Assembly (NCBI RefSeq): GCF_900103985.1
Contig: NZ_FNIE01000014.1
Location: forward strand, 62,001 to 126,000
From: Actinacidiphila guanduensis
GTDB taxonomy: Bacteria; Actinomycetota; Actinomycetes; Streptomycetales; Streptomycetaceae
Reading direction: 5' to 3'
DNA length: 64,000 nucleotides
Program-made: the position numbers and the translations under genes
Shown: piece after piece, positions 1 to 64,000 of the stretch
Position numbering within the stretch: position 1 is the first letter of the stretch
Layout of the letters: each line of letters opens with the position of its first letter
The notes under the pieces: generated by a model
Seen by the model: only the letters and a program-made list of their open reading frames with translations
Told to the model about the DNA's origin: nothing
Database searches by the model: none

Positions 1-83
1 AGGGCGAGCGCGAGGCCGGCCGCGCCGACTGCTGCCGCGGTCCGGACGGACCTGCGTGTCCGTCCTGCTCTCTCGTGCTTCAT
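1..83 (-). CDS. Start of a secreted protein (partial, runs off the window)
   Basis: Only the first 27 codons are visible. They begin with a basic stretch (MKHERAGRTRRSVRT) and continue into an alanine/leucine-rich hydrophobic run, the pattern of a Sec or Tat-type signal peptide. The start ATG (complement of 81-83) is preceded by AAGGAG six bases upstream, a good ribosome binding site. The gene is followed upstream by the minus-strand aldolase at 193-966, so it may be the next gene of that unit. The mature protein lies outside the window and its function cannot be told; a secreted sugar-binding protein or hydrolase would fit the neighbourhood but is only a guess. Confidence 0.6.
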   Translation of the reverse strand, partial: MKHERAGRTRRSVRTAAAVGAAGLALA

Positions 84-192
84 GCGCTTCTCCTTGTTCG
101 TCACGATGTCCTCGCGGTGCTGCCGCGGCGGGCGCGCGGGCCCTGATGGCCCGCGGACGTGGGGGTGACGCGTGTTCCGGGGCCTGCGGCCG

Positions 193-966
193 TCATGTGC
201 CCTCCCCCTGCGGGGCGCCGAGGACGGTGCGGGCCCGAGCGAGGGTTTCCGCGGCCGCATCGGCGAGCAGGGCCGCGTCGGAGGCGACGGCGAGCATCGT
301 GAAGCCGAGGCCGCGCAGCGCGCGGGCGATGTCGAGCGAGCCGGCGTAGGCCCCGGCGACCACGCCGTGCTCGGCGCAGGCCCGTACCACCGTGGTGAGC
401 GCGGCCCGGCCCCGGCTGCCGGAGAGCAGGCCGGCCACATCCGTGCCCGACGACAGCGCGAGGTCGTAGGGGCCGACGAAGAGGGCGTCCACGCCGGGGA
501 CGGCGGCGATGTCGGCCGCCGCGGCGACCGCGGCCGGTGTCTCGACCATCACCGCGCACAGGCTGCGGGCCTCGCCGGCCGTGGGCGCGGTGCCGCCGGC
601 CAGCCCCGCGAGCGGGCCCCAACTGCGGGCGCCGAGCGGCGGGTAGTGGGTGGCGGCGGCCGCGCGGGCGGCAGCCTCGGCGTCGTCGACCACCGGCACG
701 ATCACGCCGGCGGCACCGGCGTCCAGGGCCCGCCCGATCAGGCCGGCGTCGTTGCTGCGCACGCGCACCAGCAGCGGGGCGCCGCCGGGTGCAGTGAGCG
801 CCTCGACCAGCGAGCGGTCGTCGTGGGCGCCGTGCTGCGCGTCCAGGCACACCCAGTCGTAGCCGGCTGCGGCCAAAGTGCCCGCGCTCCACCGGCCGGG
901 CAGGGCGCACCAGGCACCGAGCCACGCCTCGTGCGGCCGGCCGAACGGCCACGGCAGCGCCGCCAT
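193..966 (-). CDS. HpcH/HpaI-type aldolase/citrate lyase family protein
   Basis: The 257-residue protein fits the HpcH/HpaI class II aldolase family (about 250-270 residues), a TIM barrel that cleaves 2-keto-3-deoxy acids to pyruvate and an aldehyde using a divalent metal. Family signatures seen are YDWVCLDAQHGAHD near the N-terminus, GVIVPVVDDAEAA, the metal-binding VETPAAV and DALFVGPYDLALSSG. No signal peptide is present, so it acts in the cytoplasm. It is divergent from the aminotransferase at 1275. Substrate cannot be assigned: rhamnonate, 2,4-dihydroxyheptenedioate or another keto acid are all possible. The start is the ATG at 966; upstream SD-like bases (AGGTGG) are weak. Confidence 0.85.
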   Translation of the reverse strand: MAALPWPFGRPHEAWLGAWCALPGRWSAGTLAAAGYDWVCLDAQHGAHDDRSLVEALTAPGGAPLLVRVRSNDAGLIGRALDAGAAGVIVPVVDDAEAAARAAAATHYPPLGARSWGPLAGLAGGTAPTAGEARSLCAVMVETPAAVAAAADIAAVPGVDALFVGPYDLALSSGTDVAGLLSGSRGRAALTTVVRACAEHGVVAGAYAGSLDIARALRGLGFTMLAVASDAALLADAAAETLARARTVLGAPQGEGT

Positions 967-1274
967 CTTCAGACCACCTGCCCCTCACTCCGGCGCCCCG
1001 CGGTTGCCGGGCGGTGCCGCCCGGTCCCGGCGCAGCGCCGCGACGTCCCGGTCCCGGCCGGGCGGTCCGGCCACCGGAGAGCCTCATCATCGACAGGCGT
1101 TCGTAAGACCGACAAGGGAAGAGGCATGCAATTTACCTACGATTAACACCATCGACCTTTCACTCATAAGGCGTTGAGCGGCCTGGTGTTTACATCTGAG
1201 CATCGCCGTGTGATGGTGAAGCCCGGCCTGGGGCCGACGGGCGGCCGCTCGGCCGGCGAGACGTGAGGAGCACC
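967..1274. other. Divergent intergenic region, aldolase/aminotransferase
   Basis: About 300 bases without a gene separate two divergent genes. A relatively AT-rich stretch at about 1105-1200 stands out from its GC-rich surroundings and is the likely promoter zone. No convincing sigma-70-type -35/-10 pair or clear dyad operator was found. GAGGAG at 1265-1270 is the ribosome binding site of the aminotransferase. Confidence 0.5.
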
Positions 1275-2450
1275 ATGAGGGTCAGTCGGACGGCCGGCGC
1301 GATGCCGCACTCGGGAATCCGCGAGATCGTCAACCGGGTCATCGAGCTGCCCGGCGGGCGGATCAGCCGGCTGGAGATCGGCGAACCCGGCTTCCCCACC
1401 CCCGCGCACATCACCCGCGCCGCCTGGGACGCGGTCCCGCGTGGTGTCGGCTACACCCCGAGCACCGGCACCGGCGAGCTGCGCGAGGCGCTCGCCGCGC
1501 GACTGCGTCGCGTCACCGGCCTGGACCTGCCCGCCTCCCGCGTGGTCGTCACCCAAGGCGCGGTCCAGGCGCTGTCCGCGCTCGCCGAGGCCCTGCTCGA
1601 CCCCGGTGACGACCTGCTCGTCCCCGACCCGAGCTGGCCCAACTACGAGATGATCGGCCGGATGCGCGGCGCGAGCGTCACCCGCTACCCCTTGCGCGCC
1701 TCGGCCGGCTTCCTCCCCGACCCCGACGAGGTCGAGGCGCTGATCACCCCGCGCACCCGGGCGCTGGTGCTCAACTCGCCGAGCAACCCCACCGGAAGGG
1801 TCTTCCCGCAGGAGGTGGTGGCCGCGATCGTCACCGCGGCCCGCCGGCACGGCGTGTGGGTGCTGTCCGACGAGGTCTACGACGAGCTGGTCTTCGAGGG
1901 CGCGCCCGCCAACGCCGTCGCCCTGGACCCGGAGACGGTGATCGGCGTCTACAGCTTCTCCAAGACCTATGCCATGACCGGCTGGCGGGTCGGCTACCTC
2001 ACCGCGCCCGCGCGGGTGACCGCGCTGCTGAGCACCGTTCAGGAGGCGCTGCTCTCCTCGGTCTCCGCGATCGGCCAGTACGCCGCGCACGCTGCGCTGA
2101 CAGGCCCTCAGGAGTGCGTGGCGCGGATGCGCGAGGAGTACCGGGCCCGCCGCGACCTCGCCGTGCGCCGCCTCACCGGCGCGGGGCTGCGGATCGCGGT
2201 GCCCCACGGCGCCTTCTACGCCATGGTGCCGCTCGCGCCGGGCGCCGACTCGCGGCTGGCGGCCCTGGACCTGGTGGGCCACGGGGTGGCGGTGGCTCCC
2301 GGAAGTGCCTTCGGCGACACAGCCCGTGACCACGTGCGCATATCATTGTCGGTCGCCGAGGACGTGCTGGAGACCGGGCTCGACCGCCTGCTCTCCTGGG
2401 GCGCGCTGACGGGCTTCGGGGCGGGCCTGGGCCGTGCGGCCGGGGCCTGA
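1275..2450 (+). CDS. PLP-dependent aminotransferase, class I/II (AspC-like)
   Basis: This 391-residue cytoplasmic enzyme has the fold type I aminotransferase layout. SNPTGRVF (about residues 170-177) is the conserved Asn-Pro-x-Gly region, SDEVYDELVF (198-207) holds the cofactor-ring Asp/Tyr, and YSFSKTYAMTGWRVGY carries the Schiff-base Lys230. The C-terminal arginine that binds the substrate carboxylate lies in DHVRISLS. Family length is about 390-400. ATG at 1275 was chosen over the in-frame GTG at 1263 because GAGGAG at 1265-1270 sits four bases before it. An Lrp/AsnC regulator follows 95 bases downstream on the same strand, which suggests amino-acid-responsive control. Specificity (aspartate, aromatic or alanine-type) cannot be resolved from sequence alone. 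Confidence 0.9.
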   Translation: MRVSRTAGAMPHSGIREIVNRVIELPGGRISRLEIGEPGFPTPAHITRAAWDAVPRGVGYTPSTGTGELREALAARLRRVTGLDLPASRVVVTQGAVQALSALAEALLDPGDDLLVPDPSWPNYEMIGRMRGASVTRYPLRASAGFLPDPDEVEALITPRTRALVLNSPSNPTGRVFPQEVVAAIVTAARRHGVWVLSDEVYDELVFEGAPANAVALDPETVIGVYSFSKTYAMTGWRVGYLTAPARVTALLSTVQEALLSSVSAIGQYAAHAALTGPQECVARMREEYRARRDLAVRRLTGAGLRIAVPHGAFYAMVPLAPGADSRLAALDLVGHGVAVAPGSAFGDTARDHVRISLSVAEDVLETGLDRLLSWGALTGFGAGLGRAAGA

Positions 2451-2500
2451 GCGCCCCGGCACGGCAGCGGGGGCAGCTCCGAGGACGGCCCAGGGCGGCC

Positions 2501-2540
2501 GAGGAACGCCGGGAAACGCCGGGAAACGCCGAGGAACAGG
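2501..2540 (+). repeat. Four tandem 10-bp units before the Lrp-type gene
   Basis: Four consecutive 10-base units read GAGGAACGCC, GGGAAACGCC, GGGAAACGCC and GAGGAACAGG. They fill most of the gap between the aminotransferase and the regulator and end six bases before the regulator's ATG. The last unit also supplies its ribosome binding site (AGGAACAGGGA). Ten-base spacing places each unit on the same helix face, so a multimeric regulator site is possible. Confidence 0.7.
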
Positions 2541-2545
2541 GACCC

Positions 2546-3100
2546 ATGACCGACCCCACCAAGGGCGAGAGCCCCATGGCCAGCCTCTCCGAGGCCCTGG
2601 AGCGCCCGCACGCGCGGGTGCCCGTGGACGAGCTGGACCTGCGCATCCTGCGGCTGCTGGACGCCAACTCCCGCCTGTCGCAGCGCCGGATCGCCCAGGA
2701 GATCGACATGTCGGCGCCCGCGGTCGGCGAGCGCATCGCCCGGCTGGAGCGCTCGGGGGTGATCCGCTCCTACACCGTGGACGTGGACTGGGCCGCGCTC
2801 GGCTTCCCGCTGGTCGTCTTCATGCCGATCACCCTGCTGGCCGGCGCCGACGTCGGCGACATCCTCACCACGCTGCGGGCGCTGCCCGAGCTCGAGGAAC
2901 TCATCGTCGTCACCGGCGGCTACGACCTGCTGGCCCGCTTCCGCCTGCGCGGCCACGACCACCTGCGCGAGCTGCTGATCGACCCCATCTGGCAGATACG
3001 GGGCATCCAGCGGATCGAGACGTTCCTGAGCATCGGCGAGCTGGTCGGCCCCACCAACCGCAGCCGCCTCCTCGACGAGCCCCCCGAGCTGCGCCAGTAA
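2546..3100 (+). CDS. Lrp/AsnC family transcriptional regulator
   Basis: The 184-residue protein has an N-terminal winged HTH (VDELDLRILRLLDANSRLSQ through SAPAVGERIARLERSGVI, about residues 27-75). A RAM-type ligand-binding/oligomerisation half follows to residue 170, including VVTGGYDLLARFRLRGHDHL, where the GxYD motif is typical of the effector pocket. Lrp/AsnC proteins form octamers that sense amino acids and bind phased repeated sites. The gene follows the aminotransferase on the same strand after tandem 10-bp repeats and is a plausible local regulator of it. An internal ATG at 2576 is an alternative start; the first is preferred for its AGGAACAGGGA site. Confidence 0.9.
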   Translation: MTDPTKGESPMASLSEALERPHARVPVDELDLRILRLLDANSRLSQRRIAQEIDMSAPAVGERIARLERSGVIRSYTVDVDWAALGFPLVVFMPITLLAGADVGDILTTLRALPELEELIVVTGGYDLLARFRLRGHDHLRELLIDPIWQIRGIQRIETFLSIGELVGPTNRSRLLDEPPELRQ

Positions 3101-3171
3101 GGCACGCGGCCCGGGGCCGGAACGGGCGCGCCCGGGTGCTGCCCGGTGCGCCGCCCGGGGCGGGGGGCCGG

Positions 3172-3948
3172 TCAGAAGCCGGGGAAGACGCGGCCCAGGT
3201 CGGGGAGGGTGAGGGCGCCCTCCAGGGTGACGTTCGCTGTGAAGGGGGCCTTGAGGCGGCCGTTCAAGAGGCGGATCACCGCGCCCGGGGCGCCGGTCAG
3301 CGTCGCGGTCGGCGCGGCCGGCGGGGTCGTCGTGAGGGTGACCTTGTCGTCGATCAGCACGCCCGCACCCGGTGCCGCCAGCGCGGCCGGCCCGGGAAGC
3401 TCCGCCGGCTTGGCCACCCAGCCGAGCAGGAAGGAGAGCGGGCCGGCCAGCAGCTCGACCAGGGCCGCCGCCGACTCGGGCAGGACCTCGGCCTCGGGGT
3501 CGAGGGCGACCCGGACGTCCCAGGTGTGGTTCGCGACCTCGTTGAGCCGCAGGCCCACCGCGGTCTCCAGCGGCACCGGTTCCGGCAGGAAGCCCATGTC
3601 GATCTTCAGCGAGGAGCGCTGCTCGGGGGTGAGCGCCTCCACCGTCTCCAGCCAGCGCGCGTTCGAGGCCACGAAGCCCGCGGCCTGGTCGGCCGGGGCG
3701 GCCGCGTCCCAGCGGGCCCAGATCTCCTGGTTGGTCTCGGCCGGGACGGACTCCCCCGCCGCCCGGGCGATGGGCGCCCGGCCGATCTCGGCGCCGCTGC
3801 CGAGGTGCGAGAGCACCTGGGCGACCGTCCACTCCCCGGCGCCACTGGGCGCCGTCAACTTCCCGTCGCCCCGCTCCGCGAGGAGCGCCACCAGCGTGTC
3901 GTGCTCGGTACGAAGGGCCGCGATCGTGCGGTCCGCGAGTTCGCTCAT
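3172..3948 (-). CDS. Maleylpyruvate isomerase family (DinB-like, mycothiol-dependent type) protein
   Basis: The 258-residue protein starts MSELADRTIAALRTEHDTLV and shows the actinobacterial DinB/maleylpyruvate-isomerase N-terminal four-helix domain: GEWTVAQVLSHLGSGAEIG (His metal ligand), a central Glu region and NEVANHTWDVRVALD (second His). A smaller C-terminal SCP-like domain follows at about residues 170-258. In family members with known function the domain uses mycothiol and a divalent metal. Here the substrate is unknown, because no aromatic gentisate genes are nearby. The start was placed at 3948 because upstream codons look non-coding. The gene is convergent with the Lrp gene. Confidence 0.75.
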   Translation of the reverse strand: MSELADRTIAALRTEHDTLVALLAERGDGKLTAPSGAGEWTVAQVLSHLGSGAEIGRAPIARAAGESVPAETNQEIWARWDAAAPADQAAGFVASNARWLETVEALTPEQRSSLKIDMGFLPEPVPLETAVGLRLNEVANHTWDVRVALDPEAEVLPESAAALVELLAGPLSFLLGWVAKPAELPGPAALAAPGAGVLIDDKVTLTTTPPAAPTATLTGAPGAVIRLLNGRLKAPFTANVTLEGALTLPDLGRVFPGF

Positions 3949-4323
3949 GCTGGCCGCAACCGCGCCGGGGCCCGCGGCATTCCTGACGTGCCGCTTTCCT
4001 ACCCGGACGGGCGAGGCGGAAGCCGGGCCGCATATGGGAGCCGTGCCGCGGGCCGCACCACGGCGATGCCGGACCGTACCGCGGCAATGCCCCGGCCCCC
4101 CGCATGAGCCGCGCACGTGCCCGCCGTACACACCCGGCGCGATCCTGGGATGATCCAGCCCCATACATCCGATCCATCACCACGCAACCCCACCCTTTCC
4201 CTGAACAGCTTTCTCCGTCCTGCCCGTTGACGCCAGTCGAGGCGACTGCAACGCTGCCCCCAGTCATCGGATGTCTTGGCCTCTGCGGGCATGCCCGCGG
4301 GTTGACGGTTAACCGGAGTGCTC

Positions 4324-7299
4324 ATGAGATGGACGGCATCGGCAGGCAGGATTCTCGGGGCGGTGGTGGCTCTGGGGCTGGCGGGCGCGTCGGCGCTGGT
4401 GGCGGCGGGCCCCGCGCAGGCGGCAGGTCCCGCGCGACCAGCGGGGCCACCGGTGCTGTGGGCCGCACCCGACGGCCACGGCGCCGCCTGCACCGCGCAC
4501 GCCCCCTGCTCCCTGACCACGGCCCAGGCCCAGGTCCGCACCGCCGGGCACGGCCACGCCCCCGCCGGCACCAGGGTCGAACTCCTCGGCGGCACCTACC
4601 GGTTGGGCGCCACCTGGAAGTTCGGCGCCGCGGACTCCGGCACGCCCGGCCACCCCGTCGTCTGGGAGGCGGCCCCCGGTGCCCACCCGGTGATCTCCGG
4701 CGCGACCCGCGTCACCGGCTGGCACCAGGTGGGCAGCACCGGCGTGTGGTCCGCGCGCGTCCCGCGCGGCAGCGCCACCCGCCAGCTCTACGTGGACGGC
4801 CAGGAAGCCCCGCTCGCCCAGGCCACCCCCGCCGACCTGCACTTCTCGGGCAACTGGAAAGGCTCGGCGACCGGTTACGACCTCGCGGACGACCCGGCCG
4901 CGCTGGCCTGGTTCAGTGCCCTGACCCCCGCCCAGCTGGCCCAGGTCGAGTTCGACTACCCGGCGGGCAACGGCGCCTGGACCGACTCCAAGTGCGGGGT
5001 CGCCGGCATGTCCGGCAGCACCCTGGTGATGGACCAGCCGTGCTGGGCGAACGTCACCGACATCGCCCCCTTCAGCCAGGGCACCGGCGGCCTGCCGTCC
5101 ATGCCCACCTCGCAGGTGCCCACCACCATCCTGGGCGCCCGCGCACTCCTGGGGACCGGCCAGTGGTTCCTCGACACCTCGGCCGGCACGCTCTTCTACG
5201 CGCCGCCGAAGGGAAGGAAACCGGCCGCCCTCGACGTCGAACTCCCGCGCCTGGAGCAGCTGGTGCAGGGCGCCGGCAGCCTCGCCCGCCCGCTGCACGA
5301 CGTCACCTTCGCCGACCTGCAGTTCTCGTACGCGACCTGGAACGCACCCTCCGGCCCGGCCGGTTTCGCCGATGTGCAGAGCAACCTGCACCGTACCGGC
5401 GCCACCAACCAGGGCCTGTGCACCTTCTCCCAGCCCGCGGGCAGCTGTCCTTGGGGCGCGCTCACCCAGCCGCTCGCCAACGTCGCCTTCAGCGGCGCCA
5501 GCCGGATCACCCTGACCGGCAACCGCTTCACCGACCTCGGCGGCGCGGGCCTGAGCTTCATGTACGGCGGCACCGGGAACACCGTGGAGGGCAACGAGTT
5601 CACCGCCATCGCCTCCACCGCCCTCTCCCTGGGCTGCACCTACGACCCGACACCGACGCAGACCCCCGCCTCGGTGATCGAGGCGAACTGCACGCCCGAC
5701 GCGGACCTGGTGCGCGGTGACACGGTGGGCGAGAACGAGGTGCTGGACCGCACCACCGTCACCGACAACGTCATCCACGACGTCGGCACCGACTACCGCT
5801 CGGCCTGCGGCATCACGCTGCTGTTCAGCCGGCACACCGTGATCAGCCACAACGAGCTGTACGACCTGCCCTACACCGGCATTACCGCCGGGGTGATCCA
5901 GGGCCACGTGGACGAGGCCGACCACCCGCAGAACTCCACGAACGTCAACGCCGACAACACGATCAGCGACAACCTGATCTTCAACGTCATGCAGGTCCTC
6001 GACGACGGCGGCGCCATCTACATGGAGGGCCACCAGGCCCAGTACGTCTACGCGGCGGACGGCACGATCGACGCGGCCGCGACCCTCGCGAACGGCCTGC
6101 ACGTCACCGGCAACGTTGTCTACAACGACGGCTCGCGCTTCAACGCCTTCTACGACGACGCCGGTTCGGAGTGGATCGGCTTCCACGGCAACGTCGAGTT
6201 CCACCCGCTGACCTCGCTCGGCGCGCAGGGCGGCTGCTCGTCCACCGGCCACTTCTGGGTCTCCGGCAACTGGTTCTCCGACCCCGCGGGCAGCTACATC
6301 TGCAACGCGCCGGTCGACTCCAACATCCAGGACAACACCGTCATCCCCGCCTCGCCCGGCCCGGCCGACATCCCCGCCGCCGTGCTGGCGAACGCGGGCG
6401 TCACCGCCGCGCACCAGGCGCTGGCCGCCGGGGTCCCGCTGGAGACCGCGTACGTCTCCGCGCCCGCCGGCGGTCCGTCGCAGCAGGTGCTCATCGCGGG
6501 CGCCGGCTTCTCGGGCGGGACCCCGGTGTACTTCGGCGGGCACCCGGCGAGCCGGATCCAGGTCCTCTCCCCCGGTTTCCTCGTCGCCACGGTGCCCGGC
6601 GGCGCGGACGGCACGGACGTGACGGTCGGCCCGTACGTACCGCGGCCGGTGATCACCGCGCCGGCGAGCGGCACCACGGGCCTGACCTCGGCGTTCGCGG
6701 TGCGCGGCACAGGGGCGGCGGGCGACACCGTGACCGTCCAGGACGCGACGGACCAGGGCCGTTGCGACGCGCCCGTGGCCGCCGACGGCACCTGGTCGTG
6801 CACGCTGAGCGGCGCCGCCTCCGGGCAGCACACCCTGTCGGCCACGCAGTCCGACCGCGCCGGCACCGCCTCCAAGGCGTCGGCCGCCGTCCTGGTCTAC
6901 GTCGGCACCCCGCCGGCCGCGGCCCGGATCGACGACACCGACCCGTCGATCGCCTACACCGGCTGGGACTACCTGAACGCCCGCGGCTTCGGCGACTACG
7001 GCGACGACGTCCACTACGCGACCGCCGACGGCAGCAGCCTCACCGCCACCTTCATCGGCACGGGCGTGAAGGTCTTCGGCGAGGAGTACACCGACCAGGG
7101 CGACATCGCCGTCTCGATCGACGGCGCCCCGGCCACCACGGTCTCCACCGTCCCCGCCGACGGCGCCCGCCACGCCGACGTCGCCGTCTTCACCAGCCCG
7201 CCGCTCCCCGCGGGCGTCCACACCGTCACGGTCACCAAACTCTCGGGCTCCTACGCGACCTTCGACGGCCTGGAGATCGACAACCCCGCGGCGCCGTAA
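4324..7299 (+). CDS. Secreted right-handed parallel beta-helix protein with C-terminal Ig/CBM-like modules
   Basis: The 991-residue protein starts MRWTASAGRILGAVVALGLA and ends its signal peptide near GPAQAAG, so it is exported. Residues about 40-680 resemble Streptomyces beta-helix glycoside hydrolase/lyase-like proteins: WAAPDGHGAACTAHAPCSL, a GGTYRL start-of-helix motif, VVWEAAPGAHPVISGA, and later repeated ITGNRFTDLGGAGL / DNVIHDVGTDY / HVTGNVVYNDG coils. An IPT-like segment follows (about 715-775), then a bacterial Ig-like domain (about 778-865). The C-terminal beta-sandwich (about 870-988, DPSIAYTGWDY and related) is probably carbohydrate-binding. GGAG at 4315-4318 sets the ATG. The substrate is presumably a plant or microbial polysaccharide; the catalytic class is not certain. 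Confidence 0.8.
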   Translation: MRWTASAGRILGAVVALGLAGASALVAAGPAQAAGPARPAGPPVLWAAPDGHGAACTAHAPCSLTTAQAQVRTAGHGHAPAGTRVELLGGTYRLGATWKFGAADSGTPGHPVVWEAAPGAHPVISGATRVTGWHQVGSTGVWSARVPRGSATRQLYVDGQEAPLAQATPADLHFSGNWKGSATGYDLADDPAALAWFSALTPAQLAQVEFDYPAGNGAWTDSKCGVAGMSGSTLVMDQPCWANVTDIAPFSQGTGGLPSMPTSQVPTTILGARALLGTGQWFLDTSAGTLFYAPPKGRKPAALDVELPRLEQLVQGAGSLARPLHDVTFADLQFSYATWNAPSGPAGFADVQSNLHRTGATNQGLCTFSQPAGSCPWGALTQPLANVAFSGASRITLTGNRFTDLGGAGLSFMYGGTGNTVEGNEFTAIASTALSLGCTYDPTPTQTPASVIEANCTPDADLVRGDTVGENEVLDRTTVTDNVIHDVGTDYRSACGITLLFSRHTVISHNELYDLPYTGITAGVIQGHVDEADHPQNSTNVNADNTISDNLIFNVMQVLDDGGAIYMEGHQAQYVYAADGTIDAAATLANGLHVTGNVVYNDGSRFNAFYDDAGSEWIGFHGNVEFHPLTSLGAQGGCSSTGHFWVSGNWFSDPAGSYICNAPVDSNIQDNTVIPASPGPADIPAAVLANAGVTAAHQALAAGVPLETAYVSAPAGGPSQQVLIAGAGFSGGTPVYFGGHPASRIQVLSPGFLVATVPGGADGTDVTVGPYVPRPVITAPASGTTGLTSAFAVRGTGAAGDTVTVQDATDQGRCDAPVAADGTWSCTLSGAASGQHTLSATQSDRAGTASKASAAVLVYVGTPPAAARIDDTDPSIAYTGWDYLNARGFGDYGDDVHYATADGSSLTATFIGTGVKVFGEEYTDQGDIAVSIDGAPATTVSTVPADGARHADVAVFTSPPLPAGVHTVTVTKLSGSYATFDGLEIDNPAAP

Positions 7300-7320
7300 G
7301 CCCGTCGGGCTCATCCCGAC

Positions 7321-7357
7321 CCCGTCCGCCCCCGGCTCACCCCCGCGGGCGGACGGG
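7321..7357. terminator. Bidirectional hairpin between convergent genes
   Basis: A perfect 11-bp stem, CCCGTCCGCCC (7321-7331) with GGGCGGACGGG (7347-7357), encloses a 15-base loop. It lies between the beta-helix gene and iolA, which converge. It lacks a U-tract, as is usual for actinomycete terminators. Confidence 0.7.
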
Positions 7358-7429
7358 CCGGGCAAGGTGCCCTCCTCGCTCGGAGAACCCCGCGCACGGC
7401 CGTCCCACTCGCCCGGCTGCCCGCAGGGG

Positions 7430-8929
7430 CTACTCGTTGGTGGGGAAGCCCAGGTTGAGGCCGCCGTGGGAGGGGTCGGGCCAGCGGGTGGTGACGACCT
7501 TGGGGCGGGTGAAGAAGTGGACGCCGTCCTCGCCGTAGGCGTGGGTGTCGCCGAAGAGGCTGTTCTTCCAGCCGCCGAAGGAGAAGTAGGACACGGGGAC
7601 CGGGATGGGGACGTTGACGCCGATCATGCCGACCTCGACCTCGTGCTGGAAGCGGCGGGCGGCGCCCCCGTCGTTGGTGAAGATCGCGGTGCCGTTGCCG
7701 TAGGGGTTCGCGTTGATCAGGGCCAGGCCCTCGTCGTAGGACGAGACGCGCACCACGGACAGGACGGGGCCGAAGATCTCGTCGGTGTAGACCGGCATCT
7801 CGGGGGTGACGTCGTCGAAGAGGGTGGGGCCGAGGAAGAAGCCGTCGCCGTCGGCGTCGAACTCCCCCTGGGTGCCGTCCACGACGAGCTTCGCGCCCGC
7901 CTCGGTGCCCGCCTCGATGTAGGAGGCGACCTTGTCCCGGTGCGCCCTGGTCACCAGCGGGCCCATGTCGCAGCCGCGGGTGCCGTCGCCGGTGCGCAGG
8001 CCGGCCATCCGGTGGGCGATGCGGGCGACGAGGTCGTCGGCGACGGGCTCGACGGCGACCAGCACCGAGATCGCCATGCACCGCTCGCCGGCCGAGCCGA
8101 AGCCGGCGTTGACGGCGGCGTCGGCGGCCAGGTCGAGGTCGGCGTCGGGCAGCACCAGCATGTGGTTCTTCGCGCCGCCCAGCGCCTGGACCCGCTTGCC
8201 GTGCCGGGTGCCGGTCTCGTAGACGTACCTGGCCACCGGGGTGGAGCCGACGAAGGAGACCGCGGCGATGTCCTCGTGGGCGAGCAGCGCGTCCACCGCC
8301 TCCTTGTCGCCGTTGACGACCTGGAGGACGCCGTCGGGCAGCCCGGCCTCCTTCCACAGGGCCGCGATCGCCAGGGCCGCGCTCGGGTCCTTCTCGCTCG
8401 GCTTGAGCACCACCGCGTTGCCGCAGGCGAGCGCGAGGGGCACGAACCACATCGGCACCATCGCGGGGAAGTTGAACGGCGAGATCACCGCGACGACGCC
8501 GAGCGGCTGCCGCACCGAGTGGACGTCCACCGAGGTGGAGGCGTTCTCGCTGAAGCCGCCCTTGAGCAGGTGCGGGATGCCGCAGGCGAACTCGGCCACC
8601 TCCAGCCCGCGCATCACCTCGCCGAGCGCGTCGGAGAGCACCTTGCCGTGCTCGGCGGTGACCAGTGCCGCGATCTCCTCACGGCGGGCGTACAGCAACT
8701 CGCGGAAGGCGAAGAGGACCTGGGACCGCCTGGCCAGCGACACATCGCGCCACTGCCGCCAGGCCGCCTTCGCGGAGACGACCGCGGCGCCGACGAGGTC
8801 GGCCGAGGCGAGGTCCACCGCGCCGGTCTGCTCCCCGGTGGCCGGGTTGTGGACGGGGGCGGTGCGCTCGGCGGTGCCCTGCCACGGACGGCCGTCGATG
8901 AGGTGGGTGATGCGCTGCGGCTCGCTCAC
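7430..8929 (-). CDS. iolA: Methylmalonate-semialdehyde dehydrogenase (CoA-acylating)
   Basis: The 499-residue enzyme belongs to the ALDH superfamily and matches MmsA/IolA in length and motifs: VISPFNFPAMVPMWFVPLAL, LKPSEKDP (cofactor-binding Lys), VSFVGST, and GSAGERCMAISVLVAV with the catalytic Cys284. IolA converts malonate semialdehyde with CoA and NAD to acetyl-CoA, CO2 and NADH, the last step of inositol breakdown; MmsA does the same with methylmalonate semialdehyde in valine degradation. The gene closes the iol operon, 46 bases after iolD, which supports the inositol role. The GTG at 8929 was chosen because AGGAG precedes it by six bases and the protein then begins MSEPQRITHLIDG as in homologues. 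Confidence 0.93.
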   Translation of the reverse strand: MSEPQRITHLIDGRPWQGTAERTAPVHNPATGEQTGAVDLASADLVGAAVVSAKAAWRQWRDVSLARRSQVLFAFRELLYARREEIAALVTAEHGKVLSDALGEVMRGLEVAEFACGIPHLLKGGFSENASTSVDVHSVRQPLGVVAVISPFNFPAMVPMWFVPLALACGNAVVLKPSEKDPSAALAIAALWKEAGLPDGVLQVVNGDKEAVDALLAHEDIAAVSFVGSTPVARYVYETGTRHGKRVQALGGAKNHMLVLPDADLDLAADAAVNAGFGSAGERCMAISVLVAVEPVADDLVARIAHRMAGLRTGDGTRGCDMGPLVTRAHRDKVASYIEAGTEAGAKLVVDGTQGEFDADGDGFFLGPTLFDDVTPEMPVYTDEIFGPVLSVVRVSSYDEGLALINANPYGNGTAIFTNDGGAARRFQHEVEVGMIGVNVPIPVPVSYFSFGGWKNSLFGDTHAYGEDGVHFFTRPKVVTTRWPDPSHGGLNLGFPTNE

Positions 8930-8975
8930 GGCAGGCTCCTTGACAGATAGGTGTGGGAGGGGAGGTGGCGCCGGG

Positions 8976-11006
8976 TCAGTTCCCGGCCGGGTCCCCAGGT
9001 TGAGGCGCGGTGCGGCCCAGCGGAGCACCCGGCTCCTGTGCGCCGGCCGGTTCCGCGGACGGTCCGGCCGGCTCGGCCGGCGCGAGCAGCGGGCGCTGAT
9101 CCGCCTTGTGCCGGACGTACTCGGCGTGCGCCTCCCGCGTGGAGTCGAGCGAGGCGGTCTGGCTCACCGGCACGTCCCACCAGCTCGCGCTGTCCGGCGC
9201 GGACACCAGCGGGTCGGTCTCGACGTGGATGACGACGGGCCCGCCGTCGGCCGGCCACTCCCTGGCCTTGGCGATGGCCGCCTCCAGGTCCGCCCGCGAG
9301 TGCACCTCGATCACATGGGCGCCGAGGCTGCGGGCGTTGGCGGCGAGGTCGGTCGGCAGGTGCGGGCCGTCGAGGCGGCCGCCCGGCCCACGGTAGCGGT
9401 ACTGCGTGCCGAACCGCTGGGAGCCCAGCGACTGCGAGAGCGAGCCGATGGAGTGGAAGCCGTTGTTCTGCACCAGGACGACGATGATCTTCACGCGTTC
9501 CTGGACGGCGGTGGCCAGTTCGGTCGGCATCATCAGGTAGCCGCCGTCGCCGACCATCGCGAAGACCTCGCGGGTGGGGTCGGCGAGCCGGACGCCGATC
9601 GCGCCGGGGATCTCGTAGCCCATGCAGGAGTAGCCGTACTCGACGTGGTAGCCCTTGCGGTCCCGGACCCGCCACAGCTTGTGCAGGTCGCCGGGCATCG
9701 AGCCGGCCGCGCACAGCACGACGTCGCGCGGGCCGGACAGCTCGTTGACGCAGCCCAGCACGGTGGACTGGGTGAGCACGCCCGGCGCGAGGCGGTCGGT
9801 CACCTCGGCGGCCGGGTGGTAGGCGGCCTCCACCTCGGCGTCCCACGCGGCCCACAGCGCGGCCTGCTCCTGCTCGTAGGAGGCCGGGACGCGGTGGCCG
9901 GCCAGGGCGGCGGTCAGGGCGGTCAGCGCCTCGCGGGCGTCGGCGACCAGCGCCAGCCCGGCGTGCTTGCCCGCGTCGAACGCGGCCGCGTTGATGTTGA
10001 CGAACCGCACGCCGGGGTGCTGGAAGGCGGTGCGCGAGGCGGTGGTGAAGTCGCTCCAGCGGGTGCCCACGCCGATGACGAGATCGGCGTCGCGGGCAAG
10101 GGCATTGGCCGCGGTGGTGCCCGTGGAGCCGACCGCGCCCATGAGCTGGGGGTGCCCGTGCGGCAGGGAGCCCTTGCCGGCCTGGGTCTCGCCGACGGGG
10201 ATGCCGGTGGCGGCGGCGAAGTCCCGCAGGGCGTCCTCGGCGCCGGAGTAGTGGACGCCGCCGCCGGCCACGAGCAGCGGCCGCCGGGCGCCGCGGACGA
10301 GGTCGGCGGCGGCCGCCACGAGCGCGGTCTCGGCCGGCCGCCGGGCGATGTGCCAGGTGCGCGGGGCGAACAGCTCCGCCGGCCAGTCGTACGCCTCGGC
10401 CTGGACGTCCTGCGGCAGCGAGATCGTGGCCGCGCCGGTGTCGGCGGGGTCGGTGAGCACCCGCATCGCGCCGAGCAGCGCGGCCGGCAGCTGCTCGGGC
10501 CGTGAGACCCGGTCGAAGAAGCGCGACAGCGGGCGGAAGGCGTCGTTCACGCTCACGTCGGCCGCGTACGGCTGTTCCAGCTCCTGCAGGACGGGCGCGC
10601 CCACCCGGGTGGCGAAGGTGTCGGAGGGCAGCAGCAGCACCGGGATGCGGTTGATGGTGGCAAGGGCCGCGCCGGTGAGCATGTTGGTGGAGCCGGGCCC
10701 GATGGAGGCGGTGCAGGCCCAGGTCTGCAGCCGGTCCTGCTGGCGGGCGTAGCCGACGGAGGTGTGCACCATCGCCTGCTCGTTGCGGGCCAGGATGTAC
10801 GGCAGCGGCGAGTGCCCGCCGGACTCCTGCTCCATCTGGAGCAGCGCCTGCCCGAAGCCGGCGACGTTGCCGTGGCCGAAGATCCCGAGGACGCCGGCGA
10901 AGAACCGGCGGCGCTCGCCGTCGCGCTCGGCGAACTGCGCGGCCAGGAAGCGGGCGGTGGCCTGGGCCACCGTCAGCCGCACCGTCGCGGGGGCTTGCGT
11001 GCTCAT
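8976..11006 (-). CDS. iolD: 3D-(3,5/4)-trihydroxycyclohexane-1,2-dione acylhydrolase
   Basis: The 676-residue ThDP-dependent enzyme opens the ring of the diketo-inositol intermediate to give 5-deoxy-glucuronate. The N-terminal Pyr domain starts near LTVAQATARFLAAQ and holds FGHGNVAGFGQAL. A central domain carries AGGGVHYSGAEDAL. The C-terminal PP domain has YSCMGYEIPGAIGVRLA and the ThDP/Mg motif GDGGYLMMPTE...VQNNGF. The length matches IolD (about 620-680). The last 60 residues are Ala/Pro-rich and probably disordered. Its ATG overlaps the iolB stop by four bases (ATGA), indicating translational coupling within the iol operon. Confidence 0.94.
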   Translation of the reverse strand: MSTQAPATVRLTVAQATARFLAAQFAERDGERRRFFAGVLGIFGHGNVAGFGQALLQMEQESGGHSPLPYILARNEQAMVHTSVGYARQQDRLQTWACTASIGPGSTNMLTGAALATINRIPVLLLPSDTFATRVGAPVLQELEQPYAADVSVNDAFRPLSRFFDRVSRPEQLPAALLGAMRVLTDPADTGAATISLPQDVQAEAYDWPAELFAPRTWHIARRPAETALVAAAADLVRGARRPLLVAGGGVHYSGAEDALRDFAAATGIPVGETQAGKGSLPHGHPQLMGAVGSTGTTAANALARDADLVIGVGTRWSDFTTASRTAFQHPGVRFVNINAAAFDAGKHAGLALVADAREALTALTAALAGHRVPASYEQEQAALWAAWDAEVEAAYHPAAEVTDRLAPGVLTQSTVLGCVNELSGPRDVVLCAAGSMPGDLHKLWRVRDRKGYHVEYGYSCMGYEIPGAIGVRLADPTREVFAMVGDGGYLMMPTELATAVQERVKIIVVLVQNNGFHSIGSLSQSLGSQRFGTQYRYRGPGGRLDGPHLPTDLAANARSLGAHVIEVHSRADLEAAIAKAREWPADGGPVVIHVETDPLVSAPDSASWWDVPVSQTASLDSTREAHAEYVRHKADQRPLLAPAEPAGPSAEPAGAQEPGAPLGRTAPQPGDPAGN

Positions 11007-11941
11007 GCGGTCTCCTTCGTCTCAGGAGGGGCGGCCGGGCGGACGAGCGGCAGCCGCGGGTCGAACGGCTGGTCCGGCCAGGTGTCGCGGACCCAGGCGT
11101 GCGCGGGGTCGTCGCAGATCAGCCAGGCCCGCTCGGGCCCGGGGCCGGCCATGACGTTGAGGTAGTACAGGTGCGCGTCGGGCGCGGCGATCGAGGGGCC
11201 GTGCCAGCCGTGCGGGACGAGGACGGCGTCGCCGGCGCGGACCTCGGCGAGCACGTCGATCGGCCGGTCCGCGGCGGAGGCGTAGACCCGCTGGTAGCCG
11301 ACGGGGTCGGTGCAGCGCGGGTCGGTGGCCTGCGTCTCGAAGTAGTAGATCTCCTCCAGGGCGGTCTCCTCGCCCGGGCGTTCCACGTCGTGCTTGTGCG
11401 GCGGCCAGGAGCTCCAGTTGCCCGCGGGGGTGACGACCTCGCAGGCGATGACGGAGTCGGCGGCCAGCACCGCGGGCGTGCCGAAGTTGCGCACCTCGCG
11501 CGAGGCGGCACCGGCGCCGCGCCGCTCCACGGGCACGTCGGCGGCGGGGACGCGGTGGACGCCGCGGCCGGTGCTGCCGGGGGCGAGGGCGCCGGCGAGC
11601 GCGACCCGGGCGGGGGCGCCGGCCGCTTGCAGGGTGATGCGGGCGCCGGCGGGCACGTAGGCGACGTCGGTGGGGCCGGCGAAGACGTCGGGCCGCCCGT
11701 CGAGCCGGACCCGGTGCACCTGGCCGTCGGCGGTCTCGGCGGTGACGTGCACGGCGCCGGACAGCGGCACGACCAGGTGCTCGAAGTCGCCCGCCGCAAG
11801 GGCGCGGGTCTCCTCGCCGGCCAGGCGGGCGGTGCGCAGGCTGGTGTGGTGCCAGCCGGGGTGGGCGTCGGTGACGGCGAGGTCCCAGCCGTCGGCGCCC
11901 GCGGTGCCGTGGGGCAGGACCCAGCGGGTCTCGTCGGTCAC
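11003..11941 (-). CDS. iolB: 5-deoxy-glucuronate isomerase
   Basis: The 312-residue bicupin enzyme isomerises 5-deoxy-D-glucuronate to 5-dehydro-2-deoxy-D-gluconate (DKG). Characteristic IolB segments are GWHHTSLRTARLAGEETRAL, the metal-site region SSWPPHKHDVERPGEETALE, EEIYYFETQ and LVPHGWHGPSIAAPDAHLYY, which give the His/Glu cupin ligands. Length agrees with the family (about 270-300). It overlaps the aldolase gene upstream and iolD downstream by four bases each. It sits in the middle of the iol operon and works directly after IolD and before IolC. Confidence 0.93.
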   Translation of the reverse strand: MTDETRWVLPHGTAGADGWDLAVTDAHPGWHHTSLRTARLAGEETRALAAGDFEHLVVPLSGAVHVTAETADGQVHRVRLDGRPDVFAGPTDVAYVPAGARITLQAAGAPARVALAGALAPGSTGRGVHRVPAADVPVERRGAGAASREVRNFGTPAVLAADSVIACEVVTPAGNWSSWPPHKHDVERPGEETALEEIYYFETQATDPRCTDPVGYQRVYASAADRPIDVLAEVRAGDAVLVPHGWHGPSIAAPDAHLYYLNVMAGPGPERAWLICDDPAHAWVRDTWPDQPFDPRLPLVRPAAPPETKETA

Positions 11942-12816
11942 CTGCTGCTCCCGTGGGTGAGGTCGACGGCGATGTCCACGGCGGCCGCCACGTCGCCGTC
12001 CGGCGGGTAGAGCAGGGCGCGGCCGACGACGAGGCCGCGCACCTGCGGGATGCGCAGGGCGGCGCCCCAGGAGGCGTAGGTGTCGCGCGGGTCGCCCTGC
12101 GGGTCGCCGCCGAGCAGGAGGGTGGGCATGGTGGTGGCGTCCAGCACCCGTTCCAGCTCGTCCACGACCGGGAGTTTGAGCCAGGTGTAGGCGCTGGTGG
12201 CGCCCAGGCCGCTGGCTATGTGGATGGAGGTGATGACGCTGTCGGGGTCGAGCAGGTTGCGGGAGCGGCCGGCCTCGCGGACCGACAGGAAGGGCTCGAT
12301 CATCGCCATCAGGCCCAGGCCCGCGAGTCCGGTGACGGCGGCCGCGGTCGCCTCCAGGGTGGCCGCGGTGCCGGGGTCGCCCAGGCAGATCCGGGTGAGG
12401 GTCTTGCCGCCGTCCAGGCCCTGCTCGGCCAGGGCTTGCGGGGTGTAGGCGGTGAAGCGGTCGTCGAACTCGAAGGCGGCGCCCTGCAGTCCGCCGCGGT
12501 TCATCGAGCCGATGGCGACCTTGTCCTCCAGGGCGCCCATCAGCAGCAGGTCGTCCAGCAGGTCGGGGGTGCTGAGCACGCCGTCGACGCCGGGGCGCGA
12601 CAGGGCCGTCGCCAGCCGCTCCAGCAGGTCGGTGCGGCTGGCCATGGCCCGGGTGTCGCCGCGCACGCCGAGGGCGCCGCGGGCGGGATGGTCGGCGGCG
12701 ACGATGAGCAGGCGGCCGTCGTCGCCGAGCAGGGGGCGGCGGGCGCGCTTCTGCCAGGCGCGGCCGATGCGTTCGGGCTCGCGGGCCCGGATCTCGGTCA
12801 GCTGTGCGGCGTCCAT
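11938..12816 (-). CDS. Cgl0159-like (beta/alpha)8 aldolase of the inositol pathway
   Basis: The 292-residue cytoplasmic protein begins MDAAQLTEIRAREPERIGRA and resembles the actinobacterial Cgl0159-type TIM barrels, often annotated as deoxyribose-phosphate-aldolase-like. Visible parts are LLIVAADHPARGALGV, IGSMNRGGLQGAAFEFDDRF, GKTLTRICLGDPGTAATLEA and YTWLKLPVVDELERV, where the Lys is a candidate Schiff-base residue. Its place between iolB and iolC, and the absence of iolJ, suggest that it cleaves 2-deoxy-5-keto-gluconate-6-phosphate to DHAP and malonate semialdehyde. This is inference from context. Its ATG shares one base with the iolC stop; GGAGAGGA lies upstream. Confidence 0.75.
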   Translation of the reverse strand: MDAAQLTEIRAREPERIGRAWQKRARRPLLGDDGRLLIVAADHPARGALGVRGDTRAMASRTDLLERLATALSRPGVDGVLSTPDLLDDLLLMGALEDKVAIGSMNRGGLQGAAFEFDDRFTAYTPQALAEQGLDGGKTLTRICLGDPGTAATLEATAAAVTGLAGLGLMAMIEPFLSVREAGRSRNLLDPDSVITSIHIASGLGATSAYTWLKLPVVDELERVLDATTMPTLLLGGDPQGDPRDTYASWGAALRIPQVRGLVVGRALLYPPDGDVAAAVDIAVDLTHGSSR

Positions 12817-13793
12817 CAGGCCGTCCTCTCCGAAGGGCGCGCGCGGGAGGCGAGAGCGGCCTCCACCTCGGCGGTCGTGGGCATGGCGGTCGAGCATTCC
12901 AGCCGGGAGGCGACGAGCGCGCCGGCCACGTTGGCGAACTCGACGGTACGGCGCAGCTCCCAGCCGGCGAGCAGGCCGTGCACGAGGGCGCCGCCGAAGG
13001 CGTCGCCGGCGCCGAGGCCGTTGACGACTTGGACGGGGAAGGGTGCGACCTCGACCCGCTCCTCGCGGGTGGCGGCCAGGACGCCCTTGGGGCCCTGCTT
13101 GACGATCGCGAGGTCCAGGCCGCGGTCGAGCAGGGCGTCGGCGGCGCGCTGCGGGTCGCGTTCGCCGACGGCGACCTCGCACTCCTCGCGGTTGCCGACC
13201 GCGACCGTGACGTGCTCCAGTGCCAGGCCGACCTGTTCGCGGGCCTCCTCGGCGTCCGCCCAGAACATCGGCCGGTAGTCCAGGTCGAGGACGGTGGTGG
13301 CGCGCCGGCCGCGCGCCTGCCAGGCGGCGAAGTGGGCGGCCCGGCTGGGCTGGGCGGACAGGCCGGTGACGGTGGCCCAGAAGACGGCCGTGCCGCGGAC
13401 CGCGTCCAGCGGCAACTCGTCCGGCTCGATCATCAGGTCGGGCGCGGTGCCGTAGCGGTAGAAGTAGAGCGGGAAGTCGTCGGGCGGGAAGACCTCGCAG
13501 AAGGTGACCGGCGTGGGCGGGCCGTCCGGGTCGGTGATCGGGGTGATGTACGCGGGGTCGACGCCGAGCCGGGCGGCCTCGGCGCGCACGTAGCGGCCGA
13601 AGGGGTCGTCGCCGGTGCGGGTGATGAGGGCGGCGTCGCGGCCGTGACGGGCGGCGGCGACGGCGACGTTGGTGGCGCTGCCGCCCAGGAACTTCTGGAA
13701 GGTGCGCACCTCCTCCAGGCCGACGCCGTGGTCGAGCGGGTAGATGTCGACGCCGGTGCGGCCGATGGTGACAAGGTCGTGGGCCACCGTCAC
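12816..13793 (-). CDS. iolC: 5-dehydro-2-deoxygluconokinase
   Basis: The 325-residue PfkB/ribokinase-family kinase phosphorylates DKG to DKG-6-phosphate. Motifs seen are the first PfkB signature FLGGSATNVAVAAARHGRDA (residues about 34-53) and the second, VNGLGAGDAFGGALVHGLL (about 271-289), containing the catalytic Asp in GAGDAF. IolC-like segments also include GRTGVDIYPLDHGVGLEEV and VLDLDYRPMFW. The GTG start at 13793 overlaps the iolE stop by four bases (GTGA). Acts in the cytoplasm between IolB and the aldolase encoded next. Confidence 0.93.
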   Translation of the reverse strand: MTVAHDLVTIGRTGVDIYPLDHGVGLEEVRTFQKFLGGSATNVAVAAARHGRDAALITRTGDDPFGRYVRAEAARLGVDPAYITPITDPDGPPTPVTFCEVFPPDDFPLYFYRYGTAPDLMIEPDELPLDAVRGTAVFWATVTGLSAQPSRAAHFAAWQARGRRATTVLDLDYRPMFWADAEEAREQVGLALEHVTVAVGNREECEVAVGERDPQRAADALLDRGLDLAIVKQGPKGVLAATREERVEVAPFPVQVVNGLGAGDAFGGALVHGLLAGWELRRTVEFANVAGALVASRLECSTAMPTTAEVEAALASRARPSERTA

Positions 13794-14710
13794 TCCCCCG
13801 CCGGTGCGGGGGCGCCGGCCCGGCCGGCGGCCACGGCGAGCAGGTGGGCCACCGAGGCGCGCACGTCGTCGCGCGGGTCGGCGCCGCCGGGCTCGCCGGG
13901 GGCCGCGTGCAGCACGGTGTCCTGCTCCAGGACGTACCAGCCGGCGTACCCGGCGTCCTCCAGCAGGCGGACGATGGCGGCGATGTCCACGTCTCCCGCG
14001 CCCAGCGGCACGTACATGCCCTCGGCGACGGCCGCGGTGTAGGAGGTCGCACCGGAGCGGACCCGGTCGGCCAGCGTGCGGCGGACGTCCTTGAGGTGGA
14101 CGTGGGCGATGCGGTGCGGGTGGCTCGCGGCCAGCGCGACGGGGTCGCCGCCGCCGATGAGCAGGTGGCCGGTGTCGAGGCAGAGGCCGATGCGGCTGCC
14201 GTCCAGGACCCGCTGGGTCTCCACGCCGGACTCGACCATGGTGCCGACGTGGGGGTGGAGGGTCGCGGTCAGGCCCGCGGCCTCGGCCGCGGCCGCGATC
14301 CGGTCGAGGTTGGCGAGCAGGCGGGCCCAGCCGGCGTCGTCCAGGACGGGGCGGGCGTCGTAGCCGTCGGTGCCGGTCGCGGCGGCGACGACCACGGTGC
14401 CGGCGTCGGCGGCGACCAGGCCGGCGATCGCGGTCTCGACCTCGGGCAGCGGGTCGTGCCCGGCCTCGTGCAGGACGACGGGGACGAACTGCCCGACGGC
14501 GCGCAGGCCGTGGGCGGCGAGGACCGCGGCCTTGTCGGCCGGGGCGTCGGGCAGGAAGCCGTCGGGGCCGAACTCCGTCGCGGACAGACCCAGTTCACGC
14601 ATCTGCGGCAGGACGGTGCCGGGGCCGAGCTGGTGGCCCCAGCCGGGGACCTCGCACACGCCCCAGGAGATCGGCGCGCCGGCGATGCGCTCGGCGAGGG
14701 GGGCGGTCAC
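13790..14710 (-). CDS. iolE: Myo-inosose-2 dehydratase (sugar phosphate isomerase/epimerase family)
   Basis: The 306-residue TIM-barrel protein has IolE-like starts and metal motifs: IAGAPISWGVCEVPGWGHQL, ATEFGPDGFLPD, LHPHVGTMVESG, GLCLDTGHLLIGGGDP, IAHVHLKDVR and WYVLEQDTVL. The His, Asp and Glu residues form the metal site. IolE dehydrates scyllo-inosose to the trihydroxycyclohexanedione used by IolD. GTG at 14710 follows AAGGGAG with a seven-base spacer. It is the first main gene of the iol operon. Relatives such as IolI (inosose isomerase) share the fold, so that role is not excluded, but no other dehydratase is present. Confidence 0.88.
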   Translation of the reverse strand: MTAPLAERIAGAPISWGVCEVPGWGHQLGPGTVLPQMRELGLSATEFGPDGFLPDAPADKAAVLAAHGLRAVGQFVPVVLHEAGHDPLPEVETAIAGLVAADAGTVVVAAATGTDGYDARPVLDDAGWARLLANLDRIAAAAEAAGLTATLHPHVGTMVESGVETQRVLDGSRIGLCLDTGHLLIGGGDPVALAASHPHRIAHVHLKDVRRTLADRVRSGATSYTAAVAEGMYVPLGAGDVDIAAIVRLLEDAGYAGWYVLEQDTVLHAAPGEPGGADPRDDVRASVAHLLAVAAGRAGAPAPAGE

Positions 14711-14784
14711 GACCGGGCTCCCTTCGCCCGGCCGGTGCCCGGCCCGGCGGTGTGGCGGTGGCGGCGGGCCGACGTGCTCGGCAT
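14707..14784 (-). CDS. Possible 25-residue leader peptide coupled to iolE
   Basis: A short reading frame (MPSTSARRHRHTAGPGTGRA...) begins at ATG 14784, six bases after a GAGGGA site. It ends in a TGA that overlaps the iolE GTG start as GTGA. The very basic, unstructured product resembles no known protein. The arrangement suggests either translational coupling or a chance frame in the iolE leader. Protein evidence or conservation would be needed to accept it as a gene. Confidence 0.3.
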   Translation of the reverse strand: MPSTSARRHRHTAGPGTGRAKGARS

Positions 14785-14894
14785 GGCGCGTCCCTCTTCC
14801 CGGTAGGTGTCAGTGTGGCGTGCTGCTGGTGCGTACGGCGCGGTGCGGCCTCGCGCACCGCGCGCCCGGGCGCGCGGCCCGGGCGTCTGCGTCG

Positions 14895-14940
14895 AGCCTG
14901 CCTCTCCAGGCGACAGCATGTCAATAGTTTGTCCTGACAT
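14895..14940 (-). promoter_or_regulatory. Candidate iol operon promoter and GntR-type operator
   Basis: On the minus strand TTGACA (14924-14919) is followed after 18 bases by CAGGCT (14900-14895), a plausible -35/-10 pair. It overlaps a 23-bp dyad at 14918-14940 with perfect ATGTCA...TGACAT arms. Reading the minus strand, ATGTCAGGACAAACTATTG matches the sequence upstream of the GntR/iolG pair (15819-15837) at 16 of 19 positions. That makes it the likely operator of the local GntR regulator, placed to block the -35. The -10 is weak. Confidence 0.65.
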
Positions 14941-14999
14941 TCTGACTTCCGACAGAGCGCTCGGCAGGTGGCCCGATCCGCGGCGGATCGGGGCGGGAA

Positions 15000-15743
15000 T
15001 CAGTGCGCGGCGACCGTCATCTCGAAGGCGTAGCGGGAGGCGCGGTAGACGTGCGAGCCGTACTCCACTGGCCGGTCGGAGGCGTCGCGCGCGGTGCGGA
15101 CCATGGTCAGCAGGGTGGCGCCGCGGCTCTCCGCGAGCAGCCGCGCCTCGGCCGCGGTGGCCCGGCGGGCACCGATGGTCTGCTCCGCGGTGCTCAGCAC
15201 GATGCCCGAGCGGCGCAGGAGTTGGTAGAGCCCGGCGCCGGCCAGCGCCTGCGGGGTGAGGTCCACCAGGCCGGCCGGCAGGTGGTTGTGGAGCAGCGCG
15301 ATCGGCTCGCCGTCGGCCAGGCGCAGCCGCTGCAGCGCCACCACCTCGGCACCCTCGGGCACTTGGAGCGCGGCGGCGACCTCCGGCTCGGCCGGCACCG
15401 TCGCTATGGACAGCACCTCGGTGGCGGGGCGCCGCCGGTCGCGGGCCAGGTCCTCGTAGAGGCTGGTGAACTCCAGCTGACGGCGAATGCGGTTCGCCAC
15501 CACCTGGGTGCCGACGCCCCGCTTGCGGGCCAGCAGGCCCTTGTCGACCAGGTGCTGCATGGCCTGACGCATCGTCGGCCGGGACAGGCCGAACTGGTCG
15601 GCCATCGTCACCTCGTTGCTCAGCCGGGTACCGGGCGGCAGCACCCCGGACTCGATGAGGTGCTGCAGCTGCTGGGCGAACTGGAAGTACAGCGGGACCG
15701 GGCTGCTGCGGTCGATGGTGATCTGCTGCGCGAGCGACTCCAC
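15000..15743 (-). CDS. GntR family regulator, HutC/UTRA type (probable inositol regulator)
   Basis: The 247-residue protein has an N-terminal GntR winged HTH (ITIDRSSPVPLYFQFAQQLQ, LSNEVTMADQFGLSRPTMRQAMQHLVDKGLL) followed by a UTRA effector domain (EFTSLYEDLARDRRRPATEV to DRPVEYGSHVYRASRYAFEM). HutC-type members bind sugars or acids and usually repress. The GTG at 15743 is preferred: GGAGG (complement of 15751-15755) lies seven bases before it and the protein then starts like homologues. In-frame ATGs at 15791 and 15818 are longer options with poor binding sites. It lies between the iol operon and iolG, and both promoters carry the same motif, so it is probably their regulator (inference). 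Confidence 0.85.
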   Translation of the reverse strand: MESLAQQITIDRSSPVPLYFQFAQQLQHLIESGVLPPGTRLSNEVTMADQFGLSRPTMRQAMQHLVDKGLLARKRGVGTQVVANRIRRQLEFTSLYEDLARDRRRPATEVLSIATVPAEPEVAAALQVPEGAEVVALQRLRLADGEPIALLHNHLPAGLVDLTPQALAGAGLYQLLRRSGIVLSTAEQTIGARRATAAEARLLAESRGATLLTMVRTARDASDRPVEYGSHVYRASRYAFEMTVAAH

Positions 15744-15818
15744 GTCCACCCCTCCAGGAGACTTCTGCCGACGCACGCCAGTATGACTCATCAGGCGGCG
15801 TAACCTCTGTACGTCCAT

Positions 15819-15863
15819 ATGTCATAACAAACTCTTGCCTTGTCATCCGTCGAAGAGTAGAAA
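15819..15863 (+). promoter_or_regulatory. Candidate iolG promoter with GntR-type operator
   Basis: ATGTCATAACAAACTCTTG (15819-15837) is the second copy of the motif found at the iol operon promoter (16 of 19 identical). The inner TGTCATAACA also fits the published KGWCHTRACA pattern of the corynebacterial inositol repressor IolR, as far as I recall it. It overlaps a possible iolG -35 (TTGCCT, 15835-15840), which is followed after 17 bases by TAGAAA (15858-15863). The site lies between the divergent regulator and dehydrogenase and could serve both. Confidence 0.6.
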
Positions 15864-15906
15864 GCAGAAGGCCGCTCCCGGCGTTCCGCACGAAAGGCAC
15901 CCGCAC

Positions 15907-16902
15907 ATGCGCATCGGACTCATCGGCACGGGACGCATCGGCGCGTTCCATGCCGCCACCCTCGCCGGCCTGCCCGCCGTGACCGGCCTCGTGGTGCACG
16001 ACGCCGACGAACGCTCCGCCCGCGGCGTGGCGGACCAGGTGGGCGCGCAGTACGCGGGCGACCTGGACGGCCTGCTCGGCGCGGGCCTGGACGGCGTGGT
16101 GATCGCCGCGCCCACCGCCTTCCACGCCGAGCTGATCCTGGCCGCGCGAGCGGCGGGCCTGGCCACCTTCTGCGAGAAGCCGGTGGCCGGCACCCTCGCC
16201 GAGACCGACGCGGTGCTCGCCGCGCTGGAGGGGGCCGAGGTCCCGCTGCAGATAGGGTTCCAGCGCCGCTTCGACGCCGGGTACGCCGCGCTGCGCGAGG
16301 CCGTCGCGGACGGCCGGCTGGGCTGGACGCACACGCTGCGGGCCGTCACCGCCGACCCGGCCCCGCCGCACCCGGGCTACATCCCGGCCTCCGGCGGCAT
16401 CTTCCGCGACTGCTCGGTGCACGACTTCGACATCGTGCGCTGGGTCACCGGCCGCGAGGTCACCGAGGTCTACGCGACCGGCGCGAACAGGGGCGAGGAG
16501 TTCTTCGCCGCCGCCGGCGACGTGGACACCGCCGTCTCCCTGCTCACCTTCGACGACGGCACCCTGGCCACCTGCACCGCCACCCGCTACAACGGCGCCG
16601 GCTACGACGTCCGCCTGGAGGTGTGCGGCTCCAAGGGCACCCTGGCCGCCGGCCTGACCGACCAGGCGCCGCTGGTCTCCGCCGAGGGCGCCCCGTGGCC
16701 CGCCGGCACGCCCTACGACGGCTTCATGGAGCGCTTCCAGGACGCCTACCGGGCCGAACTGGCCGCCTTCACCGAGGTGGTGGCCGGCATTCGGCCGAGC
16801 CCCTGCACCGGGGCGGACGCCCGCGCGGCCCTGGCCGTCGCCGAGGCCGCCACCCGCTCCCGTCTGGAGGGCCGCCCGGTCCGGCTGGACGAGACGGCCT
16901 GA
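15907..16902 (+). CDS. iolG: Gfo/Idh/MocA oxidoreductase, probable inositol 2-dehydrogenase
   Basis: The 331-residue NAD(P)-dependent enzyme starts MRIGLIGTGRIGAFHAATL, a Rossmann GxGxxG nucleotide site. The family EKP motif is FCEKPVAGTLAETDAVLAAL (Lys about residue 94), and CSVHDFDIVRWVTGREVTEV holds the catalytic Asp-x-x-His-like segment. IolG oxidises myo-inositol to scyllo-inosose, the entry step for the downstream iol genes. ATG at 15907 was chosen over an upstream in-frame ATG at 15835, because GAAAGG lies nine bases before it and the Rossmann fold begins at once. It is divergent from the GntR gene and shares an operator-like motif with the iol operon. Confidence 0.87.
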   Translation: MRIGLIGTGRIGAFHAATLAGLPAVTGLVVHDADERSARGVADQVGAQYAGDLDGLLGAGLDGVVIAAPTAFHAELILAARAAGLATFCEKPVAGTLAETDAVLAALEGAEVPLQIGFQRRFDAGYAALREAVADGRLGWTHTLRAVTADPAPPHPGYIPASGGIFRDCSVHDFDIVRWVTGREVTEVYATGANRGEEFFAAAGDVDTAVSLLTFDDGTLATCTATRYNGAGYDVRLEVCGSKGTLAAGLTDQAPLVSAEGAPWPAGTPYDGFMERFQDAYRAELAAFTEVVAGIRPSPCTGADARAALAVAEAATRSRLEGRPVRLDETA

Positions 16903-16913
16903 CACCCCGCACT

Positions 16914-16948
16914 CGCGACCGCGGCACCCGCCCCCCGCCGCGGTCGCG
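16914..16948. terminator. Hairpin after iolG, between convergent genes
   Basis: CGCGACCGCGG (16914-16924) pairs perfectly with CCGCGGTCGCG (16938-16948) around a 13-base loop. It follows the iolG stop by 11 bases and faces the end of the convergent GH2 gene about 200 bases away. Confidence 0.75.
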
Positions 16949-17154
16949 CGCTGCTCGGGCAACTCCCCATCGACGGGGGCACGTTCACCGTCCGTGCGGC
17001 CCTCGCGAGCGGGGCGACCCGCCGCGCGGGCGACGTGGGTGAGCAACTCGACACCGCACAACCGGCGTTCGCCGGTACCGGGCGGGCCCGCGCCCCCGTA
17101 CCCCGCGCGGCGGTTGCCGTGCCGGGGACGAGGGCGGGCCTGCCCGTGCATCTG

Positions 17155-20100
17155 TCAGGCCGACCGCAGGCGCAGGCGGATGGTGCGGGCCTCGGGGCGC
17201 AGGGCGAACTCGGGCCACACGTCCGGGCCGCAGGCGCGCGAGCCGAGGCCGTGCTGGGCCGCGTCGACGATCAGGTGCGCCGCCGAGGACGCGGGCAGCT
17301 CGAACGGGTGGGCGGCGCGGGCGATCTGCTGCGGGGTGTGCCGGCTCAGGCTGAAGCCGGGGCGGCGGCCGCGCGCGTCGGGGTGGGCGGTGACGTGCAG
17401 CACGCCGGTCCCGCCCGCGGTCAGTGTCAGCTCCCGCAGCTGCGAGCGGTGCCCGGTCTCCTGCGGCCGCGCGTACTCCACCGACAACTCCCCGATGCCC
17501 GCGGCGAAACGTCCCGTGCGGGCCGCGCGCATGCTGTCCGGGTAGGACTCCAGCGGGCCGGTGCCGAACCACTCGGCGCCGTCCACCGGGGCCCCGTCGT
17601 CGGGCAGTTCGAAGCGGATCCCGATCCGCGGCCACACCGTGGACCAGCCGCGCGAGGGCGCGGTCTCCACCCGCAGCTCCACCTCGCCGTCCTCCAGCGA
17701 CCAGGTGGACTCCACCGCCACCCACAGCCCGGAGTTGGCGGCCGACACGCGGTCCACCGTGCGCAGCGCGCCCGGGGCGCTCTCCACCGATATCCGGCGC
17801 GTCGTCAGCCGGTCCAGGCCGTCGCGGCGCCACAGTTCGGCGTTGGAGACCCCGGCGAGGCTCGCGTCGCTCTCCTCCACCTCGCCGGAGGTGCCCTCGT
17901 CGTTGTCGGTGGGGGCGCGGAACAGCTCCAGCTTCGGGCCCGTGACGGGCCGTCCGGCCAGCCGCACCAGCGAGCCTCCGGCGAACTCGGCGATGCCGAG
18001 CGTGAGCGTGCCCTCGGCCCCCTCGGCGGGGCGCCAGTGCCGAGGCGTCCGTACGGGCGGGGCTTCGCGCCGGGCAGCCGTGCGGTCCAGCTGGGCGGTG
18101 GCGACCTCGTGTCCTGCCCCGGCCCAGGCGGTCGCGGCGGCGAGCACGGCCTCGACCGTCAGCCATGTCTCGGCGTCCTCGGCCACCGGCACCTCCGGCA
18201 GCGGCACGCGCGCCGAGGCGCCGGCCGGCACCACCGGGGCCGTCAACTCGCCCTCGGCGACGGGCACTCCGTCGTGCTCGACCCGCCAGCGGAACCGCAG
18301 GTCGGAGGTGTCGGCGGAGTGCCGCAGGTTGGTGATTTCCACGGCGTCCGCGGAATCGGAGCCGCCGGAGGTGTCGGCGGTGGCGAAGGAGAAGCGCACC
18401 GGCTGCACCACGGCCTTGAACTCGTGCAGGCTCGGGGTGGGCACGTCGTTGCTGAGCACCATGCCGTCCATGACGAAGTTGCCGTCGTGGACGACCTCGC
18501 CGAAGTCGCCGCCGTAGGCGAAGTACGGGGTGCCGTCGGCGGTGGTGGTGGCGATGCCGTGGTCGCGCCACTCCCACACGAAGCCGCCGTGCAGCCGCGG
18601 ATGGGTGTGCACCAGGGCCTCGTACTGGTCGAGGGCGCCGGGCCCGTTGCCCATCGCGTGCGCGTACTCGCACAACAGGAAGGGCTTGGTGCGCTGGTGG
18701 GCGCCCTGGGCGGGGGTGCAGCCGAGCAGCGGGGCGCGCGAGCCGTCGGTGCCGATCTGCTCGGCCTCGGGCACCGAGGCGTACATCCGCGAGTAGACGT
18801 CGGTGTAGGCGCCGGTGTGGTCGCCCTCGTAGTGCACGGGCCGGCCGGTGTCGCGGGCGTGCACCCAGGCGGACATGGCGGCGAGGTTGGCGCCGGTGCC
18901 GGCCTCGTTGCCCAGCGACCACATGACGATGCTGGGGTGGTTCTTGTCGCGCTCGACGGTGCGGCGGATGCGGTCCAGGTACGCCTCCCGCCAGGCCGGG
19001 TCGTCGCTGGGGTTGCCGGCCCAGCCGACCGCGTCGAAGCCGTGGGTCTCCAGGTCGCACTCCAGGACCACCCAGAAGCCGAGTTCGTCGGCAAGGTCGA
19101 GCAGGCGCGGGTGCGGCGGGTAGTGGCTGGTGCGGATCGCGTTGACGTTGAAGCGCTTCATGCGGGCCAGGTCGGCGCGGGCGTGCTCCTCGTCGAAGAC
19201 CCGGCCGCGCTCGGGGTGGGTCTCGTGGCGGTTCATGCCGTGGAAGACGACCCGGCGGCCGTTGACCAGGAAGCGGTCGCCGCGGATCTCCACGGTGCGG
19301 AAGCCGAGCCGCACGGTGACCGTCTCGGCGGCGCTGCTCACCGTGGCCTCGTACAGCCGCGGCCGCTCGGCGGTCCAGGGCTGCACCGGGCCCGCCGTGA
19401 GGGGCGCCACGTCCTCGGGGCCCGCCCACACCTGCTCGATGCCGAGTTCGGGCACCCGCAGGGTGACGGGGAAGGCGGCGGGGCCGGCGGTGACCTCGGG
19501 GTCGATCGTCCCGCGGCCGTCGTCGTAGCCGGTGCGCAGCCAGACGTCCTCGATGCCGCCGGCCGGGCGGGCGTGCAGGGTGACATCGCGGAAGATGCCC
19601 GGCAGCCACCACTGGTCCTGGTCCTCGACGTAGCTGGCCGCCGACCACTGGTGCACCCGGACCGCGACGACGTTGTCACCCGGCCGTACGGAGCCGGTCA
19701 CGTCGAACTCGTGGGCCAGCCGGCTGCCGCTCGCGCCGCCGGCCTCCTCGCCGTTGACCCAGACCCGGAAGAGCGATTCGACGCCGTCGAAGCGCAGCAC
19801 GATCCGCTCTGCCTGCTCCCAGCCCTCGGGCAGGGCGAAGTGGCGGCGGTAGTCGCCGGTCGGGTTCTCGTCCGGGACGTGCGGCGGGTCGATCGGGAAG
19901 GGGAACTGCACGTTGGTGTAGATCGGCCGCCCGTAGGCCCCGTCGCCCTGGAGCACCCAGTGGGAGGGCACCGGCAGGCTGTCCCAGCCGCTGTCGTCGT
20001 AGGTGGCGGCCGCGAAGTCCGCGGGGACGTGCGCGGTGGGCGACAAGCGGAACCGCCAGGGGCCGTTGAGCGACAGGCTCGGGGCGTCGGTGTGCAGCCA

Positions 20101-20184
20101 GGAGCGCGCGGGGCGCAGGGCGCCGTGCCCGGGTGCGGGGTCGGTGACGTACGCGGTGCCGGGGGTGGTTCGGGGGGAGGACAC
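17155..20184 (-). CDS. Beta-galactosidase, glycoside hydrolase family 2 (LacZ-like)
   Basis: The 1009-residue enzyme has the full LacZ layout: sugar-binding jelly-roll (LSLNGPWRFRLSP...DWDSLPVPSHWVLQG-like region, residues about 30-200), an Ig-like domain, a TIM barrel (about 310-600) and the C-terminal Bgal small-chain domain (about 740-1005). IVMWSLGNEAGTG carries the acid/base Glu427 and FLLCEYAHAMGNGPG the nucleophile Glu506. No signal peptide is present, so it acts on imported sugar. It is the last gene of the LacI/ABC/GH38 unit, 90 bases after the mannosidase with a strong hairpin in the gap. The GTG at 20184 gives MSSPRTTPGTAYVTDPAPGH, with AAAGAG upstream. Confidence 0.93.
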   Translation of the reverse strand: MSSPRTTPGTAYVTDPAPGHGALRPARSWLHTDAPSLSLNGPWRFRLSPTAHVPADFAAATYDDSGWDSLPVPSHWVLQGDGAYGRPIYTNVQFPFPIDPPHVPDENPTGDYRRHFALPEGWEQAERIVLRFDGVESLFRVWVNGEEAGGASGSRLAHEFDVTGSVRPGDNVVAVRVHQWSAASYVEDQDQWWLPGIFRDVTLHARPAGGIEDVWLRTGYDDGRGTIDPEVTAGPAAFPVTLRVPELGIEQVWAGPEDVAPLTAGPVQPWTAERPRLYEATVSSAAETVTVRLGFRTVEIRGDRFLVNGRRVVFHGMNRHETHPERGRVFDEEHARADLARMKRFNVNAIRTSHYPPHPRLLDLADELGFWVVLECDLETHGFDAVGWAGNPSDDPAWREAYLDRIRRTVERDKNHPSIVMWSLGNEAGTGANLAAMSAWVHARDTGRPVHYEGDHTGAYTDVYSRMYASVPEAEQIGTDGSRAPLLGCTPAQGAHQRTKPFLLCEYAHAMGNGPGALDQYEALVHTHPRLHGGFVWEWRDHGIATTTADGTPYFAYGGDFGEVVHDGNFVMDGMVLSNDVPTPSLHEFKAVVQPVRFSFATADTSGGSDSADAVEITNLRHSADTSDLRFRWRVEHDGVPVAEGELTAPVVPAGASARVPLPEVPVAEDAETWLTVEAVLAAATAWAGAGHEVATAQLDRTAARREAPPVRTPRHWRPAEGAEGTLTLGIAEFAGGSLVRLAGRPVTGPKLELFRAPTDNDEGTSGEVEESDASLAGVSNAELWRRDGLDRLTTRRISVESAPGALRTVDRVSAANSGLWVAVESTWSLEDGEVELRVETAPSRGWSTVWPRIGIRFELPDDGAPVDGAEWFGTGPLESYPDSMRAARTGRFAAGIGELSVEYARPQETGHRSQLRELTLTAGGTGVLHVTAHPDARGRRPGFSLSRHTPQQIARAAHPFELPASSAAHLIVDAAQHGLGSRACGPDVWPEFALRPEARTIRLRLRSA

Positions 20185-20217
20185 GGGGTCACGACTCTTT
20201 CTGATGGGGGCTCTTCC

Positions 20218-20253
20218 GGGGGCGCCCGCGCGGGGTCGGCGGCGGGCGCCCCC
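20218..20253 (-). terminator. Intercistronic hairpin between GH38 and GH2 genes
   Basis: GGGGGCGCCCGC (20218-20229) pairs perfectly over 12 bases with GCGGGCGCCCCC (20242-20253), with a 12-base loop. It lies inside a same-strand gene series, so it may act as partial terminator or RNA-stabilising structure that lowers expression of the GH2 gene. Confidence 0.6.
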
Positions 20254-20273
20254 TGGGTGCGGCGGGGCGGGGG

Positions 20274-23000
20274 TCAGCGCAGCAGGACGGTGCGGATCTC
20301 CCACGGGCCGAGGTCGAGGTCGAGCGCGCCGGGCGCGGGTTCCGGCGCGGACAGCGGACGGCCGAGCAGGTCCACGGTGCGGGCCTCGGTGAAGGCGCCG
20401 CTCACCCGGGTCCGCACGGCGGTGTCGCTCATGGCGACCAGCCGCACCTCGGTGCCGGCGGTGCCGTCGGCGGCGGTGGCCTTGCGGATCGCCGAGACGA
20501 ACACGTCCGGACCGTCGACCGCGATGCCGGCCGTGTCGGCGGGCAGGGCGCCGCCCGCGGGGGCGGTGCCGCGGGCCACCAGCACGTCGTTGCGGAAGAG
20601 TTCGGCGGCGGCGACCGCGCCGGCCTGCTGCCAGCCGTCCGCCGAGGGCAGCACGGCCAGCCGGTTCTCGATCCGCAGGCCGAGGTCCTGGGCGCCGGGG
20701 GCGGGGATCTCGCTGGCGGCGGGCTCGTCGCGGTAGGGGTGGATGTTGACGCTGATGGAGCCGATGGCCCGCAGCAGGGTGACGGCGAGTTCGGTGCCGT
20801 CGCCGACGACCTCGTACTCGGCGGAGTGGTCGAGCAGCACCGTGGCGGGCCCGGCGGTGACGAACTGGCTCGCCGGGAAGGTCGGGATCGGGTGCTCGCC
20901 CCAGCCGCCCTCGGCGGTCAGGCCGCGCGGGGTGACGGCGAACTGCCCGGCCGACGCGGAGCCCGCCACCGGTTCGGGCAGCGGCACGTGCAGCCGCAGC
21001 CGGTGGTCGGCGGAGCGGTTGAGGAAGGAGGTGGTCAGGCGGACGAAGGGTTCGCCGGCCCGCAGTTCGACCAGGGTCTCCACCGGGGTGGGCACGGTCT
21101 GCGCGCTGCGCACGTCGCGGTCCTGGGTGAGGGCGGCGGGCCAGTGGTAGACGCGGGTGACGCGGGTGCGGGCCCGCAGCGGGCCCTGCTCCAGGACCTC
21201 GACGGCGACCTCGACGGGCTCGGAGACGAGCAGGTCCTTCGCCGGGGGGCCGTAGTTGTAGCTGTCGCCGCGGTCGCCGCCGTCCACCAGGCGGCCCAGG
21301 CCGCGCAGCACCGTGCCGTCGGCTCCGGTGACGTCCAGGGTGCCGTCCGCGGCGACAGTGACCTCGACCTGGCCGTTGGCCAGGGTGCGGCCGGCCGCGG
21401 TGGCGGGGACGAAGCCGGGCTCGGGGGCGTGCGCGGCAGGGGCGATCCGTATGCTCGCCAGGCCCGAGGCGGGCACGTGCACCGGCGCCAGGGCCGTGGC
21501 GCGGGCCTCCTCCAGGGTGAGCACCCGCCACTGCCCGGGGTGCGCGGCCGCCGCCTCGGCCACCTTGCGGCGCAGGATCAGCAGGTCGAACGGCCCCGCG
21601 GAGGGCACCTCGGCGAGGTGGAAGACGAGCAAGCCGGGCGAGAGCTCGTAAGCGTCGATGAGCCGGCCGAACAGCTCGCGCCGGTGGATGCGCCGCAGCA
21701 CCCGCTCGACCTGCGAGGCGTCCATCAGTTCGTCGCTGAGCACGGTGGGCGCCGTGGCGATCAGCTGGACGGGGTGCACGGAGCCGTCGGCCGCGGTCGC
21801 GGCGAGCACTCCCCCGTCGGCGGGCGCGACCACGTCCACCTCGATGTGGGCGGTACGGGCCTGCGGCAGCGGGTTGGCGACGAGGTAGGCGTCGCTGGGC
21901 ACCCGTGCGGCGGGCTCGGCCACCGCGGCGTCCCGTACCGCGCGGGCGGCCTGGGCGGCCTCGGCGAGCCGGGCCTCGACCTGCTCGCAGGTCTCGTCGG
22001 TGCCCGAGCCGACGACGGAGTCGTGGGCGGTGGACTCGATGACCTTGTGCCAGGCGAGGGTGAGGAAGGGCGTGCCGTCGCGGCCGGACCACAGGGCGCC
22101 GGCCCGCTCGGCGTGGTCCACGGTCCGCTCGGCGGCCGCCATACGCTGCTTGAGGCCGAGCCGGACGGAGAGCACGCCGGGCAGGATGTTGCCGCGGACG
22201 TGGCTGCGCAGTTCGCCGGTGACGACCGCGGACGGCTCGTCGCGGACGTGGCCGCGAATGTACTCCTCCAGCGTGGCCAGCGTGATGGGGCGCTCGTCGC
22301 TGGAGGCGCGGTGCAGCCAGGCGGTCAGCTGCGGGTCGGGCGCGTTGTGGTCGGTGCCGGCCATGGCGAGCACCGGGTCGCCGCCCCAGCGCTCGGCGGT
22401 CATCTCGGCGTAGTCGCCCAGGGCGCGGCCGATCTGCTCGGGCACCAGCAGGACGTCCAGGCCGTTGTCGTAGCCGTCGAAGAGGAATTCGGTGCGGACC
22501 TCGGAGCCGTCCGGGGCGCGCCAGCGGAAGGCGTGGCCGTCGACCGTGCCGGGCACGCCCCGCCACAGGGCGGCGTGCTCGATCCCGGCGCGGGCCAGGA
22601 TCTGCGGCATCTGCGCCACGTGGCCGAACATGTCGGGCAGGTAGCCGATCCGCATGGCGCCGCCCAGCCTGCCGGCCGCGGCCCAGCCCATCTGCAGGTT
22701 GCGCACGATGGTCTCGCCGGAGCACAGGAACTCGTCGAGCAGGATCAGCCAGGGCCCGATCGCGAGCCGGCCGTCGGCGACGAGGGCGGCCAGGCGGTCG
22801 CGCTGCTCGGGCCGCATCTCCAGGTAGTCCTCGACCGCGGCCATCTGCCCGTCGACGGTGAACCGGAAGTCCGGGTGCGCCTCGGCGGTGTCCAGCACGG
22901 TGTCCAGGGCGGTGACGAGGCGGTGCCGGAACACCTGGAAGGGCTCGTACCACTCCCGGTCCCAGTGGAAGTGGGGGACGAAGACGGCGGGGTTGCGCAT
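20274..23000 (-). CDS. Alpha-mannosidase, glycoside hydrolase family 38
   Basis: The 908-residue protein starts directly with the GH38 catalytic domain: PHFHWDREW contains zinc ligands His12 and Asp14, and RIGYLPDMFGHVAQMPQIL contains the predicted nucleophile Asp123. MAGTDHNAPD (about residue 205) supplies another active-site His/Asp pair, and the mid-domain follows with WHKVIESTAHDSVVGSGTDE. The C-terminal beta-sandwich domains run from about 390 to 905. No signal peptide is present, so the enzyme is cytoplasmic. It removes alpha-linked mannose from imported oligosaccharides. It follows the ABC permease gene after 151 bases containing a hairpin and precedes the GH2 gene, which implies joint use of mixed mannose/galactose glycans. 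Confidence 0.93.
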   Translation of the reverse strand: MRNPAVFVPHFHWDREWYEPFQVFRHRLVTALDTVLDTAEAHPDFRFTVDGQMAAVEDYLEMRPEQRDRLAALVADGRLAIGPWLILLDEFLCSGETIVRNLQMGWAAAGRLGGAMRIGYLPDMFGHVAQMPQILARAGIEHAALWRGVPGTVDGHAFRWRAPDGSEVRTEFLFDGYDNGLDVLLVPEQIGRALGDYAEMTAERWGGDPVLAMAGTDHNAPDPQLTAWLHRASSDERPITLATLEEYIRGHVRDEPSAVVTGELRSHVRGNILPGVLSVRLGLKQRMAAAERTVDHAERAGALWSGRDGTPFLTLAWHKVIESTAHDSVVGSGTDETCEQVEARLAEAAQAARAVRDAAVAEPAARVPSDAYLVANPLPQARTAHIEVDVVAPADGGVLAATAADGSVHPVQLIATAPTVLSDELMDASQVERVLRRIHRRELFGRLIDAYELSPGLLVFHLAEVPSAGPFDLLILRRKVAEAAAAHPGQWRVLTLEEARATALAPVHVPASGLASIRIAPAAHAPEPGFVPATAAGRTLANGQVEVTVAADGTLDVTGADGTVLRGLGRLVDGGDRGDSYNYGPPAKDLLVSEPVEVAVEVLEQGPLRARTRVTRVYHWPAALTQDRDVRSAQTVPTPVETLVELRAGEPFVRLTTSFLNRSADHRLRLHVPLPEPVAGSASAGQFAVTPRGLTAEGGWGEHPIPTFPASQFVTAGPATVLLDHSAEYEVVGDGTELAVTLLRAIGSISVNIHPYRDEPAASEIPAPGAQDLGLRIENRLAVLPSADGWQQAGAVAAAELFRNDVLVARGTAPAGGALPADTAGIAVDGPDVFVSAIRKATAADGTAGTEVRLVAMSDTAVRTRVSGAFTEARTVDLLGRPLSAPEPAPGALDLDLGPWEIRTVLLR

Positions 23001-23109
23001 GGTTCGGCGACCTTCTGTCGGCAGGGCCTGGCGGCCGTAGGGAGCGAAGGGGGTGCGGGAGAGAGGGGTGCCACGGTGGCCGCGGGTGTCGCGGGGCGCG
23101 GGGTGGGCC

Positions 23110-23147
23110 GGGCGGCACCGGCGGCTCGGGGCCCGCCGGTACCGCCC
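23110..23147 (-). terminator. Intercistronic hairpin between ABC permease and GH38 genes
   Basis: GGGCGGCACCGGCGG (23110-23124) pairs with CCGCCGGTACCGCCC (23133-23147) at 14 of 15 positions around an eight-base loop, just after the permease stop. It separates transport genes from hydrolase genes within one unit and may tune their relative expression. Confidence 0.6.
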
Positions 23148-23151
23148 GGGG

Positions 23152-24024
23152 TCACTTCAGCGAGCCGGCGGCCAGGCCGGTCCGCCAGAACCGCTGCAGC
23201 AGCACGAAGACGATGATCACGGGCACGATCGACACCAGCGAGCCGGTGATCACCGACTCCTGCAGCAAAGGCGCGCGGGCGGTCTGCCCGTTCCACTCGA
23301 ACAGGCCGAGTGTGACCGGGAACAGCGACTCCTTCTGCAGCATCACCATCGGCAGGAAGAAGTTGTTCCAGATGGCGACGAACTGGAAGAGGAAGATCGT
23401 CACCAGCGAGGGCGCCATCAGCCGCGAGGCCACCGAGAAGAAGGTGCGGAACTCCCCCGCGCCGTCGAGGCGGGCCGACTCCAGCAGTTCCTCGGGCACC
23501 GCGGCGGAGGCGAAGATCCGCGCGAGGTAGACGCCGAAGGGGCTGACGATGCTCGGCAGGAACACCGCCCAGTAGGTGTTGACCAGCCCGATCGAGGAGA
23601 ACAGCAGGAACAGCGGCAGCGCGAGCGCGGTGGTGGGCACCAGGACCCCGCCGAGCACGACGGAGAAGAGGAACTCCCGGCCGCGGAAGCGGAACTTCGC
23701 CAGCGCGTAGCCGCACAGCGCGGAGATCAGGGTGCCGACGCCGGCGCCGAGCACCGCGTAGATCACGCTGTTCAGCGCCCACTTCAGGAAGATGCCGTCG
23801 CTGCGGGTGAACAGCGTGTGCAGGTTGCTGAAGAGGTTGAAGTGCGAGAACGCCAGGCCGTTGGTGGCGGCGAGGTCGCCCTGCGGTTTGGTGGCCGCCA
23901 CGATCAGGAAGTAGACCGGCAGCAGGAAGTAGACCATCAGCACGAGCATCAGCGCCATCACCGCCGTGCGGCTGGCCAGGCTCTCGCGGGAGGCGGACCT
24001 GCGGCCCGCGGTCAGGTTGCTCAC
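23152..24024 (-). CDS. ABC sugar transporter permease (MalG-like)
   Basis: The 290-residue membrane protein has six predicted helices and the type I importer EAA loop ELLESARLDGAGEFRTFFSV (about residues 195-214), which contacts the ATPase. It resembles the MalG/AraQ half of carbohydrate importers. GTG at 24024 overlaps the stop of the first permease by four bases (GTGA). No ATPase gene is encoded here. In Streptomyces such importers usually borrow the shared MsiK ATPase, which would have to be elsewhere. It forms the channel with the adjacent permease and receives sugar from the binding protein encoded first in the operon. Confidence 0.9.
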   Translation of the reverse strand: MSNLTAGRRSASRESLASRTAVMALMLVLMVYFLLPVYFLIVAATKPQGDLAATNGLAFSHFNLFSNLHTLFTRSDGIFLKWALNSVIYAVLGAGVGTLISALCGYALAKFRFRGREFLFSVVLGGVLVPTTALALPLFLLFSSIGLVNTYWAVFLPSIVSPFGVYLARIFASAAVPEELLESARLDGAGEFRTFFSVASRLMAPSLVTIFLFQFVAIWNNFFLPMVMLQKESLFPVTLGLFEWNGQTARAPLLQESVITGSLVSIVPVIIVFVLLQRFWRTGLAAGSLK

Positions 24025-24977
24025 AGTCCCGCCCTCTTCGAGGTCAGTCGCATGAACCCGAAGCTCAAGACGAAGGTGATGAGGGCGATGACCACGGAGA
24101 TCGCCGCTGCCTGCTGGTAGTTGTTCCCCGAGGCCACCGCGTAGGCGAGCATGTTCGGGGTGAAAGTGCTGGAGATGTTCGAGGAGATCTGCCGCAGCAC
24201 GGCCGGCTCGGCGTAGAGCTGCAGCGTGCCGATGATCGAGAACACCGTGGTCAGCACGATGGAGGGGGCGATGATCGGCACCTTGATCCGCCAGGCGATC
24301 GCCCAGTTGCTCGCGCCGTCCAGCTTCGCCGCCTCGTACAGCTCCTGCGGGATCGCCTGCAGCGCCGAGTACATGATCAGCATGTTGTAGCCGGTCCACA
24401 GCCAGGTGGAGACGTTCGCCGTGGACCACAGCACCGCGCCGGGGCCCAGGAAGTTCGGGTGCAGCCCGAGGTGGCCGAAGAGGTCCACCACCGGGCTCAG
24501 CTGCGGCGAGTACAGGTAGGACCACATGATCGCGGCGATGACGCCCGGCACCGCGTAGGGCATGAACGCCGAGATCCGGAAGAACGCCTTGATCTTCAGC
24601 AGCGGGGTGTCCAGCAGCAGCGCCATCACCAGCGCGACGAACAGCATGACCGGCACCTGCACGATGCCGAAGAGCCCGATCCGCCCGATGCTGGACCAGA
24701 ACTCGGTGTTGGAGAGCACCTGCCCGTACTGGTGGAAGCCGCCGAAGGTGGTGTACGAGGTGCCGTACTGGCCACCGGTGCGGCGCACCACCCGGAAGCT
24801 CTGCCACAGCGCGTAGCCCACCGGCACCAGGTAGAACAGGATGAACGGCAGGAAGAACGGCGTCAGGAACGCGGCGATGGTGCCCGCCCCCGGGCCGCCG
24901 CCGCTCGCGCGGCGACGGCGGCGGGGGACCTCGGGCGCCGCGACCGCTCGCCGCGCGGGGGTTTCGGTCTCGGTCAT
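24021..24977 (-). CDS. ABC sugar transporter permease (MalF-like)
   Basis: The 318-residue protein has a basic cytoplasmic N-terminus (PRRRRRASGGG) and then six hydrophobic helices starting at TIAAFLTPFFLPFILFYLVP. The EAA loop is ELYEAAKLDGASNWAIAWRI (about residues 219-238). It belongs to the MalF/UgpA-type inner membrane permeases. It begins seven bases after the stop of the binding-protein gene and overlaps the MalG-like gene. Together they would import an oligosaccharide, given the flanking GH38 and GH2 enzymes; the exact sugar is unknown. Confidence 0.9.
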   Translation of the reverse strand: MTETETPARRAVAAPEVPRRRRRASGGGPGAGTIAAFLTPFFLPFILFYLVPVGYALWQSFRVVRRTGGQYGTSYTTFGGFHQYGQVLSNTEFWSSIGRIGLFGIVQVPVMLFVALVMALLLDTPLLKIKAFFRISAFMPYAVPGVIAAIMWSYLYSPQLSPVVDLFGHLGLHPNFLGPGAVLWSTANVSTWLWTGYNMLIMYSALQAIPQELYEAAKLDGASNWAIAWRIKVPIIAPSIVLTTVFSIIGTLQLYAEPAVLRQISSNISSTFTPNMLAYAVASGNNYQQAAAISVVIALITFVLSFGFMRLTSKRAGL

Positions 24978-24984
24978 GCTGCGG

Positions 24985-26331
24985 TCACTTGCCTGCTGCC
25001 TCGGCCGGGATGGCGAGGTCCTTCATCGACTTCAGCGCGGTGGCCTGCGCGGTGGACAGCGCGCCGCTCAGGGTCCCCTTACCGGCCGCGGCCTTCGCCA
25101 TGGCGTCCTGCAGGCTCAGGTTGACCGTCTTCTGGGTCGGGCCCCAGGCGAAGCTGGTGTCGATGTTCTTGGACGACTCGGCGAAGACGTCGAAGATCTT
25201 CTCGTTGTTGTAGTAGGGCACGCCCTGGGAGAGCGACTGCATCTTCAGCCCCGCGGTGGCCGCCGGGTAGAGGCCGCCGAGCTTGTTCTCCAGCGCGAGC
25301 GCCTGCGGGTCGGTGTTCAGCCACGCGTTGAACTTCACCGACTCGTAGAGGTGCTTGCTGCCCTTCATGAACGCGACCGTGGAGCCGCCCCAGTCGCCGG
25401 ACGCGGCGCTCGTGCCCCAGGTCGGCATCGGCACGATCGACCACTTGCCGGACTGGCTCGGCAGGTTGTCGCGGAACATGCTGTAGCCCCAGGCGGCGCC
25501 GACGTAGCTGGCGATCTGGTTCTTCTGGTAGGCCGCGTACATCTGCGTCGAGCCGTTGGCGAGGTCGGTGCGCACCACCTTCTCGTCGATCAGCTTCTGC
25601 CAGTAGTCGGCGACCTGCCGGCTCTTCGCCGAGTCGACGCTGACCTGCCACTTGTTGTTGCTGTAGGCGTACATCGTGGCGCTGTTCTGCCACAGCAGGC
25701 CGTTGAACCACTCGGCGTTGTTCGGGTCGAAGAACGTCATCGTGAGGTTCTTGTCGGCGCTGTGCAGCTTCTGCGCGTCGGACGCGTACTCGTCCCAGGT
25801 CTTGGGCACCGGCAGGTGGTACTTGGCGAAGATGTCGCTGCGCACGTAGAGCGCCATCGGGCCGGTGTCCTGCGGGAAGGCGAAGACACCGGTGTTGCCG
25901 AAGCTCGTCTGCGACCAGGTCCAGGGGACGAACTTGGACTGGGCGGCGGTGGCCGCGCTGCACTTGGAGGCGTCCACGAAGGCGCTCTGGGTGCGCAGGT
26001 TGGGCAGCTCGTCGTAGCCGACCTGGGCGAGGTCGGGGGCGCTGCCGGCCTTGAGGGCGTTGCTGATCGTGCCGTACTGGTCGTTGGAGATGTTCTTCGT
26101 CTGGACCTGGATGTTCGGGTTCTGCTTGTTCCAGAGAGCGACGACCTTGTCCATGCCCGGAACGGTGTTCCAGTACTGGAGGGTGACCTTGCCCTTCGCG
26201 GGCGCGCAGGAGGAGGCGGCCGAGGAGCTGCCCGAGTTGCCGGACGACGACGAGCAGCCGGCGAGCACGGCGATGCTCGCGACCGCGGTGACGGCGGCGG
26301 CAAGGCGGACGCGCGAGGCGGTGTTTCTCAT
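24985..26331 (-). CDS. Sugar-binding lipoprotein of ABC transporter
   Basis: The 448-residue protein begins MRNTASRVRLAAAVTAVASI with a lipobox LAGC ending at Cys26, followed by a Ser/Gly/Ala linker typical of actinobacterial lipoproteins. The mature part is a type 2 (MalE/cluster B) solute-binding protein: VTLQYWNTVPGMDKVVALWN, APDLAQVGYDELPNL, LYVRSDIFAKYHLPVPKTWDEY and AFMKGSKHLYESVKFNAWL. The start at 26331 was chosen because GGAAGGA precedes it by five bases. A LacI-type tandem operator lies about 170 bases upstream. It delivers ligand to the two permeases that follow. Confidence 0.93.
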   Translation of the reverse strand: MRNTASRVRLAAAVTAVASIAVLAGCSSSSGNSGSSSAASSCAPAKGKVTLQYWNTVPGMDKVVALWNKQNPNIQVQTKNISNDQYGTISNALKAGSAPDLAQVGYDELPNLRTQSAFVDASKCSAATAAQSKFVPWTWSQTSFGNTGVFAFPQDTGPMALYVRSDIFAKYHLPVPKTWDEYASDAQKLHSADKNLTMTFFDPNNAEWFNGLLWQNSATMYAYSNNKWQVSVDSAKSRQVADYWQKLIDEKVVRTDLANGSTQMYAAYQKNQIASYVGAAWGYSMFRDNLPSQSGKWSIVPMPTWGTSAASGDWGGSTVAFMKGSKHLYESVKFNAWLNTDPQALALENKLGGLYPAATAGLKMQSLSQGVPYYNNEKIFDVFAESSKNIDTSFAWGPTQKTVNLSLQDAMAKAAAGKGTLSGALSTAQATALKSMKDLAIPAEAAGK

Positions 26332-26500
26332 GGGTTCCTTCCAGGGTGTCCAGCTCCAGTGCTGGACCGGTCGACGTTGACACCTCAAGGCGGGGCTGCC
26401 TTCTGGTTGGAATCACGGGCCCCGGCGCTTGCCGGTGCGGACACGGGCGGCGCCGCACCAAGCGCCGAGCGTGGGGGCGGGGCCTGGTGGACCCCGTCCC

Positions 26501-26576
26501 GTGAACGTTCACGGGAACGTTCACGGACGCTCGTGAATTGCTCGGAAGTCTGCGCTCCGCTCCGGACGAATGTCAA
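26501..26576 (-). promoter_or_regulatory. Promoter and tandem LacI-type operators of the glycan operon
   Basis: Two palindromes share the core GAACGTTC: GTGAACGTTCAC (26501-26512) and GGGAACGTTCAC (26513-26524), spaced exactly 12 bases. They fit the even, CG-centred palindromes used by LacI-family repressors. On the minus strand TTGACA (26576-26571) with CAGACT (26552-26547) 18 bases downstream is a plausible promoter. The operators would then lie just downstream of the start site, a roadblock position. The LacI gene is immediately upstream, making it the likely ligand. Confidence 0.65.
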
Positions 26577-26606
26577 GACATACGGGTCAATCCTGCGTCC
26601 AACAGG

Positions 26607-27614
26607 TTACGCCGAACCGGCCAGCCGAAGCTCCGCCCGGACCTCCAGGGCCTCCGGCGGCAGCGGATCGGCGCCGGTCAGCAGCCGTCCGACCTGCTCC
26701 ACCGCCAGCGAGCCGAGCAGGCGCGTGTCGAGCGCCACACTCGACAGGGGCGGTTCCACCAGCGCACCGAGCTGCAGTCCGTCGAATCCGATCACGGCCA
26801 GTTCGGCGGGTACCCGACGGCCGAGCCGGCGCGCCTCGCGCAGCGCGCCGACCGCGACGATGTCGTTGAACGTGAAGACCGCGGTGACCTCGGGGTGCGC
26901 GCCGAGCAGCGCCCGCAGCCCCTCCCCGCCGCCGTCCGCGGACTGCGCGGCGCCGGCCACCCGGCCGGGATCGATGCCGTGCGCGAGCGCGGCCGCGGTG
27001 AACCAGTCGCGGCGCAGGCTGGGCTCGGCGCGGTTCACGTGGTCGAGCATGCCGATCATGGTGTGGCCCTTGGCGACCAGGTGCGTGACAGCCGCGTGCA
27101 CCCCCGCCTCGCCGTCGATCCGGATCGAGCTGAACCGGGCCATCCGGTGCTCGCGGCCGATCAGCACCATGGGCATGCCGCGGGTCCAGCGGTCGAGCTC
27201 GTCCTCGTCGCAGCTGAAGTAGCCGACCACGCCGTCCACCTGCGAGCCGATCACCTGGAGCGTGCCGAGCTCCTCCTCGGGGCGGTCGGCGGTGTCGTAT
27301 ACGACCACGTGCCAGCCGCGGGCGCGGGCGGACTCCAGCGCCGAGGCGGCGACCTCGGTGAAGAAGGGGTTGCGCAGATCGGGGATGACCAGGCCGATCG
27401 TGGTGGTGTCCTGGCGGACCAGGCCGCGGGCGAAGCGGCTGGGCCGGTAGCCGAGCTCACGGGCGGCGTCCAGCACGCGCTGCTTGGTCGAGCGCTCGAT
27501 CTCGTCCTTGCCGTTCAGGGCGCGGGACACGGTCTGCCGCGAGACGCCCGCGGAGCGGGCGACGTCGTGGATCGTTACCCTCCGTGAGGAGTCGGGGCCG
27601 GAAGCTTCAGCCAT
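26607..27614 (-). CDS. LacI family transcriptional regulator
   Basis: The 335-residue protein has the LacI HTH at residues 13-35 (VTIHDVARSAGVSRQTVSRA) with hinge LGYRPSRFARGL. A periplasmic-binding-protein-like effector domain follows: TTIGLVIPDLRNPFFTEVA, VDGVVGYFSCDEDEL, FTFNDIVAVGALREARRLGR and LAVIGFDGLQLGALVEPPLS. Usually such proteins repress sugar genes until a mono- or disaccharide binds. It sits directly upstream of the binding-protein gene, and the tandem GAACGTTC sites between the two are probably its operators. The start at 27614 (MAEASGPDSS) is preferred over an upstream ATG at 27626. Confidence 0.92.
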   Translation of the reverse strand: MAEASGPDSSRRVTIHDVARSAGVSRQTVSRALNGKDEIERSTKQRVLDAARELGYRPSRFARGLVRQDTTTIGLVIPDLRNPFFTEVAASALESARARGWHVVVYDTADRPEEELGTLQVIGSQVDGVVGYFSCDEDELDRWTRGMPMVLIGREHRMARFSSIRIDGEAGVHAAVTHLVAKGHTMIGMLDHVNRAEPSLRRDWFTAAALAHGIDPGRVAGAAQSADGGGEGLRALLGAHPEVTAVFTFNDIVAVGALREARRLGRRVPAELAVIGFDGLQLGALVEPPLSSVALDTRLLGSLAVEQVGRLLTGADPLPPEALEVRAELRLAGSA

Positions 27615-27645
27615 GCGGCACAGCATACGGGGCGGCTTCTCGCCG

Positions 27646-27897
27646 TTTGGGTTCCCGTCTCGTCGCCGACAGCCGGCCGGTGACTGGCTGGGCGCGCAGT
27701 TCCCCGCGCCCCTAGGGTGCTCGCCCTGCGCGCGGAGGGCGAGGTTTTCAGGGGCGCGGGGAACTGCGCGACCAGCAGGCCACCGGCCTGTGGCCGGGAA
27801 CGGCGGGGTGGGGGCAGACGTATAGCCGTAGGGGCGCGGGGAACTGCGCGCGCAACCCGTCACCGGGCGGCAGGCGGCGACGAGACGGGAACCCCAA
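27646..27897. repeat. Nested inverted-repeat element with Streptomyces GGGGCGCGGGGAACTGCGCG units
   Basis: Outer arms at 27646-27667 and 27876-27897 are inverted copies of each other, 21 of 22 bases matching (core GGCGACGAGACGGGAACC). Inside are three copies of the interspersed 22-base unit: one inverted at 27693-27714 (CGCGCAGTTCCCCGCGCCCC...) and two direct at 27750-27770 and 27829-27850. The unit is very common in intergenic DNA of Streptomyces chromosomes. The 252-bp block can fold into a long cruciform or hairpin. No coding frame fits it. It lies between the LacI gene and the GH27 gene. Confidence 0.8.
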
Positions 27898-28215
27898 CGG
27901 CGGGTTGCCGGACCCCTTGACACGCCCACGGCAAACCGTCAATTGTTGGGCTGCGTTCGATCGTGTGCGCTTAACGTCCCGTTATGCGGAGGATGTTGAG
28001 CGTACCTGGTGCGATCGGGCGCGGCAGGACGACAGTGAGCCGGGCGGGCTCCGGGCCGTTCCGCAGACCCGCATGCCGCGTCCCCCTCTGCCGGGACGGC
28101 GGCCGCGGGAGCGTGGTGCGCCGAGCCGACGCCCCCTTGCTCCCCCGTGTCCCGCCCCGGCGCCGCCACCCACCCCTCTCGCGCTGTCAGGGCGCTGCGA
28201 TGGAGGAAACCACCC
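27898..28215 (+). promoter_or_regulatory. Leader region of the GH27 gene with a possible promoter
   Basis: No gene is seen here. TTGACA at 27917-27922 followed after 18 bases by AATTGT (27941-27946) is a possible promoter. It would give a leader of about 260 bases before the GH27 ATG. The region up to 28000 is AT-richer than its flanks. GGAGGAAA at 28202-28209 is the ribosome binding site. No clear LacI-type palindrome was found. Confidence 0.4.
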
Positions 28216-30477
28216 ATGAGGAAACCGATCCGGGGCGCGCTGGCCGCGTTCGCCGGAGCGCTGCTGCTGGCCACCGGCGTCACCGCGGCCGGCGCCCCGG
28301 CCGCGCAGGCCGCGGACAGCACCACGACCGCCAAACCCGTTCTCGGCTGGAGCAGTTGGAGCTTCATCCGGCGTACCCCGACCGCGCAGAACATCGAGGC
28401 GCAGGCCAAGGCCCTCAAGACCAGCGGCCTGGTGAAGGACGGCTTCGTCTACGCCAACGTGGACGACTTCTGGTACCACTGCCCCGGCAGCCAGGGCCCG
28501 GACGTCGACCAGTACGGCCGCTGGGTCACCGACGAGACCGCCTTCCCGCCCAAGGGCAGCGAGAACGGCATCCAGGTCGTCGCCGACTACGTGCACTCCC
28601 TCGGCCTGAAGTTCGGCCTGTACGTCACCCCCGGCATCTCCAAGCAGGCCGTCGCCCAGAACACCCCGATCAAGGGCACCACCTACCACGCCGACGACAT
28701 CGCCACCACCACCGACGAGGCCAACTACAACTGCGGCGGCATGGTCGGCATCGACTACTCCAAGCCCGGCGCGCAGGACTTCGTCAACTCCTGGGCCGAC
28801 CAGTTCGCCGGCTGGGGCATCGACTACCTGAAGATCGACGGCGTCGGCACCCCCGACATCGGCGACGTCCGCGCCTGGTCCCAGGCGCTGAAGCAGACCG
28901 GCCGCTCCATCCACCTGGAGCTGTCCAACAACCTGGACATCAACAACGCCGCCGCCTGGCAGCAGCTCTCCGACGGCTGGCGCACCGGCGGCGACATCGA
29001 GTGCTACTGCGGGCCCAATGGCAGCAGCTACCCGCTGACCACTTGGTCCTCGCTGACTTCCCGCTTCGACCAGGTCGCGGCCTGGGCGCCCTACGGCGGG
29101 CCGGCCGGGTACAACGACTACGACTCGCTGGAGATCGGCAACGGCGCCAACGACGGGCTCACCCTCGACGAGCGCAAGACCCAGATGAGCCTGTGGTCGC
29201 TCGCCGCCTCCCCGCTGATCCTCGGCACCGACCTCACCCACCTCGACCCGACCGACCTGTCGCTGCTGAAGAACACCGATGTCCTCGGCGTCGACCAGGA
29301 CGGCATCGACGCCCGGCGGATCACGGACGGCGCCGACAGCCAGGTGTTCGCCAAGACGGAGAAGAACGGCGACGCGATCGTCGGCCTGTTCAACACCGCG
29401 TCCGCGCCCCGCGAGGTCGCGACGACGGCGAAGGCGCTCGGTCTGCCGGGCGCGCGCGACTACGCGCTGACCGACCTGTGGAGCCACGGCACCACCGAGT
29501 CGGCCGGGCGGATCGCGGCCGACGTGCCGCCGCACGGCGTCGCGCTCTTCCGGGTCCACCCGACCCACCAGGTCGTCCGCGGCGCCGCCCCCTCGGTGAC
29601 GCTGGGCCTGGACTGGGCGCCGGCCGCGAGCGACAGCACCACCCGCACGGTCACCGCGACCCTCACCGACAACGGCTCGCGCCCCGTCACCGACGCCGCG
29701 CTGGCCCTGACCGGCCCGGACGGCGCGACGATCAGCACGACGTCGCCGACCCGGGCGCGCACCCTCAAGCCGGGCGGCGCGCTGCAGGCCACGTACACGA
29801 TCGCGCTCAAGCCGTCGGACGAGCTGTTCGCCGCCAGCGACTTCCAGGGCACGGCCTCCTACCGCTTCGGCCCGGGCACCACGCACCTGGACGTCGGCGA
29901 CACGCTCACCGTCAACCACGCGGTCGGGGCGCCGTACAAGACGTACGCCTCCACGACAGCGAGCTTCAGCCAGTCCGGTACCCGGCTCGGCATCCGGGCG
30001 CAGGGCGAGGACCTCTACCAGCCGGTGGACGAGTACGGCACGATCTACCTGCCGGGGGCCGAGCACGACGGCTCCACGACCACGGTGAAGATCGACGCGC
30101 AGGCGAACACCAGCGTGTGGGCGAAGTCCGGGATCATGGTCCGCAACGACATCACCAAGGCGGGCAGTTCGGCCGGCTACCTGGCGCTGGTCGAGACCCC
30201 GGGCAACGGCTACCTCCTCGACTGGGACAGCAACGGTGACGGCCAGCTGGACTCGCAGGACTCCACCGGCACGGCCACGTACCCGTCATGGCTGAAGCTC
30301 GTCCGCACGGGGACGTCGTTCAGCGGCTACTACTCGACCGACGACTCCACCTGGAACCTCGTGGGCACCATCGACCTCCCGACCGCCGCCGCCACCCAGG
30401 ACGTGGGCCTGACCGCGACGTCGCACGCCGCGGGGACAACGGGCGAGACGGACTTCGACTCCTTCACCACGAACTAG
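28216..30477 (+). CDS. Secreted alpha-galactosidase, glycoside hydrolase family 27
   Basis: The 753-residue protein has a signal peptide ending near GAPAAQAADS (residue 33) and a GH27 (alpha/beta)8 catalytic domain at about 40-390. It shows LGWSSWSF, YANVDDFWYH, the nucleophile Asp208 in YLKIDGVG, and the acid/base Asp260 in GWRTGGDIECY. A C-terminal beta-sandwich of the GH27 family follows, then a NEW3-like Ig domain (about 455-560). The tail, a concanavalin-like/DUF1349-type module (about 573-753, AGYLALVETPGNGYLLDWDS region), may bind carbohydrate. The ATG at 28216 follows GGAGGAAA. It would release galactose outside the cell and is divergent from the glycan-import unit. Confidence 0.93.
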   Translation: MRKPIRGALAAFAGALLLATGVTAAGAPAAQAADSTTTAKPVLGWSSWSFIRRTPTAQNIEAQAKALKTSGLVKDGFVYANVDDFWYHCPGSQGPDVDQYGRWVTDETAFPPKGSENGIQVVADYVHSLGLKFGLYVTPGISKQAVAQNTPIKGTTYHADDIATTTDEANYNCGGMVGIDYSKPGAQDFVNSWADQFAGWGIDYLKIDGVGTPDIGDVRAWSQALKQTGRSIHLELSNNLDINNAAAWQQLSDGWRTGGDIECYCGPNGSSYPLTTWSSLTSRFDQVAAWAPYGGPAGYNDYDSLEIGNGANDGLTLDERKTQMSLWSLAASPLILGTDLTHLDPTDLSLLKNTDVLGVDQDGIDARRITDGADSQVFAKTEKNGDAIVGLFNTASAPREVATTAKALGLPGARDYALTDLWSHGTTESAGRIAADVPPHGVALFRVHPTHQVVRGAAPSVTLGLDWAPAASDSTTRTVTATLTDNGSRPVTDAALALTGPDGATISTTSPTRARTLKPGGALQATYTIALKPSDELFAASDFQGTASYRFGPGTTHLDVGDTLTVNHAVGAPYKTYASTTASFSQSGTRLGIRAQGEDLYQPVDEYGTIYLPGAEHDGSTTTVKIDAQANTSVWAKSGIMVRNDITKAGSSAGYLALVETPGNGYLLDWDSNGDGQLDSQDSTGTATYPSWLKLVRTGTSFSGYYSTDDSTWNLVGTIDLPTAAATQDVGLTATSHAAGTTGETDFDSFTTN

Positions 30478-30551
30478 ATTCACGACGAGCCAGGTTCACC
30501 ACGGACCAGGTTCACCTTGAAGCAGGTCACCGCCAAGCAGGTCCTGCCTCA

Positions 30552-30595
30552 ACGGCCGGCGTCCGGCAGCCTTCCCGCTGCCGGACGCCGGCCGT
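30552..30595. terminator. Strong bidirectional terminator hairpin
   Basis: A perfect 19-bp stem, ACGGCCGGCGTCCGGCAGC (30552-30570) with its complement at 30577-30595, closes a six-base CTTCCC loop. It lies between the GH27 gene and the convergent hydrolase gene and could stop transcription from both sides. Confidence 0.9.
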
Positions 30596-30636
30596 CTCCA
30601 CGTGCCCGGCCCCGCCGGTGGGTCCGGCGGTGAGGT

Positions 30637-31395
30637 TCAGACGGTGAGGTGCCGTTCCAGGAACCGGACCGCGGAGGCCGCCTCGAAGCGCGGCAACTCC
30701 ATGTGCTTCCCCGCGTTGACGTGCAGCGACTTCTCCTCGGAGCCGAAGGCGTCGTAGAGGGCGAGGCCGTCCTCGCGCGGGATGTGCTCGTCGTCCCACT
30801 GCAGGGCGAACTCGACGGGGACGGTGATCCGGCGGGCCGCCTCGATCAGTGTCGAGGACCAGAACAGGCCGAAGGCGGCGGCCCGGATCAGGGGTTCCTC
30901 GGCGACGAGCGGCACTCCGATCGCGGTGCCGAGGGCGATGCCCCAGTACCCGACGGGCGCGTCGCCGATCTCGGGCACGGCGAGCAGACCGGCAAGGAGG
31001 GCGCGCCACTCGGGGACGGTGCGGCGCGCGAGATCGGCGTTGTACGGCTCGACGATCGGCCCGATGGGTTCGTGCGCCCGGCGTGCCGCGTGCAGGGCGG
31101 CGACCTGCTCCTCGTCCTGCGGCGTACGGGGCCGCGGCCCGTGCCCGCTCACGTCGAGGGCGAGGGCCCGCAGGCCGATGTCGGTGAGGAGCCGCGCGCG
31201 GCCCTCGACGGCACGGTGGTGCCGGTGCTGCACGCCGCCGCCGTGCCCGATCAGCACGATCGGGGTGCCGGGCGCGGCGTGCTCGGTCGCCCAGAGCGTG
31301 GCGGTCACCTCGCCGAGCACGAGTTCGCGGGTGGTGACGCCGTCGGACGTGGTGTGCGACAGCAGGCGCAGCGCGCCCGGGTCCAGCTGATTCAT
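30637..31395 (-). CDS. Alpha/beta hydrolase with alanine in place of the nucleophile serine
   Basis: The 252-residue cytoplasmic protein has an alpha/beta hydrolase fold: VLIGHGGGVQHRHHRAVEGR near the oxyanion region, ALDVSGHGPRPRTP, and late triad candidates Asp in FALQWDDEHIPREDG and His in NAGKHMELPRFEA. The nucleophile elbow, expected as GxSxG, reads GYWGIALGTAIG, so the serine is alanine (codon GCC at about 30935-30937). The fold and the other triad residues are kept, which suggests a non-hydrolytic or binding role, or a different nucleophile. The start at 31395 follows GAGAGG by seven bases. It is convergent with the GH27 gene, and no linked pathway is evident. Confidence 0.75.
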   Translation of the reverse strand: MNQLDPGALRLLSHTTSDGVTTRELVLGEVTATLWATEHAAPGTPIVLIGHGGGVQHRHHRAVEGRARLLTDIGLRALALDVSGHGPRPRTPQDEEQVAALHAARRAHEPIGPIVEPYNADLARRTVPEWRALLAGLLAVPEIGDAPVGYWGIALGTAIGVPLVAEEPLIRAAAFGLFWSSTLIEAARRITVPVEFALQWDDEHIPREDGLALYDAFGSEEKSLHVNAGKHMELPRFEAASAVRFLERHLTV

Positions 31396-31632
31396 GGGAG
31401 TGCCTCTCACAGGTCACAAGGACGGGCGGCGCTCCCTGCGGCCCTCAGACCGCGCACCCCGTGACGCAACCGGGGAGCACCCGCAACGTTCCACCGAACT
31501 TGCCCACGGGTCCCACCTCCCAGCCTCATGCCACGGTCACCCCCGACGATACAGCGCGCCTGTCCGGGGCCCTAAGGGTTTTCGAGCCGCTGTTGCCCAG
31601 CAGATCCGAAAGCCTCCGCGCAGAGCTGCGTG

Positions 31633-32373
31633 TCAGAGGCTTTGACCGCCGGAAAGGTCGATGATCGCGCCGGTTGTCCATTGGAAGGCATCGGAGAGGA
31701 TGGCGGGAACAGCGGCGGTAATGTCGTCGGACGTGGCGATTCGGCCCTGGGCTATCGTGCGGGCGGCAAGCTGCTGCACCTCCGGCGAGCGCATGATGCC
31801 TCCGCCGAAGTCGGTCAGGACCGCCCCTCCCATGAGCGTGTTGACCCGGATGGACCGCTCGGCCAGTTCGACGGCTTGGTAGCGGGTCAGGACCTCGATC
31901 GCCCCCTTGGTCGCGGCATAAGCGGACATCCCTGGAACCACACCCCGTGTCAGAGCGGTCGACACGTTGAGTACACGGCCACCCTCGTTGATCAGGGGCA
32001 GCAGCGCCTGGGTGAGGAAGAACGGCGCCTTGAGATTGATCCGGACCAGTTCGTCGAACTGGTCCGGAGTGGTCGTCGCGTACGGAGCATAGGTGCCGAT
32101 GCCGGCGTTGTTGACCAGGTAGTCGAAGGTCTCCACGCCGAAGCTTTTCCGCAGCGTGCTCCGTACAGTGGTGACGAAATCCGCGAACGTGTCGATTTGG
32201 GTGACGTCGAGCCGGCAGAACACAAGGTCCGGCCCAGTGGCCTCGGCGGCCGCGCGCTCACTGGTGAAATAGGTGCCCAGAACTGCGACGCCCGAGCGCC
32301 TCAAGTGTTGCGCCATGCCCATACCCAGTCCGCGTCCAGCGCCGGTGACCAGGGCAATCTTCCGGTCCGCCAT
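31633..32373 (-). CDS. SDR family NAD(P)-dependent oxidoreductase
   Basis: The 246-residue classical SDR starts MADRKIALVTGAGRGLGMGM (TGxxxGxG cofactor site), has YLVNNAGIGTYAP (NNAG), catalytic Ser in LNVSTALTRG, and YAATK as the active-site Tyr-x-x-x-Lys. TYFTSERA after beta-2 leaves the NADP/NAD preference open. The start at 32373 is preceded by GGAGG. An IclR regulator gene follows upstream on the same strand, with dyad sites in the 94-base gap. The substrate is unknown. A related SDR is encoded at 62260. Confidence 0.88.
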   Translation of the reverse strand: MADRKIALVTGAGRGLGMGMAQHLRRSGVAVLGTYFTSERAAAEATGPDLVFCRLDVTQIDTFADFVTTVRSTLRKSFGVETFDYLVNNAGIGTYAPYATTTPDQFDELVRINLKAPFFLTQALLPLINEGGRVLNVSTALTRGVVPGMSAYAATKGAIEVLTRYQAVELAERSIRVNTLMGGAVLTDFGGGIMRSPEVQQLAARTIAQGRIATSDDITAAVPAILSDAFQWTTGAIIDLSGGQSL

Positions 32374-32422
32374 GAGGAGTCCCTCCGTCGATGGGTTGGT
32401 CCTCCCCACGATGGAGGAAACA

Positions 32423-32460
32423 TTCCGCCGGAACGGGATGTTGTCCGCTGGACGGACAAC
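32423..32460 (-). promoter_or_regulatory. Two palindromes in front of the SDR gene
   Basis: TTCCGCCGGAA (32423-32433) is an 11-bp palindrome and GTTGTCCG (32440-32447) is inverted at 32453-32460 as CGGACAAC with a five-base centre. Both fall between the IclR gene end and the SDR start and are candidate operators for the adjacent IclR regulator. This is inferred from position and symmetry only. Confidence 0.5.
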
Positions 32461-32467
32461 CGCCAGG

Positions 32468-33124
32468 TCACAGCACGGAAAGCCTGCGTTCCAGTGCGAC
32501 GGCAGCTCGGTGGACCGGCGCCGCGAACCTCTCCGCGGGCCGCAGCGCCGTGGTGGCGATCTGGAGCGACGCCCGCCGCCCGCCGGGCAGGCCGACCGGC
32601 ACGGCATAGCAGGTCAACCCCGCGAGCACGTCCTGGTCGTCGATCGCGGCACCGAACGGCCGCCCCCGCGCCGCCGGCAGGGCACCCGGAGCCAGGACCA
32701 ACGCGGCGGCGGTCGACGCGGGCATCCGCGCCCCACTGCGCGCGTCGATCGGCAGCGTCTCGCTGCCGGGAACCATCTCCAGAGCCACGAACGAGTCCTC
32801 CGACGGCACGACCAGGGAGACCGCAGCACCGGTCTCCTCCCGAAGACCCTGGATGACCCTTGAAGCAGCCGCCCGTAGACCCGACAGCGGCTCCACCTGC
32901 TGCGCCAGGCCCAGCAGCGAGGCCGAAAGGGCCCAGCGACCGTCAGCCCACGTCACCATGCCGGAGTCGCGCAGTTGGCCGAGCAGCCGGTACACCGTGG
33001 GACGAGGCAACCCGGTCAGATGCGCCAGACGCGCCACCTGATGCTCCCGTCCGGCCTCGGGAAGAGCCCGCAGCACGCGAAACGCACCGTCAACGACACC
33101 GCGCGGCTCCCTCTGCACAGCCAC
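32468..33124 (-). CDS. IclR family transcriptional regulator
   Basis: The 218-residue protein has an N-terminal winged HTH (VARLAHLTGLPRPTVYRLLG, about residues 30-49) and a GAF-like IclR effector domain (AAASRVIQGLREETGAAVSL, LEMVPGSETLPIDARSGAR, LTCYAVPVGLPGGRRASLQI). It is somewhat shorter than the usual 240-270 residues. The start is GTG at 33124. It precedes the SDR gene on the same strand and probably controls it. The effector is likely a small acid or aromatic, but this cannot be read from sequence. Confidence 0.88.
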   Translation of the reverse strand: MAVQREPRGVVDGAFRVLRALPEAGREHQVARLAHLTGLPRPTVYRLLGQLRDSGMVTWADGRWALSASLLGLAQQVEPLSGLRAAASRVIQGLREETGAAVSLVVPSEDSFVALEMVPGSETLPIDARSGARMPASTAAALVLAPGALPAARGRPFGAAIDDQDVLAGLTCYAVPVGLPGGRRASLQIATTALRPAERFAAPVHRAAVALERRLSVL

Positions 33125-33207
33125 ACTCCTGCCTCCACCACGAACACACCCGTAGACAAAGACAACAGTATGTGTTGCTCCCCAGCCCCCTTGTCGGCCC
33201 CGGGTGT

Positions 33208-33966
33208 TCAGACGCGGTGGATGGCGACTCCGGCCGAGGCCAGGGCGGTTGTCTGCTGCTCGGGGGCCTCCTCGTCCGTGACCAGGGTGTGGAGGGCGTG
33301 GGCCGGGGCCACGAAGGCGAGGGCGGTGCGGGTGAGTTTGGGGGACTCGGCCACGGCGATGACGCGGCGGGCCGCATCGATGGCGCCGCGTTTGACGGCC
33401 GCATCGTCCAGGTCGTAGGCGGTCAGGCCGTCCGCGGCGGTGAGGCCGCAGCAGCCGATGACCGCCACGTCGAAGCGCAGGGCGGTCAGCGCGGAGAGGG
33501 TGAGGGGGCCGGTCAGGGCCAGTTCGCCGGGGCGGGGGCGGCCGCCGGGGACGAGGAGGGTCACCTCGGGCGTCTCGGACAGGGCGTTGACCGCGTGCAG
33601 CGAGAGCGGCATCGCGGTGATGCGCCGGCCCGCGAGCGCCCGGGCGACCTCCAGGCAGGTGGTGCCGCTGTCGATGACCACGGCCTCGCCGTCCGAGATG
33701 AATCCCGCGACCTCGGCGGCGATGCGGCGCTTGACCGCCAGCCCCTCCTCGGCGCGCACGGCGAAGGGCGGCTCCTCGCCGCGTGCCAGCAGGCTGCGCG
33801 CCCCGCCGCGGAAGCGCTCGACCAGTCCCTGCCGGGCGAGGACGTCCAGGTCGCGGCGGACCGTCATCTCCGAGACGCCGGTCAGTGCCGCCAGTTCGGC
33901 CACGCCGATGGTGCCCGCCTCGCGTACGACCTCGACGACGTGCCGCAGCCGCTCAGTGCTCGTCAT
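33208..33966 (-). CDS. DeoR/GlpR family transcriptional regulator
   Basis: The 252-residue protein shows the DeoR HTH signature (IGVAELAALTGVSEMTVRRD, about residues 19-38) followed by VLARQGLVERFRGGA and a DeoR C-terminal sugar-phosphate sensor domain. EAVVIDSGTTCLEVARAL holds the DSGTT phosphate-binding motif, and TALRFDVAVIGCCGLTAADG also fits the family. Such regulators repress sugar genes and are released by phosphorylated sugars. It is divergent from an MFS transporter, with an inverted repeat at 34025-34045 between them, so it probably regulates that transporter. Confidence 0.9.
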   Translation of the reverse strand: MTSTERLRHVVEVVREAGTIGVAELAALTGVSEMTVRRDLDVLARQGLVERFRGGARSLLARGEEPPFAVRAEEGLAVKRRIAAEVAGFISDGEAVVIDSGTTCLEVARALAGRRITAMPLSLHAVNALSETPEVTLLVPGGRPRPGELALTGPLTLSALTALRFDVAVIGCCGLTAADGLTAYDLDDAAVKRGAIDAARRVIAVAESPKLTRTALAFVAPAHALHTLVTDEEAPEQQTTALASAGVAIHRV

Positions 33967-34006
33967 GCGAGGTATTGAACACCGGGACGGCTTCGAACAG
34001 GAAGCA

Positions 34007-34045
34007 TGTGCGCATGAGCTTCTTTCGCACAGAAATCATGTGCGA
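34007..34045. promoter_or_regulatory. Operator-like repeats between DeoR and MFS genes
   Basis: TCGCACA (34025-34031) and TGTGCGA (34039-34045) form a perfect inverted repeat with a seven-base centre. A third half-site, TGTGCG, lies at 34007-34012. The cluster ends 13 bases before the MFS ATG. Repeated half-sites of this kind suit DeoR-type regulators, and the DeoR gene is divergent here. Confidence 0.55.
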
Positions 34046-34058
34046 TACGGTACCCCGC

Positions 34059-35537
34059 ATGGATCGATCACTGCGCGCCGGACGCGTGGCCACCTTCGCC
34101 TTCTTCGGGCTCAACGGCTTCGTCATGGGCATGTGGGTCGTGCACATCCCGAGCGTCGAGCACCGCGCCGGCATCGGGGCCGCGGCCCTGGGCTGGCTGC
34201 TGCTCGCGCTCGGCGCCGGCGCCTTCGCGGGCATGCAGGTGGCGGGCCCGCTCGCCGATCGCTACGGGGCCCGCACGGTCGTCCCGCTCAGCGCGGCTCT
34301 GTGCAGCGGCACCGCGGTGCTGCCCGGGCTGGCGACGGGGGCAGGCGTGCTCGCCGTCGCGCTCCTCGCGCTGGGTGTGAGCAACGGGCTGCTGGACGCG
34401 AGCATGAACGTGCACGCGGTGGAGGTCGAGCACCGCTACCGGCGGCCGGTGATGTCCGCGTTCCACGCGACGTACTCGATCGGCGGGGTGCTGGCCTCGC
34501 TGGTGGGGGCACGCACGCTGAGTTGGGGCTGGAGCCCGGCCACGACGCTCGCGTGCGTGGGCGTACTGGGCCTGGCGACAGCGGGGTTGGCGGCGCCGGC
34601 GCTGCTGCCGCGGCCGGGTACGGCGGGCTCCGCGGAGAAGGGTTCGGCGGGTTCTGCGGGTGCAACGGGTTCCGCGAGCGCCGTCGGTACGGGTACGGGT
34701 ACGGGCCGGGCGACATCGGATGCCGCGGACGGGGATTCCGCCGCGGACCGGGGTGCCGTGAGCCAAGGCGCTACGAACGCGGGTGCGCTGGGCCACGACG
34801 CTGCAAGCGCGGGTGCGAACTCCGGCGCCGCGCGCCCGGGTTCCGCGAGCCCGGGAACTGCGAACCCGGCTGCCGTAACCCTGGATGCCGCGAACTCGCT
34901 TGCTGCGAGGGCGGGTTCCGGCGGCCCGGCGACCGCCGCGCGCATCAAATACCGCACCCCGCAGCGCATTTGGGCCCTGGCTGCCCTCGCCCTGATGGTC
35001 ATGCTCTCCGAGGGCGTCGCCAACGACTGGAGCGCCTTGCATTTGCGGACGGTCCTGCATGCCTCCCCGGCCACCGCGGCCCTCGCGTACGGCACGTTCG
35101 CCGCTGCGATGACGACCGGCCGCCTGCTGACCGACCGCGTCGCGGGGAAATTGGGAGCCGCGGCCGTCCTCCGCTACGGTGCCGCGACCGCCGCGCTCGG
35201 CATGACCTGTGCCGCCCTCTCACCCAACGCGGGCCTCGCCATCGCGGGTTGGGGCGTCTTCGGCCTCGGCCTCTCGGGCTGTGTCCCCCAACTCTTCAGC
35301 GCGGCAGGCCACACCGACCGTGCCAACGCGGGCGCGAATGTCTCCCGCGTGGCAGGCCTCGGCTACCTCGGCATGCTCGCGGGCCCCGCCGTGATCGGCG
35401 CCCTCACCCGGATCATGCCCCTGAACGCGGCCTTCTTCCTCCCCATAGCCTTCTGCGCCACAGCCGCCGCCGCATCCCCCCTCCTCACCCCCCACCCCAC
35501 CCCGACCCCCGAACGAACCCCCGCCCCGACCGCTTGA
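34059..35537 (+). CDS. MFS transporter with long low-complexity central loop
   Basis: The 492-residue membrane protein starts MDRSLRAGRVATFAFFGLNG and has two six-helix halves of a major facilitator, with GPLADRYGARTVVPL as the loop 2-3 motif. Its family resembles FucP/NagP-like or YbjJ-type sugar efflux/uptake permeases. Residues about 185-300, between helices 6 and 7, are an unusual Ala/Gly/Ser/Thr-rich segment of about 115 residues built of many GSA, ATG and AAS-like units, far longer than normal. The loop would be cytoplasmic and disordered. An in-frame ATG at 34014 is less likely because the operator lies across it. Divergent from the DeoR gene. Confidence 0.8.
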   Translation: MDRSLRAGRVATFAFFGLNGFVMGMWVVHIPSVEHRAGIGAAALGWLLLALGAGAFAGMQVAGPLADRYGARTVVPLSAALCSGTAVLPGLATGAGVLAVALLALGVSNGLLDASMNVHAVEVEHRYRRPVMSAFHATYSIGGVLASLVGARTLSWGWSPATTLACVGVLGLATAGLAAPALLPRPGTAGSAEKGSAGSAGATGSASAVGTGTGTGRATSDAADGDSAADRGAVSQGATNAGALGHDAASAGANSGAARPGSASPGTANPAAVTLDAANSLAARAGSGGPATAARIKYRTPQRIWALAALALMVMLSEGVANDWSALHLRTVLHASPATAALAYGTFAAAMTTGRLLTDRVAGKLGAAAVLRYGAATAALGMTCAALSPNAGLAIAGWGVFGLGLSGCVPQLFSAAGHTDRANAGANVSRVAGLGYLGMLAGPAVIGALTRIMPLNAAFFLPIAFCATAAAASPLLTPHPTPTPERTPAPTA

Positions 35538-35563
35538 AGCGCCCCGAAGCGGGTTCGCCGGGG

Positions 35564-36037
35564 TCAGGCTGCCGCGGGGAAGGTGCGGGGGTGGGGGGAA
35601 CGAGGAGGGGCAGGGCGGTAGTGGCGGTCCACGTAGGTCCAGGCGGTCAGGCCCGAGGCCAAGGGGAGGCGGACGCGGTGGACTTCGGGGGCCGAGCGGG
35701 CGTCCAGGGTGGCGAGGTCGGCGGGGGTGAGGCGGTACACGGTGCCCGGGACGGAGGTGTCGCCCTCCACGCTCAGCACGGCCACCGGGTGGCGGGCGGA
35801 ACGGCTCGCGGCCACCAGGCCGGCGTCCTCGATCGTCGTCACCGTCCGTACGAAGCCGGGCAGGTGGTCGGGCACGCCGTCCACGGTCCGGCCGAGCAGG
35901 AGCTGCTGGACGTCCGGGGACTGCAACATGCCGTAGGCGAAGAGGAGTTCGGGGGCGGGGCCGTGCCCAATGGGCGCGCCGCCCGCGCGGGGGGCCGAGC
36001 GGCCGACAGGACGGCCGCCGCTACGGTTGTCGAACAT
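35564..36037 (-). CDS. Gamma-glutamylcyclotransferase (AIG2-like) family protein
   Basis: The 157-residue protein has the GGCT/AIG2 signature LLFAYGMLQSPDVQQLLLGR (about residues 29-48), where Y-G-x-L forms the glutamyl-binding loop. It then shows LPGFVRTVT, VPGTVYRLTPADLATLDA with the Val-x-G-x-x-Tyr motif, and a C-terminal WTYVDRHYRP. Members cyclise gamma-glutamyl amines or peptides to oxoproline. The AIG2 catalytic Glu expected near the VPGTVY motif is not obvious, so activity is uncertain. The ATG at 36037 lies within the 3' end of the Fur-family gene (17-bp overlap), with GGAAGGAAG upstream. Thus the two are co-transcribed and probably translationally coupled. Confidence 0.75.
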   Translation of the reverse strand: MFDNRSGGRPVGRSAPRAGGAPIGHGPAPELLFAYGMLQSPDVQQLLLGRTVDGVPDHLPGFVRTVTTIEDAGLVAASRSARHPVAVLSVEGDTSVPGTVYRLTPADLATLDARSAPEVHRVRLPLASGLTAWTYVDRHYRPAPPRSPHPRTFPAAA

Positions 36038-36488
36038 CGGCTTCCTTCCGCCTGCACTCCGCGCACAACCCCCACCACGTGATCTCCGCCTCGTCGATGG
36101 CGAAGCCCTTGTCCTCCGCGGGGTCCAGGCACGGCGCCGTGCCGACCACGCAGTCCACGTCCTCGATGGCTCCGCAGCCGCGGCAGGCGAGGTGGTGGTG
36201 GTTGTCACCGACCCGCAGCTCGTACCGGGTGGGTGAGCCCGCCGGCTCGATGCAGCGGATCAGCTGCACCCCGGTGAGGTCGTCCAGCACGTTGTAGAGC
36301 CCCTGCCGGGACATCCGCCCCGCCGACTCCCCCGCGGCGGCGATCCGCGCCTCGATCTCGGCCGCCGTCGAGTGCGGGAACCCCCGGAGCGCGGCCAGCA
36401 CCGCCCGGCGCTGCGACGTACTGCGCAGCCCTTTGCGTTTCAGCAGCTCCCCGGCCTCGTCCACGGTCCATCCACCTTCCAGCGTCAC
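36021..36488 (-). CDS. Fur family transcriptional regulator
   Basis: The 155-residue protein has the Fur winged HTH (LKRKGLRSTSQRRAVLAALRGFPHSTAAEI, then MSRQGLYNVLDDLTGVQLIR) and the dimerisation/metal half. YELRVGDNHHHLACRGCGAI contains the His cluster and first CxxC, and WWGLCAECRR the second CxxC, giving a structural Cys4 zinc site. It resembles the peroxide- or iron-responding FurA/CatR types of Streptomyces, but no catalase gene adjoins it; instead it overlaps a cyclotransferase-like gene. The GTG at 36488 has no SD but a promoter ends five bases before it, which fits a leaderless transcript. Confidence 0.9.
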   Translation of the reverse strand: MTLEGGWTVDEAGELLKRKGLRSTSQRRAVLAALRGFPHSTAAEIEARIAAAGESAGRMSRQGLYNVLDDLTGVQLIRCIEPAGSPTRYELRVGDNHHHLACRGCGAIEDVDCVVGTAPCLDPAEDKGFAIDEAEITWWGLCAECRRKEADVRQP

Positions 36489-36493
36489 GACTG

Positions 36494-36523
36494 ACCATAA
36501 AGCCTAGTTTTGACCGTGTCAAA
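36494..36523 (-). promoter_or_regulatory. Leaderless promoter and dyad of the Fur-family gene
   Basis: On the minus strand TTGACA (36522-36517), a 17-base spacer and TATGGT (36499-36494) end five bases before the GTG start, so transcription should begin at or next to the start codon. A perfect dyad, TTTGAC (36509-36514), CGT, GTCAAA (36518-36523), covers the -35 and is a good candidate for autoregulation. Part of the promoter sits next to the end of the response regulator gene. Confidence 0.7.
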
Positions 36524-36524
36524 T

Positions 36525-37211
36525 CTAGACGTCGGCCCATCGGTAGCAGAGCTCCGGCCGCCCCACCTGCCCGTAGTGCGGCGTGCGCGCCGCCCGGCCC
36601 GTCTCCACCAGATGCTCCAGGTACCGCCGGGCCGTGATCCGCGAGACGCCCGCCGCCCGCGCGGCGCCGTTGGCCGTCAGCCCCTGCCCGCCCGCCTCGC
36701 GCAGCGCCGCCGTGACCGCCTGCAGCGTCGGCCCGCTCAGGCCCTTGGGCAACCCGGCCGGGTGCGGGGCGCGCAGGGCGGACAGCGCGCGGTCCACCTC
36801 CTCCTGGCTGCACGCCTGCCCGCCGGCGAACTCGCTGCGGTAGCGGGCCCAGCGCTCCAGCCGGTCGCTGAGCGCGGCGAAGGTGAAGGGCTTCAGCAGA
36901 TATTGCACGACGCCGACCGACACCGCCTGCCGCACCATCGCGAGGTCCCGCGCCGAGGTCACCGCCACCACGTCGGCGGTGTGGCCGGCGGCCCGCATGG
37001 AGCGGACGAGCTGCAGGCCGTGGCCGTCGGGCAGGTAGAAGTCGAGCAGCACCAGGTCCACCGGGCGCTGGTCCAGCAGGCGCAGCGCGGCGCCGCCGGT
37101 GTGGGCAACCCCGGCCACCGCGAAGCCGGGCAGCCGCTCGACGTAGAGACGGTGTGCGTCCGCGGCGACGGGATCGTCCTCGACCACCAGCACGGGTATG
37201 GGCGCACTCAT
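36525..37211 (-). CDS. Response regulator, CitB/DcuR type
   Basis: The 228-residue protein has a receiver domain with acidic pocket Glu11-Asp12-Asp13, phospho-acceptor Asp57 in LVLLDFYLPDGHG, and Lys107 in QYLLKPFTFAAL. The output is a C-terminal HTH (GLTANGAARAAGVSRITARR, about residues 175-194) of the CitB/DctR class, not an OmpR or NarL type. Members are switched by DcuS/CitA sensors that detect citrate or C4-dicarboxylates. It overlaps the kinase gene by four bases (ATGA) and a DctA-like symporter is divergent from the kinase. The system therefore probably controls dicarboxylate uptake. Confidence 0.9.
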   Translation of the reverse strand: MSAPIPVLVVEDDPVAADAHRLYVERLPGFAVAGVAHTGGAALRLLDQRPVDLVLLDFYLPDGHGLQLVRSMRAAGHTADVVAVTSARDLAMVRQAVSVGVVQYLLKPFTFAALSDRLERWARYRSEFAGGQACSQEEVDRALSALRAPHPAGLPKGLSGPTLQAVTAALREAGGQGLTANGAARAAGVSRITARRYLEHLVETGRAARTPHYGQVGRPELCYRWADV

Positions 37212-38839
37212 GCGGGCACCTCCGTCCCCGGAGCGACCAGCGGCAACCGGACGGTGAACTCCGCTCCCCCGCCGGGCCCTTGGGCCAAGCTCACCCCGCC
37301 GCCCCTGCGCCGCGCGGTCTGTTCGACCAGCGCCAGGCCGAGCCCGTGGCCCTGGCTCTTGGTGGACCAGCCCCGTCGGAACACCTCGCGGATCGCGCCG
37401 GGGTCCACGCCGGGTCCCGAGTCGGCGACGCGCAGCAGGAGTTCGCCGTCCTCGGCGCGGGCGGTGACCTCCACCGAGGGGCGGCCGCCGTGCTGCCCGC
37501 TGCCCTCGATCGCGGCGTCGATCGCGTTGTCCACGAGGTTGCCGAGCAGGGTGACGAGGTCGCGCCCGGCCAGGTCGGCGGGCAGCACGCCGTCGTCGAT
37601 GCGGCTGTCGGCGGTGACGGTGAGGTCCACCCCGCGCTCGTGCGCCTCGGCGGCCTTGCCCAACAGCAGTGCGGCGAGCACCGGTTCGCCGACCGCCGAG
37701 ACGACCTGGTCGGTCAGCGCCTGGGCGAGCCGCAGTTCGGCCGTGGCGAAGTCCACCGCCTCCTCGGGGCGGCCCAGTTCGATGAGCGAGACGACGGTGT
37801 GCAGCCGGTTGGCCGCCTCGTGCGCCTGCGAGCGCAGCGCCTCGGCGAAGCCGCGTACGGAGTCCAACTCGCCAGTAAGCGCCTGAAGTTCGGTGTGATC
37901 GCGCAGGGTCACCACGGTGCCGCGCTGCTCGCCGCCGCGCACCGGCGAGGTGTTGACCAGCACCACCCGCTCCGCGGTGAGGTGCACCTCGTCCACCCGC
38001 GGCCCGGCGGAGAGCAGCGCGCCGGTGAGCGAGGCGGGCAGGCCGAGGTCGGCGACACCGCGCCCGACCACTTCGCCGCGCAGGGTGAGCAGGTCGCGGG
38101 CGGCGTCGTTGCAGAGCACGACGGTGCGGTCGGCGTCGAGCAGCACCAGGCCCTCGCGCAGCGCGTGCAGGGTGGCCTGGTGGTAGTCGTACATCCGGCC
38201 CAGTTCCTCGGCGGCCATGCCGTGGGTGTGGCGGCGCAGCCGGCGGTTGGTGACGTAGGTGCCCAGGCCGCTCAGCGCGAGGGCACCCAGGGCGACGGCG
38301 GCCAGCGCGGCGAGCTGCCCGCGCAGGTGGTGGCTGATGGTGTCGACGGTGATGCCGACGCTGACCAGCGCCACGACGTGCGAGCCGTCCCGCACGGGGG
38401 TGACGACCCGCACGGAGGGCCCGAGGGTGCCGGTGTAGGTCTCGGTGAAGGTGCGGCCGCGCAGCGCCGGGCCGATGTGCCCGAGGAACCGCTTGCCGAT
38501 GAGGGCGGGGTCGGGGTGGGTCCAGCGCACGCCGCGGGTGTCCATGATGGTCACGAAGTCCACTCCGGCGCCGGCCCGTACCCGCTCGGCGTACGGCTGC
38601 AGGGCCGCGCTCGGGTCGGCGGAGCGGACGGCGGCCAGGACGGAGGCGGCGTCGGCGACGGCGGCCGCGGTGGCGACCACGCGGTGGCGCGCCTCGTCGT
38701 CGGCCCGGTCGCGGGCGTTGACGTAGGCCAGGGCCGCGCAGCCGGCGACGACGGCAGCGAGCACCACCACCTGCATCACGAAGAGCCGGCCGGCGAGGCT
38801 GCGCGGCGGCAGGCGGTGGACGGTGAGCGGGCGGGACAT
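37208..38839 (-). CDS. Sensor histidine kinase, CitA/DcuS type
   Basis: The 543-residue kinase starts MSRPLTVHRLPPRSLAGRLF. TM1 is at about 23-45, and an extracellular PDC/CHASE-like sensor follows at about 46-180 (VDFVTIMDTRGVRWTHPDPALIGKRFLGH, as in CitA/DcuS). TM2 is at about 185-205, a PAS domain at about 225-320, and the phospho-His340 lies in SQAHEAANRLHTVVSLIELG. The HATPase domain contains LVTLLGNLVDNAIDAA, VADSGPGVDPG and GHGLGLALVEQ. The ligand is probably citrate or a C4-dicarboxylate. It is encoded with its response regulator and is divergent from the symporter gene. No strong SD is seen upstream of the chosen ATG. Confidence 0.9.
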   Translation of the reverse strand: MSRPLTVHRLPPRSLAGRLFVMQVVVLAAVVAGCAALAYVNARDRADDEARHRVVATAAAVADAASVLAAVRSADPSAALQPYAERVRAGAGVDFVTIMDTRGVRWTHPDPALIGKRFLGHIGPALRGRTFTETYTGTLGPSVRVVTPVRDGSHVVALVSVGITVDTISHHLRGQLAALAAVALGALALSGLGTYVTNRRLRRHTHGMAAEELGRMYDYHQATLHALREGLVLLDADRTVVLCNDAARDLLTLRGEVVGRGVADLGLPASLTGALLSAGPRVDEVHLTAERVVLVNTSPVRGGEQRGTVVTLRDHTELQALTGELDSVRGFAEALRSQAHEAANRLHTVVSLIELGRPEEAVDFATAELRLAQALTDQVVSAVGEPVLAALLLGKAAEAHERGVDLTVTADSRIDDGVLPADLAGRDLVTLLGNLVDNAIDAAIEGSGQHGGRPSVEVTARAEDGELLLRVADSGPGVDPGAIREVFRRGWSTKSQGHGLGLALVEQTARRRGGGVSLAQGPGGGAEFTVRLPLVAPGTEVPA

Positions 38840-38909
38840 GCGGGCATTGTGCCCGCGGACCCGCGCGGCAGGCAGGGGCGGGGGGCGTGCGAACTCAATG
38901 AACACAAGG

Positions 38910-38923
38910 GTGACCTGTGTCAC
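38910..38923. promoter_or_regulatory. Crp-like palindrome upstream of the dicarboxylate symporter
   Basis: GTGACCTGTGTCAC is a perfect inverted repeat (GTGAC, four-base centre, GTCAC) between the kinase and symporter genes. It fits GTG(N6)GNCAC, the motif I recall for Streptomyces Crp. A role in carbon control of the symporter is plausible. The CitB-type regulator is the alternative ligand. Confidence 0.45.
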
Positions 38924-39002
38924 GTCACGCGTGCATAGTCGGCCGGTGACCCATCCACGTGCGGGCGTCCGGGACGGCGCCCGCGGACCGAGGGAGACGA
39001 CG

Positions 39003-40403
39003 GTGTCAGCCCAGGCCACCAACGCCGCCGCGCCGCGCGGGAGCCGCCGCGACCGAACCCGCTACCTGTACCCGGCCGTCGTCCTGGCGGCCGTGGCCGG
39101 CGTCGTGGTGGGGCTGGCCGCCCCCGGCACCGGCGTGGACCTGCGGCCGCTGGGCACCGGCTTCGTGGACCTGATCACGATGATGATCTCGCCAGTGATC
39201 TTCTGCACGCTCGTGCTGGGCATCGGCTCGGTGCGCAACGCCGCGAAGGTCGGCCGGGTGGGCGGCCTCGCGCTCGGCTACTTCGTGGTCATGTCCTTCG
39301 TCGCGCTGGCGATCGGCCTGGCCGTCGGCAACATCCTGCACCCCGGCGACGGGCTGCACCTGACCGCCGCGCTCAAGGGCGCCGGGCACGCACAGGCGGC
39401 CAACGCCCCCGCCGAGGGCTGGGACTTCGTGCTGGGCATCATCCCCACCACCCTCGTCTCGGCCTTCACCGGCGGCGACGTGCTGCAGACGCTGCTGGTC
39501 GCGCTGCTCGTCGGCTTCGCCCTGCAGGCGATGGGGCGGGCCGGCGAACCGGTGCTGCGCGGCATCGGGCACCTGCAGAAGCTGGTCTTCAAGGTGCTGT
39601 CGATGATCATGTGGGCGGCGCCGATCGGCGCGTTCGGGGCGCTGGCCGCGGTGGTCGGCTCGGCCGGTGTGGACGCGCTCAAGGCGCTGGCCACGATCAT
39701 GCTCGGCTTCTACACCACCTGCCTGATCTTCGTCCTGGTAGTGCTGGCCGCGCTGCTGTGGCTGTTCGCCCGGGTGAACCTCTACCGCCTGCTGCGCTAC
39801 CTGGCGCGGGAGTTCCTGCTGATCGTCTCGACCTCCTCCTCGGAGTCCGCGCTGCCGCGACTGATCGCGAAGATGGAACACCTGGGGGTGAGCCGCCCGG
39901 TCGTCGGCATCACCGTGCCGACCGGCTACTCCTTCAACCTCGACGGCACGATGATCTACCTGACGATGGCCTCGCTGTTCATCGCCGACGCGCTGAACCG
40001 CCCGCTCGCCTTCGGGCAGCAGGTCTCGCTGCTGCTGTTCATGATGGTCGCCTCCAAGGGCGCGGCGGGCGTGTCCGGTTCGGGCCTGGCCTCGCTCGCC
40101 ACCGGCCTGCAGTCGCACCAGCCGGCGCTGGTGGACGGCATCGGCCTGATCGTCGGCATCGACCGCTTCATGAGCGAGGCCCGCGCGGTGACCAACTTCG
40201 CGGGCAACGCGGTCGCCACGGTGCTGATCGGCACGTGGACGGGCGAGTTCGACCGGGCCAGGGCGCGGCAGGTCTTCGCCGGGGAGCTGCCCTTCGACGA
40301 AAGCGCGCTGGCCGAGGACCACGTGGCGGCGCCGGAGCCCGACTCCGCGCCGGAGGAAGCCCGTTCACCGAAGGGGGCGGCGGCCCCGCCCGTCACCGCC
40401 TGA
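39003..40403 (+). CDS. Dicarboxylate/amino acid:cation symporter (DctA-like, DAACS family)
   Basis: The 466-residue membrane protein has about eight helices and the two re-entrant loops of the glutamate/C4-dicarboxylate symporter family. The first loop has the serine-rich LIVSTSSSESALPRLI (about residues 277-292), then helix 7 TGYSFNLDGTMIYLTMAS with the Na/H-linked NLDGT, and loop 2 SKGAAGVSGSGLASLATGL. GIDRFMSEARAVTNFAGNAV is the substrate-binding helix 8 (Asp/Arg/Asn residues). It imports succinate, fumarate or malate with protons or sodium. The GTG at 39003 follows AGGGAG. The divergent CitA/CitB-type pair probably controls it. Confidence 0.92.
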   Translation: MSAQATNAAAPRGSRRDRTRYLYPAVVLAAVAGVVVGLAAPGTGVDLRPLGTGFVDLITMMISPVIFCTLVLGIGSVRNAAKVGRVGGLALGYFVVMSFVALAIGLAVGNILHPGDGLHLTAALKGAGHAQAANAPAEGWDFVLGIIPTTLVSAFTGGDVLQTLLVALLVGFALQAMGRAGEPVLRGIGHLQKLVFKVLSMIMWAAPIGAFGALAAVVGSAGVDALKALATIMLGFYTTCLIFVLVVLAALLWLFARVNLYRLLRYLAREFLLIVSTSSSESALPRLIAKMEHLGVSRPVVGITVPTGYSFNLDGTMIYLTMASLFIADALNRPLAFGQQVSLLLFMMVASKGAAGVSGSGLASLATGLQSHQPALVDGIGLIVGIDRFMSEARAVTNFAGNAVATVLIGTWTGEFDRARARQVFAGELPFDESALAEDHVAAPEPDSAPEEARSPKGAAAPPVTA

Positions 40404-40413
40404 CCCCCAACAC

Positions 40414-40446
40414 GGCCGGGCCCGCTCCTCCCCACCGGGCCCGGCC
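40414..40446 (+). terminator. Hairpin terminator of the symporter gene
   Basis: GGCCGGGCCCG (40414-40424) pairs perfectly with CGGGCCCGGCC (40436-40446) around an 11-base pyrimidine loop, starting ten bases after the stop codon. Two more CGGGCCCG palindromes downstream could form alternative hairpins. Confidence 0.75.
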
Positions 40447-40593
40447 CCCTCGCCTCCGGGCCCGCCCCCCATCGGGCCCGGCCACCACCGCACACGGCGC
40501 CTGCGCCCGCGAGCCGCCGCTCCCGCGTCCGCGCCCTCGACGAAGCCCCCGCCATGCGTCCCGCCGACGCCCGTGCGGAACGCCCCTCCGCTT

Positions 40594-40626
40594 CGTCCCC
40601 GGCCCGTCCCCGGCCCGTCCCCGGCC
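40594..40626 (+). repeat. Three tandem 11-bp units (CGTCCCCGGCC)
   Basis: The unit CGTCCCCGGCC occurs three times without a break upstream of the gas vesicle operon. The 11-base period is near one helical turn. Function is unknown, and replication slippage in GC-rich intergenic DNA is sufficient to explain it. Confidence 0.7.
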
Positions 40627-40783
40627 CGCCGCGGCACCCGCGCCCTGGCTCCGTACAGCGACCGCCGGTCAGCGGACAGTCGTGGCCAAAAGCCGCGCCG
40701 AAAAAACCGCTCCCGCACGGATGAATGCCGCATATCCGGATAGGGGCCACAACAGGGACACGACTGAGCGGGGCGGGAGGACC

Positions 40784-41200
40784 ATGGCCGCCGGGAACGA
40801 CGGGAACGCCGAGAAGAAGGGCGGGCAGCGGCGTCCGTCGCGGAGGCGTTCGGCCGAGCAGCCGGGCGGCCAGGCGGAGCGCGCCCGGCCGGATCGGGCG
40901 GATCGGGCGGATCGGGCGGATCGGGCGGAGCCGTCGAAGGGGCTGTCCGCGGTCAAGGCGATGCGCGCCGCCGCGGGCCAGCTCGAGGAACTGCTCGGCC
41001 GGACCCCGGACGCCGTCTCGGCCGTGCACAGGACCGACGACGGCTGGCAGGCCGACGTCGAGGTCCTGGAGCTGGAGCGGGTGCCGGAGACGACGAGCGT
41101 GATGGCCAGCTACCGCGTCACCCTCGACGAGGACGGCGAGCTCCAGGGCTACGAGCAGGTCCGCCGCTACAGCAGGGGGCAGATCGACCGGCGGGCCTGA
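40784..41200 (+). CDS. gvpO: Gas vesicle protein GvpO
   Basis: The 138-residue protein has a charged disordered N-terminal third with the triplet Arg-Ala-Asp repeated four times (encoded by a 9-base tandem repeat at about 40890-40930). The GvpO domain follows: [40 protein letters not shown] and [20 protein letters not shown]. GvpO is an accessory/regulatory protein that starts Streptomyces gvp operons. The ATG at 40784 follows GGGAGG. It is the first gene of the operon, 115 bases before gvpA. Confidence 0.9.
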
Positions 41201-41315
41201 CCTCCGCGACCGCGCAGACGGGCCCGGGCACGCGCAGACAGGCCCAGACGGGCAGAACACGCAGCAGACCTCGGGGGCGCTCCGACGGCGCCGGGCCCCC
41301 AGGAAGGAAGGCGCC

Positions 41316-41765
41316 ATGACCGTGGTACCGCAAGGCGGCGGACAGCCACCCGCACCGGGCGGTTCGTCCGGCAATCTCTACGACGTCCTGGAGCTGATCC
41401 TGGACCGCGGACTGGTCATCGACGCCTTCGTCCGCGTGTCCCTGGTGGGCATCGAGATCCTGAAGATCGACGCACGCGTCGTGGTGGCGAGCGTGGACAC
41501 CTACCTGCGGTTCGCCGAGGCGTGCAACCGGCTGGATCTGGAGGCGGACGGCAAGCAGCCCGCCAAGCTCCCCGACATGGTCGGAGAGGTGACGGAGGGC
41601 GGCGCCGAAGGCAAGAGCAAGGGGGCCATCTCCGGCGCGGTGGAGGCGGTCGCCGACTCCGTGCAGGGGCGGCGGGGCGGGGACGAGGAGCGCGAGGAGG
41701 AGAGCGAGCGGTCCCACCGCAAGGGCACCTCGCGCCGCACGTCCTCCCGCCGCCGTGAGGAGTGA
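41316..41765 (+). CDS. gvpA: Gas vesicle structural protein GvpA
   Basis: The 149-residue protein has the conserved GvpA core at about residues 20-75: [40 protein letters not shown] and TYLRFAEAC. These form the helix-strand-strand-helix rib subunit. The last 70 residues are hydrophilic and highly charged ([20 protein letters not shown]), longer than in cyanobacterial GvpA (about 70 residues) but of the kind found in Streptomyces. The start follows AGGAAGGAAG. GvpA-family proteins assemble the hollow gas vesicle; Streptomyces carry such clusters although they are not known to float. Confidence 0.9.
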
Positions 41766-41768
41766 CCG

Positions 41769-42482
41769 ATGACCGTCTACGTCTACGCGATCACCGACGC
41801 CGGGCACCCGCTGCGGCTGGACGACCTGGTCGGCGTGGGGGACCCGCCGTCCACGCTGCGGACGGTGGCCGGCGGCGGCCTCGCCGCGGTCGTCAGCGAC
41901 GCGCCCGAGGGGCTGCGCCCCAAACGCCGCGACCTCGCCGCGCACCAGGGCGTCCAGGAGCGGCTGATGTCCGACGGGGCCGTGCTCCCCCTGCAGTTCG
42001 GCCTGACCGCCGAGGACGACGACGCCGTCGTACGGGTCCTCGAAGAGCAGGCGCCGGCGTACCGCCGGCGGCTGGAGGCGCTGGAGGGCGCCGCGGAGTA
42101 CCACCTGAAGTCCGCATGGGACGAGGACGCGCTGCTGCGCGAGATCCTGCGGGAGTCCCCGCAGGCCCGCAGCCTCAACGAGGAGATCAGGGGCGGCAAC
42201 CCCGATCCCCAACTGCCCATGGCGCTGGGCGAGTCGATCGCGCAGGAGGTGCAGGCGCGGCAGGAGGCGCTGGCGGCCCGGGTGGTCGAGCGGCTGCGGG
42301 CGCACGCGCGCGAGGAGCGCTCCTCGGCGCCGACCGGCGAGGACTTCCTGAACGTGTCGTTCCTGGTCGACAGCGGCGAGCGCGAGCAGTTCGTCACCGA
42401 GCTGCGGCAACTCGCCGACGAACTCGGCCAGGACGTCGAGCTCCGGCTGCGCGGCCCGCTGCCGGCCTACAGCTTCGTGTGA
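41769..42482 (+). CDS. gvpF: Gas vesicle protein GvpF
   Basis: The 237-residue protein belongs to the GvpF/GvpL family. It starts MTVYVYAITDAGHPLRLDDL and has VVSDAPEGLRPKRRDLAAHQ, AVLPLQFGLTAEDDDAVVRV, a helical middle, and ends FLVDSGEREQFVTELRQLAD...LPAYSFV, the conserved GP-x-P-x-Y-x-F end. GvpF contacts GvpA and is needed for vesicle nucleation. It begins three bases after the gvpA stop, with GAGGAG inside the end of gvpA. A second member, gvpL, is at 43510. Confidence 0.9.
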   Translation: MTVYVYAITDAGHPLRLDDLVGVGDPPSTLRTVAGGGLAAVVSDAPEGLRPKRRDLAAHQGVQERLMSDGAVLPLQFGLTAEDDDAVVRVLEEQAPAYRRRLEALEGAAEYHLKSAWDEDALLREILRESPQARSLNEEIRGGNPDPQLPMALGESIAQEVQARQEALAARVVERLRAHAREERSSAPTGEDFLNVSFLVDSGEREQFVTELRQLADELGQDVELRLRGPLPAYSFV

Positions 42483-42491
42483 GGAGGCGCC

Positions 42492-42770
42492 ATGGGACTG
42501 TTCACCCAGATCGTCACCCTCCCGCTGGCCCCCGTGCGCGGCGTCACCTGGGTGGTGGCGCGCGTCGAGGAGGCGGCGGAGGAGGAGTTCTACGATCCCG
42601 CGCCCGTGCAGCGGGAGTTGGCCGCGCTCGAACAGGCGCTGCTGGACGGGCGCATCGGCGAGGAGGAGTTCGACCGGCGCGAGGACGAGCTGCTCGACCG
42701 CCTGGAGGAGATCCGTGCCCGCGGCGCCTCGGCACCGCCGGAGTCGGCGGAGGGCGGCCCGAGTTCGTAG
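42492..42770 (+). CDS. gvpG: Gas vesicle protein GvpG
   Basis: The 92-residue protein matches GvpG in size and pattern: MGLFTQIVTLPLAPVRGVTW at the N-terminus, then a long acidic amphipathic helix VQRELAALEQALLDGRIGEE and EFDRREDELLDRLEEIRARG. It is a minor assembly protein. It starts nine bases after gvpF with GAGGAGGC as binding site. The next gvp gene begins 83 bases downstream; in S. coelicolor gvpY and gvpZ lie in this place and are absent here. Confidence 0.88.
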   Translation: MGLFTQIVTLPLAPVRGVTWVVARVEEAAEEEFYDPAPVQRELAALEQALLDGRIGEEEFDRREDELLDRLEEIRARGASAPPESAEGGPSS

Positions 42771-42853
42771 CGCCCCGGCCCGACTCCCGTACGCGGGCGT
42801 GAAGAAGCACCCCCGAAGCCACCGCGGAACAAGGAGAAGCGAGGTGGAGAGCC

Positions 42854-43513
42854 GTGACCCAGTCCCCGGCCGAGCGGTTCGACTCGGTCCCGTCGCGGGC
42901 CACGCCCGCGTACGGGCAGGGGTCTTCGGCCAATCTCGCCGACATCCTGGAGCGCGTGCTCGACAAGGGCATCGTCATCGCCGGCGACATCCAGATCAAC
43001 CTGCTCGACATCGAACTGCTCACCATCAAGCTGCGCCTGCTGGTCGCCTCGGTCGACAAGGCGAAGGAGATGGGTATCGACTGGTGGGAGCACGACCCCT
43101 CGCTGTCCTCGCGCGCCCGCGAGGACCGTTCCCGTGACGACCGCGCCCTTGCCGACGAGAACCGGCGCCTGCGCGAGGAGATCGCCGCCCTGCGCGAGAA
43201 CGCCGCCCTGCCCTCGGGTGAGGAGCCCGTCGAGGCGGAGGTGATCGAGGAGGCGCGGCAGCCGGAGGCGTCGGCCGAGGAGGGCGAAGAAGCGGAGGTG
43301 GGCGAGGAAGCCGACGCGGCCGAGGCGGCCGCGCAAGAGCCGGAGGAGGACGGCGGGCGCGCCCGGACCGGGCGGTCCGCGCGCACGGCCCGCCCGGGCG
43401 CCGCCCGTACCAGCCGTTCCCGCCGGTCCGACAGCCCGGGCGGCTCCGGCACGTCGAGGGCTTCCAGGACGTCGAGGACGTCGAGGACGTCGGACAAGGG
43501 CAGGCGGCGATGA
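42854..43513 (+). CDS. gvpJ: Gas vesicle protein GvpJ (GvpA family)
   Basis: The 219-residue protein has a GvpA-like core at about residues 25-80 (NLADILERVLDKGIVIAGDI, INLLDIELLTIKLRLLVASV, DKAKEMGIDWW), which identifies a GvpJ/M-type minor subunit. A coiled coil follows (LADENRRLREEIAALREN), then an acidic stretch (about 120-170) and a basic Arg/Ser/Thr tail with repeated SRT triplets, encoded by a 9-base repeat at about 43450-43495. The GTG start at 42854 follows GGTGGAGA. Its stop overlaps the gvpL start (ATGA). Confidence 0.87.
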   Translation: MTQSPAERFDSVPSRATPAYGQGSSANLADILERVLDKGIVIAGDIQINLLDIELLTIKLRLLVASVDKAKEMGIDWWEHDPSLSSRAREDRSRDDRALADENRRLREEIAALRENAALPSGEEPVEAEVIEEARQPEASAEEGEEAEVGEEADAAEAAAQEPEEDGGRARTGRSARTARPGAARTSRSRRSDSPGGSGTSRASRTSRTSRTSDKGRRR

Positions 43514-44319
43514 ACGGCACCCTGGCGTACGTCTACGCGGTCGCGCGCGACCTGCCGGCCCTGGCCGCCTCGGTCGCGGACCTGCCCGGCGTGTCCGGCG
43601 GTCCCGTACGGCTGGTGCGGGCGGAGCCCGGGGACGATGTGGCCGCTCTGGTGAGCGATGTCACCGCAGCGGACTTCGCCGAGGAGCCGCTCAAGCGGCA
43701 CATGGAGGATCTGGACTGGCTGGAGACGGTGGCCAGGGCGCACCACGGCGTGGTCGAGGCGGCCGCGCAGGGCACCACCGTCCTGCCGCTGCGGCTGGCG
43801 ACCGTGTACCTGGACGACGACCGGGTCCGCGCCATGCTCGCCGCCCACCGCCGCGCCTTCGCCGATCGCCTCGACCGGCTGGCGCGGCACACCGAGTGGG
43901 GCGTCAAGCTCTATGTCGAGGCGCCGGCGCGGGAGGAGCAGCAGCCCGCGGCGGCGGCCGGCACCGGGCGGGACTACCTGCGGATGCGGCGGGCGCAACG
44001 CGGCTCGCGCGAGGACGCCTACCGCGCGGCGCAGGGCGCGGCGGCCCGGGTGGAGGAGGCGGCCCGCGGCCACGCCGTGGACCGGGTGCGGCACCGTCCC
44101 CAGCAGGGCACCCTCGCCCGGGGGCCGGGCGAGAACATCGTCAACGACGCCTATCTCGTGCCCCAGCGGGAGGCGGAGGCGTTCCGCGAGGACGTCACGC
44201 GAGCCGTGGCCGCGCAAGGCGTCCGGGTGGAGATCACCGGCCCGTGGGTGCCGTACTCCTTCGCCGCGCCGCCCTCCGAGGAGCCGCGGCAGGCGCCGGA
44301 CGGGACGACGGGCCCGTGA
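43510..44319 (+). CDS. gvpL: Gas vesicle protein GvpL (GvpF/L family)
   Basis: The 269-residue protein starts MNGTLAYVYAVARDLPALAA and has the GvpF/L family parts: ALVSDVTAADFAEEPLKRHM, AHHGVVEAAAQGTTVLPLRL, TEWGVKLYVEAPAREEQQPA and the C-terminal VEITGPWVPYSFA. It is an assembly factor related to GvpF. It overlaps gvpJ and gvpS by four bases each, so translation is coupled through this part of the operon. Confidence 0.9.
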   Translation: MNGTLAYVYAVARDLPALAASVADLPGVSGGPVRLVRAEPGDDVAALVSDVTAADFAEEPLKRHMEDLDWLETVARAHHGVVEAAAQGTTVLPLRLATVYLDDDRVRAMLAAHRRAFADRLDRLARHTEWGVKLYVEAPAREEQQPAAAAGTGRDYLRMRRAQRGSREDAYRAAQGAAARVEEAARGHAVDRVRHRPQQGTLARGPGENIVNDAYLVPQREAEAFREDVTRAVAAQGVRVEITGPWVPYSFAAPPSEEPRQAPDGTTGP

Positions 44320-44573
44320 GCGCACCGAATGGGCCGCTGCCCGCGGACCGGGGCGACCGGGACCCGCTGCCCCAGCGGCAGGCCGCCCTGATCGACCTGC
44401 TCGACCGGCTGCTCGGCGGCGGCGCCGTCATCACCGGCGATGTCGTGCTGTCCATCGCGGACATCGACCTCGTCCGGGTGTCGCTGCGGGCCCTGATCAT
44501 CGCCATCAGCGAGCAGAACCCGTCGCCCTGGGGTGCCGCGCCCGCCGCACGGGGAGACCGCCATGACGGATGA
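44316..44573 (+). CDS. gvpS: Gas vesicle protein GvpS (small GvpA-family protein)
   Basis: The 85-residue protein is the third GvpA-family member: QAALIDLLDRLLGGGAVITG and DVVLSIADIDLVRVSLRALI form the core, with a short charged N-terminus. It corresponds by position (between gvpL and gvpK) to GvpS of Streptomyces. The GTG at 44316 overlaps the gvpL stop (GTGA) and its 3' end overlaps gvpK by 11 bases. Confidence 0.85.
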   Translation: MSAPNGPLPADRGDRDPLPQRQAALIDLLDRLLGGGAVITGDVVLSIADIDLVRVSLRALIIAISEQNPSPWGAAPAARGDRHDG

Positions 44574-45063
44574 CGGCCGCGAGGCGCGCCGGGAGCGAGG
44601 CGGCCGCGGGCCCGGCCAGGAGCGCGACGGCCGCGGGCCTGGCCCGGAGCAGCCCCCCGAGCCCCGAGGCGGCGCAGCCGACCCAGCCGAGCGGTGGAAC
44701 GAGCTCGCCGACGCCGCCGACCGGGCGTTCCGGCTGCTTCCCGCCCCGCCGGAGGACGACTCCGCCAAGGGGCGCCCCGACCGCCCGGCCCGCAGGGTCG
44801 TCGCCGATCCGGACACGGTGGAACGCGACCTCGTACGGCTCGTCCTCACCCTCGTCGAGCTGCTGCGCCAGCTCATGGAGCGCCAGGCGCTGCGGCGGGT
44901 GGACGCCGGGGACCTCAGCGAGGAGCAGGAGGAGCGGCTGGGCACCACGCTGATGCTGCTGCACGACCGGATGACGACGCTCTGCGCGCGCTACGACCTG
45001 ACGATGGAGGACCTGAATCTGGACCTCGGCCCGCTGGGACCGCTGCTGCCACCGGAGCCGTGA
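44563..45063 (+). CDS. gvpK: Gas vesicle protein GvpK
   Basis: The 166-residue protein has a disordered Gly/Arg/Pro N-terminus and a GvpK domain at about residues 60-160: VVADPDTVERDLVRLVLTLV, ELLRQLMERQALRRVDAGDL, EEQEERLGTTLMLLHDRMTT and YDLTMEDLNLDLGPLGPLLP. It is the last gene of the operon. The ATG at 44563 was chosen over one at 44533 because GGGGAGA precedes it by five bases. The following 160 bases hold degenerate CGGAGCGGT/CGTAC repeats and no gene. Confidence 0.9.
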   Translation: MTDDGREARRERGGRGPGQERDGRGPGPEQPPEPRGGAADPAERWNELADAADRAFRLLPAPPEDDSAKGRPDRPARRVVADPDTVERDLVRLVLTLVELLRQLMERQALRRVDAGDLSEEQEERLGTTLMLLHDRMTTLCARYDLTMEDLNLDLGPLGPLLPPEP

Positions 45064-45222
45064 GGCCCGGGGCCGGAGCGGTCCGTACGCGGGGCAGTCC
45101 GGGTCGTACCCGGGTGATACGGCCCGGAGCGGTTCGTACGTCGGAGGGCGCCGGCCGTACACGGGCGGTGCGAGCCGGAGCGTAAGGATGCGGCCCGGAA
45201 CGGAGGCACTGGGCGCGGGCCG

Positions 45223-45861
45223 TCACTCCGGCCACGGCGAGTCCTCGATCACCTCCACGAAGTCGCCGCGGCGGAAGCCGGGGACGAAGTGGGCGAGCAC
45301 GTCGGCCTTGACGTTGCCGAAGGTGGTGTCCGGGCGGTCCTTGATGCCCTCGGTGAAGGCCGCGAGGATCTGCTTCTTGAAGTCCGGGCGCGGGTGGGCC
45401 GCGACCACGGCCGCACGCTGCCCGTCGGTGACCGCGTCGTAGCCGATGCCGAGGACGTCCAGCTCGACGCCGCGGGTGACCAGGGCGACCTCGGGCGCCA
45501 TGTGCAGCGGGATCTGCGGGGTGGTGTGCAGCGCGATGCCGGTCCAGACCCGGTCGGCCGGCTCGCCGGTGACGCCGTGGGCGTGCAGGAAACGGCGGGC
45601 CTCGTCGGCGCCGTCGATCTCGAACCGCTGGTCGGTGCGGCGGAAGCGGGCGGTCAGTCCCAGGTCGTGGAACATCGCGCCCACGTAGAGCAGTTCGGGG
45701 TCGAAGGCGAGGCCCTGCTCGGCGCCGCGCAGCGCGCCCCACAGGAAGACCCGCCGGGAGTGGTGGAACAGCAGCGGCGGCGCGGCCTCGCGGACCAGTT
45801 CCGTCGCCTCGCGCGCCAGGGCGCTGTCGGGGATGCGCACCCCGCCGATCTGCTCGCTCAT
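45223..45861 (-). CDS. HD domain-containing protein
   Basis: The 212-residue cytoplasmic protein has an HD-type metal phosphohydrolase pattern: FHHSRRVFLWGALRGAE gives the first His, YVGAMFHDLGLTARF the HD pair, WTGIALHTTPQIPLHMAPEV later His residues, and GVELDVLGIGYDAVTD the last Asp. This arrangement resembles cyanamide-hydratase-like HD proteins of fungi and actinomycetes. The substrate is unknown. The start at 45861 follows GGAGGAGGAG. Divergent from the GlxA-type regulator and convergent with the gvp operon. Confidence 0.85.
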   Translation of the reverse strand: MSEQIGGVRIPDSALAREATELVREAAPPLLFHHSRRVFLWGALRGAEQGLAFDPELLYVGAMFHDLGLTARFRRTDQRFEIDGADEARRFLHAHGVTGEPADRVWTGIALHTTPQIPLHMAPEVALVTRGVELDVLGIGYDAVTDGQRAAVVAAHPRPDFKKQILAAFTEGIKDRPDTTFGNVKADVLAHFVPGFRRGDFVEVIEDSPWPE

Positions 45862-45979
45862 CGCTGACTTCTCCTCCTCCGTGACCGGCGGCCGCCCCGT
45901 GCGGCCGCCACTTCCCAGCCTCCAGTGGCGGCGTACGCTGGGCCATGTCCCTGCTGCCAGGAAAACCACGGATTCGGAC

Positions 45980-46933
45980 ATGACCCATCGGGTGGGCTTT
46001 GTGGTCTTCGACGGGGTGACCATGCTCGATGTGAGCGGCCCTTCGGAGGTGCTCCACCAGGCCGGCCGCCTCGCGCCGCCGTACGAGCTGGTGCTCGTCT
46101 CCCCCGGCGGCGGCACCGTCGCCACGTCGACGGGGCTCACGCTCGCGGACACGGTGCCGGCGGCGCGGGCGGGCGCGTTCGACACGGTCGTGGTGGCCGG
46201 CGGCGACCGGCTCGCCGAGCAGCCGATCGAGCAGGACCTGCCGGCCGCGGTGCGCGCGCTCGCCGCGGGGGCGCCGCGGGTGGCCTCGGTGTGCACGGGC
46301 GCCTTCGTCCTCGCCGAGGCGGGCTTGCTCGACGGGCGCCGCGCCACGACGCACTGGCGGCGCGCCGCGGACCTCGCCCGCCGCTTCCCGCGGGTGCGCG
46401 TCGAGCCCGACGCGATCCACGTCCGCGACGGCCGCTATGTCACCTCGGCGGGCATCAGCGCGGGCATCGATCTCGCGCTGGCGCTGGTGGAGGACGACCA
46501 CGGCGCCGGTGTGGCCCGGGAGGTCGCCCGCGAACTCGTCGTCTTCCTGCAACGCCCGGGCGGGCAGTCGCAGTTCTCCACCGCGCTCGCCACCCCGCCG
46601 GCCCGCGGCGATCTGCTGCGCACGCTGGTCGCCGCCGTCCTCGCCGACCCGGCCGCCGACCACAGCCTGCCCGCCATGGCCGCGGCGGCCGCCGTCAGCC
46701 CCCGGCACCTGGCCCGCCTCTTCCGCGCCGAACTCGGCACGACGCCCGCCCGCTGGGTCGAACGCGTCCGCCTCGACCGCGCCCAGCAGCTCCTGCTGGA
46801 CGGCCACAGCGTCACGTCCGCCGCGGAGTTGAGCGGTCTCGGCAGCGACGAGACGCTGCGCCGCGCCTTCGCCCGCCACCTGGGCACGACTCCGACGCAC
46901 TACCGCAGGCGCTTCGCGACGACCCGGCCGTAA
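45980..46933 (+). CDS. GlxA family transcriptional regulator (DJ-1/PfpI plus AraC HTH)
   Basis: The 317-residue protein joins a DJ-1/PfpI-like domain (residues about 5-170; VGFVVFDGVTMLDVSGPSEV, nucleophile-elbow Cys105 in VASVCTGAFVLAEAG, YVTSAGISAGIDLALALV) to an AraC double-HTH DNA-binding domain (about 215-312). The latter contains MAAAAAVSPRHLARLFRAEL and GLGSDETLRRAFARHLGTTP. Such regulators often activate nearby enzymes. The HD-domain gene is divergent, with a gap of 118 bases, and is a possible target. The ATG at 45980 fits the conserved start MTHRVGFVVFDG. Confidence 0.9.
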   Translation: MTHRVGFVVFDGVTMLDVSGPSEVLHQAGRLAPPYELVLVSPGGGTVATSTGLTLADTVPAARAGAFDTVVVAGGDRLAEQPIEQDLPAAVRALAAGAPRVASVCTGAFVLAEAGLLDGRRATTHWRRAADLARRFPRVRVEPDAIHVRDGRYVTSAGISAGIDLALALVEDDHGAGVAREVARELVVFLQRPGGQSQFSTALATPPARGDLLRTLVAAVLADPAADHSLPAMAAAAAVSPRHLARLFRAELGTTPARWVERVRLDRAQQLLLDGHSVTSAAELSGLGSDETLRRAFARHLGTTPTHYRRRFATTRP

Positions 46934-46983
46934 CATGGGGATGTCGGCGAACTCGGCTCCGCCGGCAGGGGGGTTGGGCAATC

Positions 46984-47334
46984 ATGGCCGCAGTGCGGGG
47001 ACTTCGGTCCGCGGAGATCCTCTACGTCCTCGCGGTGGCGTGCCTCGCCGCTGTCGGTGCGGCCCGCGGCACCCCGGCCCCTTATGTCGCGGCGATCCTC
47101 CTCACCCTGCCCTGCGGCCTGCCCGCCACGGTCGCCGTCTACGGCGGCTACGCCGCCCTCAAGGGCGTGGGCTCGCTGTTCGCCGCGGCCACCTACCCGA
47201 ACGGCGACGACGCCCCCTGGCTGACGGCCGCCAGCAGCACGCTGAACGTCACGGTGCTGACCGCGGCGGCAGTGGCGAACGTCCTCCTCCTGGAGCGCGC
47301 CCGCCGCAACCACACGCGCACCGCGGGCCGTTGA
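46984..47334 (+). CDS. Small hypothetical membrane protein
   Basis: The 116-residue protein has about three hydrophobic segments: ILYVLAVACLAAVGAA, YVAAILLTLPCGLPATVAVY and VTVLTAAAVANVLLLE, with a basic tail. It resembles small SCO4225-type Streptomyces membrane proteins in size and layout, but I do not recognise a motif with a function. It lies 50 bases after the GlxA-type gene on the same strand. The start at 46984 has GGGGGGTTG upstream, a weak site. Confidence 0.65.
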   Translation: MAAVRGLRSAEILYVLAVACLAAVGAARGTPAPYVAAILLTLPCGLPATVAVYGGYAALKGVGSLFAAATYPNGDDAPWLTAASSTLNVTVLTAAAVANVLLLERARRNHTRTAGR

Positions 47335-47360
47335 CCAACTCCGCCGGTGAGGGGCCTGTT

Positions 47361-48203
47361 TCACGCGCCCGGCGGGAAGTCGGCACCCCTCGATGCGGCC
47401 TCGTGGTCGCGCAACTCGGCGAGGACGCCCTCCAGTTGGGCCGTGGCCGCTTCGTAGGCCGCCGCGCCCAGGACGAGGCGGTGGGGCGGGGGGTCCTGGG
47501 CCATCGCCTGCAGGACGGCCTGCACGCCGCGGCGGGGGTCGCCGGGCTGGCGGCCGTCCTGGGCGATCATGGCCGTGCGGACGGACTCCACGAAGGGCAC
47601 GTACGCGTCGGTGGTCTCCGTCACCTTCTCGTCGGCGAAGCCCGCGTACGCGCGGGTGCGGAAGGCGCCTGGCTCCACGGTGAGGACCCGGATGCCGAAG
47701 GGCGCGACCTCCTCGCGCAGCGCCTCGGTCAGCCCTTCGAGAGCGAACTTCGCCGCGCTGTAGGCCCCGAAGCCCGGCACGCCCCGCAGCCCGGCGAGCG
47801 AGGACATCGTCACCACCCACCCGCTCCCCCGCGCCCGCATCCCGGGCAGCACCGCCCGCAGCACCTCGGCCACGGCGAAGAAGTTCAGCTCGAGCGAGCG
47901 CCGCACATCGGCCTCCGGCATGCCCTCCACCGAGCCGTACCAGCCGCGCCCGGCGTTGTTGACCAGGACGTCGATGCCCCCGAAGCGCTCCTCGGCGGCG
48001 CGGACGGCGTCGTGGACCTGCGCCGCGACGGTGACGTCGAGCGGCAGCACGAGCACGCGGTCGCCGTACGGCCGCGCCCAGTCGGCGAGCAGCTGCGGGC
48101 GGCGGGCGGTCACTGCGACGGTGTCGCCGCGTTCCAGCGCGGCCTCGGCGTACGCGATCCCGAAGCCGCCGGGCGTGCCGCCGGTGATGAACCAGGTGGT
48201 CAT
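47361..48203 (-). CDS. SDR family oxidoreductase
   Basis: The 280-residue protein starts MTTWFITGGTPGGFGIAYAE (glycine-rich cofactor site; GxxxGxG-like), has IDVLVNNAGRGWYGSVEG, VVTMSSLAGLRGVPGF with the catalytic Ser, and the YSAAK active-site motif. TARRP after beta-2 favours NADP. It resembles the DltE/YqjQ-type extended-loop SDRs with VEPGAFRTRAYAGF. It is followed upstream by a SnoaL-like gene on the same strand, and both are divergent from an HxlR regulator, which probably controls them. Confidence 0.9.
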   Translation of the reverse strand: MTTWFITGGTPGGFGIAYAEAALERGDTVAVTARRPQLLADWARPYGDRVLVLPLDVTVAAQVHDAVRAAEERFGGIDVLVNNAGRGWYGSVEGMPEADVRRSLELNFFAVAEVLRAVLPGMRARGSGWVVTMSSLAGLRGVPGFGAYSAAKFALEGLTEALREEVAPFGIRVLTVEPGAFRTRAYAGFADEKVTETTDAYVPFVESVRTAMIAQDGRQPGDPRRGVQAVLQAMAQDPPPHRLVLGAAAYEAATAQLEGVLAELRDHEAASRGADFPPGA

Positions 48204-48243
48204 GGTGTGTCCTCGTCGATTGCTGGAAGGCGCGCGGGCCCGG

Positions 48244-48600
48244 TCAGGGGGCGATGACCAGGCTGGCGATGCGGTCCTGGTCGAGGGTGAAGCGGAATCG
48301 CAGGTCGACGGTGCCGCCGGGGAAGTCGCCTTCGAGGTGCTGGACGACGGTGTAGCGGTCCGGTCCGTCGTAGGCGGCGCCCACGAGGGTGGTGGTGTAC
48401 GTGTACGCGGAGGCGGCGCGGGTCAGCCATTCGGCGACGGCGGGGACGCCCCGGTGGGTGCGGCCCTCGTCGGTGACGGTGGCCTCCGGCGTCAGTTCGG
48501 CCGTGGCCGCCTGGGCGTCGTGCGCGTTGTGGGCGCGCAGGTAGCGCCGGATGGTGCCGGGGAGGTCGGCGACGGGAAGGGGGGTGCCGGTGTCGGTCAT
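48244..48600 (-). CDS. SnoaL-like (NTF2 superfamily) protein
   Basis: The 118-residue protein has the cone-shaped NTF2-like pattern: TIRRYLRAHNAHDAQAATAE, then LTPEATVTDEGRTHRGVPAV and VVQHLEGDFPGGTVDLRFRF. Members bind small hydrophobic ligands or act as cyclases/isomerases; no function can be given here. It precedes the SDR gene by 40 bases on the same strand and is divergent from an HxlR regulator with an inverted repeat in between. Confidence 0.82.
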   Translation of the reverse strand: MTDTGTPLPVADLPGTIRRYLRAHNAHDAQAATAELTPEATVTDEGRTHRGVPAVAEWLTRAASAYTYTTTLVGAAYDGPDRYTVVQHLEGDFPGGTVDLRFRFTLDQDRIASLVIAP

Positions 48601-48635
48601 GGGGTCCTCGAAGGTGCGGGCGTTGCCGCTGAATC

Positions 48636-48680
48636 GTTACTGCTAAAATAGAACCTAGTCACTTTCACTTTAGCAGCAAC
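48636..48680. promoter_or_regulatory. Inverted repeat between SnoaL/SDR and HxlR genes
   Basis: GTTACTGCTAAA (48636-48647) is inverted at 48669-48680 as TTTAGCAGCAAC, 11 of 12 bases matching, with a 21-base centre. The region is AT-rich and lies at the divergent promoters. It is the likely binding site of the HxlR regulator. The centre holds TAGAACCTAGT, another small symmetric segment. Confidence 0.6.
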
Positions 48681-48693
48681 TCGGGAGGGTGCC

Positions 48694-49209
48694 ATGGCGA
48701 GCCGGATCAGGCTGGAGGACCGCGAGTGCCCGCTGTCCACGACGGCCCAGCACGTCGGCGAGTGGTGGACGCTGCTGCTCCTGCACGACGCCTTCGACGG
48801 CTACACCCGCTTCGACCAGTTCCAGCAGAGCCTGGGCATATCCACGAGCATGCTCACCGCGCGGCTGAAGACGCTCGTCGCCGACGGGCTGCTGGAGCGG
48901 CGCCCCTACCGGACCAACCCGGTCCGCCACGAGTACGTCCTCACCGAGCGCGGGCGCTCCCTGCGCCCCGTGATCGTCGCGCTGGCCGCCTGGGGCAACC
49001 GCCATCTCGCCCCGGAGGAGCGCTCGATGGTCCTCGTGGACGCGGCCACCGGCGAGGAGGTCGAGCCGGTGGTGGTCGACGCCCGCACCGGCCGCCCGCT
49101 GGACGACCCCGACGCCTTCGTCTTCACCCCGGGCCCCGCGGCCAGCGAGGCCATGCGCACCCGCTACGAGGATCTCGGCCGTGTGCCGGAGGCGCCGCTG
49201 CCCGCCTGA
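48694..49209 (+). CDS. HxlR family winged-helix regulator
   Basis: The 171-residue protein has the HxlR signature: CPLSTTAQHVGEWWTLLLLH (conserved Cys, possible redox switch), GYTRFDQFQQSLGISTSMLT, ARLKTLVADGLLERRPY and RHEYVLTERGRSLRPVIVAL. A C-terminal extension (about 115-165) carries a DAATGEEVEPVVVDARTG region seen in longer members. The ATG at 48694 follows GGGAGGG. Divergent from SnoaL and SDR genes, which are probable targets; HxlR proteins often sense quinones or aldehydes. Confidence 0.9.
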   Translation: MASRIRLEDRECPLSTTAQHVGEWWTLLLLHDAFDGYTRFDQFQQSLGISTSMLTARLKTLVADGLLERRPYRTNPVRHEYVLTERGRSLRPVIVALAAWGNRHLAPEERSMVLVDAATGEEVEPVVVDARTGRPLDDPDAFVFTPGPAASEAMRTRYEDLGRVPEAPLPA

Positions 49210-49278
49210 GCCGTACCTGCCTGAGCCGTACCCGATGGCCGACGGGCCCGCCCCGAAGGGCGTGTCGGACAGGGCGCC

Positions 49279-50172
49279 TCAGACGCCCTTCAGGACGCGG
49301 TCGAGTGCCGCCCGGCCCACAGGGCCCCAGTGCGGCTTGCCGCCGGGCAGGCCCCGGTCCCCGTTCTGCCCCATGAGCATCAGGAAGAGGCTCTTCATGG
49401 CGGCCAGCCCGCGGGCGCGCCGGACCGCCGCCTCATCGGCCTCCGCGTACGCGTCGAAGAACCCCGCGGCCGCGCCCGCGGGCAGCAGCACCCACGCGGC
49501 GGCCAGGTCCCACGCCGGATCGCCGGCGGACAGGTCGCCGAAGTCGACGACGCCGGCGAGCGTGCCATCCGCGACGACGACGTTGGCGGGGTGCAGGTCG
49601 CCGTGCACCCACACCGGCGGGCCCTGCCTCTGCGGGGCCGCGGCGGCATCGGCCCAGACGGCCCGGATCTCGTCGGCGTCGTCGGGGGCGACAGCCTGCA
49701 GGAACTCCTCGAACCCGGCCGTGCAGTCCCGGGGATGGGCGCCGTGGTTCCTGGTGACGGGGGCGTCGGCCGACGCCTCGACGTGCAGCGCCCGGAGGAA
49801 GCCCGCGAGCGTTTCGGCCGCGTGGGCGCCGCGGCTGATCGAGCCGTGGTCCAGCGGCTCGCCGGGAACCCAGGTCATCACCGTCCAGTGCTTGGGGAAG
49901 CGCGCGGACGGTTCGCCGAACCGCACCGGCACCGGAACGGGCAGCGGCAGGCGCGGCGCCACCACGGGCAGCCACCGCCGCTCGTTGAGCTGGAGTTCGG
50001 GTGTGGGGTCCATGCGCTGCATCCGCACGGCCAACTCGTCCCCGAGCCGCCACATCTGGTTCCCCCAGCCGCCCGCGACCTCCCGCACGTCCAGCCCCGC
50101 CAGGTCCGGATGCTGCTCGCGCAGCAGCTCCCGGACCAGCTCCGCAGTGACCTCAACTCCAGTACCGGTCAT
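49279..50172 (-). CDS. Aminoglycoside phosphotransferase family protein
   Basis: The 297-residue protein shows the APH/choline kinase fold. VAGGWGNQMWRLGDELAVRM forms the nucleotide part, WVHGDLHPANVVVADGTLAG contains the catalytic HGDxxxxN loop, and VVDFGDLSAGDPAWDLAAAW holds the metal-binding Asp. YP-type anchor regions (VMTWVPGEPLDHG) are also present. The family phosphorylates antibiotics, sugars or other hydroxyl compounds; actinomycetes have many with unknown roles and resistance should not be assumed. The ATG at 50172 gives MTGTGVEVTAELV. The gene is on its own. Confidence 0.88.
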   Translation of the reverse strand: MTGTGVEVTAELVRELLREQHPDLAGLDVREVAGGWGNQMWRLGDELAVRMQRMDPTPELQLNERRWLPVVAPRLPLPVPVPVRFGEPSARFPKHWTVMTWVPGEPLDHGSISRGAHAAETLAGFLRALHVEASADAPVTRNHGAHPRDCTAGFEEFLQAVAPDDADEIRAVWADAAAAPQRQGPPVWVHGDLHPANVVVADGTLAGVVDFGDLSAGDPAWDLAAAWVLLPAGAAAGFFDAYAEADEAAVRRARGLAAMKSLFLMLMGQNGDRGLPGGKPHWGPVGRAALDRVLKGV

Positions 50173-50285
50173 GCGAACCGACCCTACCGATTCGGCCGGG
50201 GCCGTCGGTTCAAAAGGCGCCGGGGCGATGGGCGACGCCCTCTCTAGGGGGTTGAGCCTCAGGCAGGGCCGGTCCGCCCGTTCCC

Positions 50286-51152
50286 TCACGGCCGTTCGGC
50301 CCAGGCCCGCTCCAACTCGGCACGGAAGGAGGCAGGCTGACGGCCGATCAGTTCGGCCAGCGTCGGGGCCACCGCGGTGAACTCGGCGTTGCGCGCCGCG
50401 GCGAAGATGCTCAGCATCAGGTCGGCGATCGGGGCCGGGGCGCCGTGTGCCAGGGCCTGTTCGCGGAAGTCGCCGTCGGGGACGACGGTGCGGGTGAAGG
50501 GCCGTCCGGTGGCCTCGGTCGCGATCTCGGCGACGGCGGCGAAGTCGAGCGCGGCCGGGCCGGTGAGCGGCGGGGTGGGGCCGTCGAAGCGGGCCTCCCC
50601 GGCGAGGATTGCCGCGGTGGCCTCGGCGAGGTCGTCGTGGCCGGTCCAGGCGACGGGGCCGTCCGCGGGCAGGGCGATGGCGCCGCTGCGGCGGGCGGGC
50701 TCCAGGAACTGCAGGGCGCTGGAGGCGTAGAAGCCGTTGCGCAGCGCGGTCCAGGGCAGGCCGCAGGCGCGCAGCAGGTCCTCGGTCCCGGCGTGGTCCC
50801 GGCACGCCTGGAAGCGGGAGTCGTGGGCGGCGCCCATCTGGCTGGTGTAGAGGATGCGGCCGACGCCGGCCCGCGCGGCGGCGTCGATGGCGGCGCGGTG
50901 CCCGCTGACGCACTGCTCGCCCACGCGGTCGAGGGAGACGAGGAGCAGCTGCTCGGCACCCTCGAAGGAGTGCGCGAGCGAGGCGGGGTCGTCGAAGCTG
51001 CCCTGCCGGACGCGGACGCCGCGGTCGGCGAGGTTCTCGGCCTTGCGGGGGTCACGGACGCTGACGCCGACCCGGGCCGCGGGGACGCGCTCCAGCAGGC
51101 GGTCCACGACACGGCGGCCGAGCTTTCCGGTGGCTCCGGTGACGATGATCAC
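50286..51152 (-). CDS. NmrA/QorB-like NAD(P)-binding protein
   Basis: The 288-residue atypical SDR starts MIIVTGATGKLGRRVVDRLL (GATGxxG), has SVRDPRKAENLADRGVRVRQ, FEGAEQLLLVSLD, ILYTSQMGAAHDSRF and RNGFYASSALQFL. This pattern is common in NmrA-like/quinone oxidoreductase 2 (YtfG) proteins, which bind NADPH and may reduce quinones or sense redox. It is divergent from a TetR regulator with an inverted repeat between the genes, so it is probably repressed by it. Confidence 0.88.
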   Translation of the reverse strand: MIIVTGATGKLGRRVVDRLLERVPAARVGVSVRDPRKAENLADRGVRVRQGSFDDPASLAHSFEGAEQLLLVSLDRVGEQCVSGHRAAIDAAARAGVGRILYTSQMGAAHDSRFQACRDHAGTEDLLRACGLPWTALRNGFYASSALQFLEPARRSGAIALPADGPVAWTGHDDLAEATAAILAGEARFDGPTPPLTGPAALDFAAVAEIATEATGRPFTRTVVPDGDFREQALAHGAPAPIADLMLSIFAAARNAEFTAVAPTLAELIGRQPASFRAELERAWAERP

Positions 51153-51192
51153 TGGCTTCTCCCTGAGATGTTTCCGGTGGAATCACTTCTAC

Positions 51193-51210
51193 GATAACAC
51201 TGGAATTATC
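51193..51210. promoter_or_regulatory. Inverted repeat between NmrA-like and TetR genes
   Basis: GATAA (51193-51197) and TTATC (51206-51210) form a short AT-rich dyad at the centre of the 89-base divergent gap, a usual position and size for a TetR operator. Arms are only five bases, so support is modest. Confidence 0.4.
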
Positions 51211-51241
51211 AGCGGAAGCACATCACCGGTACCATCGGTTC

Positions 51242-51970
51242 ATGACCACGCGCGACCCAGCCGGCAGCCCCCGGCGCCGTATCGTCGAGGCCGCCGTCGA
51301 GCTGCTGGAGAGCGGCGGCCCCGAGGCGGTGAGCACGCGCGCCGTCGCGGCCGCGGCCGGGATGCAGCCGCCGGCGATCTACCGCCTCTTCGGCGACAAG
51401 GACGGACTCCTCGACGCCGTCGCCGAGCACGGCTACGCGCAGTTCCTGGAGCGCAAGCGCGCGCAGCTCGACCCCGATCCGCAGGACCCGGTGGAGGAGT
51501 TGCGCCGCGGCTGGGACCTGGTGGTCGAGTTCGGGGTGTCCCGCCCCGAGCTGTTCGCGGTGATGAACCGGGCCGCCGGCAAGGGATCGGACGCGGCGCA
51601 CCGCGCGGGCCTGGAGATCCTCCACGGGCGGGTGCGCCGGCTGGCGGCCGGGGGGTGGCTGCGGGTGGACGAGGAGCTGGCCGCCCAGATCATCCAGGCG
51701 ACCGGCCAGGGCGCGGTCATCACCTGGCACTCCACCCCCGCGGAGCGCCGCGACCCGGCGCTGCTGACGGTCCTGCGCGAGGCGATGATCGCAGCCGTCA
51801 CCCGCGCCGAGCCGGTGGTCCCCGCCGCCGAAGCCGGCCCCGCGGCAGCCGCCCGCGCCCTGCGCGCCGCCCTCCCCGCCCGCCCCGGCATCCTGACCGA
51901 CGCCGAACAGCACCTCCTCCACGAATGGCTCACCCGCCTCTCCACAGACCCGGGTGTCCCCCACAGCTGA
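51242..51970 (+). CDS. TetR/AcrR family transcriptional regulator
   Basis: The 242-residue protein has the TetR N-terminal HTH (RRRIVEAAVELLESGGPEAV, STRAVAAAAGMQPPAIYRLF, residues about 11-55) and a helical effector domain (GWDLVVEFGVSRPELFAVMN, IIQATGQGAVITWHSTPAER). Such proteins repress a divergent gene until a small hydrophobic compound binds. The partner is the NmrA-like gene at 50286-51152. Confidence 0.9.
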   Translation: MTTRDPAGSPRRRIVEAAVELLESGGPEAVSTRAVAAAAGMQPPAIYRLFGDKDGLLDAVAEHGYAQFLERKRAQLDPDPQDPVEELRRGWDLVVEFGVSRPELFAVMNRAAGKGSDAAHRAGLEILHGRVRRLAAGGWLRVDEELAAQIIQATGQGAVITWHSTPAERRDPALLTVLREAMIAAVTRAEPVVPAAEAGPAAAARALRAALPARPGILTDAEQHLLHEWLTRLSTDPGVPHS

Positions 51971-52140
51971 CGGTGCGTCAACCACCTTCGTGGGTTCCTC
52001 AAGATGGAGGCCGCTGGACGCCCGACCGCGCACGGCGGCGTAGCGGGTGCCACGTGGACTTCGACGTGGAGACGGCCGGCGGTGCCGCGGGTCCCTTCAC
52101 CGTCGCCGGCGCCTACGTCCTGCGGGTAGCGGATCCGCGT

Positions 52141-52395
52141 ATGCTCCACGCCGGCATGCGGGCGCACAGATGGGCAGGGCTGACAATGTCGTTCGCCGCA
52201 ATGACGCTGATACTCCAGACCTTCGCGCTGGTCTTCGCGGCGCTGGGGGTCTTCGGCATGTTCACCAGGCGCAAGCCTCCGGCGTTGCCCACCCGCGCCG
52301 CGCCGGCGGCCACCGTGGTGGTGGCGGTCCGCCTATTGGTGTTCGCGGTCGCGGTGAGAGACGGCTGGGTTGACGTCCATCACTACCGAACTTGA
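52141..52395 (+). CDS. Possible small membrane protein
   Basis: The 84-residue frame beginning MLHAGMRAHRWAGLTMSFAA contains two hydrophobic segments (MTLILQTFALVFAALGVFGM and ATVVVAVRLLVFAVAV). No family was recognised and there is no good ribosome binding site. In-frame codons continue upstream to about 52050 without an obvious start, so it may be a remnant of a larger gene. It lies alone between the TetR gene and an SDR gene. Confidence 0.3.
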   Translation: MLHAGMRAHRWAGLTMSFAAMTLILQTFALVFAALGVFGMFTRRKPPALPTRAAPAATVVVAVRLLVFAVAVRDGWVDVHHYRT

Positions 52396-52529
52396 ACTTG
52401 TGATGTCGGTCGGCTCGTGGTGGCGGCGTCAGGGTGGGAAACCGCCGGATGCTGCCTGCTCGGGTTCAGGACGGTGGCTGCGGCGAGTGCCGCGCGGTAG
52501 CAAAGAGCGGCGTCTTACAACGCTGATCG

Positions 52530-53303
52530 TCACCTGGTGAGCGTGATGCCGCTGGAGTCGGCGCACAGGGCTGCGATCTCGGTGCCGTATGCCGCGTCCC
52601 GGGCGGCCGGGTGGAGATCGGCCGGCTGCTGGTGGTAGAAATATCCGCCCGTGACGTTGGCCGCGGGATCGTCGCTGACGGCCAGCCAGACCTGGGTTAC
52701 AGGAGCCAAGGACAGGTCGTCGGGAGCACCCGGGCCTCCCATCTTGGTGGCGACCCAGCCTGGCTCCAGGGCATTGCTCCGCACGTCCGGCCACATGCGG
52801 GCAACGTGGAGCGCAAGGGCCGTCACCTGGAGCTTGCTATCGCTGTATGCCTGTATGCCGCTCCATGGCCGGGATCCCCCCTGGGAGTCCGTCAGGTCGG
52901 CTCGGCCACCGCGATGGAGTCCGGAGCCGACGTAGACCAGGCGGTCCGGGCGGGTCATCAACCCGGTCAATACGTACGGTGCCAGGACATTGACTGCGAA
53001 GTGCTGTTCCAGCCCGTCCTCGGTCACCACCGGCTTTGGCTTCGTGTACCCCACTCCAGCGTTGTGGATCACTGCGTCGAATCGGCCCAAGGCGTTCGCT
53101 CGCCGTGCGGCCTCGTGCATTCCGCCGAGAGTGGCAAGATCCCCGACGATGGCGGTCTCAGCCCCCGGAACCCGCCGCAATGCCGCCTCGGCCCGGCTCT
53201 CGTTCCGGGCGTGCAGGACGACCTTGTGCCCTTGCTCGACCAGGAGCTGTGCAGACATGGAACCGAGCCCGTCGGCAGCTCCGGTAACCAGTACGTGTGC
53301 CAT
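52530..53303 (-). CDS. SDR family NAD(P)-dependent oxidoreductase
   Basis: The 257-residue protein starts MAHVLVTGAADGLGSMSAQL (TGxxxGxG), has HARNESRAEAAL (Arg favouring NADP), FDAVIHNAGVGYTKPK, LVYVGSGLHRGG with the catalytic Ser, and YSDSKLQVTALAL as the Tyr-x-x-x-Lys site. It resembles the daunorubicin C-13 ketoreductase/retinol dehydrogenase group. It starts one base after the stop of the upstream MFS gene on the same strand, so the two form an operon. Codon GC is a little lower than in neighbours, as in the following MFS gene, suggesting shared acquisition. Confidence 0.88.
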   Translation of the reverse strand: MAHVLVTGAADGLGSMSAQLLVEQGHKVVLHARNESRAEAALRRVPGAETAIVGDLATLGGMHEAARRANALGRFDAVIHNAGVGYTKPKPVVTEDGLEQHFAVNVLAPYVLTGLMTRPDRLVYVGSGLHRGGRADLTDSQGGSRPWSGIQAYSDSKLQVTALALHVARMWPDVRSNALEPGWVATKMGGPGAPDDLSLAPVTQVWLAVSDDPAANVTGGYFYHQQPADLHPAARDAAYGTEIAALCADSSGITLTR

Positions 53304-53304
53304 G

Positions 53305-54543
53305 TCAGTTTCCCTTTCCTGAGTTGGCGTGCAGATTTGTCAGAGTCCACAGCAGGGCCGCGAGCAGCGTCGACGCCAGGCCGGCCAGGCACACGCCGCG
53401 CCAGCCGGCGTGGGACCACGCCACTGACGCAGCGGCGGAGCCCAGCGCGCCGCCGACGAAGTAAAAGGTCATGTAGATGCTGTTGACGCGGTTGCGGGCG
53501 GCCGGGTCCACCTCGTAGATGATCCGCTGGTTCAGCACATGCAGGCCCTGTACTCCGATGTCGAGAAGCAGCACGCCGATGATGAACCCGGCCAGGTTGC
53601 TGCCGCCGGACCACAGCACGGCAAACGCCGCGGCGATGACGGCAACGGCCGCGGCAGTGGGCAACGGACGGCCATGGTTGGTGATCCTGCCGGTGAGGTT
53701 CGCGGCCAGCGCTCCCGCAGCGCCCAGGAGCCCGAACAACCCGATGACGGCGGAGCCGTACCCGAACGGCTGCTCGCTCAGTCGCAGCGCCGCGGAGGAC
53801 CAGAAAATGCTGAATGCGGCAAAGCCCAAAGCACCGTAGGCAGAGCGCACGCGGACCGCTGAACTCGCGCGGTAGATCCGGACTGTGGATCGCAGTACCT
53901 CCCCATAGCCTGTAGCAGTGGGGGGAGCCAGGTCGACGGTGCGCAATGCGCGCCGCAGGACGAGCACCACAAGGAGCATGAGAACGGCCGCCCCGAGGAA
54001 GATCGGACGCCAGCCGACCGCGGCGGTGATCGCACCGGAGACCGTCCGTGCCAGCAACATACCGGTCAGCAACCCACTGATCACGGTGGCCACGACCTGT
54101 CCTCGCTGCTCGTCCGTGGCCAGATGTGCCGCGGCGGGTACCAGCACCTGGGCGGCCACGTTCGCGACCCCCAGGATCGCGAAGGCCACGAGTGCCACGG
54201 TCATGTTCCAGGCGAGACCAGCCGTCGTCAGCGCGGCGGCGTCGAGGAGGAGGAGACCGGTCAGGAGGCTGCGACGGTCGAGCAAGTCACCCAGCGGGAG
54301 GATGAGTACCAGGCTGACGGCGAACCCGAGTTGGGTGACGGTGACCACGAGCCCAGCCGTGCCGGAGGACGCGTGCAACGCGTGAGCAAGGGTGTGGAGC
54401 AGCGGCTGGGCGTAATACAGGTTTGCCGCGATCGCGCCGGTGATGACCGCGAGCAGCAGGACCATGGGACGGGAAAGGCCGGCCCGGCCCCGGGGGAGGG
54501 GGAGGCGGGCCTCGCGCAGCGAGGCCGACTCAGTGGTGGACAT
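53305..54543 (-). CDS. MFS transporter (YgaY/AraJ-like)
   Basis: The 412-residue membrane protein has 12 predicted helices: PMVLLLAVITGAIAANLYYA (the NLYYAQPLL motif of YgaY/YfcJ-like exporters), LPLGDLLDRRSLLTGLLLLD as loop 2-3 motif A, and IYMTFYFVGGALGSAAASVA late. The substrate is unknown; relatives export sugars or drugs. The ATG at 54543 follows GGAG by seven bases. The reading frame stays open upstream into the SDR remnant, which shows that the old SDR lost its own stop or is fused by decay. It is in an operon with the SDR gene at 52530. Confidence 0.88.
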   Translation of the reverse strand: MSTTESASLREARLPLPRGRAGLSRPMVLLLAVITGAIAANLYYAQPLLHTLAHALHASSGTAGLVVTVTQLGFAVSLVLILPLGDLLDRRSLLTGLLLLDAAALTTAGLAWNMTVALVAFAILGVANVAAQVLVPAAAHLATDEQRGQVVATVISGLLTGMLLARTVSGAITAAVGWRPIFLGAAVLMLLVVLVLRRALRTVDLAPPTATGYGEVLRSTVRIYRASSAVRVRSAYGALGFAAFSIFWSSAALRLSEQPFGYGSAVIGLFGLLGAAGALAANLTGRITNHGRPLPTAAAVAVIAAAFAVLWSGGSNLAGFIIGVLLLDIGVQGLHVLNQRIIYEVDPAARNRVNSIYMTFYFVGGALGSAAASVAWSHAGWRGVCLAGLASTLLAALLWTLTNLHANSGKGN

Positions 54544-54651
54544 GATGAAACTCCGTTGTGTGGGCAGGATGGAAGGGGACACCGACAGCCGTACGAGACC
54601 AAGCGCCGGACGGACGCCGCCGGCAGGGCCGGCCCCGCGGCTTCCGGATGA

Positions 54652-54994
54652 GACCGGGACTGTGCCACCGTCGACGGTGATCACTGACCCGGTACCGAAC
54701 GGCTGGGCCATGCGGTACAGATACGTGCGCGCAGTGTCTTCGACCTCGCCCACACGGCCCACCGGCAACGACTTGCCGTCCTGGTCATGCATGCTGTCCC
54801 GACCGTGGGAATCCATCTGCGACCAGATGTCGCTGCGCACAAGTCCCCAGCTCGGCTACTGCGCGGTCGACGCTACGTTGCTGGCGCGAAGCCACGACCA
54901 CCCATGCTCCTGCCGCTGCAGCTGCCTTCGCCACAGCCAAACCGATTTCGGCGGCCCCACCGACAACGACGACCTTTTGCCCGCCGATGCTCAT
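54652..54994 (-). pseudogene. SDR oxidoreductase remnant with internal deletion
   Basis: The 5' part (54994 down to about 54850) encodes MSIGGQKVVVVGGAAEIGLA and VAKAAAAAGAWVVVASRQQR, a Rossmann start with a GAGGAG site upstream. After about 48 residues the SDR pattern is lost, and in another frame the C-terminal end appears: GRVGEVEDTARTYLYRMAQP and GTGSVITVDGGTVPV. The NNAG, Ser and Tyr-x-x-x-Lys region (about 400 bases) is missing. It is therefore a frameshifted, deleted copy of a 250-residue SDR. It precedes the intact MFS/SDR pair on the same strand. Confidence 0.75.
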
Positions 54995-55319
54995 CTCCCA
55001 CTCCTCGGATGTCACTACCGCGACCGGGACTGGCCGCATGAACGTGTTTCCAGGGTCGGAGTTCCGGCTCAGGGTGTCCAAGACCCTTTCGGGCTCCTGT
55101 GATGCTCAGTCGGTATGACAGGCCCGCGTCGCGTGGAGTCTCCGGCGGATAACGGGTGATCTTGGCCGTGACCCCGTCCACCAGGGGCTTCACTCATCCG
55201 TCGGACCAACCGACCGCCTCACAAGGCACGTTGACAAAAGCTCATTCCGGAGCGCTTGGTCATTTGGCTGCCGTGTGGTTCGCTCGGTGGGTTGTGATCA
55301 GCAACCGGGCCAGTGCCGC

Positions 55320-55499
55320 CTACAGCACCAGTCCGGTGAGCGGGTACCGCAGCGACGGCCAGCGCGGACATGGCCGCGAAGGCGAACCGGTAAGGTCACC
55401 GTCGAGCAGGGCGGACATCGCGCCGCCGGAGAGCTCGGCAAAACGTACCCGCTTCGGGCTCCGTCCGAACGGCCCCCGACGATCGGCTTCATCCGTCAC
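55320..55499 (-). pseudogene. Possible N-terminal fragment of a GNAT acetyltransferase
   Basis: A 59-residue frame from GTG 55499 reads MTDEADRRGPFGRSPKRVRF then AELSGGAMSALLDGDL, like the start of Streptomyces GNAT-family proteins. It then turns into unrelated residues (TGSPSRPCPRWPSLRYPLTG) and stops. The acetyl-CoA site is absent. Resemblance is from memory and short, so the call is tentative. Confidence 0.3.
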
Positions 55500-55639
55500 G
55501 TGCGGATGCTCGCCGACCGGCCCGGCGGGTGTCCACCGATTTCGCGGCGACCCCACAGCATCCCCTGCGAGGTCGGCCACGGACGCGACCGCGGCGCCGG
55601 CCGCCGCACTTCGCGCACCAACCGGGGGGCCAGCCGCCG

Positions 55640-55940
55640 CACCTTGCACGCATAACCGCGGGGCCACCCGCCCCACCTCGCAAAGTGTCCCCCTCGCACC
55701 AAGCCCGCCCCACCGCGCGCACACCACCGCGGGCCAGGGCACCCCACCTCGCACACGCAGAGCACCCGCCCCCCCCGCAAGCGCAACGCCGGGCACCGCC
55801 CCACCCCGCACCCACGACCACGCCGCACCCCGCCCCACCCCGCAGGGTCCCCCCGGCCAACACAAAGCCCACCCGCCCCACCCCCCGCGCCCCCGGAGGG
55901 CCCCGCTTCCACAACCCCCACAACTCCACCATGCGAAGGA
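55640..55940 (+). repeat. C-rich, strand-skewed low-complexity tract
   Basis: For about 300 bases the plus strand consists mainly of C with A and G, with many runs of CCCC and repeated CCCCACC and CACC-like words and very few T. Complementary G-runs lie on the minus strand. Frames through it give Pro/His/Arg-rich or Gly/Val/Arg-rich nonsense. It ends about 190 bases before the GH92 start. Confidence 0.7.
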
Positions 55941-56015
55941 CAAGGAACCCCCATGTCCCGCACAGGCATTGACATGCCCTCAGCATCCGCGTTTGACTCG
56001 ACGCTCGTGCAGGTC

Positions 56016-56029
56016 TGGCAACGTTGTCA
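56016..56029. promoter_or_regulatory. LacI-type palindrome upstream of GH92 gene
   Basis: TGGCAACGTTGTCA is a near-perfect palindrome with CG at its centre, lying about 100 bases before the GH92 ATG. The form is that of LacI-family operators at Streptomyces glycosidase genes. It differs from the GAACGTTC sites at 26501-26524, so a different LacI protein would be expected. Confidence 0.5.
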
Positions 56030-56129
56030 TCGCAGGCACCCCGCACCCGCTGCGACGACGCTGCCGGCCGAGGACGCCATCCGTCCTCCCTGGGCACACC
56101 CGTGCGCACGATTCGCGGAGGCAGTCTCG

Positions 56130-59100
56130 ATGATTCCCTTGCGTCGCCCGGACCACCCCCGGCCCACCCCTCCCCCGAGACCGCGGAGCGCGGCGCTGCG
56201 CCGCGCGGCCGTGGTCGCCTCGTTGCTGGGCCTGGCCGCCCTGCCGCTGCAGTCCCTGGACAGCGCCTCCGCCGCCTCGGCGCCGTCCCCGGTCAAGGAC
56301 CCCGCGTCCCTGGTGAACCCGCTGATCGGCACCTCGGGCGCGGTCAACACCTTCCCCGGCCCCGACGTGCCCTTCGGCATGATGCAGTGGGGTCCCGACA
56401 CCACCCCGCAGCGCGCCCAGGGCGGCGGCTACGAGTACAACAGCACGCAGATCTCCGGCTTCAGCCTCACCCACGTCTCGGGCCCGGGCTGCGACGTCGC
56501 CGGTGACGTGCCGATCCTGCCGGTCTCCGGCGCGCTGTCGGGCAACCTGTCGAACGACGCCGCGACGTTCTCGCACTCCGACGAGCAGACGGCCATCGGC
56601 TCGTACACCGTCAAGGACGCCTCGGGCGTCACCACGGAGCTGACCGACACCACCCGCGCGGGCCTGGGCCGCTTCACCTTCCCCGCCGGCGCGCCGGCCA
56701 ACCTGCTGCTCAAGCTGAGCGGCGGCGCCACCCAGGTGGACGGCACCCGGGTGAAGGTGGTGAGCAACCGCGAGGTGAGCGGCTCGGTCGACAGCGGCCA
56801 CTTCTGCGGCGCCAACAACCGCTACACGCTGCACTTCGACATCAAGTTCGACCGGCCCTTCACCACGAGCGGCACCTGGGTCGGCAGCACCATCAACCCG
56901 GACGCGAAGTCGCTGACGGCGGGCCGTACCGCGGCGCCGAAGTCCAGCAGCACGCAGGGCAGCACGCTGCACGAGAAGCACTTCACGGTGCCGGCCTCGC
57001 CGTCCCCGGTGATCCACCCCTCCGCGGGCGCCAAGTCCACCGGCAGCGCGACCAGTTCACCGGCCGCGACGGGCAAATCCTCCGCCAAGGCGAGCGGTTC
57101 GGCCTCCACCGCCCCGGTCACCGGCGCCAACGGGATGTACCTGACCTTCGACACCGCCTCCTCCACCGCGGTGACCGCGGCGGTCGGCATCTCGTACACC
57201 AGTGACGACAACGCGGCCGCCAACCTCTCCTCGGAGATCAGCGGTTGGGACCTGAACAAGCTCAAGACGGCGAGCCACAACGCCTGGAACGCCCTGCTCG
57301 GCAAGATCGCGGTCGGCGGCGGCAGCCACGACCAGCAGGTGGAGTTCTACACCGCGCTCTACCACGCGCTGCTGCACCCGAACGTCTTCTCGGACGACAA
57401 CGGCCAGTACATGGGCATGGACAACCAGGTCCACAAGCTGGCGAAGGGCCAGAAGGCGCAGTACGCCAACTACTCCGGCTGGGACACCTACCGTTCCCAG
57501 ACCCAGCTGATCGCCACGGTCGCCCCGCAGCAGACCGGTGACATCGTCACCTCGATGCTCAACGGCTACGACCAGACCGGCCTGCTGCCCAAGTGGGCCT
57601 CGAACAACGGCGAGAGCTACGTCATGGTCGGCGACCCGGGCGCCTCGATCATCGCCGACGCCTACGCCTTCGGGGTGCGCAACTTCGACACCGCGCACGC
57701 CCTCGACGCGATGGTGCACGAGGCGACCGCGCCCAACCAGGACCGCCCCGGCGAGTCGGTGCGCGACGCCAAGGGCTACCTGCCGCTGGACGAGACCGAC
57801 TACGGCTGCTGCAACTTCTACGGCCCCGTCTCCACCCAACTGGAGTACGACAGCGCCGACTACGCGCTCGCGTCCTTCGCCAAGTCGCTCGGCAACACCG
57901 CCGACTACACGAAGTTCGCCACCCGCGCGCAGGACTGGGAGAACGTCTTCAACCCGCAGACCGGCTACCTCCAGGGCCGTAACCAGGACGGCAGCTTCGC
58001 CGGCGGCTTCACCCCCGGCACCTCCAACGGCTTCGTGGAGGGCACCTCGGCGCAGTACACGCCGATGGTTCCCTTCGACCTCAAGCAGCTGATCGCCGCC
58101 CGCGGCGGCTCGGACGCCTACGCGTCCTACCTGGACAGCCTGCTGGACAACATCACCGACCCGGGCTCCACCAACGCGGACCTGTCCAACGAGCCGAGCC
58201 TGGAGATCCCCTGGGAGTACGACTACGTCGGCCAGCCGTGGAAGACCCAGGAGGCCGTGCGCGAGGCCCAGTTGGGGCTGTACTTCAACGCGCCCGTGGG
58301 TTCCTTCGGCAACGACGACCTGGGCGCGATGAGTTCGTGGTACGTGTGGTCCTCGCTCGGCATGTACCCCGAGACGCCCGGCACGGACACCCTCGCGCTC
58401 GGCAGCCCGGCCTTCCCCGTCGCCAAGGTCACCTTCGGCAACGGCAAGCAGGTCACGATCAACGCCCCGCAGGCCGCGCCCGACGCGCCCTACGTGCAGT
58501 CCCTGAAGGTCAACGGCAAGGCGTGGAACACCTCGTGGCTGACCGCGGGCCAGTTCAATTCGGCCAGGACGCTGGACTACACGCTGTCCACGCAGCCCGA
58601 CACCGCCTGGGCGAGCGGCCCGGACGCCGCGCCGCCGTCCGACACCACCGGCAGCGGCCGGGTGCTCGCCGCGACCGGCCCGACCAGCGACGGGCTGATC
58701 GTGGCCCCGGGCGGAAGCGGTGACGCCACGCTGAAGCTCACCAACCTCGGCGACAAGGCCGCGACCGTGGACTGGACGGCGACCGCCGACAGCGGGGTGA
58801 CCCTGGGCACCTCCTCCGGCTCGGTCTCCGTGCCCGCCTCCGCCACCGCGCAGACGCAGGTCCCGGTCACCGCGGGCAGCAAGGAGGGCGCGTACACCGT
58901 GACCTTCGCGCTGACCGACCACACCAGCGGCGCGAGCCTGGGCAGCGCCACCCTGCGGGTGGCCGTCGCGCAGCCGGGCGAGCTGTGGCCCTACGAGTCC
59001 AACGTGGGCGTCTACGCCGACGGCACGCACTTCAGCGGCGGCTTCGACGACGGCGGCTGGGCGTACTCGCAGAACGCGCTCGCCGCGGCCGGCGTGACCA

Positions 59101-59564
59101 GCGGCGGCAAGGTCACCGCGGACGGGATCACCTACAACTGGCCCACCACCGGCGCCGGGCAGCCGGACAACCTGGAGGTCGGCGGGCAGACCATCCCGCA
59201 GCCGACCGGCTCCTCGGGCGCGTTCCTCGGCCTGCTCGGCTCGGCGACCAACGCGCCGACCGACGGCAGCGGCGTCCCCGGCGACCTGACCGTCACCTAC
59301 ACCGACGGCAGCACCGCCAAGGCGACGGTGGCCTTCTCGGACTGGACGCTCAACGGCGGCGGCAGCAAGCCGCTCGCGGGCAACACCGAGGCCATCACCA
59401 CCGACTACCGCAACACCGGCTCCGGCGGCCGCGACACCGTGAAGGCGTACGTCTTCTCGGTGAAGGTGCCGCTCGACCCGAGCAAGACGGTGGCGTCGGT
59501 GACGCTGCCGGTGACCAGCGCCTCCGGCACGGTCCACCTGTTCGCCCTGGGCTACGGCAGCTGA
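56130..59564 (+). CDS. Secreted alpha-mannosidase, glycoside hydrolase family 92
   Basis: The 1144-residue protein has a basic N-terminus and hydrophobic stretch (RRAAVVASLLGLAALPLQSL) ending near ASAASAPS, a signal peptide. The GH92 catalytic unit spans about residues 60-830: VNPLIGTSGAVNTFPGPDVP, MMQWGPDTTPQ, GYEYNSTQISGFSLTHVSGP, GWDTYRSQTQLI (about 450), GYLPLDETDYGC and NDDLGAMSSWYVWSSLGMYP. It needs calcium and removes alpha-mannose from N-glycans. A Ser/Ala-rich insert (about 290-333) interrupts the N-terminal domain. An NEW3-like domain (about 860-950) and a C-terminal module starting ELWPYESNVGVYADG follow. GGAGG at 56117-56121 sets ATG 56130; upstream in-frame ATGs were rejected. 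Confidence 0.93.
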   Translation: MIPLRRPDHPRPTPPPRPRSAALRRAAVVASLLGLAALPLQSLDSASAASAPSPVKDPASLVNPLIGTSGAVNTFPGPDVPFGMMQWGPDTTPQRAQGGGYEYNSTQISGFSLTHVSGPGCDVAGDVPILPVSGALSGNLSNDAATFSHSDEQTAIGSYTVKDASGVTTELTDTTRAGLGRFTFPAGAPANLLLKLSGGATQVDGTRVKVVSNREVSGSVDSGHFCGANNRYTLHFDIKFDRPFTTSGTWVGSTINPDAKSLTAGRTAAPKSSSTQGSTLHEKHFTVPASPSPVIHPSAGAKSTGSATSSPAATGKSSAKASGSASTAPVTGANGMYLTFDTASSTAVTAAVGISYTSDDNAAANLSSEISGWDLNKLKTASHNAWNALLGKIAVGGGSHDQQVEFYTALYHALLHPNVFSDDNGQYMGMDNQVHKLAKGQKAQYANYSGWDTYRSQTQLIATVAPQQTGDIVTSMLNGYDQTGLLPKWASNNGESYVMVGDPGASIIADAYAFGVRNFDTAHALDAMVHEATAPNQDRPGESVRDAKGYLPLDETDYGCCNFYGPVSTQLEYDSADYALASFAKSLGNTADYTKFATRAQDWENVFNPQTGYLQGRNQDGSFAGGFTPGTSNGFVEGTSAQYTPMVPFDLKQLIAARGGSDAYASYLDSLLDNITDPGSTNADLSNEPSLEIPWEYDYVGQPWKTQEAVREAQLGLYFNAPVGSFGNDDLGAMSSWYVWSSLGMYPETPGTDTLALGSPAFPVAKVTFGNGKQVTINAPQAAPDAPYVQSLKVNGKAWNTSWLTAGQFNSARTLDYTLSTQPDTAWASGPDAAPPSDTTGSGRVLAATGPTSDGLIVAPGGSGDATLKLTNLGDKAATVDWTATADSGVTLGTSSGSVSVPASATAQTQVPVTAGSKEGAYTVTFALTDHTSGASLGSATLRVAVAQPGELWPYESNVGVYADGTHFSGGFDDGGWAYSQNALAAAGVTSGGKVTADGITYNWPTTGAGQPDNLEVGGQTIPQPTGSSGAFLGLLGSATNAPTDGSGVPGDLTVTYTDGSTAKATVAFSDWTLNGGGSKPLAGNTEAITTDYRNTGSGGRDTVKAYVFSVKVPLDPSKTVASVTLPVTSASGTVHLFALGYGS

Positions 59565-59578
59565 GCCCATCCCACCGC

Positions 59579-59623
59579 CCGTGCCGTCCCCGGTCCGCTT
59601 CCCGCGAACCGGGGGCGGCACGG
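59579..59623. terminator. Bidirectional terminator between GH92 and XRE genes
   Basis: CCGTGCCGTCCCCGGT (59579-59594) pairs with ACCGGGGGCGGCACGG (59608-59623) at 15 of 16 positions, the odd pair being a G-U wobble in one direction, around a 13-base loop. It starts 14 bases after the GH92 stop. Confidence 0.85.
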
Positions 59624-59675
59624 CCGTTTCCGGGGTGGCACGGCTGCTTCCGGCCTGCGGGAGGCGGATCGGCGG

Positions 59676-60527
59676 CTACGGCCGGTCGGTGTCCGGCGCC
59701 ATGTGCTGCAGGCCGATGACCGACAGCAGTTCGAGCTGCTCGACGGCCTCGGTGCCCGGTGGCGCGGTGAACCACAGGAACCGCTGATGCCCGTCCTCGC
59801 TGACCAGGTTCAGGCAGTTCAGGTCGAGGACGCCGAGCTGCGGGTGGATGATCCGCTTGCGGTCCTCGCGGCGCACGGCGACGTCCTGCTGCTGCCACAG
59901 CGCGGCGAACTCCGCGCTGTAGCGCAGCAGATTGGTCACCACGCTGCGCACGTCCGGGTCGCTGCCGCGGCGCCCGACGACCGAGCGCAGGTCGGCGACG
60001 AAGACGCGCGAGTGGTGGGTGTGCTCGGCCTCCGGGTAGATCAGCCGGGCGTCGGGCTCGGTGAACCACCGGTACAGGAAGCTCGCCCGCAGCCCCTTCG
60101 CCTCGATCGGCGGGCCGAGCAGCGCCCGGGCGAGCGGATTCTGCACGAGGGTGACGTGCAGGTCGGTGATGACCATCGCCGGGGTGCTCTCCAGGCGGTC
60201 GAGCAGGTCGAGCATGCCGGGCTGGACGTGGGCCGCGGCGCCGCTGGTGGGCGGCAGCGGGCGGCCGGCCTGGCGGAAGAGGTAGTCCCGCTCGTCGTGG
60301 CCGAGCCGCAGGGCGCGGGCGAGAGCGGCGAGCATCTGCTCGGAAGGCTGGGCGGTGCCGCGCTCCAGTTGCGTGTAGTAGTCGGTGGAGGCGCCGGCCA
60401 GCTGGGCGACCTCGTCGCGGCGCAGGCCCGGCACGCGCCGGCGCGGCCCGGTGGGCAGCCCCACGTCCGCCGGGCGCACGCGGTCGCGGCGGTTGCGGAG
60501 GAAGGCGGCCATGGCGTCGAGATCCAT
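59676..60527 (-). CDS. XRE-family regulator with MmyB-like ligand domain
   Basis: The 283-residue protein has an XRE HTH (VPGLRRDEVAQLAGASTDYY, TQLERGTAQPSEQMLAALAR; residues about 32-75) followed by the MmyB-like/PAS-type ligand-binding domain: PAMVITDLHVTLVQNPLARA, FLYRWFTEPDARLIYP, LRSVVGRRGSDPDVRSVVTN and FAALWQQQDVAVRREDRKRI. This architecture is common in Streptomyces, usually divergent from an SDR or other oxidoreductase and probably binding a fatty-acid-like ligand. The minus-strand GATACT (60538-60533) ends six bases before the ATG, so the mRNA may be leaderless. One copy of a 59-bp repeat starts four bases upstream. Confidence 0.9.
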   Translation of the reverse strand: MDLDAMAAFLRNRRDRVRPADVGLPTGPRRRVPGLRRDEVAQLAGASTDYYTQLERGTAQPSEQMLAALARALRLGHDERDYLFRQAGRPLPPTSGAAAHVQPGMLDLLDRLESTPAMVITDLHVTLVQNPLARALLGPPIEAKGLRASFLYRWFTEPDARLIYPEAEHTHHSRVFVADLRSVVGRRGSDPDVRSVVTNLLRYSAEFAALWQQQDVAVRREDRKRIIHPQLGVLDLNCLNLVSEDGHQRFLWFTAPPGTEAVEQLELLSVIGLQHMAPDTDRP

Positions 60528-60530
60528 GCC

Positions 60531-60589
60531 CCCAGTATCGGCACGGCCGCGGGCCTTACCCAGGGGTTCCCATCACCAGGGTGGGCGCC
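60531..60589 (+). repeat. 59-bp promoter repeat, copy 1
   Basis: This segment recurs at 62116-62174 in the same orientation with 56 of 59 bases identical. It contains ACCCAGGGG and GGTTCCCATCACC. It sits immediately upstream of the XRE regulator and includes its probable -10 (GATACT on the minus strand). It is a likely site for autoregulation. Confidence 0.9.
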
Positions 60590-60711
60590 GCCGACCCCAC
60601 CACCGCGCGAGCGAATCATGGTTTTGTCTGTGCGGGTGCGACCGCGTACGGCCGCCCCCCAGGGATGCCCGGGAGCCGTCCTGGGAAGAGAACCGGGTCG
60701 GGCCTGGGACG

Positions 60712-61902
60712 TCAGCCCGCCAGCAGGTCGAGCACGGCCCGGTGGTACACGGCGTACACCGTGGGGAGTTCCGCGAGGTGAGCGCGTTCGTCGATGCCGT
60801 GCAGCCCTTCGTACGGCACGCCGAAGCCGGCCGTGGCCCGGATTCCCTCGCCGGCCAGCAGGTTGCCGATGTTCGACGGTCCCGCGGTCTTCGCCCGCAC
60901 GGTCAGTCCGGCCTCGGCGGCCGCGTGCAGCAGGGCGGCGGCGGGCTGCTCGTCCTCGGCCAGGCGGAAGGGCGGCCACGCGGCGACGGGGGTGACCTCG
61001 GTCGGCGCCGGGGCGGGCAGTTCCGCGTCGAGTTCGGCGACGGCCTTGCGGACGAGGGTCTCGGCGTCGTGGGCGTCGAAGGCCGGGGTGGTGCGGATGT
61101 CGATGTTGAGGTCGCACCGGTCGGGAGTGACGGAGAAGCCCTGACCGCCGTGGAAGGACGTGACCGACAGCTTCGGCGGCAGCGGAAAGCCCGAGGTGCC
61201 GTCGGCACCGGGCAGGTCGGCGGCATCCAGGAGGCGTACGAGGTGCGCGGCACGGGAGATGGCGCCGACCACGGTCCGGCCGGCCCCGGAGTGCCCGGCG
61301 GGGGCGTGCACAGCGAGGGAGGCCCGCCAAAGGCCCCGGCCCCCGACCACGACCTCGTCCAGCCCCGGATATCCGATCATCACCCCGGCCGGACGGTCGG
61401 CAGCGGGGTCGGCCAGGTAGGCGCGGGCGCCCCCGAAACCGCCGGTGTGCTCATCGACATCCAGGAGCACGGCCAGTCCGCCGTGCAGGTCGGCGGCGCG
61501 GGGCAGCACGTCGGCGGCGATGTGGCAGAACATCGCCGCGGCGAGCTTGGAGTCGGCCGCGCCACGGCCGAGCAGCCAGCCGTCCACGACATCTCCGGAG
61601 GCCGGCGGGAAGGACCAGGCGGTCTCGTCGCCGTACGGGGCGGTGTCCACGCACGCGTCGAGCGTCCACCAGGGCCCCGGGTGCCCGCCGGGTATCTCCA
61701 CGAGCAGCCCCACCAGGGCGTCTTCGCCGTCGTGGAGGCGCCGGTGCGGCAGGCCACGGGCGGCGAGCCAGTCCTCCAGCACGGTGAGAACGGGCCCGTA
61801 GTCGTCGATCCCGCCCCGGCTGGGCCGCCGGATCAACTCCTGGGCCAGCTCGACCACGGACGCCGTACGGGCCTCGGCCGGCCGCTGAAGATCCTCGTTC
61901 AC
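60712..61902 (-). CDS. M20 family metallohydrolase
   Basis: The 396-residue protein follows the M20/ArgE-DapE plan: a catalytic domain (about 1-180 and 290-396) with an inserted dimerisation domain (about 182-290, GGRGLWRASLAVHAPAGHSG). Motifs are WTLDACVDTAPYGDETAW, LLGRGAADSKLAAAMF with the bridging Asp, LDVDEHTGGFGGARAY, DIRTTPAFD and PYEGLHGIDERAHLAE with the last His. The first motif normally reads GHxD; here the metal-binding His is Cys (codon TGC), and the EE pair reads EH. It may be a subfamily feature or altered metal use. The GTG at 61902 follows GGGAG. The gene lies between two 59-bp repeats. Confidence 0.82.
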   Translation of the reverse strand: MNEDLQRPAEARTASVVELAQELIRRPSRGGIDDYGPVLTVLEDWLAARGLPHRRLHDGEDALVGLLVEIPGGHPGPWWTLDACVDTAPYGDETAWSFPPASGDVVDGWLLGRGAADSKLAAAMFCHIAADVLPRAADLHGGLAVLLDVDEHTGGFGGARAYLADPAADRPAGVMIGYPGLDEVVVGGRGLWRASLAVHAPAGHSGAGRTVVGAISRAAHLVRLLDAADLPGADGTSGFPLPPKLSVTSFHGGQGFSVTPDRCDLNIDIRTTPAFDAHDAETLVRKAVAELDAELPAPAPTEVTPVAAWPPFRLAEDEQPAAALLHAAAEAGLTVRAKTAGPSNIGNLLAGEGIRATAGFGVPYEGLHGIDERAHLAELPTVYAVYHRAVLDLLAG

Positions 61903-62259
61903 GCCTCTCCCCACTCCGTACCGGCAGCGCACCGACGCCTTCGATCGTCGCCACCGGCCGCGCGGACGCGCACGCCTCACGCCCATGGTGGACCAGGCCC
62001 ACCGCCGCCTCGCGACTGCCTGAAACGCCGCAGTCGCCCCCCACTCCGAGGAGCGAAGGCGGCGGCACCACCGCGGCGGTCCCCGACACGACGAAGAAGC
62101 GCTCCAGCGGGTACACCCAGTATCCGCATGGCCGCGGGCCTTACCCAGGGGTTCCCATCACCTGGGTGGGCGCCACCTCGCTCATCGCGCGCCGCGGGGC
62201 GAGCATCGGAAGGGAAGGCGCCCACCGCGCCGACGAACCACCCCGGAGAAAGGCACCCC
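61903..62259 (+). other. Upstream region of M20 and SDR genes
   Basis: No gene is supported in this divergent gap. It contains copy 2 of the 59-bp repeat (62116-62174) and, just before the SDR, GGAGAAAGG (62245-62253) as ribosome binding site. Minus-strand frames through 61910-62116 do not match a known protein. Confidence 0.5.
62116..62174 (+). repeat. 59-bp promoter repeat, copy 2
   Basis: This is the second copy of the segment at 60531-60589, with three mismatches. In this copy ACCCAG (62143-62148) and CTGGGT (62162-62167) form a perfect inverted repeat with a 13-base centre. It lies 86 bases before the SDR start and is a candidate operator for the XRE regulator encoded at 59676-60527. 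Confidence 0.9.
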
Positions 62260-63048
62260 ATGTCCACCAGCACTCCCAGGATCGCCCTCGTCACCGGCGG
62301 CAACCGCGGACTCGGCCGGGCCGTCGTGGAGGCGCTCGCCGCCGACGGCATCGACGTCGTCTTCACCTACCGCTCGCACGAGGACGAGGCCAAGGAGGTC
62401 ACCGAGGCGGTGGCCGCGCTCGGCCGCCGGGCCGAGGCGCTGCAGCTCGACACCACGCAGACCGGCGCCTTCGCGGACTTCGCCGCGACCCTGCGGCAGA
62501 AGCTGCGGGACGCCTGGGGCCGCGAGAGCTTCGACATCCTGGTCAACAACGCCGGCTTCTCCGGCAGCACCGTCCTCGGCTCCACCGACGAGGAGACCAT
62601 CGACCAGCTCTTCGCCGTCCACTACAAGGGCGTCTACCTGCTCACCCAGGCGCTGGCCACCGCGCCCGAGGGCAGCACGCCGCTGCTGGCCGACGGCGGC
62701 CGGGTGGTGAACCTGTCCACGGGTCTGGCCCGCTTCGTCACCAAGCCGTACGCCGTGTACGCGTCGATGAAGGGCGCCGTGGAGGTGCTGACCCGCTACT
62801 GGGCCGCCGAACTGGGCGAGCGCGGCATCAGCGTCAACACCATCGCCCCCGGGCCGGTGGCCACCGACTTCGCCGGCGGCTACCTGCGGGCCAGCGACGA
62901 GGTCCAGCAGGCCATGACCGGCATGACCGCCCTGGGCCGGATCGCCCACGCCGAGGACATCGGCCCGGCGGTGGCCGCGCTGGTCTCCGAGGGCACCGCC
63001 TGGATCACCGGCCAGCGGATCGAGGCCAGCGGCGGCTTCCGCCTCTGA
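62260..63048 (+). CDS. SDR family oxidoreductase (3-oxoacyl-ACP reductase-like)
   Basis: The 262-residue classical SDR starts MSTSTPRIALVTGGNRGLGR (TGxxxGxG), has FTYRSHEDEAKEV (NADP-type Arg/Ser), FDILVNNAGFSGSTVLGS, VVNLSTGLARFV with the catalytic Ser, YASMK as Tyr-x-x-x-Lys, and NTIAPGPVATDFAGG. Its order and KSFG/RESFDILVNNAG region resemble the SDR at 31633. The ATG at 62260 follows GGAGAAAGG. A tautomerase gene follows 73 bases downstream. Control by the MmyB-like XRE regulator is likely from the shared 59-bp element. Confidence 0.9.
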   Translation: MSTSTPRIALVTGGNRGLGRAVVEALAADGIDVVFTYRSHEDEAKEVTEAVAALGRRAEALQLDTTQTGAFADFAATLRQKLRDAWGRESFDILVNNAGFSGSTVLGSTDEETIDQLFAVHYKGVYLLTQALATAPEGSTPLLADGGRVVNLSTGLARFVTKPYAVYASMKGAVEVLTRYWAAELGERGISVNTIAPGPVATDFAGGYLRASDEVQQAMTGMTALGRIAHAEDIGPAVAALVSEGTAWITGQRIEASGGFRL

Positions 63049-63121
63049 GCCGGCCCGTACGGCCCCATCGCCCCTCCCTGCACGACCCCAGGACCGCTCC
63101 CCGTACCGAAGGAGACCCGCC

Positions 63122-63340
63122 ATGCCGTTCGCCCACTTCAAGGTGCCCGCGGGCACGCTGACCGCCGAGCAGAAGAAGCAGATCGTCGACCGCACCACCG
63201 ACCTGTACGCCGAGATCTACGGTGAGCGGGCCCGCCCCACCACCCTGGTCCTGGTGGACGAGGTCCCCGACGGCGGCTGGGGCATCGGCGGCACGGTGCT
63301 CACCAAAGCCATGCTGACCGGCGAGCCGGGCACCCCGTGA
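63122..63340 (+). CDS. Tautomerase family protein (4-oxalocrotonate tautomerase-like)
   Basis: The 72-residue protein starts Met-Pro; removal of Met exposes Pro1, the catalytic base of this superfamily. The pattern PFAHFKVPAGTLTAEQKKQI, VDRTTDLYAEIYGERARPTT and DEVPDGGWGIGGTVLT fits small 4-OT-like subunits that assemble as hexamers. The substrate is unknown. It follows the SDR on the same strand and may share its transcript. GAAGGAG lies before the start. Confidence 0.9.
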   Translation: MPFAHFKVPAGTLTAEQKKQIVDRTTDLYAEIYGERARPTTLVLVDEVPDGGWGIGGTVLTKAMLTGEPGTP

Positions 63341-63352
63341 CGCCCACCCCCG

Positions 63353-63387
63353 GGGTGCGGGCCGCCTGTTCCGGGCGCCCCGCACCC
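63353..63387 (+). terminator. Hairpin after the tautomerase gene
   Basis: GGGTGCGGG (63353-63361) pairs perfectly with CCCGCACCC (63379-63387) around a 17-base loop, 12 bases after the stop codon. Confidence 0.7.
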
Positions 63388-63701
63388 GCGGCGTGACCGC
63401 GACGGCCCGCACCGTACCCGCACGACCGCCGAGCCGGGGCACAGCTGCCCGCTGCCAGCGGGCGGTGCCGGTCCATACGATCGCCCGCGCCGCGGGTGGC
63501 GGCTCGATGGCCGCCCGGCGCTCATCTGCTGCCCGGAACCGACCGTATGCCCCGGAGGCTCGCAGGGGCCGTCCGGCAGGGGGCGAGGCCCGTGCGGCGC
63601 TTCCGGCCGGGAGCGTCAAACCTTCGGCGTCGCGTTTCCCGCGCCCGGCGGCGGTCAGGCGAGGGTGGTACGCAGAGCGTCGACCGATGGGAGGCGGCAC
63701 C
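63388..63701. other. Intergenic region
   Basis: About 310 bases of GC-rich DNA with no supported gene, clear promoter or repeat. GGGAGG at about 63689-63694 is the ribosome binding site of the following small gene. Confidence 0.5.
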
Positions 63702-63902
63702 ATGACCGGCCACGACGAGCAGCACCGTAAGGCCCGCGAGGACCACGGGAACCGTGAGCACGCGGAGCGGGAGGAGACCGAGCAGGACGAGGGGCGGCGG
63801 GTCGTCGACAAGAGCGTGCCGACGCCTGAAGGGCTCACCTCGCCGGACGAGACGGTGGACGACGCCCCCGCGGAGCCCCGGCAGTCGAAGGACTACGCCT
63901 GA
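63702..63902 (+). CDS. Small hydrophilic hypothetical protein
   Basis: The 66-residue protein starts MTGHDEQHRKAREDHGNREH and is highly charged throughout, with many Glu, Asp, Arg and His and no hydrophobic core. It then ends in a Pro/Ser/Asp-rich tail. It is probably disordered. GGGAGG lies eight bases before the ATG, which supports real translation. I do not recognise a family; small acidic proteins of this type are frequent in Streptomyces. The last 98 bases of the window after it hold no recognised feature. Confidence 0.6.
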   Translation: MTGHDEQHRKAREDHGNREHAEREETEQDEGRRVVDKSVPTPEGLTSPDETVDDAPAEPRQSKDYA

Positions 63903-64000
63903 GGGTGAGGGCCACCTGTCAGGGCGGCCTCGGGGCCGGGTCCGTGCGCCCGCGGAAGGTGGGGCTGCCTGTCCGGGCGGGCCGCCTTCGCTGCCGGGCT

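Follow-up and report, generated by a model that had tools for sequence, protein, structure and literature searches.

An M20-family hydrolase gene between two copies of a promoter–operator site in Actinacidiphila guanduensis: a probable insertion into a divergent XRE/SDR control region

The stretch of Actinacidiphila guanduensis DNA analyzed here (the window, 64,000 nucleotides) carries an XRE-type regulator gene and a short-chain dehydrogenase (SDR) gene that point away from each other and are separated by an M20-family hydrolase gene, with a tautomerase gene following the SDR gene.

59676–60527, minus strand: XRE regulator of the MmyB/MltR type, 283 aa (PF17765, MLTR_LBD, E = 2e-40; HTH_31, E = 6.3e-12)
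60712–61902, minus strand: M20-family hydrolase gene (M20), 396 aa (PF01546, E = 5.4e-18; M20_dimer, PF07687, E = 2.8e-14)
62260–63048, plus strand: SDR oxidoreductase, 262 aa (Pfam adh_short_C2, E = 2.2e-49)
63122–63340, plus strand: tautomerase-family protein, 72 aa (PF01361, E = 1.6e-19)

The XRE protein harbors both the N-terminal helix-turn-helix (HTH) and the C-terminal MLTR_LBD domain that mark the MmyB/MltR family, and the SDR is, by its Pfam match, a classical short-chain dehydrogenase. Among the NCBIfam matches listed, none gives XRE, M20, or SDR a family-level name above the cut-off. The available text of Xu et al. 2012 (PMC3406030) describes regulator–SDR pairs with a common upstream region as frequent in the MmyB/MltR family, reports that an SDR accompanies the regulator in six of eight cases in Saccharopolyspora erythraea, and presents MmyB as turning its genes on. 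The window locus and the divergent regulator–SDR arrangement of that text have an XRE-type HTH and an MLTR ligand-binding domain in common; unlike that arrangement, the window holds M20 and a second promoter/operator copy between the regulator and the SDR gene. The tautomerase gene, which in the window lies directly beyond the SDR gene, recurs near XRE in many relatives, and its product may belong to the same pathway as the SDR.

M20 is bracketed by two copies of a direct repeat.

60531–60589, minus strand: repeat copy 1, containing the XRE promoter
62116–62174, no strand assigned: repeat copy 2, upstream of the SDR gene

As the preliminary description of this DNA had reported, the copies share 56 of 59 bases and lie in the same orientation, the first abutting the XRE start and the second preceding the SDR gene at 62260. 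The near edge of copy 1 is 3 bp from the XRE ATG (60527–60525, minus strand), on its upstream side. At 60534–60539 the copy has AGTATC, which is GATACT when read on the minus strand and lies 6 nt ahead of the ATG; copy 1 had already been described as holding the likely −10 element of XRE. With this element just before the ATG, the XRE start is apparently leaderless. Copy 2 contains a leftward GATACT −10 at 62124–62119, facing M20. GATACT is unbroken in both copies, and the three differences between them spare the −10 and one arm of the operator candidate described below. Consensus scans of 60400–62300 returned no promoter with the sigma-70 consensus, which suits actinomycetes poorly, and no terminator; Rfam at its gathering threshold gave no match in 59500–64000.

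A genome-wide search for further copies, which the preliminary description had suggested, was run with a 121-base query around copy 1 against the organism's own genome (8,220,839 bases, 8.2 Mb, in 33 contigs; E ≤ 0.001). It returned two places, copy 1 and copy 2, the latter over 62 bases at 94% identity (E = 2.3e-20), and thus, at the sensitivity of this search, the repeat is neither a chance likeness nor dispersed. The pattern ACCCAGG-N11-CCTGGGT, allowing one mismatch, recovered both copies and one site on another contig of the same genome, while its reversed control pattern found no place there; another operator-like pattern, for which two mismatches were tolerated, recovered both copies and one other site. 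Direct repeats around a gene do resemble target-site duplications, and one might therefore read the pair as members of a dispersed intergenic repeat or mobile-element family. We give this reading a negligible probability: the finding of two places only refutes it for the organism's own genome at E ≤ 0.001, the copies overlap a promoter and a palindrome that are conserved at related loci, and nine additional open frames that overlap 60041–62366, a stretch that includes the insert, gave no Pfam match, and hence neither a transposase nor a recombinase domain.

The usual arrangement was held at the outset to be an XRE gene divergent from an SDR gene with one promoter, and related genomes bear this out. 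In five relatives, XRE (63–79% identical) and SDR (73–84%) genes are directly divergent with nothing of M20 between them: Acrocarpospora phusangensis (L003), Streptomyces sp. SID3212 (L004), Saccharopolyspora soli (L005), and genomes G401 (L048/L105) and G313 (L106). At these empty sites the offset from the XRE start to the SDR match is 151 (L004), 136 (L005), and 149 (G401) for matches starting at SDR residue 1. For matches starting further in, it is 139 (L003, from residue 6) and 145 (G313, from residue 8), which extrapolate to ~154 and ~166 at the start codon. The corresponding copy-2 interval in the window is 148, and the ancestral region can be delimited accordingly.

62113–62259, no strand assigned: XRE/SDR divergent promoter region, ancestral length 147 bp, from empty-site offsets of 136–151

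When copy 2 and its SDR side were aligned to the three empty sites tested (L003, L004, and L005), none of 300 shuffles did as well. Copy 1 aligned significantly to the empty sites of L003 and L005, with no significant alignment to that of L004 (local p = 0.36). By inspection, each of the five empty sites has one XRE-side promoter with a palindrome. More broadly, the nearest divergent match within 300 bp of XRE was an SDR homologue at 32 of 50 related loci, a tautomerase at 8, and neither at 10. These counts derive from 66 other XRE loci, 16 of which, at 58% identity to XRE or less, were dropped from the operator and neighbor counts and still checked for M20; 30 of the 75 listed XRE places were obtained as loci. 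The empty sites are phylogenetically distant, close SDR relatives being present in three other genomes of 394, all of another genus, and a search of 281 class genomes with the SDR for more distant empty sites returned the window alone. In one related locus (L006) the tautomerase gene lies between XRE and a close SDR relative, and around another close SDR relative (L107, in G203) the 1.5 kb fetched contains no XRE match exceeding 58%.

Each repeat copy contains a 21-bp palindrome-like site that is a candidate operator. The copy 1 site (60560–60580) is centered 43 bp upstream of the XRE ATG and, on the minus strand toward XRE, reads CCTGGTGATGGGAACCCCTGG; the copy 2 site (62145–62165) reads CCAGGTGATGGGAACCCCTGG on the same strand and in the same direction. 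Of 50 other XRE relatives, 45 have an upstream site of this CCAGGGG-N7-CCCCTGG type that matches the consensus at 12 or more of 14 positions, and 23 have one matching at all 14; a good palindrome is absent upstream of 5. The best site is centered 43–54 bp before the start in 47 of the 50, the distances of 52–54 bp being approximate since the start is extrapolated in relatives aligned from residue 6. A weight matrix was built on the sites of 49 relatives and none from the window (L067, with 8 of 14 matches, was excluded; L003, off register, and the poor-looking L041 and L110 were kept). Run over both strands of the whole window, this matrix gave its highest score to copy 2 (22.7 bits), followed by copy 1 (19.0 bits), with the next-best place at 9.8 bits. 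Most matrix-building sites score 20 to 33; relative to these, the two window copies score low or slightly under the range. Within the operator the copies differ once, by a mismatch in the SDR-side arm of copy 1; because copy 2 and the L005 empty site have CATCACCTGGGT in common at this arm, it is the copy 1 operator that looks derived. By eye, seemingly many XRE relatives (L003–L110) have an extra AACCAG-like half-site located ~20 bp past the operator toward the SDR, one not seen at either window copy. For MmyB, the available text of Xu et al. 2012 (PMC3406030) mentions only "B-boxes", and among literature titles, in the part of that literature covered, we recognized none as describing the CCAGGGG-N7-CCCCTGG motif, for which we make no claim of unpublished status.

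The DNA between the copies is of foreign origin and has an identifiable source type. Most of it matches a locus of a congeneric genome (G026), in which M20 is preceded by a gene that we refer to as gene X.

60681–62109, minus strand: inserted DNA, 87.7% identical to congener G026 (BLAST extent and alignments)
61910–62107, minus strand: decayed 3′ remnant of gene X, codons 201–267 (tblastn, 75% aa identity)
60592–60681, no strand assigned: spacer of 90 bp from copy 1 to the donor-like DNA, matching neither donor-type loci nor target

The match to G026 spans 1.43 kb; it ends a few bases before copy 2 and, at the other side, ~30 bases past the M20 stop. Beyond that point, the spacer (60592–60681) has no significant similarity to five donor-type loci, and its part at 60592–60665 has none to the copy-2 flank or to three empty sites. 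M20 has a GTG start preceded by GGGGAG, and its product is 90% identical to the G026 protein. The gene order in G026 is gene X, M20, a short frame, and a cyclase gene. Gene X, of 267 aa, has a weak HTH_31 match below the Pfam cut-off and is a putative regulator. The cyclase comes closest to the albusnodin/ikarugamycin family (237.8 bits, below the cut-off of 300; E = 2.3e-70), and we read the short frame after M20 as a candidate lasso precursor, so that "lasso-type" is a likely, not a certain, label for the G026 cluster. In that genome, ~5135–9303 of L101 (G026:C28) has the look of a probable lasso-peptide-type cluster with an asparagine-synthase-type cyclase. The window resembles the G026 cluster in its M20 protein and in retaining a remnant of the preceding gene X; unlike in G026, a cyclase gene was not found beside M20. 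A donor cluster elsewhere in the organism's own genome was considered and rejected, as the genome gave a single, distant cyclase match (36%, E = 2.4e-15).

Of 394 family genomes, 29, including that of the window, contain M20 relatives at E ≤ 1e-150. At 12 of the 28 other M20 loci, M20 is preceded by gene X aligned over 200 residues or more, and a lasso-type cyclase lies inside the fetched flank in 5 of the 28. The fetched flanks of these 28 loci (~1.5 kb, less at contig ends) contain no match to XRE or the SDR, and no match to M20 occurs at any of the 66 other XRE loci, of which 50 exceed 58% identity to XRE. The XRE–M20–SDR order, whose occurrence in many relatives with unrelated promoter sequences had been named in advance as evidence against an insertion, is thus absent from both sets. 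Canonical M20 proteins have the metal-ligand motifs HxD, DEE, and EPT. In the subfamily of the window protein, CxD replaces HxD and DEH replaces DEE in all 29 aligned sequences (the window and 28 relatives, L074–L101), and YPG replaces EPT in all 23 of the 29 in which this third motif was read. The subfamily may therefore use an unusual metal site; homology to the M20 family stands, without any assumption of canonical chemistry.

Of gene X, the window retains just the final ~200 bp, and this remnant has lost its stop codon, carries indels, and shows an excess of second-position changes. With the stop lost, the remnant frame runs over M20 in another frame (61451–62116, minus strand; 221 aa), starting at a GTG beside the copy 2 promoter and having no Pfam match; this open frame is probably meaningless, though it would be transcribed. 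Direct repeats of 59 bp readily permit deletion of the DNA between them, and the locus could conceivably be read in reverse, with XRE–M20–SDR ancestral and M20 lost from the relatives by recombination between the repeats. We consider this very improbable: none of the 66 other XRE loci has M20, the recurrent neighbor of M20 is instead gene X, with a lasso-type cyclase in the 5 loci noted above, and the truncated remnant indicates that the M20 piece derives from a gene X context. Indeed, a truncated gene X together with an identifiable donor type gives the event its direction, that of insertion, and with the empty sites supports the original proposal that M20 was inserted into the XRE/SDR promoter.

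As to how the insertion came about, M20 is the sole domain protein of the insert, and none of eight inverted-repeat pairs of at least 14 nt in 60500–62260 joins the insert ends. Identity between copies 1 and 2 ends at both repeat edges, and alignment of their SDR-side flanks is not significant (local p = 0.06, global p = 0.87; 1000 shuffles). A longer duplication with decayed flanks is unsupported, since comparisons among the copy flanks and three empty sites give nothing significant beyond 59 bp. In a target-site duplication, a direct repeat of the target lies on either side of the inserted DNA, and the locus resembles this in having a direct target repeat that flanks foreign DNA. It differs from a target-site duplication made by a transposon in that ~60 bp is long for one and in that no transposase domain was found in the insert. 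One possible route to the duplication is end joining at a staggered break with fill-in of its ends.

The two genes carried by the insert have fared differently since. At first and second codon positions, 13 of 108 are changed in the gene X remnant and 7 of 566 in M20 (Fisher p = 7e-7), the positions scored being those invariant in seven relatives. In the relatives themselves, for which six reference sequences were used, the gene X end shows 0 to 4 changes in 110–114 such positions and M20 shows from 4 of 570 (G026) to 26 of 592. These proportions, together with the lost stop codon and the indels, show that the gene X remnant decays while M20 is kept. The remnant also provides a clock for the repeat. 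The copies differ at 3 of 59 positions (5%), whereas ~24% (2 × 12%) would be expected had they drifted neutrally since the remnant began to decay; the probability of 3/59 is 1e-4 at 24%, 0.017 at 15%, and 0.15 at 10%, and the clock rests on a remnant of ~200 bp, with a Wilson interval for 13/108 of 7–20%, or 14–39% expected difference when doubled. This comparison favors selection on both copies, which are likely functional operators.

Equal likeness between the copies would also be produced by gene conversion or by a later duplication. The same insertion might thus have been followed by conversion, or the operator duplication might be younger than the decay of the remnant, with M20 a passenger outside the regulon. 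In favor of this, gene conversion can act between direct repeats separated by 1.6 kb, M20 has its own ribosome-binding site, and the clock assumes that the remnant has decayed from the insertion onward, whereas the end of gene X may have been broken earlier. Against this stand the constraint on M20, which is about as strong as in the in-cluster G026 copy (7/566 vs. 4/570 at positions 1 and 2) despite the loss of the upstream gene, the unbroken leftward −10 of copy 2, and the distribution of the three copy differences, which leaves the −10 and one operator arm untouched. M20 remains constrained without the gene that natively precedes it and should therefore be transcribed from some promoter. 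We judge the passenger reading unlikely, though less so than the alternatives discussed above.

Collectively, the data support insertion with a duplicated control site, an explanation that we hold, as a whole, with good confidence. The ancestral locus would have consisted of an MmyB/MltR-type XRE gene and an SDR gene divergent from one promoter region of ~150 bp with one palindromic operator. A piece of ~1.5 kb, of the lasso-peptide-type cluster kind and containing the 3′ end of gene X and the whole of M20, would have inserted beside the XRE start codon, accompanied by duplication of ~60 bp of XRE promoter and operator. In donor-type loci, M20 follows gene X after a short gap and therefore presumably depends on the gene X promoter. 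In the window, M20 has been separated from its native upstream gene and copy 2 points into it; both M20 and the SDR gene are therefore probably served by copy 2, with copy 1 serving XRE. The preliminary description, which had assigned each gene its own control copy, would thus be right for copy 1 and XRE; for copy 2 it needs amendment, as the promoter there faces M20 as well as the SDR gene.

On this explanation of an insertion with duplicated control, the XRE protein would bind both copies. Copy 2 would retain its ancestral role toward the SDR gene and, in the other direction, would read leftward into M20, the transcript reaching M20 through the gene X remnant with a leader of ~210 bases. M20 and the SDR gene would then have one operator in common and hence be co-regulated. 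M20 has, to judge from the sequence features described, probably been taken into the regulator's circuit. A bolder extension, which we put forward tentatively and regard as possible rather than probable, is that M20 is a domesticated orphan of a lasso-type cluster. A single event would have placed it under a small-molecule-sensing MmyB/MltR regulator together with the SDR and the tautomerase, both operators and M20 would since have been kept by selection, and M20 might act in the SDR pathway or on its inducer.

The locus is an instructive case of probable regulatory capture, ordinary in its parts, and not a new kind of system. Its CCAGGGG-N7-CCCCTGG site provides a conserved 21-bp operator candidate for a large family of actinomycete regulators. 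In addition, the locus offers a readable instance of how a regulon may grow by insertion, in which the donor context, the empty target, the relic of a neighboring gene, and the duplicated operator candidate are all visible.
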